NCBI RefSeq assembly: GCF_026262505.1
Contig: NC_067205.1
Location: forward strand, 7,378,001 to 7,442,000
DNA from: Trichomonas vaginalis G3
Taxonomy: Eukaryota; Parabasalia; Trichomonadida; Trichomonadidae
DNA length: 64,000 nt
Reading direction: 5' to 3'
Shown: one piece after another, positions 1-64,000 of the stretch
How positions within the stretch are numbered: the first letter of the stretch is position 1
Layout of the letters: each line of letters begins with the position of its first letter
Translations under genes and position numbers: made by a program
Notes under the pieces: model-generated
Told to the model about the DNA's origin: nothing
The model's database searches: none
What the model saw: only the letters and a program-made list of their open reading frames with translations

Positions 1-1
1 T

Positions 2-352
2 AAGTTTGGTCAGTATGTCAGACCATTAGCTATCGTCATTGACCGCAAACGTTATACTTCACAAGAGTTAGCAGTAGTTTTGAAACAAAAGAGTTTCTTC
101 GTGAATGTCAAAGATACTCATTATACTGTCATAAAGAACTCTAACGTTGACTTCTTCAGTATTGCTTTAAATCTTTCCGAACAGAAAGAATATAAGAAGG
201 GTGAAACATCTGTGAAATATTATCCTTCATCTCTGAAGACAATAACGAACAAAGATGTTATACAGAAATTCTTACCAAAGGTTGAAGAAGCTTCTATTGA
301 CATTGACGAAGGAAGTGAAATGGTTGAAGAAATAGACCCTGAAGCTATTTAA
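2..352 (+). CDS. Maverick protein of unknown function, C-terminal part
   Basis: The frame is open from the first bases of the window, so the start lies upstream and only the last ~116 residues are seen. The tail is acidic and ends with repeated ID/DE residues. It resembles the acidic tail of the 139-residue M2 protein at 38495-38914, which also carries a conserved AIV segment before a charged middle, so the two are probably homologues. In M2 that gene follows the SF3 helicase and precedes a convergent small gene, which suggests a conserved replication-module neighbourhood. No domain is recognised. Confidence 0.6.
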   Translation, partial: KFGQYVRPLAIVIDRKRYTSQELAVVLKQKSFFVNVKDTHYTVIKNSNVDFFSIALNLSEQKEYKKGETSVKYYPSSLKTITNKDVIQKFLPKVEEASIDIDEGSEMVEEIDPEAI

Positions 353-370
353 GCAAAAATATATTTTTGG

Positions 371-586
371 TTAGTCTTCATATCGATATTTTACAACAAT
401 TCCCCAATGTATAAACTTTTCATACGCTTTTTCATAAGCTTTATATACCTTCAGAAATTTTGCATAATCTTTAGAAGCATTTAGATATTGTTTAAATGCT
501 TTGTATGTCTTCAGAAATTTTGCATAATCTTTTACATGTTGTTCGTTCTCTTCTTCTGTCATGAGTTCCGAATATTCTAAATTCAT
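371..586 (-). CDS. Small lysine/tyrosine-rich protein with internal repeat
   Basis: This 71-residue protein contains two copies of a DYAKFLK-xYKA unit, giving a probable helical repeat rich in Lys, Tyr and Phe. It is convergent with the gene ending at 352. A T-rich tract reading toward the start lies between it and the next gene, as for other genes of this element. It has no recognisable family. A small DNA-binding or virion protein is possible but unsupported. Confidence 0.45.
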   Translation of the reverse strand: MNLEYSELMTEEENEQHVKDYAKFLKTYKAFKQYLNASKDYAKFLKVYKAYEKAYEKFIHWGIVVKYRYED

Positions 587-642
587 GTTCTTTCATATGA
601 GATAAAATTTTATAAAAAAAATAAAATTAGCTTAGATTTTTT

Positions 643-1470
643 TTATTCTTCCTCTTTGAAGTTATCGAAATATTCTGTTATTTTTTCCTTCAGTAATGTT
701 AAGTCTTCTTTGAATGTAAGTATTGTGCAACCTTTGATGTCATAGTGTGTTTGAGGAAGAGTATTTTTGACAATTTCCTTTATTTGCTCATTCGGTGTCA
801 TTGAAATCGGTAAGTTTTCACGATAGAACCAGTTTCTGTCAGATTTATATATCTTAGCTAAGTCATAAAAGCTCTTGTTGTTTCTTCTGACTAAATGCAA
901 CATAATCATTTCTTTATCTTCTTCTTTCTCCAACTCTTCAGTATATATCATATACTTATAACTCTTTTCCTTTCCTTTTGGTACTGAACGCGGTATTCTT
1001 TTCTGTATGCTTTTGTCTTTGGATTCAATGACTTCATCTTTTGCATGAAGTTTCTTTTCCATCTCTCCACGTTCTGCTTTATATAGTTCATCTAACATCA
1101 TGAAAATATAACAAGCATAACGGGGCCAAGCCCACATTGCTACAGCATTTACTAAAAGTCTATGAACATAATAACCTTTCAAACCAGGAGCCAAATTCTT
1201 GCGATTTTCATACGGAATCTCTTCCCCCGGTTTTCCGAGGGAAGCAATCATATGAGGAAATTCTTCTAAAAGTTCTTTTGTCTGTTGGTTTTCAAACCAA
1301 TGATATGCTTGCTTTGTAGAACGAAGAGCGTTCATTATACTTTGCATCTGGTACATGTCATCTTTGACTGAACGAATGAGACGTAACTGTTTGTTATACT
1401 GTATGTACTCGTATTCTTCATTTATAGCTTCATGGACTATAACTGTTGTTGTGTTCTCTGATGTTGACAT
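643..1470 (-). CDS. KilA-N domain protein K1
   Basis: This is a DNA-binding-type protein with an N-terminal KilA-N fold, including the conserved VHRLLVNAVAMWA helix, then a charged linker and a C-terminal domain of ~90 residues starting near VPKGKEK. K3 (40860-41699) shares that C-terminal domain. The start is set at the ATG ending at 1470. An in-frame extension to 1542 would translate the AT-rich promoter block that K2, K3 and K4 also carry upstream. A palindromic cassette at 1221-1244 lies in the KilA-N loop and codes for residues that differ from every other KilA-N protein here. KilA-N proteins are common in large DNA viruses and phages; the target of this one is unknown. Confidence 0.8.
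   Translation of the reverse strand: MSTSENTTTVIVHEAINEEYEYIQYNKQLRLIRSVKDDMYQMQSIMNALRSTKQAYHWFENQQTKELLEEFPHMIASLGKPGEEIPYENRKNLAPGLKGYYVHRLLVNAVAMWAWPRYACYIFMMLDELYKAERGEMEKKLHAKDEVIESKDKSIQKRIPRSVPKGKEKSYKYMIYTEELEKEEDKEMIMLHLVRRNNKSFYDLAKIYKSDRNWFYRENLPISMTPNEQIKEIVKNTLPQTHYDIKGCTILTFKEDLTLLKEKITEYFDNFKEEE
1221..1244. repeat. Palindromic cassette inside K1
   Basis: This is a 24-bp imperfect palindrome, CTTCCC...GGGAAG with a TTTT centre, in frame in the KilA-N loop of K1. Variants with the same flanks (GATTTTC, TACGGAATCTC and ATATGAGGAAATTC) but different arms lie between genes in M2 near 42760-42900. Confidence 0.75.
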
Positions 1471-1560
1471 TACTGTCTTTACATACAAAATAAAAAAAAT
1501 AAATAAAAATAAAATTAGCGTTATTTTTTCTGAGATAAACACTATTTCTTCACAACATTA
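1471..1560 (-). promoter_or_regulatory. Conserved upstream block of K1
   Basis: Read on the minus strand this is a GCTAATTTTATTTTTATTT-like tract followed by TTTTGTATGTAAAGACAGTA and then the ATG. The same arrangement precedes the genes starting at 3307, 4146, 41699 and 42403. It probably contains the core promoter. Confidence 0.5.
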
Positions 1561-1578
1561 AATTTTATCCTGTATGAA

Positions 1579-1914
1579 ATGACTTTAAAAAGATTATTGA
1601 CTGACTTCGAATACTATCTCATTGACGCACTGACAGACCCTCAAAACTGTGTTGAAAGTTCTTTAAGCTTTAAGATTGAAGGTACGACGCATTTTGTCTT
1701 CACTTACGTATTGAAAGAATATGACCGTTATCATAACGAAGTGAATCAAACACTAATAAAATTTGTAGATAAAAAATTGGTTAACAATGATGAAGAATAC
1801 AGACAAGTTATTGAAAAAAATAACGCAAGATTAGATGCAATAGAAAAGAAGTTTAATGAATGTCTTACAAACACGTATGAATATCTTATGCGGTGGGAAG
1901 CCAGATGGAAATAA
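1579..1914 (+). CDS. Conserved Maverick protein, homologue of the 38931-39374 product
   Basis: This 111-residue protein shares an EYD-x2-H-...-KFV-x2-(R/K)LV core with the M2 gene at 38931-39374, which supports a real gene family. In M2 that gene sits between the acidic-tail protein and the packaging ATPase. In M1 the acidic-tail homologue is at 2-352, so partial synteny remains. It is acidic, mostly helical and has no catalytic motif. Function unknown. The M2 copy has an extra Lys/Glu-rich tail of ~40 residues that is missing here. Confidence 0.65.
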   Translation: MTLKRLLTDFEYYLIDALTDPQNCVESSLSFKIEGTTHFVFTYVLKEYDRYHNEVNQTLIKFVDKKLVNNDEEYRQVIEKNNARLDAIEKKFNECLTNTYEYLMRWEARWK

Positions 1915-1955
1915 ATTTACGTCAAATATGCAATTTATAAAATCTTATGTCGACA

Positions 1956-2029
1956 GGCTACGTAGCACAGTGGTCTCAGGTGGTGTTATGGAGGGGTCAG
2001 GGCCCGTGGTTCGAACCGCGACAGCGCCG
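1956..2029 (+). other. tRNA-like sequence with A-box and B-box
   Basis: TAGCACAGTGG at 1963-1973 fits the tRNA A-box, and GGTTCGAACC at 2008-2017 fits the B-box, with normal spacing. The flanking bases do not form a 7-bp acceptor stem, the T loop is one base short, and no clean anticodon stem is visible. It may be a decayed tRNA or a polymerase III promoter-like element rather than a working tRNA. Confidence 0.35.
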
Positions 2030-2093
2030 TATTTTCTTATTTTCTTTGTTTGTCTTGTTTGTCGTGAATAAAAAGTGTCATAAAAGTGCTCTA

Positions 2094-2161
2094 TCTTCCA
2101 CGGGAATAAATAAAAAATTTACTTTATTTCTTCTTTATTTCTTTGTTCCCGTGGAAGAAGG
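2094..2161. repeat. Inverted repeat in a gene-free spacer
   Basis: The spacer 1915-2341 has no convincing gene beyond the tRNA-like piece. It contains 13-bp arms CTTCCACGGGAA / TTCCCGTGGAAG (core shown) around a ~40-base T-rich loop. A third partial copy of the arm (CGTGGAAG) occurs near 2242. Confidence 0.55.
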
Positions 2162-2254
2162 GTTTTGCTGTTTTTTTCTCAGCCGAAATCAATGATTTTT
2201 TCATTTTTGGAATCCTTAGCGAATGAGGAATCTTTTCTCTCGTGGAAGCTTTGA

Positions 2255-2335
2255 CCAAAAATATATTTTAGGGTAGATGGTGAGATCTAACCCGATATCT
2301 AACCTCATTTCTACCCCAGTTATTTTATAAACGTT
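2255..2335 (-). repeat. Dispersed 3'-end cassette, copy a
   Basis: On the minus strand it reads as units related to GAGGTTAGAAAT, an inverted GGTTAGATCTCACC segment, then the box CCTAAAATATATTTTT. It lies just beyond the 3' end of the minus-strand gene at 2342-3307. Related copies are at 3385, 4265, 14567, 43175, 43820, 44890 and 63735. Confidence 0.55.
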
Positions 2336-2341
2336 TTTATT

Positions 2342-3307
2342 TTATAAACGTTTTACATGGTAAACGTTATGAATTCGTGAGATTCTAAACAATTTCGTAG
2401 CTTCTATTTCTTCTTTTAGTACATCGAATGTTTTAACAATGCCGAAGGTTTCTTTATACTTCTTCTTGACGTCAGATAAAAGGAAATCTTCTGCTGTTGG
2501 ATAGTTTTTATTAAGAAATGTCAACATATCCATTTTATCTTCTGCTGGCTTTTCTGCTTCTTTCTTTAAGTCTGCATAGTCGTTTCGCATTCTTTCTATC
2601 TCTTTGACTGAGTAGTTATATTTTCTTATTGCTGCTTTACATTTTGAACATTGCGGCATCGTTTTTGCGTTATACATTGAAACATTACCAGCTAAAATAA
2701 CTAAAGCGTCAATTGCTCTCTTCATCTCAAACATAGCGGGTCTTATTTGTTCATTCCATACTTTACCTCTTCTATCTTTATCTCTTATCTGCCATACACA
2801 TTTTGCAACTAATGAAACAAAGTTATCGTATGTCTTAAATTCTTCGGATTTGTAAAGGTCAGAAATATTTTTATAAACCATGTCGCAATCTTTGTCCATA
2901 ACTTTATGGTTGCAATGAAAACCAAGGAATTCATAATTTACTTTACGTATGAATTTCTTAATTTCTACTGAGTCAGTTGCTTTGACTTCAATTTCGTCGA
3001 ATTCAGGAATAGTTAGTTTTTGCTGCTGAATTTCAGGTAGTTTAGGCAAATAGTCGATGAGGTCCTCCATTTCATAAAGATACTGTTCATTTGTTTCATC
3101 TTTCGCACTACAGTCTAAATTACTTGTTAAAAGTTCTTGCTTTATCTTCTGGATTTCTGTTTCAAAAGTATATGAAGAAGGAATAAAGCTTTTCATCTCT
3201 ACCAACATTGACGTAGGATTCATGACTAGCGAGTTTGGTGCTGTAGTTGTGGACAGAGTCCCGCCGTTCGTGGCTTGAATTGTTGTTGTGCCGATTGTTG
3301 AAATCAT
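2342..3307 (-). CDS. Maverick protein of unknown function with Cys pairs
   Basis: The start is set at the ATG ending at 3307, giving ~321 residues. The longer in-frame reading begins in the AT-rich promoter block and would create a false hydrophobic leader. The N-terminus is low-complexity (Thr/Ser/Asn). The middle has a CNHKVMDKDC segment and a PQCSKC pair that might bind metal, followed by a likely helical or coiled-coil region to about residue 280. The promoter block and 3' cassette match those of the KilA-N genes, so it belongs to the same accessory set. No family is recognised. Confidence 0.65.
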   Translation of the reverse strand: MISTIGTTTIQATNGGTLSTTTAPNSLVMNPTSMLVEMKSFIPSSYTFETEIQKIKQELLTSNLDCSAKDETNEQYLYEMEDLIDYLPKLPEIQQQKLTIPEFDEIEVKATDSVEIKKFIRKVNYEFLGFHCNHKVMDKDCDMVYKNISDLYKSEEFKTYDNFVSLVAKCVWQIRDKDRRGKVWNEQIRPAMFEMKRAIDALVILAGNVSMYNAKTMPQCSKCKAAIRKYNYSVKEIERMRNDYADLKKEAEKPAEDKMDMLTFLNKNYPTAEDFLLSDVKKKYKETFGIVKTFDVLKEEIEATKLFRISRIHNVYHVKRL

Positions 3308-3380
3308 ATCTTTTATACAAAATAAAAAAATAAATAAAAATAAAACTAACTTTATTTTTTCTATCTTAAGGAAATTCATG
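3308..3380 (-). promoter_or_regulatory. Conserved upstream block of the 2342-3307 gene
   Basis: This is almost identical to the block upstream of K2 (4147-4222): on the minus strand CATGAATTTCCTTAAGATAG, then a T-rich tract and TTTTGTATAAAAG close to the start codon. The near identity implies recent duplication or conversion of the promoter. Confidence 0.55.
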
Positions 3381-3384
3381 AAAA

Positions 3385-3455
3385 TTCACGAGGTTAGAAA
3401 TGAGGTTAGAAATCGGGTTAGATCTAACCATCTACCCTAAACATTATTTTTGGTG
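3385..3455 (+). repeat. Dispersed 3'-end cassette, copy b
   Basis: Two GAGGTTAGAAAT units are followed by GGGTTAGATCTAACC, which is self-complementary, then CATCTACCCTAAACATTATT (core). It lies between K2 and the promoter of the 2342-3307 gene, with the A/T box nearest the K2 stop codon. Confidence 0.6.
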
Positions 3456-3480
3456 AATTCAATAAAAATAAATGGTTCAT

Positions 3481-4146
3481 TTACTCACAATATTTTTGTA
3501 CAAAACGACCCCAAACTTTTAACTTCTTTTCTGCAGTTTCTAATGCTATCTTAGCGAGTTCATATTCTCTAAATTCTCTCTTTAAATCTTCTTGTTCCCA
3601 TTGGTCTAGTTCGTATGGAGAATCTCTATAACCATAACATATCTCACGTTCATGTTCTAATTGTTTTTCATGCATTTTTCTAACTTCTTCTTCAAACAAA
3701 TGTTTTGCATTTTCTACTGTATCTTCGAGTTCTTCTTCATCTAACTTCTCATGAACTTTCTTGTCTATGGAGTCCATAATATCTTTGACATAAAATGCAT
3801 ACTTTACAGAGCACCATTCAGCAACAAAATGAACGAGGTCAGGATGTATGTAAATACCTTTGAATTCATTTATAACACCCTTAGTAAGCTCATAAAATGC
3901 TTGTTTTGAGGTTGAGCCACTTTTGGCTCGACCGTATTCTTTCAACCAAAACTCAAGAATTTCCTGCATTTTAGCACTATTGAGAAATCTGTTTAAATGG
4001 TTTAACTTTCCTGCTTCTCTTGCCATCTTTGTTGCATTAATGTAACCATCCTTGTCTCTACGTAAGACTTCAATACCATTATAAGTGCCTTTTGTGAATG
4101 TTTCGCCATTAGATTTGTTCGTGAATGTTTTTGCTTCGACTGACAT
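3481..4146 (-). CDS. KilA-N domain protein K2
   Basis: This 221-residue KilA-N protein begins with a segment ending in YINATKMAREAGK, the classic KilA-N strand/helix. A variable loop follows, then IHPDLVHFVAEWCS and an acidic helical C-terminus. K5 (43969-44631) is close in the N-terminus and the last 100 residues but differs completely in the loop. The loop carries the palindrome at 3910-3933. The start is a clear ATG after the shared promoter block. Probable DNA-binding regulator; target unknown. Confidence 0.85.
   Translation of the reverse strand: MSVEAKTFTNKSNGETFTKGTYNGIEVLRRDKDGYINATKMAREAGKLNHLNRFLNSAKMQEILEFWLKEYGRAKSGSTSKQAFYELTKGVINEFKGIYIHPDLVHFVAEWCSVKYAFYVKDIMDSIDKKVHEKLDEEELEDTVENAKHLFEEEVRKMHEKQLEHEREICYGYRDSPYELDQWEQEDLKREFREYELAKIALETAEKKLKVWGRFVQKYCE
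3910..3933. repeat. Palindromic cassette inside K2
   Basis: GGTTGAGCCA/TTGGCTCGACC arms lie in frame in the KilA-N loop of K2. On the other strand the sequence continues into CCTCAAAACAAGCATTTT. An intergenic copy of the palindrome with that flank is at 43345-43390. Confidence 0.75.
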
Positions 4147-4222
4147 TTCTGTTCTTACATACCAAATAAAAAATAAATAAAAATAAAACTAACTTTATTT
4201 TTCTATCTTAAGGAAATTCATG
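4147..4222 (-). promoter_or_regulatory. Conserved upstream block of K2
   Basis: A T-rich tract and a TATTTGGTATGTAAGAACAG motif end a few bases from the start codon. The same block precedes K3 and K4 in M2, which suggests a common regulatory class for KilA-N genes. Confidence 0.5.
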
Positions 4223-4224
4223 AA

Positions 4225-4330
4225 TTTTCATGAGACCCAAAGGGTCTGAGCCGCTAAGCGGCGAGGGTGAAAAAAGAGGTGAAAAAACAGGTGAGATCTC
4301 ACCTCTTCACCTAAAAATTATTTTGTCTGA
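4225..4330 (+). repeat. Mini-hairpins plus 3'-end cassette, copy c
   Basis: Two tiny hairpins with three-base loops, GACCC-AAA-GGGTC (4234-4246) and GCCGC-TAA-GCGGC (4250-4262), precede a cassette of GGTGAAAAAA-type units, GGTGAGATCTCACC and the terminal box CACCTAAAAATTATTTT. The block separates the K2 promoter from the 3' end of the integrase. Confidence 0.65.
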
Positions 4331-4350
4331 TTTACATCTAATGAAAAAGT

Positions 4351-5436
4351 TTAGAAGAATTTTCTTATTCTTTCTGGCTTATTTTTGTCTTTCCAGTACT
4401 CCCGCTCTAATGGTCCCAGATGAGTTGGTTTAGATTCTCTCAAGTTCTTAGATGGTATAACATCTTCAACGCCTCCTTCATATCTTACTTTATAAGTGTC
4501 ATCGTTTATGTTGTAGCCAAGTATTTCAATAACCACTCCTCGCTTTGCTTCGTCAATGGTTTCAGCAAGTTTGCCATTACTACTTTCAACTAATTTATGT
4601 CGAGGGTAAAACGCAATAGAGTCGTCAGCAGCTTTTATAAGATATCCATTACCTTGCGTAGAGTCTACGATATAATAGTTTCTACTTAACCTTAAACGTT
4701 TCTTTGTCAACGGTTTGTCGTCAAGAACTACACGAACTTTTGTTCCAGGAATGAGGGTAAATTGTGTTGAATTTCTGATATTTTGTGTTTGACTTCGTTT
4801 CTTTTGTATATACTTTTCTTCTTGTTGTTGTGTCATTGAATTTGGTGTATGTCCTGTTGTAGAATGTGTTGAGGAATTATATACTTCGAGAAAATGTTTC
4901 ATTGTTTCTTCGGTAAAGTCTCGCTCTTGGTTTAAATCTCTGAGCGTTCTTATGAAGCGGTTTATGATGCCGAGTATGTTATGGTTATGGTCTTCAGTAG
5001 TGTAGTGAGTTATGTTATGCTTAATGAGAAATTCTGTGATTTCATTGCTGAGGTATGCACTGTCTTGGTCTGATGTTAAAGTACTTGGGCTATGTTCTGC
5101 TACAAACTTTTGTAAAACTCTTAACACTTCACGAGTTCCTTTATTTTTCATTGGATATGCATATGCTTTACGAGTGTTAACATTAATGAAGATGAGGAAT
5201 GGTTTATGTCCTCCTTTTCTGCTTTGAATGAGAGTGTCAAATTGGTATGCGTCAGGAGTGTTGGAGTAAATTGGTAAAAAGTAGTCGTAAGGGTTTATTT
5301 TTGTTTGATGTACAACATTTTTGTCAAAGAACCTTTTCACTTCAGCTCTGTTAGTAAATCCCCAACTCTTTGCAGCTTCATTGAACTTCTTAAATGACCT
5401 CCATGGATGTTGTTCGAATACTTCTTTCAAGCTCAT
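4351..5436 (-). CDS. Maverick integrase, third catalytic residue Asn
   Basis: This 361-residue protein is a retroviral-type (RNase H fold) integrase that would join element ends to host DNA. The core shows an FDTLIQS strand with the first Asp and a TSDQDSAY strand with the second. Exactly 35 residues later, at the usual Glu position, lies Asn in GIINRFIRTLRD. M2 and M3 have Asp at the same place. The C-terminus (about residues 295-340, EILGYNINDDTYKVRYEGG) resembles an SH3/chromo-like barrel, as in other Maverick and retroelement integrases. The Asn may make this copy inactive. The ATG follows a normal A/T-rich leader. Confidence 0.85.
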   Translation of the reverse strand: MSLKEVFEQHPWRSFKKFNEAAKSWGFTNRAEVKRFFDKNVVHQTKINPYDYFLPIYSNTPDAYQFDTLIQSRKGGHKPFLIFINVNTRKAYAYPMKNKGTREVLRVLQKFVAEHSPSTLTSDQDSAYLSNEITEFLIKHNITHYTTEDHNHNILGIINRFIRTLRDLNQERDFTEETMKHFLEVYNSSTHSTTGHTPNSMTQQQEEKYIQKKRSQTQNIRNSTQFTLIPGTKVRVVLDDKPLTKKRLRLSRNYYIVDSTQGNGYLIKAADDSIAFYPRHKLVESSNGKLAETIDEAKRGVVIEILGYNINDDTYKVRYEGGVEDVIPSKNLRESKPTHLGPLEREYWKDKNKPERIRKFF

Positions 5437-5471
5437 TTATGTAAAGTTAAAGATTTTATTCAAGGCTCAAG

Positions 5472-5488
5472 CGCGTTCATTGAACGCG
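5472..5488. repeat. Mini-hairpin CGCGTTC-ATT-GAACGCG
   Basis: This perfect 7-bp stem with a three-base loop spans the stop codon of the fiber gene, just upstream of the integrase gene on the same strand. It could end transcription or be one of the mobile mini-hairpins seen throughout the Mavericks. Confidence 0.6.
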
Positions 5489-6721
5489 GTACCATGCGAA
5501 TATAGTCACAAATGGTGGCATATAATCTGCAACCGAGCCTGTTGGATTTGTTGTGAAAGTATGGACATGATTTCCTCCTGGTTCAGTTGGTCGAAAAATC
5601 TTTTTTGCTGAATTGTTATAAGATGGAGATAAAACGTCATGGCCAGCTTCATACTCTGAGTTGTATAATGGGTGGTCTCTTAATGAGTGGCTATGGTCGC
5701 CAGAAAAGTTTGTAGTTCCTGTATGAGTGTGCGCAGGTAAGTTTGCTTCTTTAATTTTCTTCGAACCTCCTGTTTGCTTTGAATATCTAGCACAGTATAA
5801 GAATTTATCTACAATCTGCTTCCACGTACCAAAACCTAAAACTGTTTCTGGATTTGTTGAGTTCATTGACGTATAAATAGAACCAACAGGATATAATGTT
5901 TGAAGTATTTCAGTCTTTAATGTTTGAAGCTCTGTTTTGTCTGCTTTCTTATCTAACATTGTTGGTAGTTCATATGCTTCAAAGTTTCTGGCATGATCTT
6001 CGATATTCCTGCAACTGTTATCTAAATTGTTTAGTGTATCTTTTACGCTTGTACTTGGATTCTCTAAAGGTGCACTTGAACCAAGGGTATAGTTCAATAT
6101 TATGTCGTCTGCTCTAACAGTAGTGAAGGATTTATGTGTATGGTTCTTGTCGGCTTTCTTATCTAACATTGCTGGTAGTTCATATGTTTCAAAGTTTCTG
6201 ACATGACCTTCAATGTTCATACATTTACTATTTAAGGAGTTTAGTGTATCTTTTACGCTTGTACTCGGATTCTCTAAAGATGCACTTGAACCAAGGGTAT
6301 AGTTCAATATTATGTCGTCTGCTCTAACAGTAGTGAAGGATTTATGTGTATGGTTCTTGTCGGCTTTCTTATCTAACATTGCTGGTAGTTCATATGTTTC
6401 AAAGTTTCTGACATGACCTTCAATGTTCATACATTTACTATTTAAGGAGTTTAGTGTATCTTTTACGCTTGTACTCGGATTCTCTAAAGATGCACTTGAA
6501 CCAAGGGTATAGTTCAATATTATGTCGTCTGCTCTAACAGTAGTGAAGGATTTATGTGTATGGTTCTTGTCAGCTTTACTATTTAATGTAGCTTGAAGTT
6601 CATTTATATCGGAGATATTGTGTTTATGAGATTTCAAAACTTTGTTCGTTGCGTCAAGTTCATCTTTGTCAGCTTTACTTTTAATAGCATCTTCAAAAGT
6701 TATTTTTGCCTTAACTCTCAA
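5477..6721 (-). CDS. Phage-like fiber/collar protein with three 70-residue repeats
   Basis: The 414-residue protein has three consecutive ~70-residue repeats, each starting near KKADKNHTHKSFTTV. The DNA period is 210 bp, and the second and third copies are almost identical. The C-terminal ~130 residues start at LYPVGSIYTSMNSTNPE and contain GG and HTH segments typical of phage tail collar / gp10-like receptor-binding tips. A likely role is a trimeric fiber on the Maverick virion that contacts the host cell. It is the last of four minus-strand genes (8619 to 5477) with tiny gaps or overlaps, probably a structural gene cluster. The near-identical repeats imply recent expansion. Confidence 0.8.
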   Translation of the reverse strand: MRVKAKITFEDAIKSKADKDELDATNKVLKSHKHNISDINELQATLNSKADKNHTHKSFTTVRADDIILNYTLGSSASLENPSTSVKDTLNSLNSKCMNIEGHVRNFETYELPAMLDKKADKNHTHKSFTTVRADDIILNYTLGSSASLENPSTSVKDTLNSLNSKCMNIEGHVRNFETYELPAMLDKKADKNHTHKSFTTVRADDIILNYTLGSSAPLENPSTSVKDTLNNLDNSCRNIEDHARNFEAYELPTMLDKKADKTELQTLKTEILQTLYPVGSIYTSMNSTNPETVLGFGTWKQIVDKFLYCARYSKQTGGSKKIKEANLPAHTHTGTTNFSGDHSHSLRDHPLYNSEYEAGHDVLSPSYNNSAKKIFRPTEPGGNHVHTFTTNPTGSVADYMPPFVTIFAWYRVQ

Positions 6722-6727
6722 AGTAAA

Positions 6728-7561
6728 TCATGGTTCAACTAATACACCGTTAACAAAGAAGTATGAAGCATAAATTTCATTGTTATAATCAAATGTTTCT
6801 TGTGCTTTACCTGTGTCATACTGTACAGTACAGTGTATGTCATAACCTTTAGCACGAATGTATTTATATCTTCTTTCATTAACATCTTTCGTCTTCACTT
6901 CTTCATCCTGTGTTAAATATCCGTGGTAGTTCGTTATAATCTGTTCGTCTGAACTTATATAATGAACATGGTTTTTATCTGCTTTTTGTGAAAGAAGTTC
7001 AACAACTTTTGCTTCACTTATGTTACCAGTGTCACTTTCATTTATTTTTGTCAGCATTGCGTTCAAAACTTCATAAAGACTAACTACTTCTTTTGGTTCT
7101 TGAAACAATGAGTCAAAAGTCTTTCTTAACATTACATCTTCAACTGTTATGACTGAGTCAATACCTTTCTCTTTTATTGTCTTAGCTAACTGACCTAAAA
7201 CAACGAACATATAGTCTAAAATATTATCTTCAGTGTTAAACACTATACAGTTTTCACGAATTGTTGTGTTTGTTGCTGTTAAAACTTCTTTAAACTCAGG
7301 ATATATATTCAGTAGATTTTCAACAATTGTTTGAACCACTTGTCCTCCTTCATCTAAATCTCTTGCTGCCATTAAAGGATGTAAATTAATTGGTTCAATA
7401 ATTCCGAGACGAGGGTTGTAAGCAAGTCCGTCGAACATATTTTTACGTTTGAGTGCCCAGTTAGTTAGTTTCTTTGTATTATATGTTACTTTAACCCCAT
7501 AAATTTTTGAGACCGTCAAAGAAACTTCCTGTATTTCCATGTAATTTAGCAAACTCAACAT
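6728..7561 (-). CDS. Probable fiber-associated structural protein
   Basis: This 277-residue protein sits 6 bp upstream of the collar-fiber gene. It includes a QKADKNHVHY segment like the linkers of the fiber repeats, which links it to the same assembly. Its N-terminal part (residues ~1-130) is mixed alpha/beta without a known motif, and its C-terminus is a short beta-rich domain. A fiber shaft or baseplate-like role is inferred from this motif and the gene order. It has no close counterpart in M2. Confidence 0.65.
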   Translation of the reverse strand: MLSLLNYMEIQEVSLTVSKIYGVKVTYNTKKLTNWALKRKNMFDGLAYNPRLGIIEPINLHPLMAARDLDEGGQVVQTIVENLLNIYPEFKEVLTATNTTIRENCIVFNTEDNILDYMFVVLGQLAKTIKEKGIDSVITVEDVMLRKTFDSLFQEPKEVVSLYEVLNAMLTKINESDTGNISEAKVVELLSQKADKNHVHYISSDEQIITNYHGYLTQDEEVKTKDVNERRYKYIRAKGYDIHCTVQYDTGKAQETFDYNNEIYASYFFVNGVLVEP

Positions 7562-7567
7562 AAAACT

Positions 7568-7807
7568 TCATGCTTCTATGCCACCAAAAAAAGCCCAGAG
7601 TGCATCTATCTCACTTTGCATGGTTATAAGAGATGCAGTTGTTACACCTGATGAAAATAAAGTAAACAACCACCCTAACCAACTCTTACCTGCTCCACTT
7701 TGTTCTACTTTCACAAAATCACTGATATGACTTTTTAAGTATTCTTTCGTAAGTAATGTGTCTCCAGGTGTAACGTCTCTAACGATATTATCTCCGTCAA
7801 AAGTCAA
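7568..7807 (-). CDS. Small protein with hydrophobic segment
   Basis: This 79-residue product has a Gly/Leu/Phe-rich hydrophobic stretch (about residues 42-60, GWLFTLFSSGVTTASLI), possibly a membrane or virion-core anchor. Its start codon overlaps the stop of the upstream gene (ATGA-type overlap at 7804-7807), which indicates one transcription unit with the fiber genes. No family recognised. Confidence 0.6.
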   Translation of the reverse strand: MTFDGDNIVRDVTPGDTLLTKEYLKSHISDFVKVEQSGAGKSWLGWLFTLFSSGVTTASLITMQSEIDALWAFFGGIEA

Positions 7808-8619
7808 TGTTCTAACTTGTGCCGTGCAGCCTTTATTTTAAGGCATGCATAGTCTGGTGTTTGAGGAGCAGAAGGCTCGATGTATGTAATTTTAAAGAAA
7901 TCGTCATAATTTTTCTTAAAGGTTTCATATGTTGTTTTGAATGTATTGAACCTCATTATTATATCAAGAAGTTTTGTCAATGAGTCAGCAATTGCTTCAT
8001 CTACTGTTGACGTTTTGAGTTTTATTTCTGCTGAGTCGTTTATGAATGGTACTTGACATTGAGTTGTATATGGGTCAAATCCTGTAGGACCCAAATGAAG
8101 CAAGTAGTCTAAAATATCACGAACAGACTTTGAGACAGTTGTGTCGTTCTTCATGACGATTTCACCATTTACAATGAATGGCATAGTACATGAAGTTATT
8201 TGTGGGTCAAAACCAGAAGGATTGAAATGAAGCATATAGTTCAGCGCCTCATACACTGACTTATACACTGTTTCATTATTTTTTGACACAATTTCACCAT
8301 TTACAATGAATGGCATTGTCGAAGGAGTTGTTTTTGTATCGAACCCTGAAGGATTGAAGTTAAGAATGCTTTCAAGAGCTTCATATACAGACCTATAAAC
8401 AGTTGTGTCGTTCTTCATGACGATTTCACCATTTACAATGAATGGCATAGTACATGGAGTTAAAATAGGGTCAAACTTTTCATAGTCCTTCCATGTTATA
8501 TATTTCTCAGTATTTCCATCAGAAATAACAATATATTTGTCAGTAAGTGTGAGAGAGTATTGACCAAAATATAAACGTTTAGCTCTGTCAGCTTCATACG
8601 CATATGCAGCTATACTCAT
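7804..8619 (-). CDS. Repeat protein of the fiber cluster
   Basis: The 271-residue protein contains three ~44-residue repeats centred on TMPFIVNGEIV and ending in NPSGFD, plus a fourth degenerate copy, between about residues 50 and 220. The repeat units suggest an elongated beta-rich shaft. A palindrome GCCTT...AAGGC lies near its 3' end (7832-7847). It is the first gene of the minus-strand structural cluster and shares an 18-bp divergent promoter with the penton-like gene. Structural role inferred; family unknown. Confidence 0.7.
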   Translation of the reverse strand: MSIAAYAYEADRAKRLYFGQYSLTLTDKYIVISDGNTEKYITWKDYEKFDPILTPCTMPFIVNGEIVMKNDTTVYRSVYEALESILNFNPSGFDTKTTPSTMPFIVNGEIVSKNNETVYKSVYEALNYMLHFNPSGFDPQITSCTMPFIVNGEIVMKNDTTVSKSVRDILDYLLHLGPTGFDPYTTQCQVPFINDSAEIKLKTSTVDEAIADSLTKLLDIIMRFNTFKTTYETFKKNYDDFFKITYIEPSAPQTPDYACLKIKAARHKLEH

Positions 8620-8636
8620 ATTTTAATGAGAATAAA
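8620..8636. promoter_or_regulatory. 17-bp divergent promoter
   Basis: The start codons of the fiber-cluster repeat protein (minus) and the penton-like protein (plus) are separated only by ATTTTAATGAGAATAAA. Both transcripts must start inside or just outside this spacer. Confidence 0.6.
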
Positions 8637-9413
8637 ATGTTGTTCTATTTGCAAAGTACAGACCCAAACGAATACGGGACAGTAAAGCTACAAACAAACT
8701 TAGGTCTACAGAATGAGGCGCTTGCATTCAGAATGGTTGACTTCAATACTATCGCAACTTTTGTCATAACAGATGAAACAGATTTCATGGAGATTGAAAT
8801 AGATGGAAAGAAGCACGAAATAAGATTTCACAATAATGTAGAATATAAGATGGAAACATTAGCTGGAGTGTTAAATGCTCTCATAAATACTACAATAAAC
8901 AAGGATAACGAAGAAAACTTAATGAATGTTAAACTTATTGCAGGAGTTTTGAAGTTCAGTTATGCGAAGGAGTTTAAGATAACACGAATGAGTCATAGAG
9001 TTCAATTGCTTCTGGGTGCATACCATATGACATTTCCTTTGAAAAGTGTTGACAAAACGATTGAGATGAAATCTGTTCCATACGTATGTTATGGCAACTG
9101 TTTGTACATTGAGTCTAAAATAGCTAATGTCACAGGCATTTCAGGAGTTAATAGTAAAGGTTCAGTAGAATATAAGTCTTTCTGTTATGAAGTAAATTCA
9201 ATGTTCATTCCAAACGTTCCTGTCATAGCAACTCATTTAGGTAAATGGGTTCGCATTAGTCCTCATAATTTGAAAGACATGCAATTCAGACTTGTTGACT
9301 TTCAAGGAGAGCCTGTAGAACTGAAGGCACCAGTGCGAATGACTGTTGAAGTTGACTTTTTAGAAAATATTAAATGCAACAGCTTACAAGAGAACTCAGA
9401 GCTAAAAATATAA
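8637..9413 (+). CDS. Penton-like minor capsid protein
   Basis: The start is placed at 8637, after the AATAAA of the divergent spacer; the in-frame ATG at 8604 would overlap the neighbouring gene. The ~258-residue, beta-rich protein matches the M2 product 36368-37192 in length and in its C-terminal pattern (a CLYIESKIANVTG-type strand, a mid-chain break, then (I/V)-(R/L)LVD...PV-(E/K)L). In Mavericks the short protein encoded near the major capsid gene is the single jelly-roll penton. The assignment rests on that pattern and synteny. Confidence 0.65.
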   Translation: MLFYLQSTDPNEYGTVKLQTNLGLQNEALAFRMVDFNTIATFVITDETDFMEIEIDGKKHEIRFHNNVEYKMETLAGVLNALINTTINKDNEENLMNVKLIAGVLKFSYAKEFKITRMSHRVQLLLGAYHMTFPLKSVDKTIEMKSVPYVCYGNCLYIESKIANVTGISGVNSKGSVEYKSFCYEVNSMFIPNVPVIATHLGKWVRISPHNLKDMQFRLVDFQGEPVELKAPVRMTVEVDFLENIKCNSLQENSELKI

Positions 9414-9616
9414 AGTATGAATGTTATGTATTAGGTCATGAACTTTGGTTGTTGCTGTTTGATGAAACAAATGAGTTAGTTATGTCAGTCAAGAGAACAG
9501 AAAAATATTGTGTTAGTGAAAACTGCACCAAGTCAATAAGATTAGGTTTGCATTATGAAGATGAGTTCGATACTGTTGAAGAAGTTTTGGATAGATATTA
9601 CAAATTGCTAACTTGA
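9374..9616 (+). CDS. Small Maverick protein, unknown
   Basis: This 80-residue protein overlaps the end of the penton-like gene by 40 bp in another frame. It has two Cys residues close together (YCVSENC) and an acidic C-terminus (EDEFDTVEEVLDRYY). The overlap suggests co-transcription with the penton-like gene. No domain recognised. A shift in the true start is possible. Confidence 0.5.
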   Translation: MQQLTRELRAKNIKYECYVLGHELWLLLFDETNELVMSVKRTEKYCVSENCTKSIRLGLHYEDEFDTVEEVLDRYYKLLT

Positions 9617-9677
9617 AATTTTTTTTGACTGCCGGCGCAAAGCGCCAAGATGGGCTCAAAGAGCCCTCCTGACTGCT
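9617..9677. terminator. Paired mini-hairpins between convergent genes
   Basis: Between two convergent stop codons lie GGCGC-AAA-GCGCC (9634-9646) and GGGCTC-AAA-GAGCCC (9652-9666), both perfect stems with AAA loops, framed by direct copies of GACTGC. The position suits a bidirectional 3'-end signal, but the same hairpin type also occurs inside genes. Confidence 0.55.
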
Positions 9678-10292
9678 TTAATTTACTAAAACATATTTCA
9701 AACAAAGTTTATATTCTGTTGAAAGTTTTGTATATTCATTCGAATATTTATACTTAAACTCAACTCCTGTAGTTCCTGGTGTTTCAATGATGCGGATGTT
9801 ACCTATTTTCATGAATAGTGGAGTTTGACCACAGCATTCGATTTCAGGGTCGAGATAGTCAATGACACATTGTTTCCCTGTTATTCGTGATATAACATTT
9901 TCAAGGTCCTCCTTTGTTAGAATTATTTGGTTCTTACTTATAAGATTTATCAAAAGCTTCTTATCGTCTTTGAGTAAAATTGTTTGGTATAACTGAAGAA
10001 GGTAATGGTCTACGTTATCTGAAGGATTTGTTTGAACATTTGTGTAAGGGTTGTCGTTGGCTTCTCTTGAAAGAATTTGGTCTAATGGTGGATACTCTAA
10101 CTTAACATCTGATGTAGCGTTAGAGTTTGAAGCTGTGTTTAAATTCACCGACTTAAGTTCTGGTTCTTTTTCTTTCAAACACTCTGAACTATAGTTCTTT
10201 ATGACAATATTGTTTGTCGTTCGTGAGTCAACATTTGATGTTGGTTCAATTGGAACATTAACGGCACCAGCTAAGATGGATTTGCTTCTCAT
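9678..10292 (-). CDS. Conserved Maverick CCG-motif protein
   Basis: This 204-residue protein has a low-complexity N-terminus and a C-terminal ~110-residue domain with an acidic-IE-CCG segment followed by strands ending in LKYV. The M2 product 35780-36361 shares the (P-x-I-x-CCG), the spacing and the final LKFV, so the two are homologues. In both elements the gene sits next to the penton-like gene. It is probably a virion or assembly protein; no known family is recognised. Confidence 0.7.
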   Translation of the reverse strand: MRSKSILAGAVNVPIEPTSNVDSRTTNNIVIKNYSSECLKEKEPELKSVNLNTASNSNATSDVKLEYPPLDQILSREANDNPYTNVQTNPSDNVDHYLLQLYQTILLKDDKKLLINLISKNQIILTKEDLENVISRITGKQCVIDYLDPEIECCGQTPLFMKIGNIRIIETPGTTGVEFKYKYSNEYTKLSTEYKLCLKYVLVN

Positions 10293-10326
10293 TTCATATA
10301 GAATAAAAACCTTTTATATGTATGAA
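10293..10326. promoter_or_regulatory. 34-bp divergent promoter
   Basis: TCATATAGAATAAAAACC (minus start side) and TTTTATATGTATGAA (plus side) separate the two starts. The same TAT(A/G)-GA(A/T)AAAA pattern is found in the other divergent spacers. Confidence 0.55.
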
Positions 10327-10719
10327 ATGAACAATATACTCGACAAGGGTTTGAATGTAAAGCTAACGAATGAAAATATTGTTGAATTCACTGAGACAGG
10401 TGCTGTGTATAAAGATGTAGAACTACTGAACAAAAGAGCTAAGGGAAGAAGCAGGAACATGAACAAAGGGTGGAAGCCTATAAAAATTTATGTCAATGAT
10501 GGCTCAGGAGGTTCAAACATAAAGTATGCAGAAAGTTATAGAGTTTATGCTCTCAAAGGTGAAAAGCCTTCATTTAAGAACAGCTATTCTAACGCATATC
10601 CTCAAAAGCTAACGGATGGGGAAGTGGATGATATGAATGACAGCAAAAATATTAACAGAAATGGCGACAGAGATGCATGGAATTTGTTTACCATCAGTCA
10701 ATTGAAGGTTAAACTTTAA
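10327..10719 (+). CDS. Maverick protein of unknown function
   Basis: The start is taken at 10327 because TATGAAATG matches the start context of many genes here; 10318 is an alternative. The ~130-residue basic, Asn/Gly-rich protein contains KGRSRNMNKGWKPIKIYV and a GSGGSN turn. It lies divergently from the CCG-motif gene and convergently with the packaging ATPase, 3 bp from its stop. No homologue in M2 and no known family are recognised. Confidence 0.55.
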   Translation: MNNILDKGLNVKLTNENIVEFTETGAVYKDVELLNKRAKGRSRNMNKGWKPIKIYVNDGSGGSNIKYAESYRVYALKGEKPSFKNSYSNAYPQKLTDGEVDDMNDSKNINRNGDRDAWNLFTISQLKVKL

Positions 10720-11144
10720 AATAATGTTGGTCGTTCCCATGGAATATTTTTGACTTTAATGGTATTAGTCATGATATGAATCTCAAGGTATGAACGAGGA
10801 GAGATGAGAGACTTATATGCTTCCCATATTTCTTCAAAAGGTAATGTTATACCTGACTGTTTCCAAATGAGTTCAATATCATAACGTGAGAAACCTTGAA
10901 AGATAACGAAGTCAGTTATGAGACGTTTTATGTTTAAAGCTAAAAACCTCCATGTTTGCATAAGTATTGCTACAGTTAAATGGTAATGTCTGACTTTAGT
11001 AATGATGTTAGCTAATGGTGAGTCTGGTTTTGACACTAAACCTTTACCAGCGAAGTCGTCACAAACGAGCAGAGTGTTTGAAGGATATTTTTTGAAGGGG
11101 TATTTTGAAAGTTTTGACAGAATGTAGTTTGTCAGTCGTTTCAT
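10716..11144 (-). pseudogene. Packaging ATPase, C-terminal half
   Basis: This is the downstream half of an FtsK/HerA-A32-type DNA-packaging ATPase. It shows the Walker B strand LLVCDDFAG, the sensor-like segment VAILMQTWR and a C-terminal region matching the M2 ATPase (39411-40285). The Met at 11144 is only an internal codon, because the mariner at 11146-12448 separates this part from the Walker A half at 12451-12908. Without excision the gene cannot make the full enzyme. Confidence 0.85.
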
Positions 11145-11145
11145 A

Positions 11146-12448
11146 TAGGGTGTCCAAAGGTGTGTTTAGCACAAACCTGAATACTGCGAATAGAAATAAA
11201 CAAGTTACATATATATAAAGTTTATTTAAATATAATCACCATTGGATTCAATCACGCGTTCGCAGCGATCGATCCAGGCTTGAAAGACACGCTTTAAATC
11301 ATCATGAGAAAATTGCTCAAATTGCTCTCTTACAAAATTTTCAAGATCATCTGGACTCGCGAATTCGCGTCCTTCAGCTCTCTTTTTTAGCGTGCCGAAT
11401 AAATAAAAGTCAGAGGGTGCAATATCAGGTGAATAAATTGGGTTTGGAACAACTTTAACATTGTTTCCACCAAGTAATTCATTACCTTATGACTTTTGTG
11501 AACTCTTGAATTATCAAAATGAATTGCAAACTTTTGTTTTTGTTGTTTGGATTTCTCAAACTCATCAGAATTGATAATTTGAGTAAGAACATTGTCAATT
11601 AGATACTGAGCATTCATCGTATTAGGTTTTTGAAGAATATCAATTGCGATGATGCCATTCACGCCCCAAAAAACCGACAACATCATCATTGGTGTGTCAA
11701 TTTTTTTCTTCGGGAATGTTTGCGGATTTTCATCCTTCGGGATCCACATGATTTTGGCTTCTGTTGCATATTGAAACCAAGACTCGTCCCCGGTTACTAA
11801 AAAGCGAAACTTCTTGGATTGATACGCACCCAATATAGAGAGGAGCTCTTTCGAAGATTGGACTCTAGATTTTTTTTGAACTGAATTAAGGTTGTGCGGA
11901 ACCCAACGTGTATACGTTAGTTTGTAGTTCAAATAATTGTGCAGATAATAACTGACTGTTGTACTTGGTATCTTTGTCATCTCCTCTATCCTTCTGAGTG
12001 ATGCTCTTGGGTCTTCATCTAGCGCTTGAAGAATTGCTTTGATTTTTCTTTGATCCGGCGATTTTTTGTCAATTTTTATGATGGGCGCCTTTTTGTTCAT
12101 GAAGTGATACATCCTAATATGATACGTTACAGTGGAATAGCTAGGAGCATCCATACCGAAGCATTTTACCAATGTCTCGTAGATTTTTTTACAGTCTTTG
12201 CATTTTTTTGCAAGAGCGAGGATGTTTTCTTTATGATTCATTAAAAAAATGAAAAAAATCCCGCCAAAATTTCCCGCGAAACCGCCTCTTGTCTCAAAAT
12301 TCATTTTATATCCCGGCATGGCGCCAAAATACAACATGCTCATCATATACATATATTCATATTTTTTATTATATATTTATAATCAGCATATATCTCCTTT
12401 AATAGTCTCATATAGAGCGCTGTGCTAAACGCACCTTTGGACACCCTA
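11146..12448. mobile_element. mariner-family transposon (Tvmar-like)
   Basis: Terminal inverted repeats of ~28 bp begin TAGGGTGTCCAAAGGTG at 11146 and end with the complement at 12448, with a TA on each side as expected for mariner target duplication. The arms differ at about one position. The 1.3-kb element carries a transposase gene. It sits inside the packaging ATPase gene of M1, so it inserted after M1. Confidence 0.93.
11226..12241 (-). pseudogene. mariner transposase, frameshifted
   Basis: The start is the ATG ending at 12241 and the stop is at 11226-11228. Catalytic elements visible are TGDESWF with the first Asp and HFDNSRVHKS with the second. The third, in SPDIAPSDFYLFG near 11400-11440, is in another frame because of a one-base change near 11465. 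A helix-turn-helix region lies in the N-terminal ~120 residues. As read, the protein would lose its third catalytic Asp, so this copy is probably inactive. Confidence 0.85.
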
Positions 12449-12450
12449 TA

Positions 12451-12908
12451 TTGTAAACTCCTGAGTATTGACGTAAGTGGTGTTTGTCAATAATTCTTTC
12501 CATCTCCTCAGAAGTCTTTTGCATTCCTGACTGTATAAATTCAACGATAGCATAATATTTCCTCTTACGTCGAATGTAACGTTGAAGAAATTCAATGAGT
12601 TCACTGTCTGGAACTTTAACGACATCGGCTTGAACTTTTGACATAAATGTTTTCGCTGTTGAGTCCATAGAGTCTGAAGTTGCTGATATAATGATTTGGT
12701 CATAATATGAGTCATTTCCTAAACGCTCTGTTATGAGTATATGACGAATGAGGTTAAATGTCTTACCTGAACCCATCTTTCCACAATAGAAATAAACACC
12801 ATTTGAACAGAACTCATAATCTTTGCTGAAAGGAAGAATGAGAGAAGAGTTAAGTTTGTCTGTAGTTTCATTCATGTCTTCATCTACGTCATGTATTAAA
12901 TGCTTCAT
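12451..12908 (-). pseudogene. Packaging ATPase, N-terminal half
   Basis: The ATG ending at 12908 starts a protein with the Walker A loop GKMGSGKTFN near residue 45 and then helices leading to the mariner junction. The reading continues briefly into the transposon end before stopping at 12408. Together with 10716-11144 it represents one ATPase gene of about 300 codons. This enzyme family packages DNA into capsids of adeno-like viruses and Mavericks. Confidence 0.85.
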
Positions 12909-12924
12909 TTTATCTCCATTAAAA
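12909..12924. promoter_or_regulatory. 16-bp divergent promoter
   Basis: Only TTTATCTCCATTAAAA-type sequence separates the ATPase start (minus) from the start at 12925 (plus). Confidence 0.6.
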
Positions 12925-13806
12925 ATGCAAGTCAGAAATATTCAGAACATAGCACCGAGTCTAACTGACAAGAGTATAAAGATATACTATGAACATGTTA
13001 TGATGAAACCAACCAAAATTCAAGAAAGCCAGTATACTTATGAATATCCAAGACACTGGGTAGAGTATGTAGGAGGTGAGAAAGCTATTGAAATCAGACA
13101 GGTTCGAAGTATTCCAGCAGGAAGAACAATATTATTGAAGAACTTTAATGTTTTGAGATATAATGATGAAACAAAGAAGCAAGATAGTTTCCCTGTTGCT
13201 GTGTATGTGAACCTAGACACAGGAGATGACATGAAAGTTTTTAATACAAAGCTTCAAACGGTAGTGAGAGAACAACTGACTGCGGAAGGACATCCATTAC
13301 CTTCAGAAGTTACCATAGCATATAATTTTGAAACAAACTCAATAGATTTTAAAGTCATCTCTGCAAAGAAGTCAGGTTTTACATTTAATGAAGCAGATGT
13401 ATATTCGAATGAAAACTTCAAAGCTATTGCATGGTTAGATAATGACGATTGCTTTAAGAAAATATTTAAATACAGTGACTCAACGATGTCAATAGATGAC
13501 CTTCGTGGAATGTTACCATCGACGTTTACAGTAGAAGGTTCAGCAGGATTGCTTACAAGTTTTTCAATTGGTGGTATTTGGTCTCGTGAGAACATTGTTA
13601 TAAAATCCAGTATAAGTGAATTTGCTGAAGAATCTATATTATGTCTTTCAAACTACATGTATTCGCCGCCGAAGCATTATAGTATAACAAACTTTGTCAG
13701 TAAGTTTAACATAAGACTTGTCGAACCTTCTTCAATGAAAGATGTTGTGCTACCCAAAGACGGAAAGGATGGACTCATTATTGAGATGATTTTAATAGCA
13801 TATTAA
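12925..13806 (+). CDS. Maverick structural-type protein, homologue of 45029-45889 and 52353-53200
   Basis: The start is set at 12925; an upstream in-frame ATG at 12823 would run through the ATPase gene. The ~293-residue protein shares an early YP-x-RW segment, a conserved long middle and overall length with two M2 proteins. No enzyme motif is seen. The beta-rich pattern and repeated presence suggest a virion component. It heads a plus-strand run with the genes at 13807 and 14032, each starting directly after the previous stop. Confidence 0.7.
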   Translation: MQVRNIQNIAPSLTDKSIKIYYEHVMMKPTKIQESQYTYEYPRHWVEYVGGEKAIEIRQVRSIPAGRTILLKNFNVLRYNDETKKQDSFPVAVYVNLDTGDDMKVFNTKLQTVVREQLTAEGHPLPSEVTIAYNFETNSIDFKVISAKKSGFTFNEADVYSNENFKAIAWLDNDDCFKKIFKYSDSTMSIDDLRGMLPSTFTVEGSAGLLTSFSIGGIWSRENIVIKSSISEFAEESILCLSNYMYSPPKHYSITNFVSKFNIRLVEPSSMKDVVLPKDGKDGLIIEMILIAY

Positions 13807-14031
13807 ATGAGCTTGTTCTTGAAGGTCATTCATGATGAAATAACTGTTGTAGAAGATGTTAGCAATTGTTCAGACATTTTGAAGCGTATAGATGAGATAA
13901 GAAAGAAGTTAGATAGACCGCAAAGTGGTGAGGGCGAAGCCCGTGAGAACGCTTATGTTTCATTGACTTTCTCCAGTAACGAGAACTTTTATGAGATAAT
14001 ATTGAAGAGAGATGATTTTAATATGGTGTAA
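13807..14031 (+). CDS. Small Maverick protein with in-frame mini-hairpin
   Basis: This 74-residue protein starts immediately after the previous stop. Codons near residue 43 contain GGGC-GAA-GCCC (13932-13942), one of the small hairpins with a three-base loop. The surrounding protein is acidic and possibly alpha-helical. No family recognised. Confidence 0.55.
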   Translation: MSLFLKVIHDEITVVEDVSNCSDILKRIDEIRKKLDRPQSGEGEARENAYVSLTFSSNENFYEIILKRDDFNMV

Positions 14032-14559
14032 ATGGTAGCTTGGGCAGCATTAGGCGCAATGGGAACAAAAGCATTAGCATTTGGAGCAAAAGCACTTGGA
14101 GCTTATGACGCAGTAAATAAAATGAGTGGAGGAAGGGTTTCGAAGACATTAGATGCAAATAAAGGGAAGATTGTAGGCTGGGTTGCAAAGAAGTTAAGAT
14201 TAAATAAAATAGGGCTCATAAATAAAGCATCCAATTTGGTTGCGACTGAGTCAGAAAATGCTTTAGGAAAGGACGATGAGTTTGCAAAACACGCAAAAGA
14301 CTTTAATGACCAGATGAAAGGTGAAACAATGCATTTAAATAGAGTCGATGGAACTAAAGAAAATGTTTCTTCTCCACCAGTAGTTCTTCCGTATGGTCCC
14401 TATGGAATGTATGGAAACCCTTACGAAAGACCATTTGACCCATTGACTGGTGGAAGTAACTGGTATCATTACGGACGAAGAAGAAAGACAGTCAAGTTGG
14501 AGACGGACGTAAAGAAAGCAACTAAAAAGAAACCAAGGAAGAGAGTTATAAAGCAATGA
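14032..14559 (+). CDS. Small basic virion-type protein with hydrophobic N-terminus
   Basis: This 175-residue protein starts directly at the previous stop. The first ~25 residues are Ala/Gly-rich and hydrophobic, followed by an amphipathic basic stretch, a Pro/Tyr/Gly-rich segment and a very basic C-terminus (KKATKKKPRKRV). The pattern recalls membrane-active or DNA-condensing minor virion proteins of adeno-like viruses. M2 has comparable proteins at 49535-49945 and 53166-53444. The role is inferred from composition only. Confidence 0.6.
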   Translation: MVAWAALGAMGTKALAFGAKALGAYDAVNKMSGGRVSKTLDANKGKIVGWVAKKLRLNKIGLINKASNLVATESENALGKDDEFAKHAKDFNDQMKGETMHLNRVDGTKENVSSPPVVLPYGPYGMYGNPYERPFDPLTGGSNWYHYGRRRKTVKLETDVKKATKKKPRKRVIKQ

Positions 14560-14561
14560 AT

Positions 14562-14640
14562 TCAACGGGGTGAAAAAAACAGGTGAAAAAAGAGGTGAGA
14601 TCTCACCACTTCACCTAAATTTATTTTTGTGCTATGTTTT
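14562..14640 (+). repeat. Dispersed 3'-end cassette, copy d
   Basis: GGGTGAAAAAAACA and GGTGAAAAAAGA units are followed by GGTGAGATCTCACC and the box CACCTAAATTTATTTTTG. It follows the stop codon of the 14032 gene and is nearly the same as copy c at 4265-4325. Confidence 0.65.
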
Positions 14641-14664
14641 CATACGTGTGAGGGTGGTGATATC

Positions 14665-14715
14665 ATTAATTTTTAAGTTTATTTTTTATTTTATTTTTAT
14701 TTTATTTTTATATAA
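14665..14715 (+). promoter_or_regulatory. T-rich/TATA promoter
   Basis: Repeated TTTTATTTTATTTTTAT tracts end in TATATAAATG at the start codon of the next gene. Similar sequences precede the genes at 37222, 58089 and 61683. Confidence 0.5.
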
Positions 14716-15000
14716 ATGACAGAACAAAAGCAACTCATACAAATCGAAAAATATAACAAACATACATTTAAACATTTATTCTTCCTTCCTGAGTATAACA
14801 TGTTCTTTACACTTCATCCTAGACCAGTAGATTATACATTGACTGTGTATAAAGATTGTCATGGTAGTTTTATAAAAACTTATGATGATGAAGGTAAGTT
14901 AACAAGACTATGCATTTCAAAACTTGAGAAACTTTATGACTTCAAGTATGACTACAATAGAGTTAACATTGACGATGAAGATATAGAAGAAAATTTATGA
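14716..15000 (+). CDS. Small Maverick protein, unknown
   Basis: This is a 94-residue protein with many Tyr/Phe/His residues in the first half (HTFKHLFFLPEYNMFF) and an acidic end (DDEDIEENL). It is the last gene before the M1 end. The start is well defined by the T-rich TATATAA promoter. No family recognised. Confidence 0.6.
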   Translation: MTEQKQLIQIEKYNKHTFKHLFFLPEYNMFFTLHPRPVDYTLTVYKDCHGSFIKTYDDEGKLTRLCISKLEKLYDFKYDYNRVNIDDEDIEENL

Positions 15001-15144
15001 GAACGTTTATTTTTTCATTAGTGAGTTCGTTAGTGAGGTGAAGTGGTTGGTGGGTTTGTAAATATTTAAGGTTAAGTTTGTTTTTGTGTTTGATTTGTAA
15101 AATATACGTTAACGGTTTCGTAAAGTGTCAAATTCACATATCAT

Positions 15145-15198
15145 GGGTAAGGAGGCGCGCAGTGCCTCCGTACCCAACTAAGCCATACTAACTTTTTT
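15145..15198. repeat. Putative right terminal repeat of M1
   Basis: GGGTA and TACCC arms (15145-15149 / 15171-15175) enclose GGAGGCGC-GCA-GTGCCTCC (15151-15169). The M2 terminal repeats have the same layout: an outer G4/C4 stem, an inner GGCRC-triloop-GYGCC hairpin and an outer T run (here 15193-15198). The partner end is outside the window, so the assignment is by analogy. Confidence 0.5.
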
Positions 15199-15650
15199 CT
15201 CATCATAAGATTGGAGGAATCATAGCAAAACTGTTGCATGCTAAGTTCGGTCAACGATAGGAATTGAGGGGAAATTAATCGTCGAGGAAGTACGATTATG
15301 TAAAGTAAAAAATGTTGTGGGATTTTTAATATTGTATATAATTTTATAATAAAATTTTTGTGAGACATTTTAAGAAGCACATATAATTTTTTGAATTTAA
15401 AAATTAAAGTAGTGTTGAATGAATTTATTGATTAATTTAATACGGATATTTCTCAAAATTAATCAAAAATAGGTTTTCAGAGAACTTTTGAGATATCTTT
15501 TCAAAATGTCTTTTTGAAAATATATAAGTATTATATCAAATTGAAAAAAGGTATTTATCAAAATTCTAAATTCTTAATAAAAAATAACTTTTCAGAGGAT
15601 TGTGATTTTGAAAGCATGAGTAATAAGTAAAAAATATCTACGATTTTAAT
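15199..15650. other. AT-rich spacer before hairpin array 1
   Basis: No gene is supported. A 22-bp sequence containing GCATGCTAAGTTCGG occurs at 15233-15254 and, inverted and identical, at 17224-17245, so hairpin array 1 is bracketed by an inverted repeat. The sequence around 15230-15300 looks like a damaged copy of the end of the reading frame at 17137-17400. Confidence 0.5.
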
Positions 15651-16931
15651 GAGGGAATTGTTCCTTATGAGGTATACATTATAACTATATACCTCATAAG
15701 GAACAATTCCCTCTTGATAGCTGGGAAACTTTCTCTGAATAACTTATCATTTGGAGAAAGTTTCCCAGCTATCTATTAGAAACTAAAGGCTGTGAGGCAC
15801 TAATATATAATCAGTGCCTCATAGCCTTTAGTTTCTTATTAAAAACGAGAAAACTTGTTCGAAATGATAAACAATTTCGAACAAGTTTTCTCGTTTTAAG
15901 GAGGGAATTGTTCCTTATGAGGTATACAGTATGAATATATACTCATAAGGAACAATTCCCTCTTGATAGCTGGGAAACTTTCTCTGAATAACTTATCATT
16001 TGGACAAAAAGTGACACTTTACATGGCAAAAAATAGAGCCTTACTTTTGAGATACTTGAGATTGAAACTGAATCTTATGAGGCGGTGATCTTGAATCACT
16101 ACCTCATAAGGTTCAGTTTCATATAAAATTTGTTGCAATTTGTTATTCTTTTGCAATTATTTCTTATAAGATTTTACATCTTTTAGCGGGGAATGTTTGT
16201 TATCATGTATATATTATAAATATCTACACGATAACGAACATTCCTCGCTAAATTGCTGAGAAACTTTGAGGAAATGTCGAACAATTTCCTCAAAGTTTCT
16301 CAGATTTATATAGATCACTAGAGTCCCCTAGGCACTGATTCTGGTTCAGTACCTAGGAGGCTCTAGTTCTCTAACGAACTGATAAAATGTTTTTAAATTT
16401 TTGGATATTGCTACCTGTGAAGCACTGACTTCAAGTCAGTACCTCACAGGTAGCAATTACATTGAAAGATGGGAGAAACTTTGTCCGAATGTTAAACTAT
16501 TCGGACAAAGTTTCTCACATTTGTAGTGGAGATGGAAGGCTTTGAGGTATATTGTATTAATATATACCCCAAAGCCTTCCATCTCCACTTGAAAGTGTCC
16601 AAACTTTGGGTTAATACTTTGCAATTAACCCAAAGTTTGGACACTTTCTAGAAGGAATTGGAGGGTAAGAGATATACATTCATATGGTATATCTCTTACC
16701 CTCCAATTCCTTCTTAAAATGGGAGAAACTTTGTCCGAATGTTAAACTATTCGGACAAAGTTTCTCCCATTTTTTGAAGGAATTGGAGGCTATGAGATAC
16801 TGATGCAATGTCAGTAACTCATGGCTTCCAATTCCTTCCTAAAACTCATAAAAGTGGACATTACATGCATATAAAATTTGACATGTAAAGTCCACTTTTT
16901 GTGAGCGGGGATTTGACTCCGTCAAATCCCC
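15651..16931. repeat. Hairpin array 1: ~19 consecutive long hairpins
   Basis: Back-to-back inverted repeats with stems of about 20-28 bp and loops of about 10-18 bases fill the region. Examples: 15651-15713 (26-bp perfect stem), 15716-15773, 15778-15836, 15842-15897, 15901-15962, 16064-16120, 16185-16249, 16256-16303, 16318-16366, 16407-16458, 16470-16517, 16526-16588, 16591-16648 (25 bp perfect), 16650-16714 (28 bp perfect), 16718-16771, 16776-16838, 16845-16903 and 16907-16931. Two types broadly alternate, one with TGAGGYAYTGA-like apices and one with GAGAAACTTTGTCCGAAT-like arms. Between members of a type both arms change together. No protein is plausible. Confidence 0.9.
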
Positions 16932-17136
16932 TTTTTCGTTTACGAGAAAGCCAAATTCTCTCAAAAAGTTAAGTAGGACCAATTTTTTATAAAAAAAATC
17001 CAATTTCATTATGAATGTTAATTAATTTATATAATTATTGAATAAAAAATTTTCTTTGAGATTATGAAAAGTTCTTTGAAAAGTTATTTTTTCTCATTTT
17101 TAAATATTGTATTAGCCTATTTATTTATAATCCAAA

Positions 17137-17400
17137 TTAAATAACTTTAAATTCAATATTTAAAGAATAATTTTGAAGGAATTGAGTTACTTCCCCCGAC
17201 GATAAAATTGAGAGGTTTACATTTTGACCGAACTTAGCATGCAACAAAACAACTCTAATGGGTTTACCATCATCTACTTGTATGTAGATGTTTGGGAAAT
17301 TGGGGGTTGTGCCATGTGAGGTGAAAATCACCATACACCGATTGGACCTTTTTAAAAAAAGATATGGTGAGTATTTGATTTGTTCCTTAGTATTTTGCAC
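17137..17400 (-). pseudogene. Fragment of an unknown host gene
   Basis: An 87-codon open frame (central FTSHGTTPNFPNIYIQVDD) is related in its C-terminal part to degenerate sequence at 15230-15300 on the other strand, including the 22-bp inverted repeat. No recognisable domain or promoter is seen. It may be a gene end duplicated in inverted orientation around hairpin array 1, or a coincidental open frame. Confidence 0.35.
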
Positions 17401-17724
17401 GCAGATAGACTAGGGTAATGCCGATCATTTCGTGTAGGAATTACGTAAAAAAAATTATGACCCAAGTTATTCACATTATAAAATTATATAAAGTGTGTCT
17501 AATTTCAATAATATTCATATGACCTTATAGTATGGTACCTATATAATAATAATACATATAGTTTATAGTAATATCTCAGTTTTTATAGTTTGATATCTTA
17601 TTAATTATGATCAATATGTGTGTATTAGTGTATATTTTACATGGCGCATATAGACTTGTGTTAGACACACACATTTATATATATTAAAATGAAAAATACG
17701 CAGATAATAAGGATCTCAAGATGT

Positions 17725-19402
17725 GATGCCGAGCATCTGCTACTTATTTGGGGGTAAGCAGCAGATGCTGGCATATATGTGTCATAGCAAGTGTATCTAT
17801 GCTAATAGATTACACTTGCTATGACTTTCCCGGAATCTCAAGATGATTCCGGGAAAAACAGTAATAACCTCTCAAAATGTTCGTTTCAATATCATAAAGC
17901 TGAGAAATGGGCTTTGACCTTGAGAAAAGGCCCATTTCCCAGCTTTATGATGAATTTTAGTTATCATTGCGAGTGTCTGCAAATCTCGGTTGAAGCAGCA
18001 GGCACTCGCAACCGTATTCCACGGCAAGTGTATTTATGGTGTTGGAATGCACTTGCCGTGGCTTTTGTACAATCTCGTGATCTTACTGGAGTGAGCGGCA
18101 ATGGAAGCCAAAACCACTCCACTCAGTACCAGAAAGCTATGAAGGAAGTCCTAACCTAGAGAAAGGGCTTCCTTCATAGCTTTCTGGGTGACATGAGATT
18201 TGTAATTGTTGAACATTGAGTATTTTGCAGGCTCTGGCCTTTGCTTGGGCCAGAGCTTCGTATTTGGATGTTCTCAGGGCCGGATTCCTCTCCTGCCGCC
18301 CTAGATCAGGACGGCATTTGAGAAAGCCGGCCCTGAGGACAGTAAGCGAAGCCCTGGCCTTTGCTAGGGCCAGAGCCTGTGTATTTCTTTCTTTCAGGGC
18401 CGAAATGAGAGGAGATCGTCAATGATGTGGACGATCATCGCAAAACTCGGCCCTGAGGATTGTATTTGCAGGCTCTGGCCTTTGCTTTGGCCAGAGCTTC
18501 GTATTGTAGGATTCCCAGGGCCGGATTCCTCTCCTGCCGCCCGGGATAAGGGCGGCATTTGGGAAAGCCGACCCTGTGGATTTAAAACGAAGCCCTGGCC
18601 TTTGCTTGGGCCAGAGCTTCGTATTTGGATGTTCCCAGGGCCGGATTCCTCTCCTGCCGCCCTAGATCAGGACGGCATTTGAGAAAGCCGGCCCTGAGGA
18701 CAGTAAGCGAAGCCCTGGCCTTTGCTAGGGCCAGAGCCTGTATTTGTATGTCTTTCAGGGCCGAGTTCTTGCGAGACCGTCGACATGATCGACGATCATC
18801 GCAAAACTCGGCCCTGAGGATTGTATTTGCAGGCTCTGGCCTTTGCTTGGGCCAGAGCTTCGTATTTGGATGTTCTCAGGGCCGGATTCCTCTCCTGCCG
18901 CCCTAGATCAGGACGGCATTTGAGAAAGCCGGCCCTGAGGACAGTAAGCGAAGCCCTGGCCTTTGCTAGGGCCAGAGCCTGTATTTGTATGTCTTTTAGG
19001 GCCGAGTTCTTGCGAGACCGTCGACATGATCGACGATTATCGCAAAACTCGGCCCTGAGGATTGTATTTGCAGGCTCTGGCCTTTGCTTGGGCCAGAGCT
19101 TCGTATGGGAACTCTCTCGGGGCTGGTTTCCTCTCCGGCCGCCCCGAATCAGGGCAGTCTTTGAGGAAACCGGCCCCGAGGATGGTTTGCGAAGCTCTGG
19201 CCTTAGCAATGGCCAGAGCTTGTGATTTTAATGAAGAGCCAAGTTCCTCTCGGATCGGGCCTAATGAGGACGACCGTCGAGGAACTTGGCTCTGAGCTGA
19301 TGAATTGTAAACTCTGGCCTCGATGAAGGCCAGAGTTTTTAAGGGAATGTTTTGATGGGATGAGCCTATGCTCAGTAAGCTCATCCCATCAAAACATTCG
19401 TT
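17725..19402. repeat. Hairpin array 2, GC-rich, with 241-bp higher-order repeat
   Basis: About 25-30 consecutive hairpins. The first (17725-18190) have unique stems, such as the 45-base one at 17780-17825 and the 59-base one at 18130-18188. From 18227 a block of four hairpins repeats every 241 bp (18227, 18468, then a partial unit near 18590, then 18829 and 19070). Its stems are built on GGCTCTGGCC/GGCCAGAGC and CAGGGCCGGATTC/GGCCCTG. Local GC is far above the flanks. Overlapping open frames on both strands here are palindrome artefacts. One more isolated hairpin of the same kind is at 19699-19759. Confidence 0.88.
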
Positions 19403-19766
19403 TAAAAATTGAATTAAAAATTATCGTATGCATTGAAAAATTAAAAAAATAAAAATGAACAATATTATTATATAATGAGAATAGAATAAATTATCATAAA
19501 ATTGAATAAAATTATCCAAAAAAATTGAAAATTTTAAAAATTAAATAAAAAATAACAAATTTCATAAGAAAATTAAGGAATAGAGAAATATTAGATAGAA
19601 AGAGTATGTTTATTTATGATTATAAGATTGAAATAATGAGATTTTGAGAGTTTTAAGAAGAATGTGATCTTTATATTTTTTTGGAGGAAGGTTTTACAAG
19701 AAAGGAGTTAACAAATGCAGGGTATTGTCCCTTTACCCTGCATTTGTAAACTCCTTTCTCGAATTG

Positions 19767-20036
19767 AAATAGGGATGCGTTAAACACGCCATTTGACCGG
19801 GCGTACATTTTTTTTGTTCGCCCAAAAATTTCGCCATTTGAGAAATTCAAAAATTAAAAATAAAATTTTAATCTTGATTTTTTTATTTTCGTGATTTTTT
19901 TGAAATAGGGATGCGTTAAACACGCCATTTGACCGGGCGTACATTTTTTTGTTCGCCCAAAAATTTCGCCATTTGAGAAATTCAAAAATTAAAAATAAAA
20001 TTTTAATCTTGATTTTTTTATTTTCGTGATTTTTTT
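19767..20036 (+). repeat. Tandem duplication of ~134 bp
   Basis: Two consecutive copies begin GAAATAGGGATGCGTTAAAC and include ACACGCCATTTGACCGGGCG. They form the left side of the candidate element described next. Confidence 0.75.
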
Positions 20037-20400
20037 GAAACTTACATAAGCAATGAAATACTTTTTTTTAAGTAATCGTTTATTATATATAAATATATCT
20101 TAATAAATTTAATTCCTTAAGGTAGAGCGTGTTCAAATTTAAAATCTCATACAATATTTTCTTAATGGCGTATTTTTCTGAGGTCGCCCAAATAAAGGCG
20201 AATTCAAAATTGAGAACTCCAAGGCGTATGGCGAGTATTCAAAAAAGACGCCACTTACAAAATATTGAATGTGGATTATCAATTTTTTGGCGTGTTCAAT
20301 TTCAAATTTTGATATTTATGTTTATTTTATTCAGTATAATGCTAAGAATTAAAATATAAAATTCATAGAATTTTTTCTTTGAAAATATTTTACATTTTTA

Positions 20401-21470
20401 TTAGACCACTCCTAGACTAGTCATCGGGTTATCCTCAGATCATCCTCAGACTACTCCTTATCAGATTACTCATCATCCTCAGACTACTCCTTATCAGATT
20501 ACTCATCATCCTCAGACTACTCCTTAGACCCCTCCTCATCAGACTACTCCTCAGATCTTCCTCATAAGACTCCTCCTCAGATCTTCCTCCTGAGACTACT
20601 CTTCAGACTACTCCTTAGAGTCCTCCTCATCAGATTATCTTCAGACTAGTCCTCAAACTACTCCTGAAACTACTCCTCAGATTATCCTCAGACTCCTCCT
20701 CAGATTATCCTCAAACTCCTCAGATTATCCTCAGACTCCTCCTCAGATTATCCTCAAATTATCCTCAGACAACTCCTGAAACTACTCCTCAAACTCCTCC
20801 TCAGATTATCCTCAAACTCCTCAAACTACTCCTCGGTCTAATCCTCAGACTCCTCCTCAGATTATCCTCAAACTCCTCAGACTACTCCTCAAACTCCTCC
20901 TCAGATTATCCTCAAACTCCTCAGACTACTCCTCGGTCTAATCCTCAGACTCCTCCTCAGATTATCCTCAGACTCCTCCTCAGATTATCCTCAAATTATC
21001 CTCAGACAACTCCTGAAACTACTCCTCAGACAACTCCTCAGATTATCCTCAAACTCCTCAGACTACTCCTCAGACTAATCCTCAAACTCCTCAGATTATC
21101 CTCAAACTCCTCAGATTATCCTCAAACTCCTCAGACTATCCTCAAACTCCTCAGACTACTCCTCAAACTCCTCAGACTACTCAAATTATCCTCAAACTCC
21201 TCAGACTATCCTCAAACTCCTCAGACTACTCCTCAAACTCCTCAGACTACTCCTCAAACTCCTCAGACTACTCCTCAAACTCCTCAGACTACTCCTCAAA
21301 CTCCTCAGACTACTCAAATTATCCTCAAACTCCTCAGACTATCCTCAAACTCCTCAGACTACTCCTCAAACTCCTCAGATTATCCTCAAACTCCTCAGAC
21401 TACTCCTCAAACTACTCCTCGGTCTAATCCTCAGACTCCTCCTCAGATTATCCTCAGATTATCACTTTAC
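20401..21470. repeat. CTC-rich minisatellite
   Basis: About 1.07 kb is made of variable units such as CTCCTCAGACTACTCCTCAA and CTCCTCAGATTATCCTCAAA, with a common 10-12 bp sub-unit. Frames are interrupted by stops in the first 200 bp, and no start codon leads in, so coding is unlikely. Confidence 0.88.
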
Positions 21471-21782
21471 ATATATATATCGATAACTAAATAATTACTT
21501 ATTATACTTTCTTTCTTTTTTTTTTAATTTTAAAATAATATTAATATATCTTTCTACGTTTAATGATGAAAAGAGAAAGAGGAGTAAAAAGAGGAAAGAG
21601 AAAAGAAAGAGAGAGAGAGGAAAAAAAAAGAGAAAGAAAGAAAAAAAAAGGACGGCGATAATTTTGTATTGTTTTGTTATTCGGCCGAATGGCGGCTACT
21701 TCGTACCCGCCATTCGGCCCCAAAAATGGCGTATTATTCTATTTTTAAACGGTCATGGCGTAAAACCGTCGCATCCCTATTA

Positions 21783-22650
21783 ACGGCTAAGATTTAGGAA
21801 CAATGTTAAGTATCAAAAAGAAAGGAGGTCTGATATAGACAACATATATCGTTGAAGGTTGAAAAAATCTCTAATATTTGAGCCCAAAATTTCAAATTTT
21901 AATTTTTTGAAAAAAGAGGCCACCCGTATGTACGTTTATTTGAGAGGAGGAGGATTATATTTTTGAAAGGGTGAAACATTATGAATATGTTAATTATATA
22001 ATAATATGTATTATTATAAAAAAGAAAAAATAAAGCACGTTAAAATTTTTCTTTCTTGATTTTTTACAAAATCTACTTAGAATTATGCAAAATATGACTA
22101 AATAATTATAAATTTCAAGTTAAATTTTTTTTGATAAATAATTTAAATTTCAAAAATCAAGTTCAGTTCGACTATGTATGTAGTAATTCCTCAATAAAGT
22201 GCCAAACCCTATTAAAATATATGAACATTTTCAACATTTTAATGTTTTTATTTAAAAATTTGATGGAATATGAGCTTCAAACAATTATTATGTAAATAAA
22301 AATAATTAAATATATGTATTTATTCGTATTACAACCGTAGTAAGTCGATTCTTCCTTTCTTCTACTGAGGTTTGAATTTGATTTCGAATTGTAAAGAGAT
22401 TCAAAAGGAAAATAGCGGAGAAAAAACTACCTCCATGAAAGGGTCATAATGGACTCAAGTTGTATTTTTTGATATTTTTTGCTTTTCGAGCCTAAATAGG
22501 TAGCCAAGATAATGCCTAAAAATAAGGTTCTAAATTCTGAAGTTTACATGATCCTCTCGTGTGCACCTTAACTAAATAAATATAAGATATTTATATTCCT
22601 GTAAAAATTTATAATAAAAATCCTTGGATTGAAAAAAAAGAAAGAAAAAT
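21783..22650. other. Gene-free AT-rich spacer
   Basis: I see no supported gene, hairpin array or repeat family here, only A/T-rich sequence upstream of the 3' end of the kinase gene. Confidence 0.5.
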
Positions 22651-22652
22651 CA

Positions 22653-23946
22653 TCAATTCATATTGGAATCATAGTATGAGAATCCCTGAACTGCGCCATC
22701 ATCGCCAATTGCCGGCTGAACGAATGAATCAGCAGCAATTTCACTTGTAAATTCAGGATCGAAGTTCTGAGTGTTGAGGGGATCTTTAACTTGTGGTACG
22801 AATGATGGTGTGTAGTCACGGTTGTAAACTTTGACCCAATCAAATCCTTCGAAGAAAGGATGAGATTTGAGATCGTCGAATTTAGCTCTCTGTGCTGGAT
22901 CCTTAGCGAGTAATTTGTTGATAAAGTCGATAATACGATTGTCAAGGCCTTGTGGGAAACTGGTGGTTCATTGACAATTTGCCAAACATAACAGCTTTGT
23001 TATCATCGTAGAAGGGAGTAACACCGAGAATCATTTCAAAAGCAAGAACGCCGAGTGCCCATTCATCGATGGCGTAAGAATAAGGTTGTTGCATAATAAC
23101 TTCTGGAGCAAGGTATTCTGATGTTCCGCAGAAGGTAGATGTTGATTCCGAATCTATGAGTGATTTAGAGAGACCGAAATCAGTAAGTTTGATGTGTCCC
23201 TCAGCATCGAAAAGAATATTTTCTGGTTTTAAGTCTCTGTAAACAATACCCAATGAGTGGAGATATGAGAGGGCAAGGCCGATTTCAGCGATGTATAAGC
23301 GAGCATCGTTAAGTGGGATTGTACCGACTTTATCCATATGATAGAAAAGTTCGCCACCTGCAGCGTATTCTAAGCCAAGGTAAAACTTGGCTGGTGTCTG
23401 AAATGCGAAGCAAAGATTGACTAAAAATGGATAATGAGCTCTCATCATAATATTACGTTCGGCCAAAACTGAGTTAGCTTTTCCGGGTTCGTTAATACGT
23501 GACTTGTGGATTGACTTAATTGCGTACAAGTCTCCTGTATCGAGTTTTTGGACGAGCATGACTTTACCATAAAAGCCTCTTCCGATAACAGAGATAATCC
23601 TGAAATTATCCATTGTTAGATGCTGCATTGGTAACTTGATTTGATTAATAGCTGCAACCCAGCGAGCAACTTCTTCTGGAGAGCCAGCTGTAAATAATAA
23701 TGGATCAGCGCCAGCTGAAGGAATAACTTGGAATCTTGGTGTTGAAGCACCAGTTACTATCTCGGCAGTAGTATCTGGTCCCAAATCAATCACTTGCTCG
23801 ATATGAGTCTGTTCTTCATCTTTTGAAATAACAATTTTCTTTTCATTTAACGTAACGAAACGCTTATGCCATAAACCTTGATTGGTGCCTTTTTTCTTAA
23901 GCCAGCTTTTAAGTCCATAAAGGTCTGGAGTATCTGTTGAACTCAT
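22653..23946 (-). CDS. PH-domain AGC-family protein kinase (two small frameshifts)
   Basis: A PH domain (residues ~8-110) leads to a Ser/Thr kinase domain with the glycine loop GRGFYGKV, the lysine in YAIKSIHK, the catalytic loop [13 protein letters not shown] in LTDFGLSKS and the activation segment [12 protein letters not shown]. The layout is that of AKT-like kinases that read phosphoinositides. The long open frame ends at 22942, but the missing end of the kinase lobe and an AGC C-tail (hydrophobic motif QGFSYYD) continue in other frames to 22653. Two one-base changes in A and T runs near 22955-22990 would account for this: sequence error or a recent pseudogene. Confidence 0.9.
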
Positions 23947-23949
23947 ATT

Positions 23950-24850
23950 TTATTTTTTTGAAAAAAAAAGTTCTAAAAAAGTTTTCAGGCTGTCAGCGGT
24001 ATTTTAAATATAATTGAATGAAAATAATCGTTACATTTCTACAGATATGAAATTTTAATATTTTTTATTATTAATATCATTCTCTAATACATATGAATGA
24101 TTTCATGAAATACTGAAAATTGAGAGGAGGAAATTTTAATTATCTATTGCTATTGAAGCAATTGATCTGTTTAGAGTGCTTAACATTTGAAAAACAAGAA
24201 CTAACGTGGATAGATTAACTATGTTATTATCAAGAATATAGATTTTTTGACTATATGTAATGATGTCTATTGATCTTTGTTTTGTTGCCATATGTTTTCA
24301 AGCATATTGATACACAAGTATATGTCACATATAGACATTGAGATGGTTTGGTATCTACACTGTTCCTTCTTGATAATTGCTTTGAAAATTTCAAATGTGG
24401 GTGTTTATACTATTTGAATTTATTACAGTGCTTTCTATTAATTTTTGGTAATTATATATGCTTTATTTAAGATGTCAGACATAAAGATAAATGTGCCATT
24501 AAAATCTCGGCATAAATGTAGAAATATCATAAAGTGCATATCAATACCATTTGAAGGCAATTTCGAATGTGATTTCAAATTTATAAAAAAAGCTATAATT
24601 ATTTGATATTCCGATTGGATTTTTTGTTATTTGTTATAATATAGGAATTTGTAGCATTAGGAATTCTTAAAAGTAAGTTTTATATCAATATTTATGAAAA
24701 TAGAAACAATTTCTTATCAAAAAAAGAAAAATTTTATTATATCGAACAATTATTGTATCCAATAAAAATATTTGTTGAATACCGTATTATCTTTTGGAGC
24801 AAAGCAGAAATTAGAGTTATTCATAACTGTACATAGATTTGAATAAAAAT
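23950..24850. other. Gene-free intergenic region
   Basis: There are about 900 AT-rich bases between the kinase start and the 3' end of the N/Q-rich gene. No gene, array or clear regulatory repeat is seen. Confidence 0.5.
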
Positions 24851-24853
24851 ATT

Positions 24854-26765
24854 TTAATTTTCCTTCTCGTGCATATTTTTGATTATTTCCATATGTCTTT
24901 TAATCAATTGGATGATCTCATCATGTCTGTAGGATCGATTGCCGAGAGGAGTTGGAGAACATTCATAAATGTAAATAATTGAATGAGAAGCAACAACGTA
25001 ATTCTGCTCTCCAGTTAATATTCTCTTTATATATGGTACTCCATATCTTATGGCTCTATCCGGATTGGCAAATAACAAATTCAACAGATATGCAACGTAA
25101 TAGTGGCAATATGTTTGCTCCTTTTCATATTTTGTATCTTTGAGGCTCTGAATTTCTTGTGAAAGGTCTTCAAACAAACGATCAAAAAATTCCGGATAAA
25201 TTGTACAAAGATAATTGACCAGAATGGTGAATTGAAAGATAATAGATGGATGCTGGTTCTCAGGAGCAAATGTTAACGAATCTTCAATGAAATTCCAAAT
25301 TTCTTCCATAATTTCATCAATATTTGAAGCTTTGTTGACTAAAGAAATGAGAACTTGCCATGTATCTTTAGAATTTCTGGCAAGAACTGATACAATTTGA
25401 TCATCTTCCTGATATTTAATTCCAACTCTAATACTCTTGAATTTGACACCTGGAAACGGTTGCAGGGCTGGATCCTGATTTTGTGGGGTCTGTTTCTGTG
25501 CATTTTCTGGTGGTTTTGTAACATTTTGAATTTGAATAGGTTTGTTCTGGCCAAATTGAGCCAAATTCGGATCTGGAGGCTTTTGTTCGTTCTGTTGTTG
25601 ATTGTTGTTGTTATTCTGAGGCAAATTCTGTTGATTAATAAATGGATTAGCTGGATTTGATAAATTACCTTGTCCAATCGTTATAGTACCTGGATTAGCA
25701 GTGTTTGGTACCGGATTTTGCATAATTTGACCAAAATTATTATTATTTTGATTTTGAGCATTTTCTGAAGTAGTTTGAGTTGTTTGGGCTTTATCTTTAT
25801 TCTCTGAAATAATTTGACTTGGTTTTTTAGCATTTTCTGAAGTGTTTTGAGGCTGATTGTTTTGTATTTCTTGATGTGTTGGTTTTTCTTGGACATTTTC
25901 TGTATTTTGTGTTGCATTCTTTGCTTCTTCATTTGTAGGCTGATTTTGAGGGTTTTGTTGAGTAGGATTTTCTGAAATTTCTACTTCTGGGAATGAATTG
26001 GCAGGATTTGCAAAATCACCTTGGCCAATAGATATGTCACCTGGATTTGCAGGGTTTGGAACAGGATTTTGAATAATTTGGTCAAAATTATTATTATTTT
26101 GATTTGGAGCATTTTCTGAAGTGTTTTGAGTAGTTTTGTCTTTGTCTTTATTTTCTGAAATGATTTGGCTTGGGTTTTGAATATTTCCTGAAGTATTTTG
26201 ATTATTTTGGTCATTTTGTATTTTTTCTGCATTTTGGCTTGTATTCTTTGTTCCTTCATTTATAGGTTGATTTTGGGTGTTTTGTTGAGTAGGTTTTTCT
26301 GCATTTTGTCCATTTTGGAATGGATTAGCAGGATTTAAGTATGCTTTAGTATTATCTGATTGTTGAGGATTGTTAGATATCGGAGAAGTATAAGCTTGGA
26401 ATGTTTATTTGCTCATTATCTTTATGTTGCTCTGAATTTTGAGTTGGATTAGTTTGAATTTGCTGGGGATTGCTAGTTTGCGCCGAATTTTGAGGATTTG
26501 TCTGATTTGTTTGATTATCGATTGAAACTTCAAGAAAATCAGCATTTTCGTTTGATGCTTCAGTAATTTTCTGATCACTATTCTGTGTTGTCTCTTCCTT
26601 TGTTTCTGGTGGTGGAGTTGGTTCTGGTTCTTTGATTTCCGGAATAATTGATACGTGATTTCGCTTTTTTAGTTTAGTATATTGGATTTTTTGCATTGTA
26701 CTGCAAAATACCTTTGGTGAGCAAATCATTTTGAACGTTTGTTTGGTATTTTCAGAACAAAGCAT
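24854..26765 (-). CDS. Asn/Gln-rich protein with helical C-terminal domain (frameshifted)
   Basis: The N-terminal ~125 codons (26373-26765) are basic, then Pro/Glu/Asn-rich. After a one-base frame change near 26390-26405 the frame stays open to 24854. The middle is low-complexity with two long repeats that both contain SQIISENKDK and QNPVPN, so about 330 bp has been duplicated. The last ~190 residues form a helical domain resembling HEAT/MIF4G-like solenoids, though I cannot name a family. It is divergent from the 26861 gene with 95 bp between starts. Host gene; function unknown. Confidence 0.7.
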
Positions 26766-26860
26766 AGATTAAAAAAAATTATTAAATTTTTTGTCACGTA
26801 AATAATTTATTGTCAGAAAAACAAATAATTATTTTATAATTGATGGAAAATTAATTCATA

Positions 26861-27466
26861 ATGAGTTCAAATGCCGATATAAAGAAATCTCTGCAAGATC
26901 AACTCGGTGAATCATCTTTTGCCGAGTTTGATCTAACCAGTCAAGAAGTTGTTATTCGATGGATATCAACAGATAAGAAAGAAAATGAATATAGTCCAGG
27001 CACTGTATTAACAATTTTTGATGCAAGCGGTGATCGTTTACTCAATAACATAGACAACCTTGTTTTCATGTTCTTTGCTAAAGAAACACAAGATAATGAT
27101 ATGGATGAGAATGCCATTGAAAATGGAGATGACCAAACAAGCGAACAACCCACACCTACAGAATCCAATCAGTTAGCGCCTAATAAAACAAAAAAGAAAG
27201 TTCTAAATTTCGAAGAACAAATAGATTTATCTTACAGTCACAAGGATCTTAGATTCAAAAATGGCACTGGTTTTTGTTTCTCAAAAAGGAAAGATTGTAA
27301 AGTTCCTGAACAATCAATTGAAACAAAATTATATTTACTTGAACTTCACTTGAATAAAGATGGAAATGCGAAACCATCTAGTAATTCAGAAACAGGAGAG
27401 AGTAGTACTAATCGATTAGATCTTCTGGTCAAAATACTTGAATACGTTTTAAAACATAATACTTAA
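26861..27466 (+). CDS. Unknown host protein, 201 residues
   Basis: The N-terminal ~90 residues could form a small beta-rich domain (AEFDLTSQEVVIRWISTD). An acidic linker and a region with a Lys-rich stretch and a GFCFSKRKDC segment follow. TTCATA lies 3 bp before the ATG and fits the trichomonad initiator (TCA-Y-W), so the start is likely correct. No family recognised. Confidence 0.65.
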   Translation: MSSNADIKKSLQDQLGESSFAEFDLTSQEVVIRWISTDKKENEYSPGTVLTIFDASGDRLLNNIDNLVFMFFAKETQDNDMDENAIENGDDQTSEQPTPTESNQLAPNKTKKKVLNFEEQIDLSYSHKDLRFKNGTGFCFSKRKDCKVPEQSIETKLYLLELHLNKDGNAKPSSNSETGESSTNRLDLLVKILEYVLKHNT

Positions 27467-28017
27467 AATTGGGTTTTCAATTTGGTCTTCTTTTTATATG
27501 ATTTTAAATGTGCACTTACCACTTTTTGACGTGCCCTCATAATGTCAATATATATATTTATTTTACTAGTGAAATATTTTCAAAAACCATATTATGTACT
27601 CTATAGTGATTTATATTAACTTTTTCCCACCAAAAATATTAACTTTTTATCTGAGAAATTTGGGATAGATTATAGAAAATGTCAGAAAGTGGTGTTTGTA
27701 CCCTTAACAAATTTATTAAGTTGTTGTTTGTATAAGGTCGTCAAAAATTGTGCGCTTTTTAAAAATCATCGTTTGAGGGGAAAATTGAGTACTTTTTGAC
27801 ACAAAAATCCACTAAGTTAGTGTCAGAAAGTTTACAAATGTATACTTTCTGACAAACAGAGTCTCAGAAAGCACTCATAGAGCGGTTTTTAATTTCCACA
27901 TCTTGAAGCATTTTTGATTTATTTCGATCAAACTAATGATGTAAACAAATGCTTTGTTTATACACCGATGTTTAATATTCCATTTATATTTGCGAATTTT
28001 TCCTATCACATTGTGCA
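27467..28017. other. Intergenic region with GTCAGAAAGT repeats
   Basis: No gene is seen. GTCAGAAAGT occurs near 27680 and 27822, the second as part of a short inverted repeat (AGTTTACAAATGTATACT-type), and a related CTCAGAAAGC follows. The function is unknown. Confidence 0.45.
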
Positions 28018-28200
28018 AATATCAATGAAAAAAGTGATTGTGGAGAAACTGCTCTTCATATTGCAGATTGGAATAATAGTAAAGAAATAGCCGAACTTCT
28101 CCTTTTACATGCTGCAAATATTTCATATGGAGGAAAAAGAACTTATGAACAGTTAATAAACAAGCATATAAAAAACAATTTATTCAATAAAAATATATAA
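28018..28200 (+). pseudogene. Ankyrin-repeat gene remnant
   Basis: A 60-codon frame without a start encodes the end of an ankyrin repeat (GETALHIADWNNSKEIAELL) and a short basic tail before a stop. Trichomonad genomes have very large ankyrin families with this repeat pattern. Upstream sequence does not continue the repeats, so this is a truncated copy. It is convergent with the CLASP-like gene, whose stop lies 5 bp away. Confidence 0.8.
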
Positions 28201-28204
28201 AATT

Positions 28205-29584
28205 TCATTCTGCATCAGACATATTTCGAATCTGATGTGTTGAGTGTCTTTTTTGGGCCAAAACTTTTGCATCAACTTCATTTTCTTCTTCTTGTATAAC
28301 AATCGGAATTGGAGGTAAATCATCTTCCATGAATGACGATAAAAGTGTCAATTTAACACTTGGCAAAATTTTATTTGTTTGATCATGTGAATTCTTATTT
28401 TTCTGGCTTCTTTCGCTTCCTTTTGCAACATTTTTAGTTGGAGGTGGTTTTGTCTGGTTATTATTTGTGTTATTATTCTGTTTCTGTTTTGGTTTTGGCC
28501 TTGTTTTCGTTGGAGGCTTCGTTTTCTTTATTTTCCACGCTTTTTTCTCAATCGGATAAGGCAGATCTGAATCGAACGGAAGGAAGAGCTCTGTTCCCTT
28601 CATTATAGCAGGACCAGACGAAGAAGACCTCTCATCAGTTATAGGACCTCTTGATCTAGCAGCATAAAGCATTGCACAGACATTTCCATTGACAATTTGT
28701 AGTTTTACAACACAATTGAAATGGAAACTTCTTCTTATGTACAATGCGTATTTGCTTGTGGTCTGTGAGATGTCTATAGCAACGGGAGTGCCTTGTATAG
28801 TGATGCAGGTGCGAGGAATACCTTCTTCCGCTCGAATTTCGTCTTGATGACACAATAAACCTGGAATTTGGCAAATAAAAGCGCCATCATCGATATTTTC
28901 CATCGCGCAGACAGTGTGATGGCTTGTAAAGCCTAGGTTGGCGGCAGATGGCATGGAAGGAAGCTTGGGAAGTGGCTCTGTCATGACATTTTGGCGAATT
29001 GAATCTGATATCTCGAGACCTGGTATAGAATAGAGTTTGTGCTTAGGGAATGGCTTGTAGAGAAAGTTTACAGCTATCTCATCCATGGTTTCCATAATAG
29101 TTAGCTTAGGAATTTCGAAAATTGCTAATTTGCAGCTTTCGGCTATAATCAATGTTCCATGCGTAGTTTGTTTTGACAAAGGCGCTATTACTTCACCAAA
29201 AACAGCAAATTTTTTGCGTAAATTATGAACTAATTGCGCTATAAATAAACATGATTGTTTGACTAATGCACTTCGTAAATTACAACATCCAGCAACAAGT
29301 CCAGGTCCTAAATTTGAAAGCTTGTCTGAAAATTCATCAAATTCTAAGGCTCCGCCATTGACTAGACCCATTCCTCGTTTTATTGCCTTAACTTGTTCAT
29401 CCCATTCAACGCCTTGAGCAATCTTTTCAGAAAGGTATTCTATTTCCTTGGAAGCTTGTGCTGCATTTCGAATATTTACCGGAGGAACATCAAAACCTGC
29501 TTTTTCGAATTCAGATCTCGTGTCCTTAGCTATATCTGCAGCAGATGTCATATTGTTTTGTGCAGATTTTTTGCTACGGATCAT
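28205..29584 (-). CDS. CLASP-type (TOG domain) microtubule-associated protein
   Basis: The 459-residue protein has an N-terminal helical domain (residues ~45-165) with the pattern WDEQVKAIKRGM...RSALVKQSCLFIAQL...GTLIIAESCKLAIFEI. This matches the TOG/CLASP-N fold that binds tubulin. The rest is a long linker, a Lys/Pro/Asn-rich basic stretch (residues ~355-415) likely to contact microtubules, and an acidic end. It probably modulates microtubule dynamics. Single-exon, complete, with a good ATG. The family call rests on this single domain. Confidence 0.75.
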   Translation of the reverse strand: MIRSKKSAQNNMTSAADIAKDTRSEFEKAGFDVPPVNIRNAAQASKEIEYLSEKIAQGVEWDEQVKAIKRGMGLVNGGALEFDEFSDKLSNLGPGLVAGCCNLRSALVKQSCLFIAQLVHNLRKKFAVFGEVIAPLSKQTTHGTLIIAESCKLAIFEIPKLTIMETMDEIAVNFLYKPFPKHKLYSIPGLEISDSIRQNVMTEPLPKLPSMPSAANLGFTSHHTVCAMENIDDGAFICQIPGLLCHQDEIRAEEGIPRTCITIQGTPVAIDISQTTSKYALYIRRSFHFNCVVKLQIVNGNVCAMLYAARSRGPITDERSSSSGPAIMKGTELFLPFDSDLPYPIEKKAWKIKKTKPPTKTRPKPKQKQNNNTNNNQTKPPPTKNVAKGSERSQKNKNSHDQTNKILPSVKLTLLSSFMEDDLPPIPIVIQEEENEVDAKVLAQKRHSTHQIRNMSDAE

Positions 29585-29742
29585 ACGAAATTTCAGAAAT
29601 TTTTATAAAAAAATGAACGTTTAAAAATTTCAATTCAATGAACATTCGTATCGGATTAGATCACGATAATATAGTAGGACAACTAGAGTTGCATAGACCT
29701 CATTCAAATTTGATTTTAGCGTAAAAATGTCAAAAATTTTTC

Positions 29743-30186
29743 ATGACTGATTCATCAGAAGCTGACCATAAACTGGATAATATTGATTGCACAGATTTCT
29801 TACATATTTCTCCATTTTATTGCTATTGCTTGGTTCTAAAAGGATTACCACCTTCAAAGATATCTCATGATGAAAGAAAAAAGATGAAAGATAGTTGGAA
29901 GGATCTCAAAACATCATTCAAGTTATACTATGTCGATATGGCAAACTCAAAATGTGGTGGTAAATGGAATTCAGATAAGTTTTATGAAAAAGATGGGGTG
30001 ATAATAGCACAGAAAACACAATTGCCTGTTCAAAGATTTACCCCTATTACAGATATTATTGATCTCCAAAATAATCAACAAAATAATGATTTTAATTCAG
30101 TTTTAAATAAAATAGAAAATACAATCAATCTTACTACTAAGATGCATTTATATGATACAAACAATTGGGCTGGATTTTCAAATTGA
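29743..30186 (+). CDS. Unknown host protein, 147 residues
   Basis: A complete open frame with a Cys/Phe/Tyr-rich start (HISPFYCYCLVLKGLPP), a basic middle and an Asn/Gln-rich end. M2 inserted ~210 bp beyond its stop codon. No family recognised; composition and codon use fit a host gene. Confidence 0.55.
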   Translation: MTDSSEADHKLDNIDCTDFLHISPFYCYCLVLKGLPPSKISHDERKKMKDSWKDLKTSFKLYYVDMANSKCGGKWNSDKFYEKDGVIIAQKTQLPVQRFTPITDIIDLQNNQQNNDFNSVLNKIENTINLTTKMHLYDTNNWAGFSN

Positions 30187-30393
30187 AAATTTTGATATTT
30201 TGTTTCTATCTTAATGCTTACATGCACACTTAAAGATAAGTAGACTGAACAAAATCCTAGCTTTAACCTAATTTAATTTTTAATTTTTGTTGTTTTTTTG
30301 TATGAAAAATCAAAAAAAATTAGACATTATACAAAGTTATATGATAGCTATCATTTGTAATTGTTAATAAATACCAGAGGAATACCCATACTC

Positions 30394-30399
30394 TAAATA
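30394..30399. repeat. Target site duplication of M2, left
   Basis: TAAATA lies immediately outside the left terminal repeat and is repeated at 54891-54896. Six-base duplications are the Maverick norm. Confidence 0.8.
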
Positions 30400-30467
30400 A
30401 AAAAAAAAAAAAAAAAAAGGTATTGGGGCTTCCAGGCGCGTTGCGCCCTCTAGCCCCGAAGATGTTT
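30400..30467 (+). repeat. Left terminal inverted repeat of M2
   Basis: After an A run and GGTATT comes GGGGCTTCCA-GGCGC-GTT-GCGCC-CTCTAGCCCC, then GAAGATGTTT. The right end has the same arms, but its inner hairpin is GGCAC-GAA-GTGCC, so both sides of the inner stem differ together between the two ends. Confidence 0.88.
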
Positions 30468-30498
30468 AGTATAAAACCGCTTTTTAACTTCACTTAAA

Positions 30499-32442
30499 AT
30501 GCCACGTAAGCTACGTAAGAATATACGTAAGAGGAAGAGAGCATTGAAACATCCAATAGTAAAACTGACACCACAACAACAGTTGCAACAACAAATGCTG
30601 AATGACCCCACTATGTTGCAACAAATGTCAAGCAATCCTATGCTCTTAAACCGAGTTCTTGGTGCACAGAGTGGAGGTTTAAGAGCGGCACTTTTAGCGA
30701 AAATGGCAGGCTATGGTGGAGCTGCAGACGGAACAGCATATAACCCTCAAAGTCAAATGAATTTGAGTTCACTCAAAAATCAAATAGCAGATGTCAAAAA
30801 GTCAAACATAGACATACAGAAGCAAATAAGTGAAAACGAAAAGAAACTAGAATATGACAGACACACAAAGAAACTCAATGAGTTAAACGTAGAGAAAAAG
30901 AAGAAAGAAGAACAACTGAAAGAACTAAGTACAGAGGAATATGCGAAAAAAGTGTCAGAAAAAGCAGCAGAAGTAGCAAAAATGGAACAAGATGTTGTAA
31001 ATTTGAAAAACCATACTACTCGATATAAAGTACTGAAAGATGAAGAGATAAAACAAAAAGCCCTGAAGACATATATGGATAGCGATGAGTATAAAAAGGA
31101 AGTTGAAGCAAATGTAAAGGCAGAAAAACTTTTACAGTTGCAAAACCAAACCGTACAGTATGAAAACTTAGCACAAGAAAGTAAAAATAACGACGCAGCC
31201 ATGCAAAAGGCAATGAAAAGCGCAGAATATATAAAAGCTAACAATGACTGGGTAGATGCCCAAGCCAACGCTAAAGCAGCCCAGCTTATAGGGTCAATAA
31301 GGACAAAAATACAAGCGGATGAAGACAGTTCAAATGAAGCTTTAACGAATGCTGACTTTAAGAACGCCTTCGAAGCTCTTCATAGTAAGGTGAAACAAGT
31401 GAACGATTTCTCATCTGGAAAGAAACTGAAGTCTGAAGGTTTCGACAAAGAGTTAAAAGAAGTAGCACAAAATATGACGAAAATAACAGATGCAGCAACG
31501 AGACAGGCAGTTCAAAGTGCCTATGACGCCGTTAGAGCAACTGTTGTGAAAAGTCAAGAAAAAGAGTTACAACAGACCAAAACAGACCTAGTAAATGCTT
31601 TCTTAAGAACGAAAAGTCAGGTAGGACATTACGCTGCAGATGGAACATATGTGCCATCTGGTGGAACTTATATACCACCAAACCCTCCAAGAGAAGCACC
31701 TGCACCAGGACTACCTAGAACATTTACATCGTCACATGGACACAGACACAGGCATGCACCAAAACCAACACAACAACCAACACAACAACCAACACAACAA
31801 CCAGCACAACAACCACCTCCACAACCAGCACAACAACCAACACAACAACCAGCACAGCAACCAACAGTTCAAAACCCTGCACAACAACAACCACAAACAG
31901 AGCAAGGACATAAAAGAAGTAGAGAACAAGGAAACCAAGAATTCTTAAAAATGCTTAAAGAAGAGTGTGGTTTCCCAGATACTGTTGACTTTAGTGACAG
32001 ATATAAAGAAGCTATTGGAAAGTTCAAGGATGGAAATACTGACCCGAACCTATTTAGCTTTATGGCTCAGCACCAAAACGGATATAATCTCAAACCTGGA
32101 AAATACAAGCTCGCTAAGGGATATGATTTAATAGCATATCATCCAAATGACATGAACGAATTTACTCCGAGATATTTGATGTCAGAGCTAAATGACAATT
32201 CAACTTTCGTCATGAAACGCGTAAAAAATAGAGACGGAACGAAAGAACAAAAGCTTATGAATGCGGATGACGTAGATAGGGAAATTGTTAAAAACGGTCT
32301 CGGAATATATGAAATGCCAGCAGATGAGGTACAAGAAACTCCACAGGAAGAAGTTCAGATACAACCAGACATGGAAGAAATAGTTCAGCAACAACAGCTA
32401 GAAGAGCCTGAAGGAAACGAACAAGTTTCCTTTGGAAACTAA
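30499..32442 (+). CDS. Large structural-type protein, first segment
   Basis: The N-terminus is very basic (RKLRKNIRKRKRALK). A long Lys/Glu/Gln coiled-coil region follows (about residues 90-330), then a PTQQPTQQPAQQ tract (about 415-465) and a globular C-terminal part. The 32432-32728 frame overlaps its end, and the joint protein would continue through it to 33816, which suggests one gene of ~1100 codons broken by one-base changes near 32420 and 32665. The first gene of M2, read toward the capsid gene; probably a virion core or scaffold protein. No family is recognised. Confidence 0.65.
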   Translation: MPRKLRKNIRKRKRALKHPIVKLTPQQQLQQQMLNDPTMLQQMSSNPMLLNRVLGAQSGGLRAALLAKMAGYGGAADGTAYNPQSQMNLSSLKNQIADVKKSNIDIQKQISENEKKLEYDRHTKKLNELNVEKKKKEEQLKELSTEEYAKKVSEKAAEVAKMEQDVVNLKNHTTRYKVLKDEEIKQKALKTYMDSDEYKKEVEANVKAEKLLQLQNQTVQYENLAQESKNNDAAMQKAMKSAEYIKANNDWVDAQANAKAAQLIGSIRTKIQADEDSSNEALTNADFKNAFEALHSKVKQVNDFSSGKKLKSEGFDKELKEVAQNMTKITDAATRQAVQSAYDAVRATVVKSQEKELQQTKTDLVNAFLRTKSQVGHYAADGTYVPSGGTYIPPNPPREAPAPGLPRTFTSSHGHRHRHAPKPTQQPTQQPTQQPAQQPPPQPAQQPTQQPAQQPTVQNPAQQQPQTEQGHKRSREQGNQEFLKMLKEECGFPDTVDFSDRYKEAIGKFKDGNTDPNLFSFMAQHQNGYNLKPGKYKLAKGYDLIAYHPNDMNEFTPRYLMSELNDNSTFVMKRVKNRDGTKEQKLMNADDVDREIVKNGLGIYEMPADEVQETPQEEVQIQPDMEEIVQQQQLEEPEGNEQVSFGN

Positions 32443-33816
32443 CTTCACAGAACTAGATGAAGATTTGGAACAGCCGAAAAATCTTGACCCTCAACAAGAG
32501 TATGCGGAGAATATGGAATATTTCCAAGAGTCTAAAAAAAATTCGGCTGACATAGTAGAAGAATATCGAAAAATGTTCGCCGACATACAAAAGACTCCAA
32601 CACCAGATGAAAATATTCAGCATAGAATGGAAGAACTGAAAAAAATGTACACAAATACAACAACCCTTTTTACTTACGAGCATTTAACGTTCAATCTTCG
32701 GATGAACTCGGTGAAAATAAAAGGTTAAATTTCAAGAAAACATATAGAAATGAAACATTGTTTAAAGTTCATTCAGAACCTAACCAAGATGGAAACAAAC
32801 CTACTTTTGTTTCTGCAGACTATGGAACTACAATGAGATGGGGTCATAAAGCTAATCCGGATAGGTGGTTCATAAACTTACAACCACAATTCCAAGAAGT
32901 TGTAGACGCAATGGAATTGAATGGTGAACGAGATATAGCTGGTATTTTAAGCGCGGCTTTAATGCCATTGAAAGATATGAAACATGCAGATATTTTGGAC
33001 CAGTATGAAATGAACATGGCTGATGGAAATATAACACCTGACGTTCTAGAACATTTATCTCAAAGAACTACACAGAACCATAGAGATGGTATATTTGGTG
33101 AAGAGTTTAGAAAGAAAGTTAGGGAGAGCGAAGGAAGAGAACCTATTGTACATGACCTTGCAAACGAAAGTTTACAAAATGTCATAAAAACTTACTTTGC
33201 AGACAATGAACCGAGAAGGGATGAATATTTAAGAAAACTCAAATGGACAGTACCAAATGAAATGTTAGTATTGAAAAACATGTTCCTTGACAAAATAAAA
33301 CCAACTACAGAAATAAATGACGCAAGACTGAAAGATTGGGTAAAAGCTTTTCCATTCACAAAAGATATTGTTGGTAACATGGAAAGAAAACCAGAATGGC
33401 TACAAAAACATATATTTGGAAACGAGCTTATTCCATATGGACAGGCACTGTTTGAAGAGCTTGAACCGGAAACTCAGGAAAGAGTCATGCAAACAATACG
33501 CGAAGACTCAAATACAGACTATGACAAACTCTTTCTAGGATATAGGTTACCTGAGATGGGCGACCAGAGCCCAAAGGCAAAAAGGACATGGGAAATTTGC
33601 AACATACTAGGTGAACATGAGGCAAAGATGCAACAACTTGAAGCAGAGGGCAAGTTACCAAAGCGACACCAAAGAAGAAGAGTAGAACAAAGTGAAAGTA
33701 GTGAAGAAGTAACTTCATCTAGTGAAAGTAGTGGCAATGAAGGAAAAAGAAGAGTTAAAAACTCAGTCAGGAAGAAAGTAAAGCTTGGTCGGAGTGGGTT
33801 CTATTATGACATATAA
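32432..33816 (+). CDS. Large structural-type protein, downstream segments
   Basis: Two open frames (32432-32728 and 32758-33816) lack their own ATG starts and abut end to end across a frame change in a T run near 32665. The second is helical, with an acidic middle and a Ser/Glu-rich then basic tail (VRKKVKLGRSGFYYDI). They most likely belong to the 30499 gene. If separate, the second would be a capsid-adjacent protein of ~350 residues. Function inferred only from its place before the major capsid gene. Confidence 0.55.
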
Positions 33817-33848
33817 ATCCAACTATTCTATATTTTTACCCATATGAA

Positions 33849-35448
33849 ATGTACGCCGCTCAGAATATAACGCCAACAGTTTTGGATGCCATGAATGGAA
33901 ATGTTTCCGAATGGTATAACGAATGCGACAATGCCATTAGAAGGTCAGAAATAGTTCCTGGAACTTACGAATATACAACTGCTGTTTCTTATGGAAACGT
34001 AGGTGAGTTTGGAGAAGGTTCTTCAACAACAGTAGATATTGCTTGCGACAGGTTTCATATTATTTCTATTGACAACTCTTTCTTATACGTGGAACAAGAC
34101 ATTGAAATAAAACCTTCTGCCAAGTTGTCTGACAAGAAAGGTTGCAATGGAATTTTCTATGTCGGATACCAATATGCTCCAGAAGTTTTTATGGGATATA
34201 AGATATATTCTAACTCTGACTTAGTTCAAACAGTAACATGGGCAAACTATGAATGGTTCGCTTTGAGAAACTCAGTACAACCACAAGCTAGAGAACAAAC
34301 AGACCAGTATGCAACTATTGAGAAAATAAGAAGACTTGACCCTAACGTTCCAGGAGTTTATGTTGACCTTTCTGGACAAACTGCAGCAGCAGTAACCAAA
34401 GTAAAATTGAAACTTAGAGTTCCTTTGTCATCTTTCCTCATCTTCAGGTTTTTAAGATACTTGCCAAACTGGGCAGGAAAAATTTCTATCGAACTTACTC
34501 CAAGCAAAAATAACTTAGTCATTGCACCAACACAAGACCCATTCACTTCTGTAGCTGGAACTGGTGGAGCCAAGTTCTGTGACTTTTGCAAAGACAAAGT
34601 TGACTTAGACTTTGGTTTCTCAAACCTCAACACTGAAGTAAACTACTACTTCAATGCTGCTGGAACTGCTTGGGACCCAGTTAAGTTCACATGCGAAAAG
34701 TTTGAATGCAAGAGAATAGAAAGCAGACTTGCAGTCTATATGTTGGACCCAGATATTTCAAATGCTTTAGCTGCCAAATATATTGCAGTTCCACTTATGT
34801 TCCCTATACACCAAATATCTGTCAAAGACTTTGCAGGTGAAGTTGGAAACCAAAGTGCTGACCCAGGTGCAAGAACAGATATTGCCTTAACAACTGCAAT
34901 GAAACATGCAGATACTATGTTTGTACTGTTCAGACGAACTATAAATGACTATTCTTGTTTCTACAACCCCGGTATTAAATATCATATAAACATAGATGGC
35001 AAATACTATCCAAGAGAAGAATATTCTACAGTTGAGGATATGAGGTCATACAACTTGACATTAGATGCTATGAACTTTAACAACAACTTCACAACAACCA
35101 TTAACCCTGAAATGCAAAGTTCTATTATGCCATATGTGAAAGTATGGACCATACAGGAGTCAAAACACTCAATATACAAATGGAGACCGTTCAAACTTTT
35201 GGCTTGGCATTCCATTTGCTGACTCAGAAGACTTTATGGGTGGTATTTCAACTGTTGGTACAGTTCAAATACAATATACTGGTGACAGAGACGGTCCAGA
35301 TGAATTGAAAGCAAAGAAGTTTACAAAACCAATAGCACTTTTCACGGAAGATGCTCTTTTGAAGATTCGTTCGATGAAACCTGCTGGGGCTCCTCAGATT
35401 GGTATAACGACAGCTTCCATCGAGCAGATTTTGGCAGCAGGTCAGTAA
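33849..35448 (+). CDS. Major capsid protein (double jelly-roll type), frameshifted near the end
   Basis: The 457-residue frame from 33849 is beta-rich throughout, with a segment YLPNWAGKISIELTPSKN, a later DYSCFYNPGIKYHI and other features of double jelly-roll capsid proteins. After a one-base change in a T run near 35190 the last ~75 residues continue in another frame to 35448 (GTVQIQYTGDRDGP). Position before the CCG and penton-like genes fits Maverick order. It would build the icosahedral shell. The assignment rests on size, composition and synteny, not on a database match. Confidence 0.75.
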
Positions 35449-35761
35449 GTTGTTCTTGAACTGGCTTCTCTCCGTCAAATATTGACAGTACGCCAGTTTT
35501 GATATAATATTGTATTAAAAACTTACCTTTAGAAATATCGGTCAGTTTTGTTGTTATATTTTTGTCAACGTCAAGAACTTTCACCATCTCGGTTATACCA
35601 ACTTTCTTTGCTTTATGAAAATATTTTGGTTCAGCAAAGACTGCTATTCTATAACATTTTCCATTGTTTGTGTAAAGAACTATTCTGTCAATGAACTTGT
35701 ATTGTTTGTGTGTGTAAACTTTGTTCTGCTTCAATTCGAAGAGATACTCAAATACGTCCAT
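35342..35761 (-). CDS. Maverick protein of unknown function
   Basis: This 139-residue protein reads toward, and overlaps by ~107 bp, the 3' end of the capsid gene on the other strand. It is basic with a Tyr/Lys-rich N-terminus and a Ser/Glu-rich tail; the tail may be only an extension by overlap. It shares an 18-bp divergent promoter with the CCG-motif gene, like the 10327 gene in M1, but the two are not clearly related in sequence. Confidence 0.55.
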   Translation of the reverse strand: MDVFEYLFELKQNKVYTHKQYKFIDRIVLYTNNGKCYRIAVFAEPKYFHKAKKVGITEMVKVLDVDKNITTKLTDISKGKFLIQYYIKTGVLSIFDGEKPVQEQLTDLLPKSARWKLSLYQSEEPQQVSSNESSKEHLP

Positions 35762-35779
35762 CTTTTTATTCTAAGTAAA
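35762..35779. promoter_or_regulatory. 18-bp divergent promoter
   Basis: CTTTTTATTCTAAGTAAA separates the starts at 35761 (minus) and 35780 (plus). Confidence 0.6.
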
Positions 35780-36361
35780 ATGTCATTTCCGAAAAATAGA
35801 AGCGTAAGTGTTTCAAAAGGTTTAATGGCGATGGCAGATGTGAAGTTAAATTCACCAACTCAAACAAACAGTCAAAGTGTTGTTGTCAATGTCAAAGACA
35901 GAGATGTTGAAGTGGGAAAACCATACGAAGACGAAGATGGTATAACAATAGTTCCTGTAAAAGAACAACCAACATATCCTGAAGTTAGCAGAGACTTAAG
36001 TTCTGTTGCAGATATTCGAAACGACTACCAACAACTTAAAGACAAACTTAAAACTCAGGAGAAGATTTGTCAGGCTTTAGGTCTAATGTTAAACTTGGTC
36101 GAACACAACCCTGTAAAAGTGAACTCATATGTCATCGCACCTCATGAAATTTTGAAAGAACTATTGAAACTTTTGACAGAGGCAGACGATATAAACATCA
36201 AAGAAATAGAACCCGACATTGCTTGCTGTGGTGTTTCATACAATGTCATTGACAAGATATACGTTATGAAAGGAGGTGAAACGTTGAACTTAAAATATAG
36301 TTTCCCAGACGTCATAAAAATATTTGACGACCACAACATTTCATTAAAGTTTGTTTGCTAA
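35780..36361 (+). CDS. Conserved CCG-motif protein
   Basis: Homologue of the M1 product 9678-10292: an acidic segment with P-x-I-x-CCG and the C-terminal ISLKFVC strand. The start is the ATG after the divergent spacer; the longer frame to 35615 overlaps the opposite gene. The N-terminal 60 residues are low-complexity and the middle is helical. Present beside the penton-like gene in both elements, so probably part of the virion set. Confidence 0.7.
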   Translation: MSFPKNRSVSVSKGLMAMADVKLNSPTQTNSQSVVVNVKDRDVEVGKPYEDEDGITIVPVKEQPTYPEVSRDLSSVADIRNDYQQLKDKLKTQEKICQALGLMLNLVEHNPVKVNSYVIAPHEILKELLKLLTEADDINIKEIEPDIACCGVSYNVIDKIYVMKGGETLNLKYSFPDVIKIFDDHNISLKFVC

Positions 36362-36367
36362 GTAAAA

Positions 36368-37192
36368 ATGGCAGAAGACATAGTGGTTTATACTATTACG
36401 ACTAAAAACCCTGAGTCATATAATTCTATAACAACAAACTTACAAAGTCCTCAAGGACGATATTGTAAACTGACCTTAAACACGATGACGACTAAAGCCT
36501 GTTTTGCTCTTTTGACACCAGAAGACTTTGTTGTTGTGAATGGTAAAAAATACTCCTTTGAAGATACTTACTCAGATATACCACCAACAGGTTTTGTTGA
36601 CTTATTTAATACTTTAAGGACGGATGTAACATGTGCTGCAACTAGAGCAGGTTTCATTATGTTTGGATGTCCGACTGAGTTTAGTATAAACGATATGAGC
36701 TATAATACAAAACTTATATCTGGTTTTTACTACCAACAGTTTCCTATAACAGGAAAAGGTGTCATACAAGGAATGTCTGTTCCATTGACTTTAAGTACAC
36801 CTATTTTATATATTGTTTCAAACTTAGGTTCAAAGTGCTATTCGAATGTCGACAGAAACTACTATGACCAAAAGATACTCATGCGTATAAACAACACTTT
36901 CTCTGCTGGTTTGCCTATTGTTCATTCGAATGCAGAGTTTTCAGCTTTAGTAAACTCAAACACTTTAGCAAACATAAACTTAACCTTAGTTGACGCAAAC
37001 TTTGTTCCTGTAAAACTTTTATGTCCTATGTATTTGTCAATGACGGCAGAAAGTTTCGAATTGGAAGATGCAACTGGTGAAAGTATTGTACTACAAGAAC
37101 AACTTCAACAACAAATAGCTCAAGAACAACAAATGCAACAAATGGAACAAATGCAACAACAAAGTCAAGAACAACAAATAGCTCAAGAATAA
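36368..37192 (+). CDS. Penton-like minor capsid protein
   Basis: A 274-residue beta-rich protein, homologous to the M1 product 8637-9413. It follows the CCG gene by 6 bp, and its last 40 residues are Gln-rich (QQQIAQEQQMQQ). Single jelly-roll penton proteins of Mavericks are about this size and lie near the major capsid gene. The Gln tail is absent in M1. Confidence 0.65.
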   Translation: MAEDIVVYTITTKNPESYNSITTNLQSPQGRYCKLTLNTMTTKACFALLTPEDFVVVNGKKYSFEDTYSDIPPTGFVDLFNTLRTDVTCAATRAGFIMFGCPTEFSINDMSYNTKLISGFYYQQFPITGKGVIQGMSVPLTLSTPILYIVSNLGSKCYSNVDRNYYDQKILMRINNTFSAGLPIVHSNAEFSALVNSNTLANINLTLVDANFVPVKLLCPMYLSMTAESFELEDATGESIVLQEQLQQQIAQEQQMQQMEQMQQQSQEQQIAQE

Positions 37193-37221
37193 AAAAAATA
37201 TTTTTTTTTATTTTTATAAAA

Positions 37222-38457
37222 ATGTACAGAATAGACGTTTCAGATTTTTATGACTTCCAAGCCTTCAGAAATATGTGTCCATTTAGAGACTATAACAAAG
37301 CAGTCGAGAATTTGAAACGTTTAGTCATTTATGTCGACTCTGCCCCAGAATGTTATGTCATGAAAGAATGGGATGTTGTCTTTAACAAACCAAGAGCGAC
37401 AATAGTTTCAGAACAAGAATGTAAACAGAAACTTAAGAAAATAAAAGTCGTACAAGTTGGTATGAAGATGTTAGATGCTTGGGATATCTTATTGTCAAAG
37501 TTAGAAGATTTTTCAGTTCGTGGTATAAAGTTCTATACACCATCTCCAAACTTCTATTCTATCTTCACTGGATATAAATACGAACAAGTAGAATGGAAAG
37601 AAAATGTTATAGAAGCTTGGTTAGACCATGTCAAAGAAATTATATGCAATGGAAACGAAAGAGTCTATGAGTATATCTTATGTTGGTTTGCAAACATCTT
37701 ACAACATCCAAGTGCTAAAAATGAAACTGCTCTCATCATAATTGGAAAACAAGGAACAGGTAAGAACACTTTCTTTACAGATATCTTATGCAAACTGTTA
37801 GAGGGCTATTCGAACCCGAATATGACAAACTTAGAAAACATCTGCGGTAAATTTAACTCTTCAATAGAGAATATGAAACTTATAGTATGTAACGAACTTC
37901 AAAGTATAGATACAACAAAGGTTTTGAACTCGGATGCTTTGAAGAGTCTTATAACAGACAAAGTTGGAGTTGTTGAAAGAAAGTATAGAGACCAAAGAGT
38001 TTGTGAAAATGTTGCAAACTTCGTCATGGTTTCAAACAACGCCGTTCCGATGAAGTTAGAAAGTTCTGACAGAAGATATGTAGTTGTCAGAACGTCAGAA
38101 GCTCATATGCAAGATACAGAATATTTTGACGACTTAGCAGAAACTTTGACATCTGACTTTTACAACCACTTGTTCTCATATTTCATGACATTAGATATTT
38201 CAAAGTTCAATCCAAGACAAATTCCACATACCGAAGAGAGACAAACATTGTTAGAAGCAAACAAGAGTGTATATGAACTGTTTATAGATGAAACCGACTT
38301 TGAGTGTTTAGATGAAAGGTCATTGTACGATTCGTATAAACAGTATTGTCAAGAGTATGGTTATATGACAGCGTCTAAACGTACATTCTTGGCAAATGTC
38401 AAAAATCTTTTAGACGTACAGAATGGTGTATATACAAAGAAAAATTTTTCTGAGTAA
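37222..38457 (+). CDS. SF3-type helicase (D5-like)
   Basis: The 411-residue protein shows Walker A GKQGTGKNTFF near residue 178, a Walker B-like LIVCNELQS, the sensor strand FVMVSNNAVP and an arginine-finger-like DRRYVVV. An N-terminal region containing YSIFTGYKYE and a C-terminal helical part flank this ATPase core. These are hallmarks of SF3 replicative helicases of small DNA viruses and the related family seen in mobile elements. Probably unwinds M2 DNA during replication. A T-rich promoter precedes the ATG. Intact reading frame. Confidence 0.88.
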   Translation: MYRIDVSDFYDFQAFRNMCPFRDYNKAVENLKRLVIYVDSAPECYVMKEWDVVFNKPRATIVSEQECKQKLKKIKVVQVGMKMLDAWDILLSKLEDFSVRGIKFYTPSPNFYSIFTGYKYEQVEWKENVIEAWLDHVKEIICNGNERVYEYILCWFANILQHPSAKNETALIIIGKQGTGKNTFFTDILCKLLEGYSNPNMTNLENICGKFNSSIENMKLIVCNELQSIDTTKVLNSDALKSLITDKVGVVERKYRDQRVCENVANFVMVSNNAVPMKLESSDRRYVVVRTSEAHMQDTEYFDDLAETLTSDFYNHLFSYFMTLDISKFNPRQIPHTEERQTLLEANKSVYELFIDETDFECLDERSLYDSYKQYCQEYGYMTASKRTFLANVKNLLDVQNGVYTKKNFSE

Positions 38458-38494
38458 ATTTTAAAAAAAATATTTTTTTTATCCGATAGAAAAG

Positions 38495-38914
38495 ATGACG
38501 AAATTCATCTCAGTCAACAAGTATATGTCAGGACTTAAAGAAGAACTAGACCCATTCACATATTTGAATGTTTACTTCTACCATTTTGAAAAGTCTACAT
38601 TTGACAAAGTTTGGAACATCGAACCAGTTAAGTTTGCTATTGTGACTAAAAATGGTGCGAAATTTGAAGACTTAGACATAGAAGGTTTGTTAACAGTCAA
38701 AGAAAGTTTTGACAGAAGGTTCTCAAACCTTAAAGAAGGCAAAGCATACAAACTTGTTATACCTTATGAACCAAAGAAAGCAGACGACTATGAATATTAT
38801 GAGTCTAAGATAGTTGAAGTTCAAGGTAAATTGGGTAAAAAGATTTTAGAGTCTAAGCCAGTGTTTGCTCCTAAAGAGGAAGAGAACATTGACATTGACC
38901 CAGAAATGTTCTAA
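38495..38914 (+). CDS. Maverick protein with acidic tail
   Basis: 139 residues ending ENIDIDPEMF. Homologue of the partial M1 gene at 2-352. It follows the helicase by ~37 bp on the same strand behind its own T-rich motif. Mixed alpha/beta without known motifs; perhaps a replication accessory protein, by position. Confidence 0.65.
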   Translation: MTKFISVNKYMSGLKEELDPFTYLNVYFYHFEKSTFDKVWNIEPVKFAIVTKNGAKFEDLDIEGLLTVKESFDRRFSNLKEGKAYKLVIPYEPKKADDYEYYESKIVEVQGKLGKKILESKPVFAPKEEENIDIDPEMF

Positions 38915-38930
38915 AAATAAAATTTTATTT

Positions 38931-39374
38931 TTACATGTCATATCTCCCCTTCTCTGGCTCTGGTTCTTTCTTCTCTTCTACTTTCTTTTCTTTCTTTTCT
39001 CTCTTCTTCTTTTCTGGTGGAGTTATGTCAAACTTCTCAGAACCATATTTATGTAAAAGTTCTTTGTCCTTTAATAGCTCTTCTATTCTGTTTTCTATTT
39101 CATCTTCAAGAACAGCGCATGTGTCTTCTTTGCATTCTAAGAAGTTTTGTTGGACTTCATCTCTCCAAGAGGCGTCATCTCTGTCAACAAGTCTGTCATT
39201 GACAAATTTTAAGACTTCTCTGCTTAAGGTTTTATGGTTCTTGTCATATTCCCAGAAACAGAACTTTAGAACAAATTCACCTTTCTTGTTTACACTATGT
39301 AAGATTTTATGGTCGACAGATGTTTTGCTGTCGAAAAGCTTGTCTCGAATATAGATAGCGAAATCGCTAGACAT
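38931..39374 (-). CDS. Conserved Maverick protein with Lys/Glu-rich tail
   Basis: 147 residues, convergent with the previous gene. Homologue of the M1 product 1579-1914. The first ~110 residues are conserved, and the last ~35 are a KKKREKKEKKVEEKKEPEPE-type tail. Shares a short divergent spacer with the ATPase gene. Confidence 0.65.
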   Translation of the reverse strand: MSSDFAIYIRDKLFDSKTSVDHKILHSVNKKGEFVLKFCFWEYDKNHKTLSREVLKFVNDRLVDRDDASWRDEVQQNFLECKEDTCAVLEDEIENRIEELLKDKELLHKYGSEKFDITPPEKKKREKKEKKVEEKKEPEPEKGRYDM

Positions 39375-39410
39375 TTCCTAAAAGATAAAAATTTTAATTT
39401 TTCTAAAAAT
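39375..39410. promoter_or_regulatory. 36-bp divergent promoter
   Basis: TCCTAAAAGATAAAA near the minus start and TTTTTCTAAAAAT before the plus ATG. Same pattern as the other divergent spacers. Confidence 0.55.
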
Positions 39411-40285
39411 ATGTTAGAAAAAAAGTTTGCTGACATTGACAAGAAATTTGAGAATGTTTTAAATAAGAACAAGAGGAAGTTGGAAAATGCTCAGATAAAA
39501 CCCATACATGACAAGTTCTTATTTGCTCAGAATGGTATAACAGGTCTAATCGCACCACCTGGGTCGGGTAAGACTTTCACTTATCTTAAAATGGCTGCAC
39601 AACAACAAGAACTAGATGAGAAGAACCCATTCTATGAGTTAGTAGTCATTTGTAGTACTTCGGGTCAATTTGACCAAACCGTCAATTCGTTCAAAGATAT
39701 TATAAAAAGTCTAAGTTAGTATGTATAAAAGATACTGAGTTGTTAGATTGGATAAAGAAGTACCAAAGAAGAGTTTTGAAGTACAATGCTATAAATGAGT
39801 ATGTCAATTCTAAGTTTAAAGACCCAAATGAGGAAATGCAGAGAATATTAGAGAAGAAACACTTCAGAAACAAACAGAAAGAGATAGAATACATTTCGAA
39901 GAAATTGCAATCTTACGATTGGAAGACTTACCCTCATAGATGTCTTCTTATCTTAGACGACTTTGCTTCTCATCCTTTGTTAAAGAATAGAGAACAAGAC
40001 ATGTGTCGAATTCTCAAGAAGCTCAGACACTTTAACATTTCAGTTGTCATTTGTGTACAGACAGCAAAGAGTTTAAGTAAGGATGTAAAGAGAATACTTA
40101 CTGATATCATACTTTTCCCCGGATTGTCCGAAGACGATTTCATGGAACTTATGAAAGAGTCCATGGCAGGTAAGTTTGACAGACATGAACTATGGGAGAA
40201 GTACAAAGTCATACAAGACCCTCATACTTCTTTCAGAATTCACATCTACGCGAACAAAGTTCAAATTGTAAAAAGTCAAGCGTAA
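39411..40285 (+). CDS. Packaging ATPase (A32/FtsK-HerA type), frameshifted
   Basis: Walker A APPGSGKTFTY lies near residue 50, and after a frame change near 39706 in an A run the frame continues with Walker B LLILDDFASH, a VVICVQTAKS sensor strand and a C-terminal region. The full protein would be ~290 residues, as in M1. It would pump element DNA into capsids. The one-base change may be a decay mutation or a sequence error. Confidence 0.85.
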
Positions 40286-40289
40286 AAAT

Positions 40290-40859
40290 GTAAGTGTTTG
40301 AGTCTTAGTCTGTTGTGGTGCTGGGGCTGTCGGTTCTTCTGGCTTTGGAATGGACTCGGTTGGTGGTACGTCGGACATTCGTTTGTGTCCTGTCGGAAGG
40401 AAGAACTTTTCCTGTCGGAAGGAAGAACTTTTCCTGTCGGAAAGAAAAACTTTTCCTGTCGGAAAGAAAAACTTTTCCTGTCGGAAAGAAAAATTTTTCC
40501 TGTCGGAAAGAAAAATTTTTCCTGTCGGAAAGAAAAATTTTTCCTGAAGGTCGGCCAAAAAGTTCTCAATTTTCGAAAATTTGAATGGTTTACGGACGGA
40601 CAACTGGAAAAATTTTTCCTGTAGGAAGGAAAATTTTTTCCTGTAGGAAGGAAAATTTTTTCCTGTAGGAAGGAAAATTTTTTCCTGTTGGAAGGAAAAA
40701 CTTTTCCTGTAGGAAGGAAAATTTTTTCCTGTAGGAAGGAAAATTTTTTCCTGTAGGAAGGAAGGACTCGGAATGCCAGAAGGACTCGGACAAGACAATT
40801 TACCATCTAGAGCTACCTGAAACATCTTTGGTGTCAAGCTTGAAAAATAAATGGTTCAT
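40290..40859. repeat. Tandem array of ~22-bp self-complementary units
   Basis: From ~40385 to 40770, units such as GGAAAGAAAAACTTTTCC with CTGTCGG or CTGTAGG spacers repeat ~15 times. GGAAR and YTTCC parts are complementary, so each unit can fold. The array ends next to the K3 stop. The segment near 40365 (TCGGACATTCGTTTGTG) recurs three times at 44670-44740. Open frames on both strands here are repeat artefacts. Confidence 0.8.
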
Positions 40860-41699
40860 TTACTCTTCTTCTTTGAAGTTGTCAAAATACTCTGTTATCT
40901 TTTCCTTCAGTAGCGGTAAATCTTCTTTGAATGTAAGTATTGTACAACCTTTCATATCATAGTGTGTTTGAGGTAACGTATCTTGAACTATCTGTTTAAC
41001 ATCTTCATTTGGTGTCATTGAAATCGGTAAGTTTTCGCGATAGAACCAATTTCTGTCAGATTTGTAAATCTTAGCTAAGTCGTAAAAGCTTTTGTTGTTT
41101 CTTCTGACTAAATGCAACATAACCATATCTCTGTCTTCTTCATTTTCCATCTCTTCAGTGTAAATCATATACTTATAGTTCTTTTCCTTTCCTTTTGGTA
41201 CCGAACGTGGTATTCTTTTCTGTATGTTTTTGTCTTTTGCTTCAAGCTTGTTCTCTAGCTCTTCACGTTCTTGTCTATGAAGTTCGTCAAGAAGTCTGTA
41301 AATATACCAAGCGTAACGAGGTGAAGCCCACATTGCTACAGCATTTACAAGAAGTCTATGTACATACCAACCTCTCAAACCATTTGGCAAATTTTCACGA
41401 TTTTCATAGAGTTTTGGCGACTGGGGTTTTTCTCCCACTCGAGTTTTTGCGACTACGAGAAAATCCGTAGTCGAATTTTCAGCTTCATTTAATAGTTCAA
41501 TAGTGCTTTGGTTCCTAAACCAGTCTTGTGGTTTCTTAGTATCTGGAGCAAAACATGCTGTCAAAATACTTTGCATTTGGTACATGTCATCTTTGACCGA
41601 ACGAATGAGACGTAACTGTTTGTTATACTGAACCCACTCGTATTCTTCACTTATGGCTTCATGAACGATAGCAGTTGTTGTGTTCTCTGTTGTTGACAT
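40860..41699 (-). CDS. KilA-N domain protein K3
   Basis: Nearly the same protein as K1 (643-1470): the same N-terminal start, the same VHRLLVNAVAMWA helix and the same C-terminal domain. The loop between the NQST helix and that helix is different (RVGEKPQSPKLYEN). Two palindromes at 41417-41442 and 41450-41473 lie in that loop. The start is the ATG ending at 41699, with the shared promoter block upstream. Likely DNA-binding. Confidence 0.85.
   Translation of the reverse strand: MSTTENTTTAIVHEAISEEYEWVQYNKQLRLIRSVKDDMYQMQSILTACFAPDTKKPQDWFRNQSTIELLNEAENSTTDFLVVAKTRVGEKPQSPKLYENRENLPNGLRGWYVHRLLVNAVAMWASPRYAWYIYRLLDELHRQEREELENKLEAKDKNIQKRIPRSVPKGKEKNYKYMIYTEEMENEEDRDMVMLHLVRRNNKSFYDLAKIYKSDRNWFYRENLPISMTPNEDVKQIVQDTLPQTHYDMKGCTILTFKEDLPLLKEKITEYFDNFKEEE
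41417..41473. repeat. Two palindromic cassettes inside K3
   Basis: GCGACTGGGG-TTTTT-CTCCCACTCG and CGACTACG...CGTAGTCG. The first has at least three intergenic relatives at 42590-42730 with arms altered on both sides (GCGACTACGG...CCGTACTCGC). Confidence 0.75.
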
Positions 41700-41765
41700 T
41701 TCTGTTCTTACATACAAAATAAAAAAATAAAAAAAAAATAAAATTAGCGTTATTTTCTATCTTGT
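41700..41765 (-). promoter_or_regulatory. Conserved upstream block of K3
   Basis: Same T-rich block with TTTTGTATGTAAGAACAGAA before the ATG as K2 and K4; about 20 bp more upstream reads TTATACAAGATAG. Confidence 0.5.
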
Positions 41766-41788
41766 ATAAAAGACCAAAAATAAACGCT

Positions 41789-42403
41789 TTACATGTATTT
41801 TTCAGCAACTTCGTCAAATACTTTTATAGCTTTGTCGATCTCATCTACTTCAAACGTTTCTTTACCTCTCGTGGGAGCACCATACATTTTCTCAAACTTT
41901 TCAAGTAGTTCTGTTTCAGCAGCTCTCATATCGTTAACAAACGCAACCTTAACTCTATTGACTATACTGTCATATCTTTGAGTTATATTAAATGTTCTTC
42001 CTATCTTATATCTCTTTGTATTGAAGTCCTTCGGTTTCTGAACGATGTAAAGTAAGCCTTCACTGCAACGTTCAGTATCGAATGAACCATATGTTATGAA
42101 ATTATATCCAACAACTGGGTCAATCCAGAACAAAACTACTGGTATAAGACTTTTGTCTATAAGATATGTTCTTGTTCCATAGAATCTTACCGATATCATC
42201 AGCTCAGGATTTCTTGTCAAAATTTTCTGAGTTGAAGCATTTTTAACCCAGTCGTGTGCTTTCTTTCCTTCAGATAGTGTTAAAATGTCTGACAAAGAAT
42301 ATTTTTTGTATTTCTTTGAGTATCTTACGTTTAAATCACCAATTCTAACCACTTTGGTCTCATTGTCTATCTTTTTAACTGTTTCAAACTCAGTGCTTGT
42401 CAT
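41789..42403 (-). CDS. KilA-N protein K4 with T5orf172-like C-terminal domain
   Basis: 204 residues. A KilA-N part with KAHDWVKNASTQKIL and a short uninterrupted loop is followed by a C-terminal domain GLLYIVQKP...KIGRTFNITQRYDS...ETELLEKFEKMYG. This resembles the T5orf172/GIY-YIG-like domain often joined to KilA-N or Bro proteins. It has no palindromic cassette and so shows what the KilA-N loop looks like without one. Promoter block as in K3. Confidence 0.82.
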   Translation of the reverse strand: MTSTEFETVKKIDNETKVVRIGDLNVRYSKKYKKYSLSDILTLSEGKKAHDWVKNASTQKILTRNPELMISVRFYGTRTYLIDKSLIPVVLFWIDPVVGYNFITYGSFDTERCSEGLLYIVQKPKDFNTKRYKIGRTFNITQRYDSIVNRVKVAFVNDMRAAETELLEKFEKMYGAPTRGKETFEVDEIDKAIKVFDEVAEKYM

Positions 42404-42482
42404 TTCCTGTTCTTACATACAAAATAAAAAAATAAAAAAAATAAAAACTAGCGTTAATTTTATTTTTTCTATCTTGTATAAA
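42404..42482 (-). promoter_or_regulatory. Conserved upstream block of K4
   Basis: TTTTGTATGTAAGAACAGGA before the ATG, a T-rich tract and TTTATACAAGATAG upstream, matching K3. Confidence 0.5.
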
Positions 42483-43165
42483 AGATATGATTTCATAGAG
42501 TTTTTTTACGAAGTGCAAAAGTTCTCTTCGTCAAAAAATACAGTTATATCATGAAATTTGGTCATTTTTTCACGATTTTCATGAGTTTTAGGCGACTACG
42601 GTTTTTCCCGTACTCGCAATTTTTTACGATTTTCATGAGTTTTAGGCGACTACGGTTTTTCCCGTACTCGCATTTTTTCACGATTTTCATGAGTTTTAGG
42701 CGACTACGGTTTTTCTCCCACTCGCATTTTTTCACGATTTTCATGTGTTTTTTTCACGATTTTCGTACGGAATCTCGTTCCTCGGTTTTCCGAGGGTCGC
42801 AATTTTTCACTGTTTTCATAGAGTTTTTTTACGATTTTCGTACGGAATCTCGACCCGCGGTTTTCTACCGGTCGCAAACATATGAGGAAATTCATGAAAT
42901 TTGGTCATTTTTTCATGATTTCAGGGATTTTTTTTACGAAGAGTAAAAGTTCACTTCGTCAAAAAAATACAGTTATATCATGAAATTTGGTCATTTTTTC
43001 ACGATTTCATAGAGTTTTTTTATGAAGTGCAAAAGTTCACTTCGTCAAAAAAATACAGTTATATCATGAAATTTGGTCATTTTTTCATGATTTCATAGAG
43101 TTTTATGCAAGGCCGAAAAAAGTCGGGGTAGCAAACATATGAGGAAATTCATGAAATTTGGTCAT
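42483..43165 (+). repeat. Intergenic array of KilA-N loop cassettes
   Basis: No real gene is present. Repeated ACGATTTTC plus palindromic variants: GCGACTACGG...CCGTACTCGC (three copies, ~42590-42730), a TCGTTCCTCGG...CCGAGGG copy near 42775 and a TCGACCCGCGG...CCGGTCG copy near 42848. ATTTGGTCATTTTTTCACG and AAAAAATACAGTTATATCATG segments repeat at ~80 bp. Flanks equal those of the cassettes inside K1 and K3. Confidence 0.85.
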
Positions 43166-43169
43166 TTAC

Positions 43170-43300
43170 TCAGCAAAAATATATTTTAGGTGGAACCAGG
43201 TCCCTCGGTCCCTCGGTCCCTCGGTCAACTAACATCTTTTTGAAAATGGTGACAACATGACATTTTGACAACAACACAGGAGATAGATTTCTTCGTATAT
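43170..43300 (-). repeat. Dispersed 3'-end cassette, copy e
   Basis: On the minus strand: GTCAAAATGTCATGTTGTCA, three GACCGAGG units and CACCTAAAATATATTTTTGC. Related to copies f, g and h. Confidence 0.6.
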
Positions 43301-43344
43301 GTTTTGGTCCGGGAACAACAAAATTCAAGAGTTTTGTGTGTTTT

Positions 43345-43815
43345 CTACGGTGGAGCCAAAAATGGCTCGACCTCAAAACAAGCATTTTCGTGAAGAATAT
43401 ACCACCCCGCGGAATTCCGCGGGTTGCTTTTTATACAAAACATTGACGAAGAAGTCTTGGCAAAACAAGCATTTTGTGAAGAATATACCAACCGCCGGAA
43501 TTCCGGCGGTTGCTTTTTATACAAAACATTTACGATGAAAGTCTTGACAAAACAAGCATTTCGTGAAGAATATACCACCCCGCGGAATTCCGGCGGTTGC
43601 TTTTTATACAAAACATTTACGATGAAAGTCTTGACAAAACATGTACGATGAAAGTCTTGACAAAACATGTACGATGAAAGTCTTGACAAAACATGTACGA
43701 TGAAAGTCTTGACAAAACATGTACGATGAAAGTCTTGACAAAACAAGCATTTTGTGAAGAATATACCAACCCGCGGAATTCCGGCGGTTGCTTTTTATAC
43801 AAAACATTTACGAAG
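43345..43815 (+). repeat. Intergenic array of K2/K5-type loop cassettes
   Basis: The first unit has GAGCCAAAAATGGCTC and CCTCAAAACAAGCATTTT as in K2, then joins GTGAAGAATATACC and CCGCGGAATTCCGCGG as in K5. Three further K5-type units differ in the palindrome (CCGCCGGAATTCCGGCGG or CCCGCGGAATTCCGGCGG). They alternate with a 25-bp TACGATGAAAGTCTTGACAA spacer repeated up to five times. Confidence 0.85.
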
Positions 43816-43819
43816 AAAG

Positions 43820-43965
43820 TCTATTTCCTGTGTTGTTGTCAAAATGTCATGTTGTCACACTTTTTCAGAGAAGTTAAAATGACCTGGTGACCTGGTGACG
43901 TAGTGACACCTAAAAACCATCTAACCTAAAATATATTTTTGCTGAATTCAATAAAAAAAATGGTT
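43820..43965 (+). repeat. Dispersed 3'-end cassette, copy f
   Basis: GTCAAAATGTCATGTTGTCA, CAGAGAAGTTAAAATGACC, GGTGACCTGGTGACGTAGTG and the box AACCTAAAATATATTTTTGC lie just beyond the K5 stop codon. Confidence 0.65.
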
Positions 43966-43968
43966 CAT

Positions 43969-44631
43969 TTACTCACAATATTTTTGTACAAAAGGACCCC
44001 AACCTTTTAACCTCTCTTCTGCAGCTTCTAATGAAACTTTAGCGAGTTCATATTCTCTAAATTCTCTCTTTAAATCTTCTTGTTCCCATTGGTTTAGTTC
44101 GTATGGAGAGTCTCTATAACCAGAACATATCTCACGTTCATGTTCTATTTGTTTTTCATGCATTTTTCTAACTTCTTCTTCGAACAAAGGTTTAGCATTC
44201 TCTACTGTATCTTCAAGTTCTTCTTCATCTAATTTCTCATGAACTTTCTTGTCTATGGAGTCCAGAATTTTTCCAACTGCTATGCAATATTTTGGAGAAG
44301 CCCACATTGCTATATAGTTTACGAGTCTTGGGTCTACATACGTTCCTCTAACCTGTTTGATTTCATCGGGAATTCCTGCATGAACATTGTATAAAAAGCA
44401 ACCCGCGGAATTCCGCGGGTTGGTATATTCTTCACAAAATGCCTTAAAATACTCTTCCCAGGACTTATTTTCCAACAACCTTCTAAAGTCTTTCCTAAAC
44501 TGCTGACAGATCTTTGTTGCATTTATATAACCATCCTTGTCTCTACGTAAGACTTCAATACCGTTGTAAGTGCCTTTTGTGAATGTTTCGCCATTAGATT
44601 TGTTCGTGAACGTTTTTGCTTCGACTGTCAT
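43969..44631 (-). CDS. KilA-N domain protein K5 with in-frame cassette
   Basis: Relative of K2: MTVEAKTFTNKSNGET start and a C-terminal ~100 residues closely alike. The start is set at the ATG ending at 44631. Between the ENKSWEEYFK helix and the VNYIAMWA helix lies FCEEYTNPRNSAGCFLY, encoded by the palindrome at 44400-44421 and its flanks. The intergenic units at 43380-43800 and 44755-44820 have the same coding-strand sequence. The insertion keeps the frame. Confidence 0.85.
   Translation of the reverse strand: MTVEAKTFTNKSNGETFTKGTYNGIEVLRRDKDGYINATKICQQFRKDFRRLLENKSWEEYFKAFCEEYTNPRNSAGCFLYNVHAGIPDEIKQVRGTYVDPRLVNYIAMWASPKYCIAVGKILDSIDKKVHEKLDEEELEDTVENAKPLFEEEVRKMHEKQIEHEREICSGYRDSPYELNQWEQEDLKREFREYELAKVSLEAAEERLKGWGPFVQKYCE
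44400..44421. repeat. Palindromic cassette inside K5
   Basis: AACCCGCGGAATTCCGCGGGTT (core CCCGCGGAATTCCGCGGG) is perfectly self-complementary. The flanks GAAGAATATACC and GCTTTTTATAC match those of the intergenic arrays. Confidence 0.85.
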
Positions 44632-44666
44632 ACTGTTCTTACAATAAAAATAAAAAATATTTTTTG

Positions 44667-44880
44667 GTGGGACGTCGGACATTCGTTTGTGGCTTAACCG
44701 TCGGACATTCGTTTGTGGCTTAACCGTCGGACATTCGTTTGTGGCTCGACCTCAAAACAAGCATTTTGTGAAGAATATACCAACCGCCGGAATTCCGGCG
44801 GTTGCTTTTTTATACAAAATTCAACGGGTGAAAGAATACGATGAAGAAGTCTTGACAAAACATATACGATGAAATTCATG
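44667..44880 (+). repeat. Short intergenic cassette array
   Basis: Three copies of a ~27-bp unit with TCGGACATTCGTTTGTGGCT, then a K5-type unit (CAAAACAAGC, GAAGAATATACC, CCGCCGGAATTCCGGCGG) and two ACATATACGATGAAA copies. Confidence 0.75.
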
Positions 44881-44884
44881 ACAA

Positions 44885-45028
44885 AACATATACGATGAAA
44901 GTCTATCTCCTGTGTTGTTGTCAAAATGTCATGTTGTCACACTTTTTCAGAGAAGTTAAAATGACCTGGGGACCGAGGGACCGAGGGACCTGGTTCGCCT
45001 AAAAACCATCTACCCTAAAATATATTTT
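44885..45028 (+). repeat. Dispersed 3'-end cassette, copy g
   Basis: Like copy f but with GGGGACCGAGGGACCGAGGG units and ACCCTAAAATATATTTTTC directly against the stop codon of the next minus-strand gene. Confidence 0.65.
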
Positions 45029-45889
45029 TCAATACTTTTTCAGCACTTTTCCGTAGTTGTATATGAAAGACAATTCGAGATAAAAGTCATAGTATAAAGG
45101 AATAATATGCTGCACACCGTTTGTTGTGAACCAGACTTGAAAGTCAGAGAAACTGTTACTAGGTGGTTCGTAGAATTTAGAAGCAAAGTCATAAAAGTCC
45201 TTACCGATACAAAGAAAACTGTTGTTGCTTGAACTGAAACTTGCATGACACATGACATTTTGAGGGTCAAATACGTTTCTATAAACTGTCAAATCTGCTG
45301 GTGGGAGTATAAATTTAAACGGACCGTCAGGTGGCAATGGTTCGTTCTGGTTTAGTAACCGAAGAAATTGTGCCCAAGAACGTTTGTCTACTCCCCAATA
45401 TAAAAACTCTGTATCTCTTGGAGGGTTAATTTCAATCTTTTGAAATGAAACTGTGGAGTTCATCTTGTCGTATTCTAGTTTCAGATAGTATGTTCCATTT
45501 AGTAAAGAGTGGTATTTTTCTTGAAATTCCCAGTAGTATTTGTTTATTTGAGTTTGAAAGTCATTTAGAGTTTTTTCAAGACTTTCGTCTGAACGAATTG
45601 TAAAGATTTTCATTTCATCAAATTTTTCTATTAGACCATCAGAGCCTTTATACTGACCGTGAAAATATACTGCAAACATGAATGCGTTAGTTCTATTTGA
45701 AAACAAAACTCTTCTAAATCCTATTGCCTTTGCATCTGAAGGACTTTGAAGCCAGCGAACTGGATAGTCAAACCTGTAAGCTCCGGATGAAATTTCTTCA
45801 TCTGAAATATTCCTGCCAGCGTTTGTAAAGATATAGTCTAACGGTTTTGTATCTGCTACTTTTGTTCTTTGTTTTTCAACCTGAAGCAT
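45029..45889 (-). CDS. Maverick structural-type protein
   Basis: 286 residues with RFDYPVRWLQSPSDAKAIGF near the start, (F/V)-FDPQNVMCHASFSSSNNSF in the second half and a SFIYNYGK ending. A second M2 protein (52353-53200) and the M1 product 12925-13806 share this layout. Two paralogues within one element suggest a duplicated virion component. No known family. Confidence 0.7.
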   Translation of the reverse strand: MLQVEKQRTKVADTKPLDYIFTNAGRNISDEEISSGAYRFDYPVRWLQSPSDAKAIGFRRVLFSNRTNAFMFAVYFHGQYKGSDGLIEKFDEMKIFTIRSDESLEKTLNDFQTQINKYYWEFQEKYHSLLNGTYYLKLEYDKMNSTVSFQKIEINPPRDTEFLYWGVDKRSWAQFLRLLNQNEPLPPDGPFKFILPPADLTVYRNVFDPQNVMCHASFSSSNNSFLCIGKDFYDFASKFYEPPSNSFSDFQVWFTTNGVQHIIPLYYDFYLELSFIYNYGKVLKKY

Positions 45890-45925
45890 TTTATATATGT
45901 AAAAATATACTGTTTTAAAAATGTT

Positions 45926-46510
45926 TTAAAATGGTATGCCATATAGCTTCTTGAATTTGTTAAGAAGTATTCGAACGCATTTTCCATCTGTATCTCTAGC
46001 GTTTACATGAGCATGGCCTGCCTTAGTAAAATATACTTGTAATTTCCTATAGTTTACGCCGGTATAAAAGTAGAAAGAGTCTTGTTCTTCGCTATAGTAG
46101 TAAAACTCAAACGTATGCTTACCATAGTCTGTAATTTCAATTGTTTCATCTTCTAGTTCGTCGACAAATTCGAATACAATATCTCCAATTTTGCTTTTGT
46201 TCTTACTGTTTTCAGAACAAGTGACCCAACGCAAGTTTTCAAGTCTATTGTCATTTCTTATATGGTTTATATGGTCTACAAAAGGTAAATTGTTAGGATT
46301 CAGTATAAAATGAGTTGCAATGACAACATGTTTAAGATAGTGTTTTCCACCCATATTCATAATAGCATATCCGTCATTTCGCTCCCATTCGCTTAAAACT
46401 CTTTTTGTCTTTTTGTTTCTGACTTCAAATGACTCACAACAGTGAATTTCATATTTCTCATCTAACAAACAAGTTTCCCAACGGTCTTCTCCAACAAACT
46501 CAGCGTACAT
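45926..46510 (-). CDS. HNH endonuclease-like protein
   Basis: ~194 residues from the ATG ending at 46510, which follows TTTTATTTGAA. Central HNH motif HVVIATHFI...FVDHINHIRNDNRLENLRW with ENSKNK, typical of NUMOD4/HNH homing-type nucleases, and a C-terminal domain rich in Tyr/Phe. It cuts DNA by family. Located directly downstream of the PolB gene on the same strand. It may be a free-standing homing endonuclease living in the element. Confidence 0.82.
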   Translation of the reverse strand: MYAEFVGEDRWETCLLDEKYEIHCCESFEVRNKKTKRVLSEWERNDGYAIMNMGGKHYLKHVVIATHFILNPNNLPFVDHINHIRNDNRLENLRWVTCSENSKNKSKIGDIVFEFVDELEDETIEITDYGKHTFEFYYYSEEQDSFYFYTGVNYRKLQVYFTKAGHAHVNARDTDGKCVRILLNKFKKLYGIPF

Positions 46511-46539
46511 TTCAAATAAAATAAAAAAAATATTTTTTT

Positions 46540-46606
46540 GAAAAAAATATTTTATTTCATGCAATGTTTTATTTCATGCAACGTTTTATTTCATGCAATG
46601 TTTAAC
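46540..46606. repeat. Three copies of TTTATTTCATGCAATG
   Basis: The polymerase stop region and the leader of the HNH gene contain three 16-bp near-copies, the first overlapping the HNH promoter. The spacing is regular. Confidence 0.65.
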
Positions 46607-55473: not shown

Positions 55474-56572
55474 TTAAAAAGAGAAAGGGACAGACTAGCC
55501 CATTGTCACTTTTTAATTTAGCAAATGAACGCTTATGGAGTGGAGTTTTTGGGTAAATCTGATTTGCTTATAAATGAAATAAAATCAAAAGAAACCATAT
55601 TGGCATTATATTATGCAAAAATAAATGATCTTACTTAGTACTTTTAAAGTTAATTTCAGAAAAAATTTGACACAATGGTATCCGGCACATACAAGTGGTG
55701 TACAACCAAAATATAAGTTAGTTTAAACATATATTGCTATATCTCATGATCTTACTTAGTACTTTTAAAGTTAATTTCAGAAAAAAATTGACACAATGGT
55801 ATCCGGCACATACAAGTGGTGTACAACCAAAATATAAGTTGGTTTAAACATATATTGCTATATCTCATGATCTTACTTAGTACTTTTAAAGTTAATTTCA
55901 GAAAAAATTTGACACAATGGTATCCGGCACATACAAGTGGTGTACAACCAAAATATAAGTTAGTTTAAACATATATTGCTATATCTCATGATCTTACTTA
56001 GTACTTTTAAAGTTAATTTCAGAAAAAATTTGACACAATGGTATCCGGCACATACAAGTGGTGTACAACCAAATCTTCGACTCGATGAACTTGTCATCGA
56101 GTTATATTCCAGTGTTGTTCCTTCATTCCTGATTAAGTTGCAAATTAAAGGTCTGGATTCAGAGAGAAGTGTTAAAGTTATCAAAAAAGTCACAAGAGAT
56201 TTCGAAGAAATGACACAATTTAAAAAAGTCGAATGCATCAGTATGCTTGAAGCTGTTCAGAAAGGTCTGAAAAATGATACACTTGATCCCAACATTGTTT
56301 ACTCAACATTAAAAATATTATTGCAAAGAAAACATTTGATTTAATAAACATTTAATTTATTATAATTAATTTTTTATTACAGTATAGTAAAAAATGCTAT
56401 AAATAAATTATTATATTTTATTAAAATGTGACTTTTAATAGTAAGTGAATAAAATAAATCAGGAATTGGGAAAGAAGTAAGGTTAATTAAAAATAATGAA
56501 AATTACAAGTTTAAGGTTAACGAAAAAGTGACAATGGGCGAGTTTGTCCCCCACTCCTTTAAAAATTCATGT
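55474..56572. mobile_element. Candidate small element with Maverick-like inverted ends
   Basis: The left end (55474-55520) and right end (56527-56572) are complementary over ~40 bases, including GCCCATTGTCACTTTTT. The inner GTCACTTTTT is oriented inward as in M2. Between them lies a broken host-like gene. It may be a non-autonomous Maverick derivative, or the left end of M3 may involve one of these repeats. No clear target duplication. Confidence 0.4.
55526..56344 (+). pseudogene. Broken unknown gene with 4x ~120-bp tandem duplication
   Basis: A start-like frame (MNAYGVEFLGKSDLL) ends after 38 codons. A ~120-bp unit containing NLTQWYPAHTSGVQP codons is then present four times (55629, 55748, 55868, 55988). 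Only the last copy runs into the remaining ~85 codons (SMLEAVQKGLKNDTLDPNIV...). The duplication destroyed the reading frame. Family unknown. Confidence 0.6.
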
Positions 56573-56630
56573 CTTACGAAAAATTAAAACTTAGTTATGT
56601 TTATTATTTTATTTTTTTATTTTGTATGAA

Positions 56631-57068
56631 ATGAGTGTCAAAACTAACGACGTGAAAACATTAGGATTCACAAACGAGGAAATAAAGGATATATTAGATG
56701 AGATGTGTTATGAAGTTAGTAAATATTATTTAAGAAATTGTCAAAAATTTGCCGAGTTATTAAATGATTTAGATTATGATGGAAAAATGAATAAAGATGA
56801 TGTTATAAATTTCTTATATCCTACATCTGAAGAAGAAAAACCAAAAGAACCTGATGTTTTCCCTGAATATTATGAAGAACGGATTAAAGATGATGATGAA
56901 TACGATGAAATTGAAAAACTGAAAAAAATAAGAGATGAAATAGATGAAAAAATTAAGGAATTAAGAGAAGTTGAAAAATATAATGAAAATGAAGTAGAGG
57001 ATTTAATGAATATCCCAGCTTCGGAATCAGAAGTTCAGAAATCTCATGAAGAAAGATATAAAAATTAG
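56631..57068 (+). CDS. Acidic coiled-coil protein
   Basis: ~145 residues from the ATG after TTTTGTATGAA. Residues 1-65 are helical with a YDGKMNKDDV segment like a weak EF-hand loop. Residues 90-125 are a charged coiled coil (IEKLKKIRDEIDEKIKELRE). Unknown; first gene of M3. Confidence 0.6.
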   Translation: MSVKTNDVKTLGFTNEEIKDILDEMCYEVSKYYLRNCQKFAELLNDLDYDGKMNKDDVINFLYPTSEEEKPKEPDVFPEYYEERIKDDDEYDEIEKLKKIRDEIDEKIKELREVEKYNENEVEDLMNIPASESEVQKSHEERYKN

Positions 57069-57069
57069 G

Positions 57070-57345
57070 GGTATTATTATTGTCGTCTGGCGGTTTTAGA
57101 CGACAATGCGAATTTTTAAATAATAGGATTTTTAGCCAGATAAAGAGCTACTCCATATATCATGCGTGTTTGCATACTATATACATAGATGGAATTGATG
57201 TTCTTCCTTTATTTAGGTACCGAAACATGCTTGAAAAATCTATTTTTTAGACGACAATGATAATTTTGTCACTTTTCCAGACGACAATAATAATTTGTCA
57301 CCTTTTTAGACGACAATAATAATTTTGTCACTTTTTCCAGACGAC
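57070..57345 (+). repeat. AGACGACAAT repeats
   Basis: Five copies of AGACGACAAT, three of them with AATAATTTTGTCACTTTTT-type spacers (~34 bp). The first is part of GTCGTCT...AGACGAC. The last copy runs straight into the frame of the next gene, which has no ATG start. Confidence 0.75.
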
Positions 57346-58037
57346 AATAAAACATCCTCTAAAAATTATGTCTCAAAATCAACACAAAATTTATTAGATG
57401 GTGAAATAGACGAAACACTTTCAGAAGAAGGTACTAAATTTATACGTAAACATAAGTTACAATTTATTGATAATGAAGAATACCCTTGTATCTTACTTTC
57501 ACCACCTTTAGATTCTGAGAAATTCAAAAAAGCTCTTAAAAACGTAACTTATGCAACTAATACGATTAAGAAAGAAGATCATGATATTTACACAAATTAT
57601 TATTTAAATAAATGCACAGGTGTTGATAAAGTTTTTGATTTATTAGATAAAATATCAAAAGAAACCATTGGAACATATAAAATTTTATGTGATTGCGGTT
57701 TCATTGTTGAAGATACTAATAATGTTTCATATGAAAGAACAGCACCGAAGGAAGATGAAGTGGAAAGGTCTATACCATTCGTTATTAAGAATATAAAAGA
57801 TATGAAAACGTATAAGCATTATATTTATTCATTTATTTCAGAAAAAATGGAAGCAACCATAAAACATCTTCTCATCATTTATAGCTATTCATACATTCCT
57901 TTTCAAAGTTGTGAAATTAAATAAGACAGGAATTAGATTTAATGTATCAGGGTACGCATTCTTGAGTAAATTAAAATGTATTCGTCACGTCGCAGATGAT
58001 AAAAATTTATGTGTTCTTAATTCATTTTATGGGCTTT
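57325..58037 (+). pseudogene. Unknown M3 gene, 5' replaced by repeats and frameshifted
   Basis: The frame begins inside an AGACGACAAT repeat and has no ATG in the first ~180 codons. At ~57895 it changes frame and continues to a stop at 58037 (SGYAFLSKLKCIRHVADDKN). Contains an ILCDCGFIVED segment. Probably the remains of a gene whose start was lost by repeat growth. Family unknown. Confidence 0.5.
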
Positions 58038-58088
58038 AAAAATAAACTTTATTTTTATTTATTTTTTAATTTTTTTATTCTTACATAA

Positions 58089-61000
58089 ATGAACAAAAAC
58101 GGAACCGCTAAAATGAATGATAATCAAATTAGAGCAGAAGGTAGAAGGTTATTTAAACGCTTCTATAACATTCCTGATGGTGTTAATCCTAAAACTCGTA
58201 GAAGCTATTTAAATGAAGCAATAGATTCATATGAAGGGTTTGACATTTCATCAGAAAGTGAGAGATTAGCGAGAATGTTAAATGTTAATATTGATTTCTA
58301 TTATTGTGATCCTCAACCAGAAGACGTGGACATAAATAAGGTAGACTTTCCATTAGTGGAATCAATAATGATAGATCCAGAATTTGAAACAATAAATATT
58401 TTATTAACACAGAGTCCATGTGGAAAACTTCACGCTGACAGAATAACAGACGTTGAAGCACTCACCGGCTATAAAGTTTGTCCATATTGTAAAGAAGAAG
58501 TTTATTCAATCCGTGATGATCCAGAAAGGAAAAACCAAAGAAGATTTTTAAAGCATTGTGAGAAATGTAAAGAAAATAATGGAAGATTAATTCAAGACGT
58601 TCAATTGCAAAATACCCAGCAACCATATGCACCACATATTACGAAACAGAAGATATATCAGTGGTTATTAGCTCACAATTTGCAGAAATATTATAAACCG
58701 ACAAGATATTATATTACTTTTGACTTCGAAACATTAGAGACTAAAGAAGAATTACAACTTTCTGAGTGTGCAACTTTGAACGCTTACTTAAAACCATTCA
58801 TGGTATCATCAACGGTTAAATTAAATGATAAAACATATACGAGGAATTTTTGCTTAACTTCGAGTGATTCTTTTATTTCTGACTGGATTGAGTTTTTATT
58901 TTCAACCTGTTCATTAGTTGTTGAATCAAATATGAGTCAATACGATGAATTATTGAAGTCGCAAACGGACTCTTTGAGTCCTGAAGGTCTTTCAGACCAA
59001 ACGGCGGGGACTTTGTCCCATACATTAAATGAAAAACAGAAGGAAGCATTTAAAGAACTTCTAGATGAGGAATTCAATAAAGTGAATATCATAGGTTTTA
59101 ATTCGGGAAAGTTTGATTTAAATTTAATTCTTCGTGATTTAAATACTGCAAAATGGAAAATAAAATCAATGCTGGGTTCATCTTCACAATTTAAGCAAAT
59201 CATTGTAAAGAAAACAAACGTTCCATATGAATTGAGATTTATTGACATCAGAAATTATATAGCGGGTGGGACATTAGACCAATTCACTCAAGATTTCGGA
59301 AACAATAAATCACGTGTTAAATCCTTTTTCCCTTATCAATTTATCACGTGGGAAAATTACGAAGAAGAATTATATAAAGTGGAACCATTCACTCAAGATT
59401 CATTTTATTCAGCATTAACCCAAGAAACTATATCAGATAGTGATTATCAAATATATCTCAATGATACTAAAAACTTTAAGAATAGATTAGAATATTTTAT
59501 TCATTATTGCAATAAAGATGTTGAAATTATGATTGACCCAATTGATAAAATTATTGAAGAAACATTTGTTTATAAAATTGATATGCTTCATAATCTTTCT
59601 TTATCATCAAATGCTTCAATGATTCGTTACGCTTTAGCATATAAAGACTTTAATCCTAATGAAAAATATCCTGAGGAAGAGATAGAATCAATTTTTGAAT
59701 TAACGAAAAAGTATTGGAAATATAAAATTGAATCATATAAGAAACAAGATGAAAAAGCAGAAAGGGATACTAAAAATAATGTTTCAATGGATGATTTTCA
59801 ATACTATCACGATTTAATCCTTTCATCTAAATGCAAAATGTGTGGTAAAGCGTTTACATATGCAAATAAACCAACATTAGATAGAATCGATAATGAAAAA
59901 CCACATACTAAAGAAAATTGTCAGTTATTGTGTTGTTATTGCAATGTCGTAAAATCAAATAAAGATGAAGATGTTCAACGTTTAAGAATCAATTTAAGAA
60001 ATTATGCATTAAAAAATAATTTACCAATGACTTTAGATTCAGTTGAAGCTTATCACATTCTCCGTAATGGAATTACTGGTGGTCTATCAAATGTTCAACA
60101 TCGTGTTAATCTTAAAGGAATCACGCACATTAATAAACTTTCATATAGTCCAGAAACTAAAACTGTATCAAATGAGGACACCACCAACATTATGACTCAT
60201 TTCGTTGGAGTTGACTTTAATTCATTATATCCTTCATCATTTTCATCTAATCCTCATGATTTCATTCAATATACTGACCATAAAATGTATATGCCGGGAA
60301 GATTGAATGGTGTTATCATTTGTGATACAGCAACAAAGAAAGCAAAAGCACTGGGAATAATTAAGAAGAAAAATACTTTATTCGTGGCTGAAGTAAAGGG
60401 TCACATTGATGAAAAATACATTAATGATTACATAAACTTTTTACCGATAATAAGAAACTTAGATATTATCACAGATGAAAAAACAATTGGCGGTTTTATG
60501 TATAATTACATGAAATCAAACAATCTACCAGTTGACCAGAAACAGAGGAAATTAACTCAGTTAGCATCAACACACAACCAATATCAACCATTTTCTTCTT
60601 ATTATCTTTGGTATCTAATAGATAGATTTCATTTTATCATCGATGATATTCAATCAATTTTAACATTTACGAAAAACACTTGTTTTAATGAATTTGCGAA
60701 CAAATTTATGAACGAAAGACAAAAGGCTGAATTAGAAGGAAATAAAGGAAAAGGTTTATTTTGCAAAATTTCACTTAATGGATCATATGGTTACGATGCA
60801 ATGAATACACAAAATTACGCAAAGACTAAAATAATGAAAGCACAGAAGGCACGCGTTGCATGTATGTCAAATAAGTTGAAAAATATAAGAGAAATAGGTG
60901 AAGATACATATCAAGTGATGCTCAAAGATAGATTTTATAGATGTGATACATGTTTACAAGAGGCATTTTTTACTTTAGATAACGCAAAATACTGGTATTT

Positions 61001-61592
61001 AGTTTTCATTTATGATTTTATGTATAAATGCATGAATGTTAATCGTTTTCATTTCATTGAAGGTGATACTGATTCATCTTATTGGGCAATCGCTGGCGAC
61101 CCAAATCTTCCTAACACTCAAGCATTTCAAGCAATTGTTACCGATAAACAATTTTATGATAAAAACATTTTCAAATTCGCACCTTTTGATTTCTTCTGTT
61201 TTGATGAGAAATTTAAACCTAAATTAAAGAATAAAGCTGAAGAAAAAGCACATGAGAAGAAGTTATTGGGTTTAGCAATTGAGAAACAAGGTGATAACAT
61301 GGTTGCTTTATGCCCTAAGTGTTATACATCATTCAACGGTTCAATTGATGGAAGTGATTTTAAAAAGATTGCACAAAAAATGAAAGGTGTTAGTTTACGA
61401 CAAAATAAACAATTAACACCTAAAAATTATTTGGATATAATAAATGATAAAGTGATATTTGATGGTCAGAATATTAATTTACAACTTAAAAACGGGTCAA
61501 TGACTCGCTTAACAATCGGTAAGACTGCATTAACAGGGGCACACACTAAGGCTGTATGTTGTGAAAATGGATGTTGTATGCCATTTATTTAA
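58089..61592 (+). CDS. polB: Family B DNA polymerase with embedded HNH domain
   Basis: 1167 residues. A zinc-type CPYC...CEKC pair (~135-160) is followed by exonuclease motifs DFETLETKEEL, NIIGFNSGKFDLN and YCNKDVEI. Residues ~582-626 form an HNH/zinc module (CKMCGKAF...LDRIDNEKPH...LLCCYCN). Then come palm motif A VGVDFNSLYPSSF, motif B KISLNGSYGYDA and motif C EGDTDSSYW, all intact. Residues 293-310 are encoded by three mini-hairpins in a row. It replicates the element with proofreading. The HNH may be a homing-type insertion or a fused nuclease. A T-rich promoter precedes the ATG. Confidence 0.92.
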   Translation: MNKNGTAKMNDNQIRAEGRRLFKRFYNIPDGVNPKTRRSYLNEAIDSYEGFDISSESERLARMLNVNIDFYYCDPQPEDVDINKVDFPLVESIMIDPEFETINILLTQSPCGKLHADRITDVEALTGYKVCPYCKEEVYSIRDDPERKNQRRFLKHCEKCKENNGRLIQDVQLQNTQQPYAPHITKQKIYQWLLAHNLQKYYKPTRYYITFDFETLETKEELQLSECATLNAYLKPFMVSSTVKLNDKTYTRNFCLTSSDSFISDWIEFLFSTCSLVVESNMSQYDELLKSQTDSLSPEGLSDQTAGTLSHTLNEKQKEAFKELLDEEFNKVNIIGFNSGKFDLNLILRDLNTAKWKIKSMLGSSSQFKQIIVKKTNVPYELRFIDIRNYIAGGTLDQFTQDFGNNKSRVKSFFPYQFITWENYEEELYKVEPFTQDSFYSALTQETISDSDYQIYLNDTKNFKNRLEYFIHYCNKDVEIMIDPIDKIIEETFVYKIDMLHNLSLSSNASMIRYALAYKDFNPNEKYPEEEIESIFELTKKYWKYKIESYKKQDEKAERDTKNNVSMDDFQYYHDLILSSKCKMCGKAFTYANKPTLDRIDNEKPHTKENCQLLCCYCNVVKSNKDEDVQRLRINLRNYALKNNLPMTLDSVEAYHILRNGITGGLSNVQHRVNLKGITHINKLSYSPETKTVSNEDTTNIMTHFVGVDFNSLYPSSFSSNPHDFIQYTDHKMYMPGRLNGVIICDTATKKAKALGIIKKKNTLFVAEVKGHIDEKYINDYINFLPIIRNLDIITDEKTIGGFMYNYMKSNNLPVDQKQRKLTQLASTHNQYQPFSSYYLWYLIDRFHFIIDDIQSILTFTKNTCFNEFANKFMNERQKAELEGNKGKGLFCKISLNGSYGYDAMNTQNYAKTKIMKAQKARVACMSNKLKNIREIGEDTYQVMLKDRFYRCDTCLQEAFFTLDNAKYWYLVFIYDFMYKCMNVNRFHFIEGDTDSSYWAIAGDPNLPNTQAFQAIVTDKQFYDKNIFKFAPFDFFCFDEKFKPKLKNKAEEKAHEKKLLGLAIEKQGDNMVALCPKCYTSFNGSIDGSDFKKIAQKMKGVSLRQNKQLTPKNYLDIINDKVIFDGQNINLQLKNGSMTRLTIGKTALTGAHTKAVCCENGCCMPFI
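58967..59019. repeat. Three in-frame mini-hairpins in polB
   Basis: GGACTC-TTT-GAGTCC, GGTCT-TTC-AGACC and GGGAC-TTT-GTCCC in tandem, each with a three-base loop. They encode a Ser/Gly/Thr-rich loop between exonuclease motifs I and II. Confidence 0.88.
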
Positions 61593-61682
61593 TAAAATGC
61601 CACAGAAGAGACAAAAGGAACCGTTAATGATGCGATTCAAAGAGGTGGGCACCCTTAAAACATTGATTTTATTTTTATATAA

Positions 61683-63185
61683 ATGGATAACGTAGATTTA
61701 AAAAATTTAATTGATGATTTAGTATTTAATCAAAATTTTCTTAATTATTATGAATTAAAATCATATCTCCAAAAACATAATAAAAATATAACGGGTGATG
61801 ATATGGATTATTATTATCCATATTATAAAAATGAAATTTTGAAATATCATGATAAAATAATTTCTAAAATTAAAGACAAAATTAAAAATAATGAATATAC
61901 AAAGGGAAAAACTAAATCACAACTTAAACAGTTGAAAGATTTCAAAAATAAAGTATTAACAGAAGAAGATATTGATGAATTATATAAATTATATAATCCT
62001 GAGCCGCAAAACGCCCAGGTCCTTCAGACCATAAATGATGCACAAGCCTTAATTTATGATTCATTAGTTAAACCATATTCAGCCCGACTTTTAAATGAAG
62101 ATCAACTTTTGGAATTCATCCTTCAACATAAACTCGAAGCGGGAAAGTATATCAAACCTTTATATACAGTATATTTAAAACAAATGAATAGAATACATCC
62201 AGAATTAATGAAGGGGGGAATGAATTCCAAAACTTCATCATCCAAAATCAAAGCAGATAAAATTAAACCACTTGCAATACCAAAACCTCCAACGACAGTA
62301 CCTCCTCCTTCAGTTAATCCTTCATCATTCACTTTATTATATCCATTTCAAACATTAAAGAAACAAAAAGATTTTAAAAAGGATTTCAAGATATTAAATA
62401 AACCAACTGACCCAAAAATTCAACCGTTAAAGGAAAAATTTAGTCGCCCTTCATTTGCACCATATCCATATTCATACGAAATCGATCATTTAGAATATTC
62501 AAAAGGAAACGTTACTTATTTATTTGCCATTAACATTAACACTAGATATTTATATTGCATTCCGGTGAAAGGGAAAACAGAACAGGAAACAAGAAGAGCT
62601 ATACAATACTTACTAGATCATGAAAGAGTAGATAATATAAGGGGTGATGGTGATAAAGGATTTCAGGCAGCTATGGCTCATTATTTCCCACAAATTAATT
62701 TTTACTTCTCATCTTCTCCATATACGTTTCATAATAAAATAGTTGATGTGGTAATGAGAACTCTTAGAGATGCGTTAGGGGTTAACGGTCAGATATACTG
62801 GGATGGAAATCATGACTCCATCATACAACAGTTAGTATATTATTACAATAATACATGGCATAGAACTATAAACATGAAACCAGTGGAAATGAAAAATGAT
62901 ATTTCAAAAGAATGGGAATATATTAGAAAGCAAATGGAAAGGTTAAATGATGTTAAACGTGAACAAATTAATTCGGGGCTCATGAATTTTAAAAAAGGGA
63001 ATAAAGTTTTGATTCATCTCGATTATGGAAAAACTGATAAATCAATGACAAAAAGAAGACGAAGATTTGACACAATAGCTGAATTTGTTAGATATATTAA
63101 CGGTAATGTATTAGTTGAAGTTGACAATAAATTAATAGAAATTCCAATTTATTTTATTACTCCATTATATTTAAATAATATTTAA
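61683..63185 (+). CDS. Maverick integrase with long N-terminal region
   Basis: 500 residues. The first ~250 are Lys/Asn-rich with a Pro linker. The core has YEIDHLEYSKG (first Asp), IRGDGDKGFQ (second) and KIVDVVMRTLRD, where Asp replaces the usual Glu. The C-terminus is a basic SH3-like part. A GGTC-CTTCA-GACC hairpin lies in the N-terminal coding part (62018-62030) and is nearly the same as one in polB. The start follows TTTTTATATAAATG. Confidence 0.85.
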   Translation: MDNVDLKNLIDDLVFNQNFLNYYELKSYLQKHNKNITGDDMDYYYPYYKNEILKYHDKIISKIKDKIKNNEYTKGKTKSQLKQLKDFKNKVLTEEDIDELYKLYNPEPQNAQVLQTINDAQALIYDSLVKPYSARLLNEDQLLEFILQHKLEAGKYIKPLYTVYLKQMNRIHPELMKGGMNSKTSSSKIKADKIKPLAIPKPPTTVPPPSVNPSSFTLLYPFQTLKKQKDFKKDFKILNKPTDPKIQPLKEKFSRPSFAPYPYSYEIDHLEYSKGNVTYLFAININTRYLYCIPVKGKTEQETRRAIQYLLDHERVDNIRGDGDKGFQAAMAHYFPQINFYFSSSPYTFHNKIVDVVMRTLRDALGVNGQIYWDGNHDSIIQQLVYYYNNTWHRTINMKPVEMKNDISKEWEYIRKQMERLNDVKREQINSGLMNFKKGNKVLIHLDYGKTDKSMTKRRRRFDTIAEFVRYINGNVLVEVDNKLIEIPIYFITPLYLNNI

Positions 63186-63204
63186 TTTTTTTATTTCGTA
63201 AGAA

Positions 63205-63477
63205 ATGAGTGACAACAAAGCATCCAAGAGTCCAGACGATGAATATAAAAAGAAACTAAACAGAATTAAATCAAAAATATGCTATTACAAAAAGAAGCCG
63301 CAATGCGGTGGGGCTGAAAATGATAAAGAGAGGAAAGAAATAATCGAAAAATTAGAAACTTACCGTTCAATCCTTAAACTGAGTGAAGCAAAAATAAAAG
63401 AATTTAATAGAATAAATAAATTGATTGGAAGAGATGAATTTAATAAAGATGAATTTTTAAACTCAATCCAAATTTAA
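63205..63477 (+). CDS. Small basic coiled-coil protein
   Basis: 90 residues, Lys/Glu/Ile-rich, likely helical. CCGC-AAT-GCGG at 63298-63308 lies in the coding sequence, which is otherwise AT-rich. Starts after TTTCGTAAGAAATG. Unknown. Confidence 0.55.
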   Translation: MSDNKASKSPDDEYKKKLNRIKSKICYYKKKPQCGGAENDKERKEIIEKLETYRSILKLSEAKIKEFNRINKLIGRDEFNKDEFLNSIQI

Positions 63478-63502
63478 TTTTTATTCCTCTTCCCGAACCC
63501 TT

Positions 63503-63646
63503 CTAGGTTCTTCTTTCCATCATTACTGCATAACCACATCTTCTCGGTTTTCGTGGTTTGTTGTTTTTAATTCGTTCTTGCATCATTTTTATCATTTCCT
63601 CCCTTGTTATGATTCGTGGTAAATTTTGAGCTTGTGGGGTATCCAT
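63503..63646 (-). CDS. Small basic protein
   Basis: 47 codons (MDTPQAQNLPRIITREEM start, ending in a basic NKPRKPRRCGYAVMMERRT tail). The start lies directly behind TTTTTATATAAATG read on this strand, the best promoter match in the region, so I accept it despite its length. It overlaps GAACC...GGTTC arms at its stop. Confidence 0.5.
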   Translation of the reverse strand: MDTPQAQNLPRIITREEMIKMMQERIKNNKPRKPRRCGYAVMMERRT

Positions 63647-63734
63647 TTATATAAAAATAAAATTTTGTTATCACTTATTTTATCGTTAATGGTTTCAGGT
63701 TATTCAATAATTAATTATTTTTGAATAACTGAAG

Positions 63735-63830
63735 GTGTCACTACGTCACCATGTGTCACTCGGTTAATTAACTTCTCTGAAAAAATGAGACAACATGACA
63801 TTTTGACAACACAGCAGGATTAATGCAAAA
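63735..63830 (-). repeat. Dispersed 3'-end cassette, copy h
   Basis: On the minus strand: TGTTGTCAAAATGTCATGTT, CAGAGAAGTTAATT and GTGACACATGGTGACGTAG. It is the same block as copy f in M2 (43828-43910) and lies upstream of the small gene and downstream of the last gene. Confidence 0.65.
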
Positions 63831-63848
63831 ATAAATTCAAATCATACT

Positions 63849-64000
63849 TTATAAAGCTTCATTTACAGGTATTTCATCGTCAGTAAATGAATCCTCATTA
63901 TTGTTTGGTTCAACCTGTTTATATAATCCTTTCATTTCTTCTTTCAAAACATAACACCATGTTTGTTTACCATCTATTCTTCTCTGTTTCTTATCACATT
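63849..64000 (-). CDS. C-terminal end of an unknown gene
   Basis: An open frame from the window end to a stop at 63849, 50 codons (TWCYVLKEEMKGLYKQVEPN, then an acidic end EDSFTDDEIPVNEAL). Start outside. No family. Confidence 0.45.
   Translation of the reverse strand, partial: CDKKQRRIDGKQTWCYVLKEEMKGLYKQVEPNNNEDSFTDDEIPVNEAL

Follow-up and report, generated by a model that had tools for sequence, protein, structure and literature searches.

Why should the DNA that encodes one short loop of a KilA-N protein read as a palindrome, and why should copies of the same palindromes lie in tandem between the genes? The question is raised by a 64-kb window of Trichomonas vaginalis G3 (the whole stretch of DNA that was analysed), for which an initial annotation had proposed that spacer arrays store loop variants for copying into KilA-N genes, or that palindromic micro-elements insert in frame at this site. 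Our analysis combined the window with genome-wide pattern counts.

KilA-N genes of the Maverick locus

The features that define a Maverick/Polinton are present in the window, spread over neighbouring copies. For the integrase (rve) the cut-off is 32.6 bits, which the left copy passes with 42.8 and the right copy, at 30.3, does not reach. Pfam also finds in the window a packaging A32 ATPase (32.5 bits), a D5-like helicase (Pox_D5, 22.3 bits) and a viral type B polymerase (DNA_pol_B_2, 29.3 bits, at 58089-61592). Terminal inverted repeats of 77 nt, 84% identical, lie at 30394-30470 and 54831-54907.

Four genes, K1, K2, K3 and K5 (Table 1), match KilA-N (PF04383) with 79.8 to 95.6 bits against a cut-off of 23.8, and have no other Pfam match above cut-off. 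K4, initially taken for a KilA-N protein without a palindrome, turned out to be a T5orf172 protein whose KilA-N match (14.9 bits) stays below that cut-off; as to the palindrome, K4 is indeed absent from the top hairpin windows of the ORF scan. The view that the proteins differ in one loop alone is roughly right for K1 and K3, but not for K2 and K5, where some 80 middle residues, starting at residue 41, differ between nearly identical ends. The start of the K2/K5 genes occurs 1,043 times in the T. vaginalis G3 genome and the K2 loop pattern has 1,063 matches, and the family thus has roughly 1,000 members in this single genome. A search for relatives in IMG/VR, based on a 21-protein alignment (the window K5 and 20 relatives), gave 6 pattern matches, of which 0 were confirmed. 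Loops of Tritrichomonas and Histomonas proteins could be palindromic (PNSG); these are protein sequences only, and the observation carries no evidential weight.

Table 1. Coordinates of genes, loop hairpins and spacer units in the window
Feature	Position	Strand	Remarks
K1, KilA-N gene of left Maverick, 275 aa	643..1470	-	Pfam KilA-N 1.6e-22
K1 loop hairpin	1220..1245	-	10-bp stem with G-U wobble, AAAA loop
K2, KilA-N gene, 221 aa	3481..4146	-	Pfam KilA-N 3e-23
K2 loop hairpin	3910..3933	-	6-bp core GAGCCA-AAAG-TGGCTC
K3, KilA-N gene with modular loop, 279 aa	40860..41699	-	Pfam KilA-N 2e-27
K3 loop hairpin 2	41418..41441	-	imperfect, not significant against codon simulation
K3 loop hairpin 1	41450..41473	-	
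K4, T5orf172 protein	41789..42403	-	Pfam T5orf172 6.2e-8; KilA-N 0.024, below cut-off
Array of 54-bp K3-type loop units	42566..42751	-	3.4 copies, TAG in gene frame
K1-type hairpin unit in spacer	42775..42800	-	arms of two types
K1-type unit in spacer	42850..42875	-	identical to loop of 3/10 K1 genes
86-bp tandem units	42892..43104	.	2.5 copies
Spacer motif	43184..43290	.	inverted partner of 43817-43907 and 44899-45005
Array of K2/K5-type units	43345..43822	+	opposite strand to K5
K5, KilA-N gene	43969..44682	-	Pfam KilA-N 8e-26; predicted model m8d8fa2824213
K5 loop palindrome, perfect 24 bp	44399..44422	-	codes T71-C79 of model (residue 1 = codon starting at 44634)
K5-type unit in spacer upstream of K5	44755..44820	+	

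Most loop hairpins exceed codon chance

The palindromes described for the loops of K1, K2, K3 and K5 are present, at slightly revised coordinates. The K5 hairpin has the top score among 2,858 windows of 48 nt in the 37 ORFs of the window, and was reached by 0 of 300 synonymous simulations, then by 0 of 5,000 in a second run. The observed stem was reached by 0 of 5,000 simulations for K3 hairpin 1, and by 58 of 5,000 for K2. K3 hairpin 2, reached 1,765 times in 5,000, is therefore not significant; neither is the window K1 hairpin, which has a wobble in its stem, by a perfect-stem measure (2,051/5,000). As RNA, the window K1 loop folds well (z -5.05). Another K1 form, GGTAG/CCGCG, found in 4 of 10 K1 genes, pairs poorly (in copy L009, fold z -0.38 and 351 of 5,000 simulations). 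Hairpins thus exceed codon chance for most forms tested and, for several, are unaccounted for by protein sequence or codon usage, which is a new finding.

Part of the evidence would fit plain decay, with loop repeats produced by slippage in the disordered loop of dead proviral genes and palindromes that are incidental. Broken copies exist, with frame shifts in L011, L017 and L034, and a single Maverick KilA-N gene among 3,183 passed the expression threshold in laboratory RNA-Seq, according to the available part of PMC7845603. The codon simulations nevertheless speak against plain decay, as does the matching of the arms reported below (one matching count pools genes and spacer units). CGG, an arginine codon used 5 times in the 37 ORFs, sits in the K5 stem. 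We regard plain decay as quite unlikely.

The two arms tend to change together

A change in one arm tends to come with a change in the other. This feature, not recognised before, is seen in K1 and is less clear in K5. Covariation of the K1 arms holds by some measures: for 8 distinct loops, the score and the paired cells were above those of 500 out of 500 shuffles. Two stricter measures are unexceptional, with 4 pairs changed on both sides where 2.4 were expected (38 of 500 shuffles reach 4), and 6 pair types where 4.8 were expected (107 of 500 reach 6). The compensatory-change test gave 62 of 68 for K5, and the outermost K5 pair is without covariation (9 of 17 places match). In K2, none was seen outside the fixed 6-bp core. 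KilA-N copies are close and recombine, which leaves few independent cases of paired change. Heavy mosaicism marks a tree built from 33 K5 genes with the loop left out, and event counts were not drawn from it. The CCGCC alleles of K5 look like old haplotypes rather than 24-bp swaps, because they seem to be linked to sites on either side, roughly 55 bp upstream and 12 bp downstream.

The K3 loop changes by whole modules. We found 74 different loops among 120 proteins, mostly 42 or 60 residues long; their lengths step by whole modules, and the genes hold one or two tandem loop units of 53-54 bp. This modularity is real and was likewise unreported.

Spacer arrays carry copies with relaxed pairing

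Tandem variants of the loop palindromes, with their flanking codons, are present in the spacers as the initial annotation had it, at refined coordinates: the K3/K1-type arrays span 42566-42751 and 42775-42875, and the segment at 42500-42535, related to the 86-bp units, folds weakly (z -1.4). The chimeric K2-K5 unit is real as well, at 43346-43438. Arrays made of whole dead KilA-N genes are ruled out, since 77 of 91 extragenic K5 matches fall within residues 40-109. In the loci read, K1-type spacer units share the orientation of the K1/K3 genes; 123 of 127 K5-type array units lie on the strand opposite to K5, which is new. Also new is the relaxed pairing of the K5-type arrays: matched arms are kept in 28 of 32 K5 genes, and perfect arms in 59 of 168 array units. 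For the K1 type, perfect pairing was scored in 3 of 10 genes versus 5 of 47 spacer units (P 0.14). The mixing of arms in arrays may come from recombination among tandem units rather than from lost selection.

These counts bear on a purely mutational origin, in which the hairpin would fold back during replication, units would multiply by slippage and nothing would be functional; palindromes would stay perfect because each arm can serve as the template for its partner. Paired changes are compatible with such a process, as is the occurrence of tandem units in both gene and spacer. It could also draw on the viral type B polymerase gene of the window, as polymerases of this type are protein-primed and strand-displacing. 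However, near-identical array units of the same elements are mostly imperfect, and mutation leaves unexplained why the same loop is concerned in two diverged gene families and why such hairpins seldom occur in the remaining ORFs of the window that were tested. On balance we hold this origin to be rather unlikely.

Own arrays do not clearly feed the loops

If the arrays stored loop variants for transfer into genes, gene loops should be found in the array of their own locus. This was the case at 15 of 32 loci, where shuffling predicts 12.8 (P 0.17), and 17 of 127 array units matched their own gene, against 13.7 expected (P 0.09), hence no clear excess. The window has three 54-bp units of K3 type, and each carries a TAG in the gene frame; mixed arms, common in arrays, are rare in K5 genes. 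What stands of the proposal is the behaviour of the sequences as modules and the exact units common to genes and spacers, including imperfect ones, such as CGACCGGTAG/CCGCGGGTCG, found in 3 of the 10 K1 genes and in 6 of the 47 spacer units; that the arrays consist mostly of the loop stretch also agrees with it. Feeding from the own array found no support, and we judge the donor hypothesis very unlikely.

In-frame insertion of micro-elements fared poorly too, as most cores stay in their KilA-N flank rather than lying in unrelated genes or sites: 273 of 283 exact K5 cores have the exact KilA-N left flank, and of the 458 exact K1 cores, 368 have the exact KilA-N flank. A K5-type gene without a palindrome unit was found 0 times among the 34 examined. 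A roaming palindrome is therefore unlikely for K5. Several unlike palindromes at one loop, and K3 modules added in frame, are what mobile elements of the Rickettsia type would leave after landing several times in the KilA-N loop; against the flank counts, we find this most unlikely.

The loop adjoins a predicted DNA-reading wing

In the predicted K5 model, the loop is a disordered link adjoining the wing, the part with which the relatives PCG2 and Mbp1 read DNA; this is a further new finding. The K3 family model was too poor (mean pLDDT 44, 14 sequences), and the place of the loop in K1/K3 therefore rests on alignment. A Foldseek search of the PDB returned no match at E <=0.001, the best being Mbp1 (1bm8, 8.5e-3).

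The PCG2 wing reads CGCG, with two molecules per DNA (PMC4333399, available part). The main K5 allele has CGCG twice within its perfect dyad, and the segment adjoins the wing, which by analogy would fit a self-addressed DNA reader: the coding DNA of the wing region would be a candidate palindromic site for its own protein or relatives. A change of site would then alter the reader at once, and the adjacent arrays would offer further sites. CGCG is missing from the minor K5 alleles and from K1, and we give this idea a slim chance.

A palindromic module proposed to be kept as a nucleic-acid structure

Our best reading, a tentative one with a probability of about 45%, is that a hairpin-forming palindromic module in the KilA-N loop is kept as a nucleic-acid structure or site, and that the spacer arrays are its decaying spill-over. 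The loop beside the DNA-reading wing would be encoded by this module in Maverick KilA-N genes, and self-complementarity would be kept because the DNA or RNA stem acts, as an operator-like site or a transcript hairpin; we lean towards a site or structure controlling the KilA-N gene. Loops would evolve as the arms change in pairs, as whole modules are gained or lost in tandem (K3) and as the ~1,000 copies recombine. Module copies would have spread to neighbouring spacers, and grown there into tandem arrays of 54, 75 and 86 bp with mixed arms. Selection, in place of mutation, as the force that preserves the stem, and the role given to the stem, are our inferences. Against a kept stem count the near silence of these genes in laboratory RNA-Seq, the poorly pairing K1 form, the weak contrast between K1 genes and spacers, and the lack of covariation in the outermost K5 pair and outside the K2 core.

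If a kept stem is the right reading, one stretch of DNA would obey at once a protein rule (a loop by the wing) and a nucleic-acid rule (a stem), and a paired change of the arms can affect the amino acids encoded by each of them. The many copies per genome make this double rule open to statistical tests and to simple binding assays. The system may shed light on self-regulation in virus-like elements or on how they keep rival copies separate, and is a natural one for the origin and spread of coding palindromes.

Comparison with known systems

A literature search, with most subscription journals outside its scope, found no title on palindromes in Maverick KilA-N loops among the papers listed. In silent-cassette systems (Neisseria pilin, trypanosome VSG), variant copies lie away from the expressed gene, as here; the Maverick arrays differ in showing no clear own-array excess, in being mixed and in partly carrying stops. 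PARCEL resembles the KilA-N modules in its tandem coding repeats, dyad symmetry, link to mobile elements and possible variant reservoirs, but is a 25-residue motif in other proteins, with imperfect dyads; the main text of the PARCEL paper mentions neither Trichomonas nor KilA. PCG2 and Mbp1 share the KilA-N/APSES winged helix-turn-helix fold, in which the varied KilA-N loop adjoins the wing, and the available part of PMC4333399 describes for them no coding palindrome or module variation such as those of Maverick KilA-N. Closest in kind are the protein-coding palindromic elements of Rickettsia and Wolbachia, as cited in the available part of PMC2996958: both they and the KilA-N palindromes lie in coding frames and encode unstructured protein parts. 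As described there, the bacterial elements occupy assorted genes, whereas the KilA-N palindromes keep to one loop of one protein family, their arms tend to covary, and they are accompanied by tandem arrays in the spacers.

Palindromes in the KilA-N loop

Protein matches point to Trichomonas vaginalis G3, and the window corresponds to C3:7378001-7442000 of the 180.9 Mb assembly. Its Maverick copies contain an integrase, an A32-like ATPase, a D5-like protein and KilA-N genes, and a viral type B polymerase lies in a further stretch.

Features of the window (all genes K1 to K5 on the minus strand)
Feature	Coordinates	Loop palindrome or remark
K1, KilA-N	643-1470	1220-1245
K2, KilA-N	3481-4146	3910-3933
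K3, KilA-N	40860-41699	41450-41473 (hairpin 1), 41418-41441 (hairpin 2)
K4, T5orf172	41789-42403	KilA-N match below cut-off
K5, KilA-N	43969-44682	44399-44422
Spacer inverted repeat motifs	2251-2326, 3382-3457, 43184-43290, 43817-43907, 44899-45005, 63768-63819	several with TGTCAAAATGTCATGTTGTC
Repeat CGTCGGACATTCGTTTGTG	44673-44750, again near 40368	at K5 start
22-bp tandem units	40388-40763	GGAAAAATTTTTCC palindrome
AT-rich repeat ORF (putative)	40190-40825	contains the 22-bp units
Perfect long hairpins, clustered	15651-16773	outside KilA-N genes
HNH endonuclease gene	45926-46510	

As the initial annotation had proposed, palindromes occupy one and the same loop of K1, K2, K3 and K5. The K5 stem had the top score of 2,858 48-nt windows from 37 ORFs of the window, followed by the AT-rich repeat ORF and then K3. 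In codon simulations with the protein fixed and synonymous codons drawn by local usage (5,000 draws, 12 cases in all), no draw matched the K5 stem, K3 hairpin 1, the K3 stem of L022 or the K1 stems of L020, L030 and L031 (L numbers denote loci fetched elsewhere in the genome). The L012 stem was matched by 1 draw, that of K2 by 58, and those of the K1 forms in L009 and L023 by 351 and 342. The window's K1 stem and K3 hairpin 2, equalled by 2,051 and 1,765 draws, were not exceptional. RNA folding z-scores were -5.5 for K5, -5.1 for K1, -4.3 for K2, -2.9 and -2.6 for K3 and -0.4 for L009.

Elsewhere in the window, the clustered hairpins have arms of mostly 18-28 bp, and the 22-bp units are a second coding palindrome array of the same Maverick.

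Matching of the two arms

Of the standard-length K5 gene loops in the window and the 40 fetched loci, 28 of 32 were perfect, compared with 59 of 168 array units (Fisher, 3e-8; one gene loop and two array units of other length left out). Because these loci were chosen by array unit (L009-L043) or by K5 loop (L044-L048), they do not sample the genome at random. Shuffling the arms of K5-type arrays gave 34 perfect units against the 59 observed, so that some arm linkage persists even in arrays. In K1, the arms matched perfectly in 3 of 10 genes, compared with 5 of 47 spacer units (P 0.14).

Support for covariation of the arms, in which the shuffle controls leave shared descent, is fair for K1. In its 8 distinct gene loops 91.3% of cells are paired, and the covariation score is 0.393 versus 0.143 in shuffles (slid control at most 0.094); neither value was reached in 500 shuffles. 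By stricter measures K1 is not exceptional: four both-sided pair changes were equalled in 38 of 500 shuffles, and six further pair types in 107. Its paired changes are partly silent (GCT..GTA versus GCG..GTC) and partly alter amino acids on both sides. Among the first 100 of 244 K1-type hairpins, genes and spacer units pooled, 65 had all three outer pairs perfect, versus 23.6 by shuffling.

Support is moderate for K5, where, counted by hand, the inner seven pairs match in 62 of 68 places with a gene-type right flank and are mismatched in 6. The 62 represent three alleles (51, 10 and 1), amounting to a single paired swap with minor forms besides; of the 17 places looked up for the outermost pair, 9 match. 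Support is absent for K2, no covariation of the bases beside its 6-bp core being found in the 100 places listed of 1,063.

Where the proteins differ

The suggestion that a single loop distinguishes these proteins fails for K2 and K5. Because their near-identical ends flank about 80 strongly unlike middle residues, from aa 41 onward, a whole half-domain, more than a loop, was exchanged between them. K1 and K3 do differ most in the loop, together with the residues just before it. K2 and K5, with common ends and unlike DNA-binding halves, each adjoin DUF3839 in their element. The genome contains 1,043 copies of their gene start (at most 1 mismatch) and 1,063 matches to the K2 loop pattern; at G000:C1:6079751-6081638 three K2-type starts stand in tandem, 843-844 bp apart.

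In the K3 family, ungapped identity is 93% on the N side, 84% on the C side, where a 7-residue indel lowers it, and 82% in equal-length loops (989 of 2,000 sampled pairs); by substitutions, therefore, the loop differs little more than the C side, and module content and length are its main difference. The 120 relatives listed of 490 have 74 different loops, of length 42 (79 proteins), 60 (32), 48 (4), 30 (3), 49 (1) and 66 (1). Two tandem 53-54 bp units are present in K3 genes of L011, L017 and L019, two of the three being out of frame by length; with anchors matched allowing errors, length keeps the window's frame in 6 of 9 K3-type loops, the window included.

Layout and origin of the arrays

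Next to K5, and in many loci on both sides of it, are K5-type units of about 86 bp, of which 123 of 127 have the orientation opposite to K5; K1-type units precede K4 on the strand of K1 and K3. Chimeric units had been described, and in the window's array the first unit is indeed one, a K2-like loop being fused to a K5-like one at a common GCATTTT. K5 matches outside the gene fall in aa 40-109 in 77 of 91 cases. There are 283 exact copies of the 18-bp K5 core, 273 with a KilA-N left flank, and 458 of the 18-bp K1 core, 368 with an exact right flank.

The idea that arrays store loop variants copied into genes was not upheld: the gene loop was present in its own array in 15 of 32 loci, versus 12.8 expected (P 0.17), and own-array identity concerned 17 of 127 units versus 13.7 (P 0.09), not clearly above chance.

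The inverted repeats in the spacers lie close to the ends of genes and around DUF3839 or the site it once occupied, and may serve as a signal for recombination or for ends. The HNH gene is optional, adjoining DUF7777 in 13 of the 40 loci fetched (more may be hidden where loci are truncated), and perhaps encodes a homing endonuclease.

Discussion

Our preferred reading, to which we give a probability of about 45%, is that the gene would retain the stem for what the stem itself does, as a DNA site or as RNA, that the protein loop would tolerate its changes, and that spacer arrays would be overgrown loop copies under less constraint. According to PMC7845603, small RNAs cover 2,546 of 3,183 Maverick KilA-N genes, and 1 of the 3,183 passes the RNA-Seq threshold. 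The antisense arrays could matter in view of the former; the near silence in culture counts against a present role of the stem and, with the weaker strict K1 measures, lowered our confidence and slightly raised two rivals. The strongest rival, palindromes upheld by mutation alone, we consider less likely than the preferred reading.

Our literature search, which covered few subscription journals, retrieved no report of coding palindromes for KilA-N or Mavericks. Coding palindromes as such have been described in Rickettsia, Wolbachia and PARCELs (PMC2996958). The KilA-N palindromes are set apart from these by their fixed position, the matching of their arms, the modular build of the loops and the arrays on the opposite strand.
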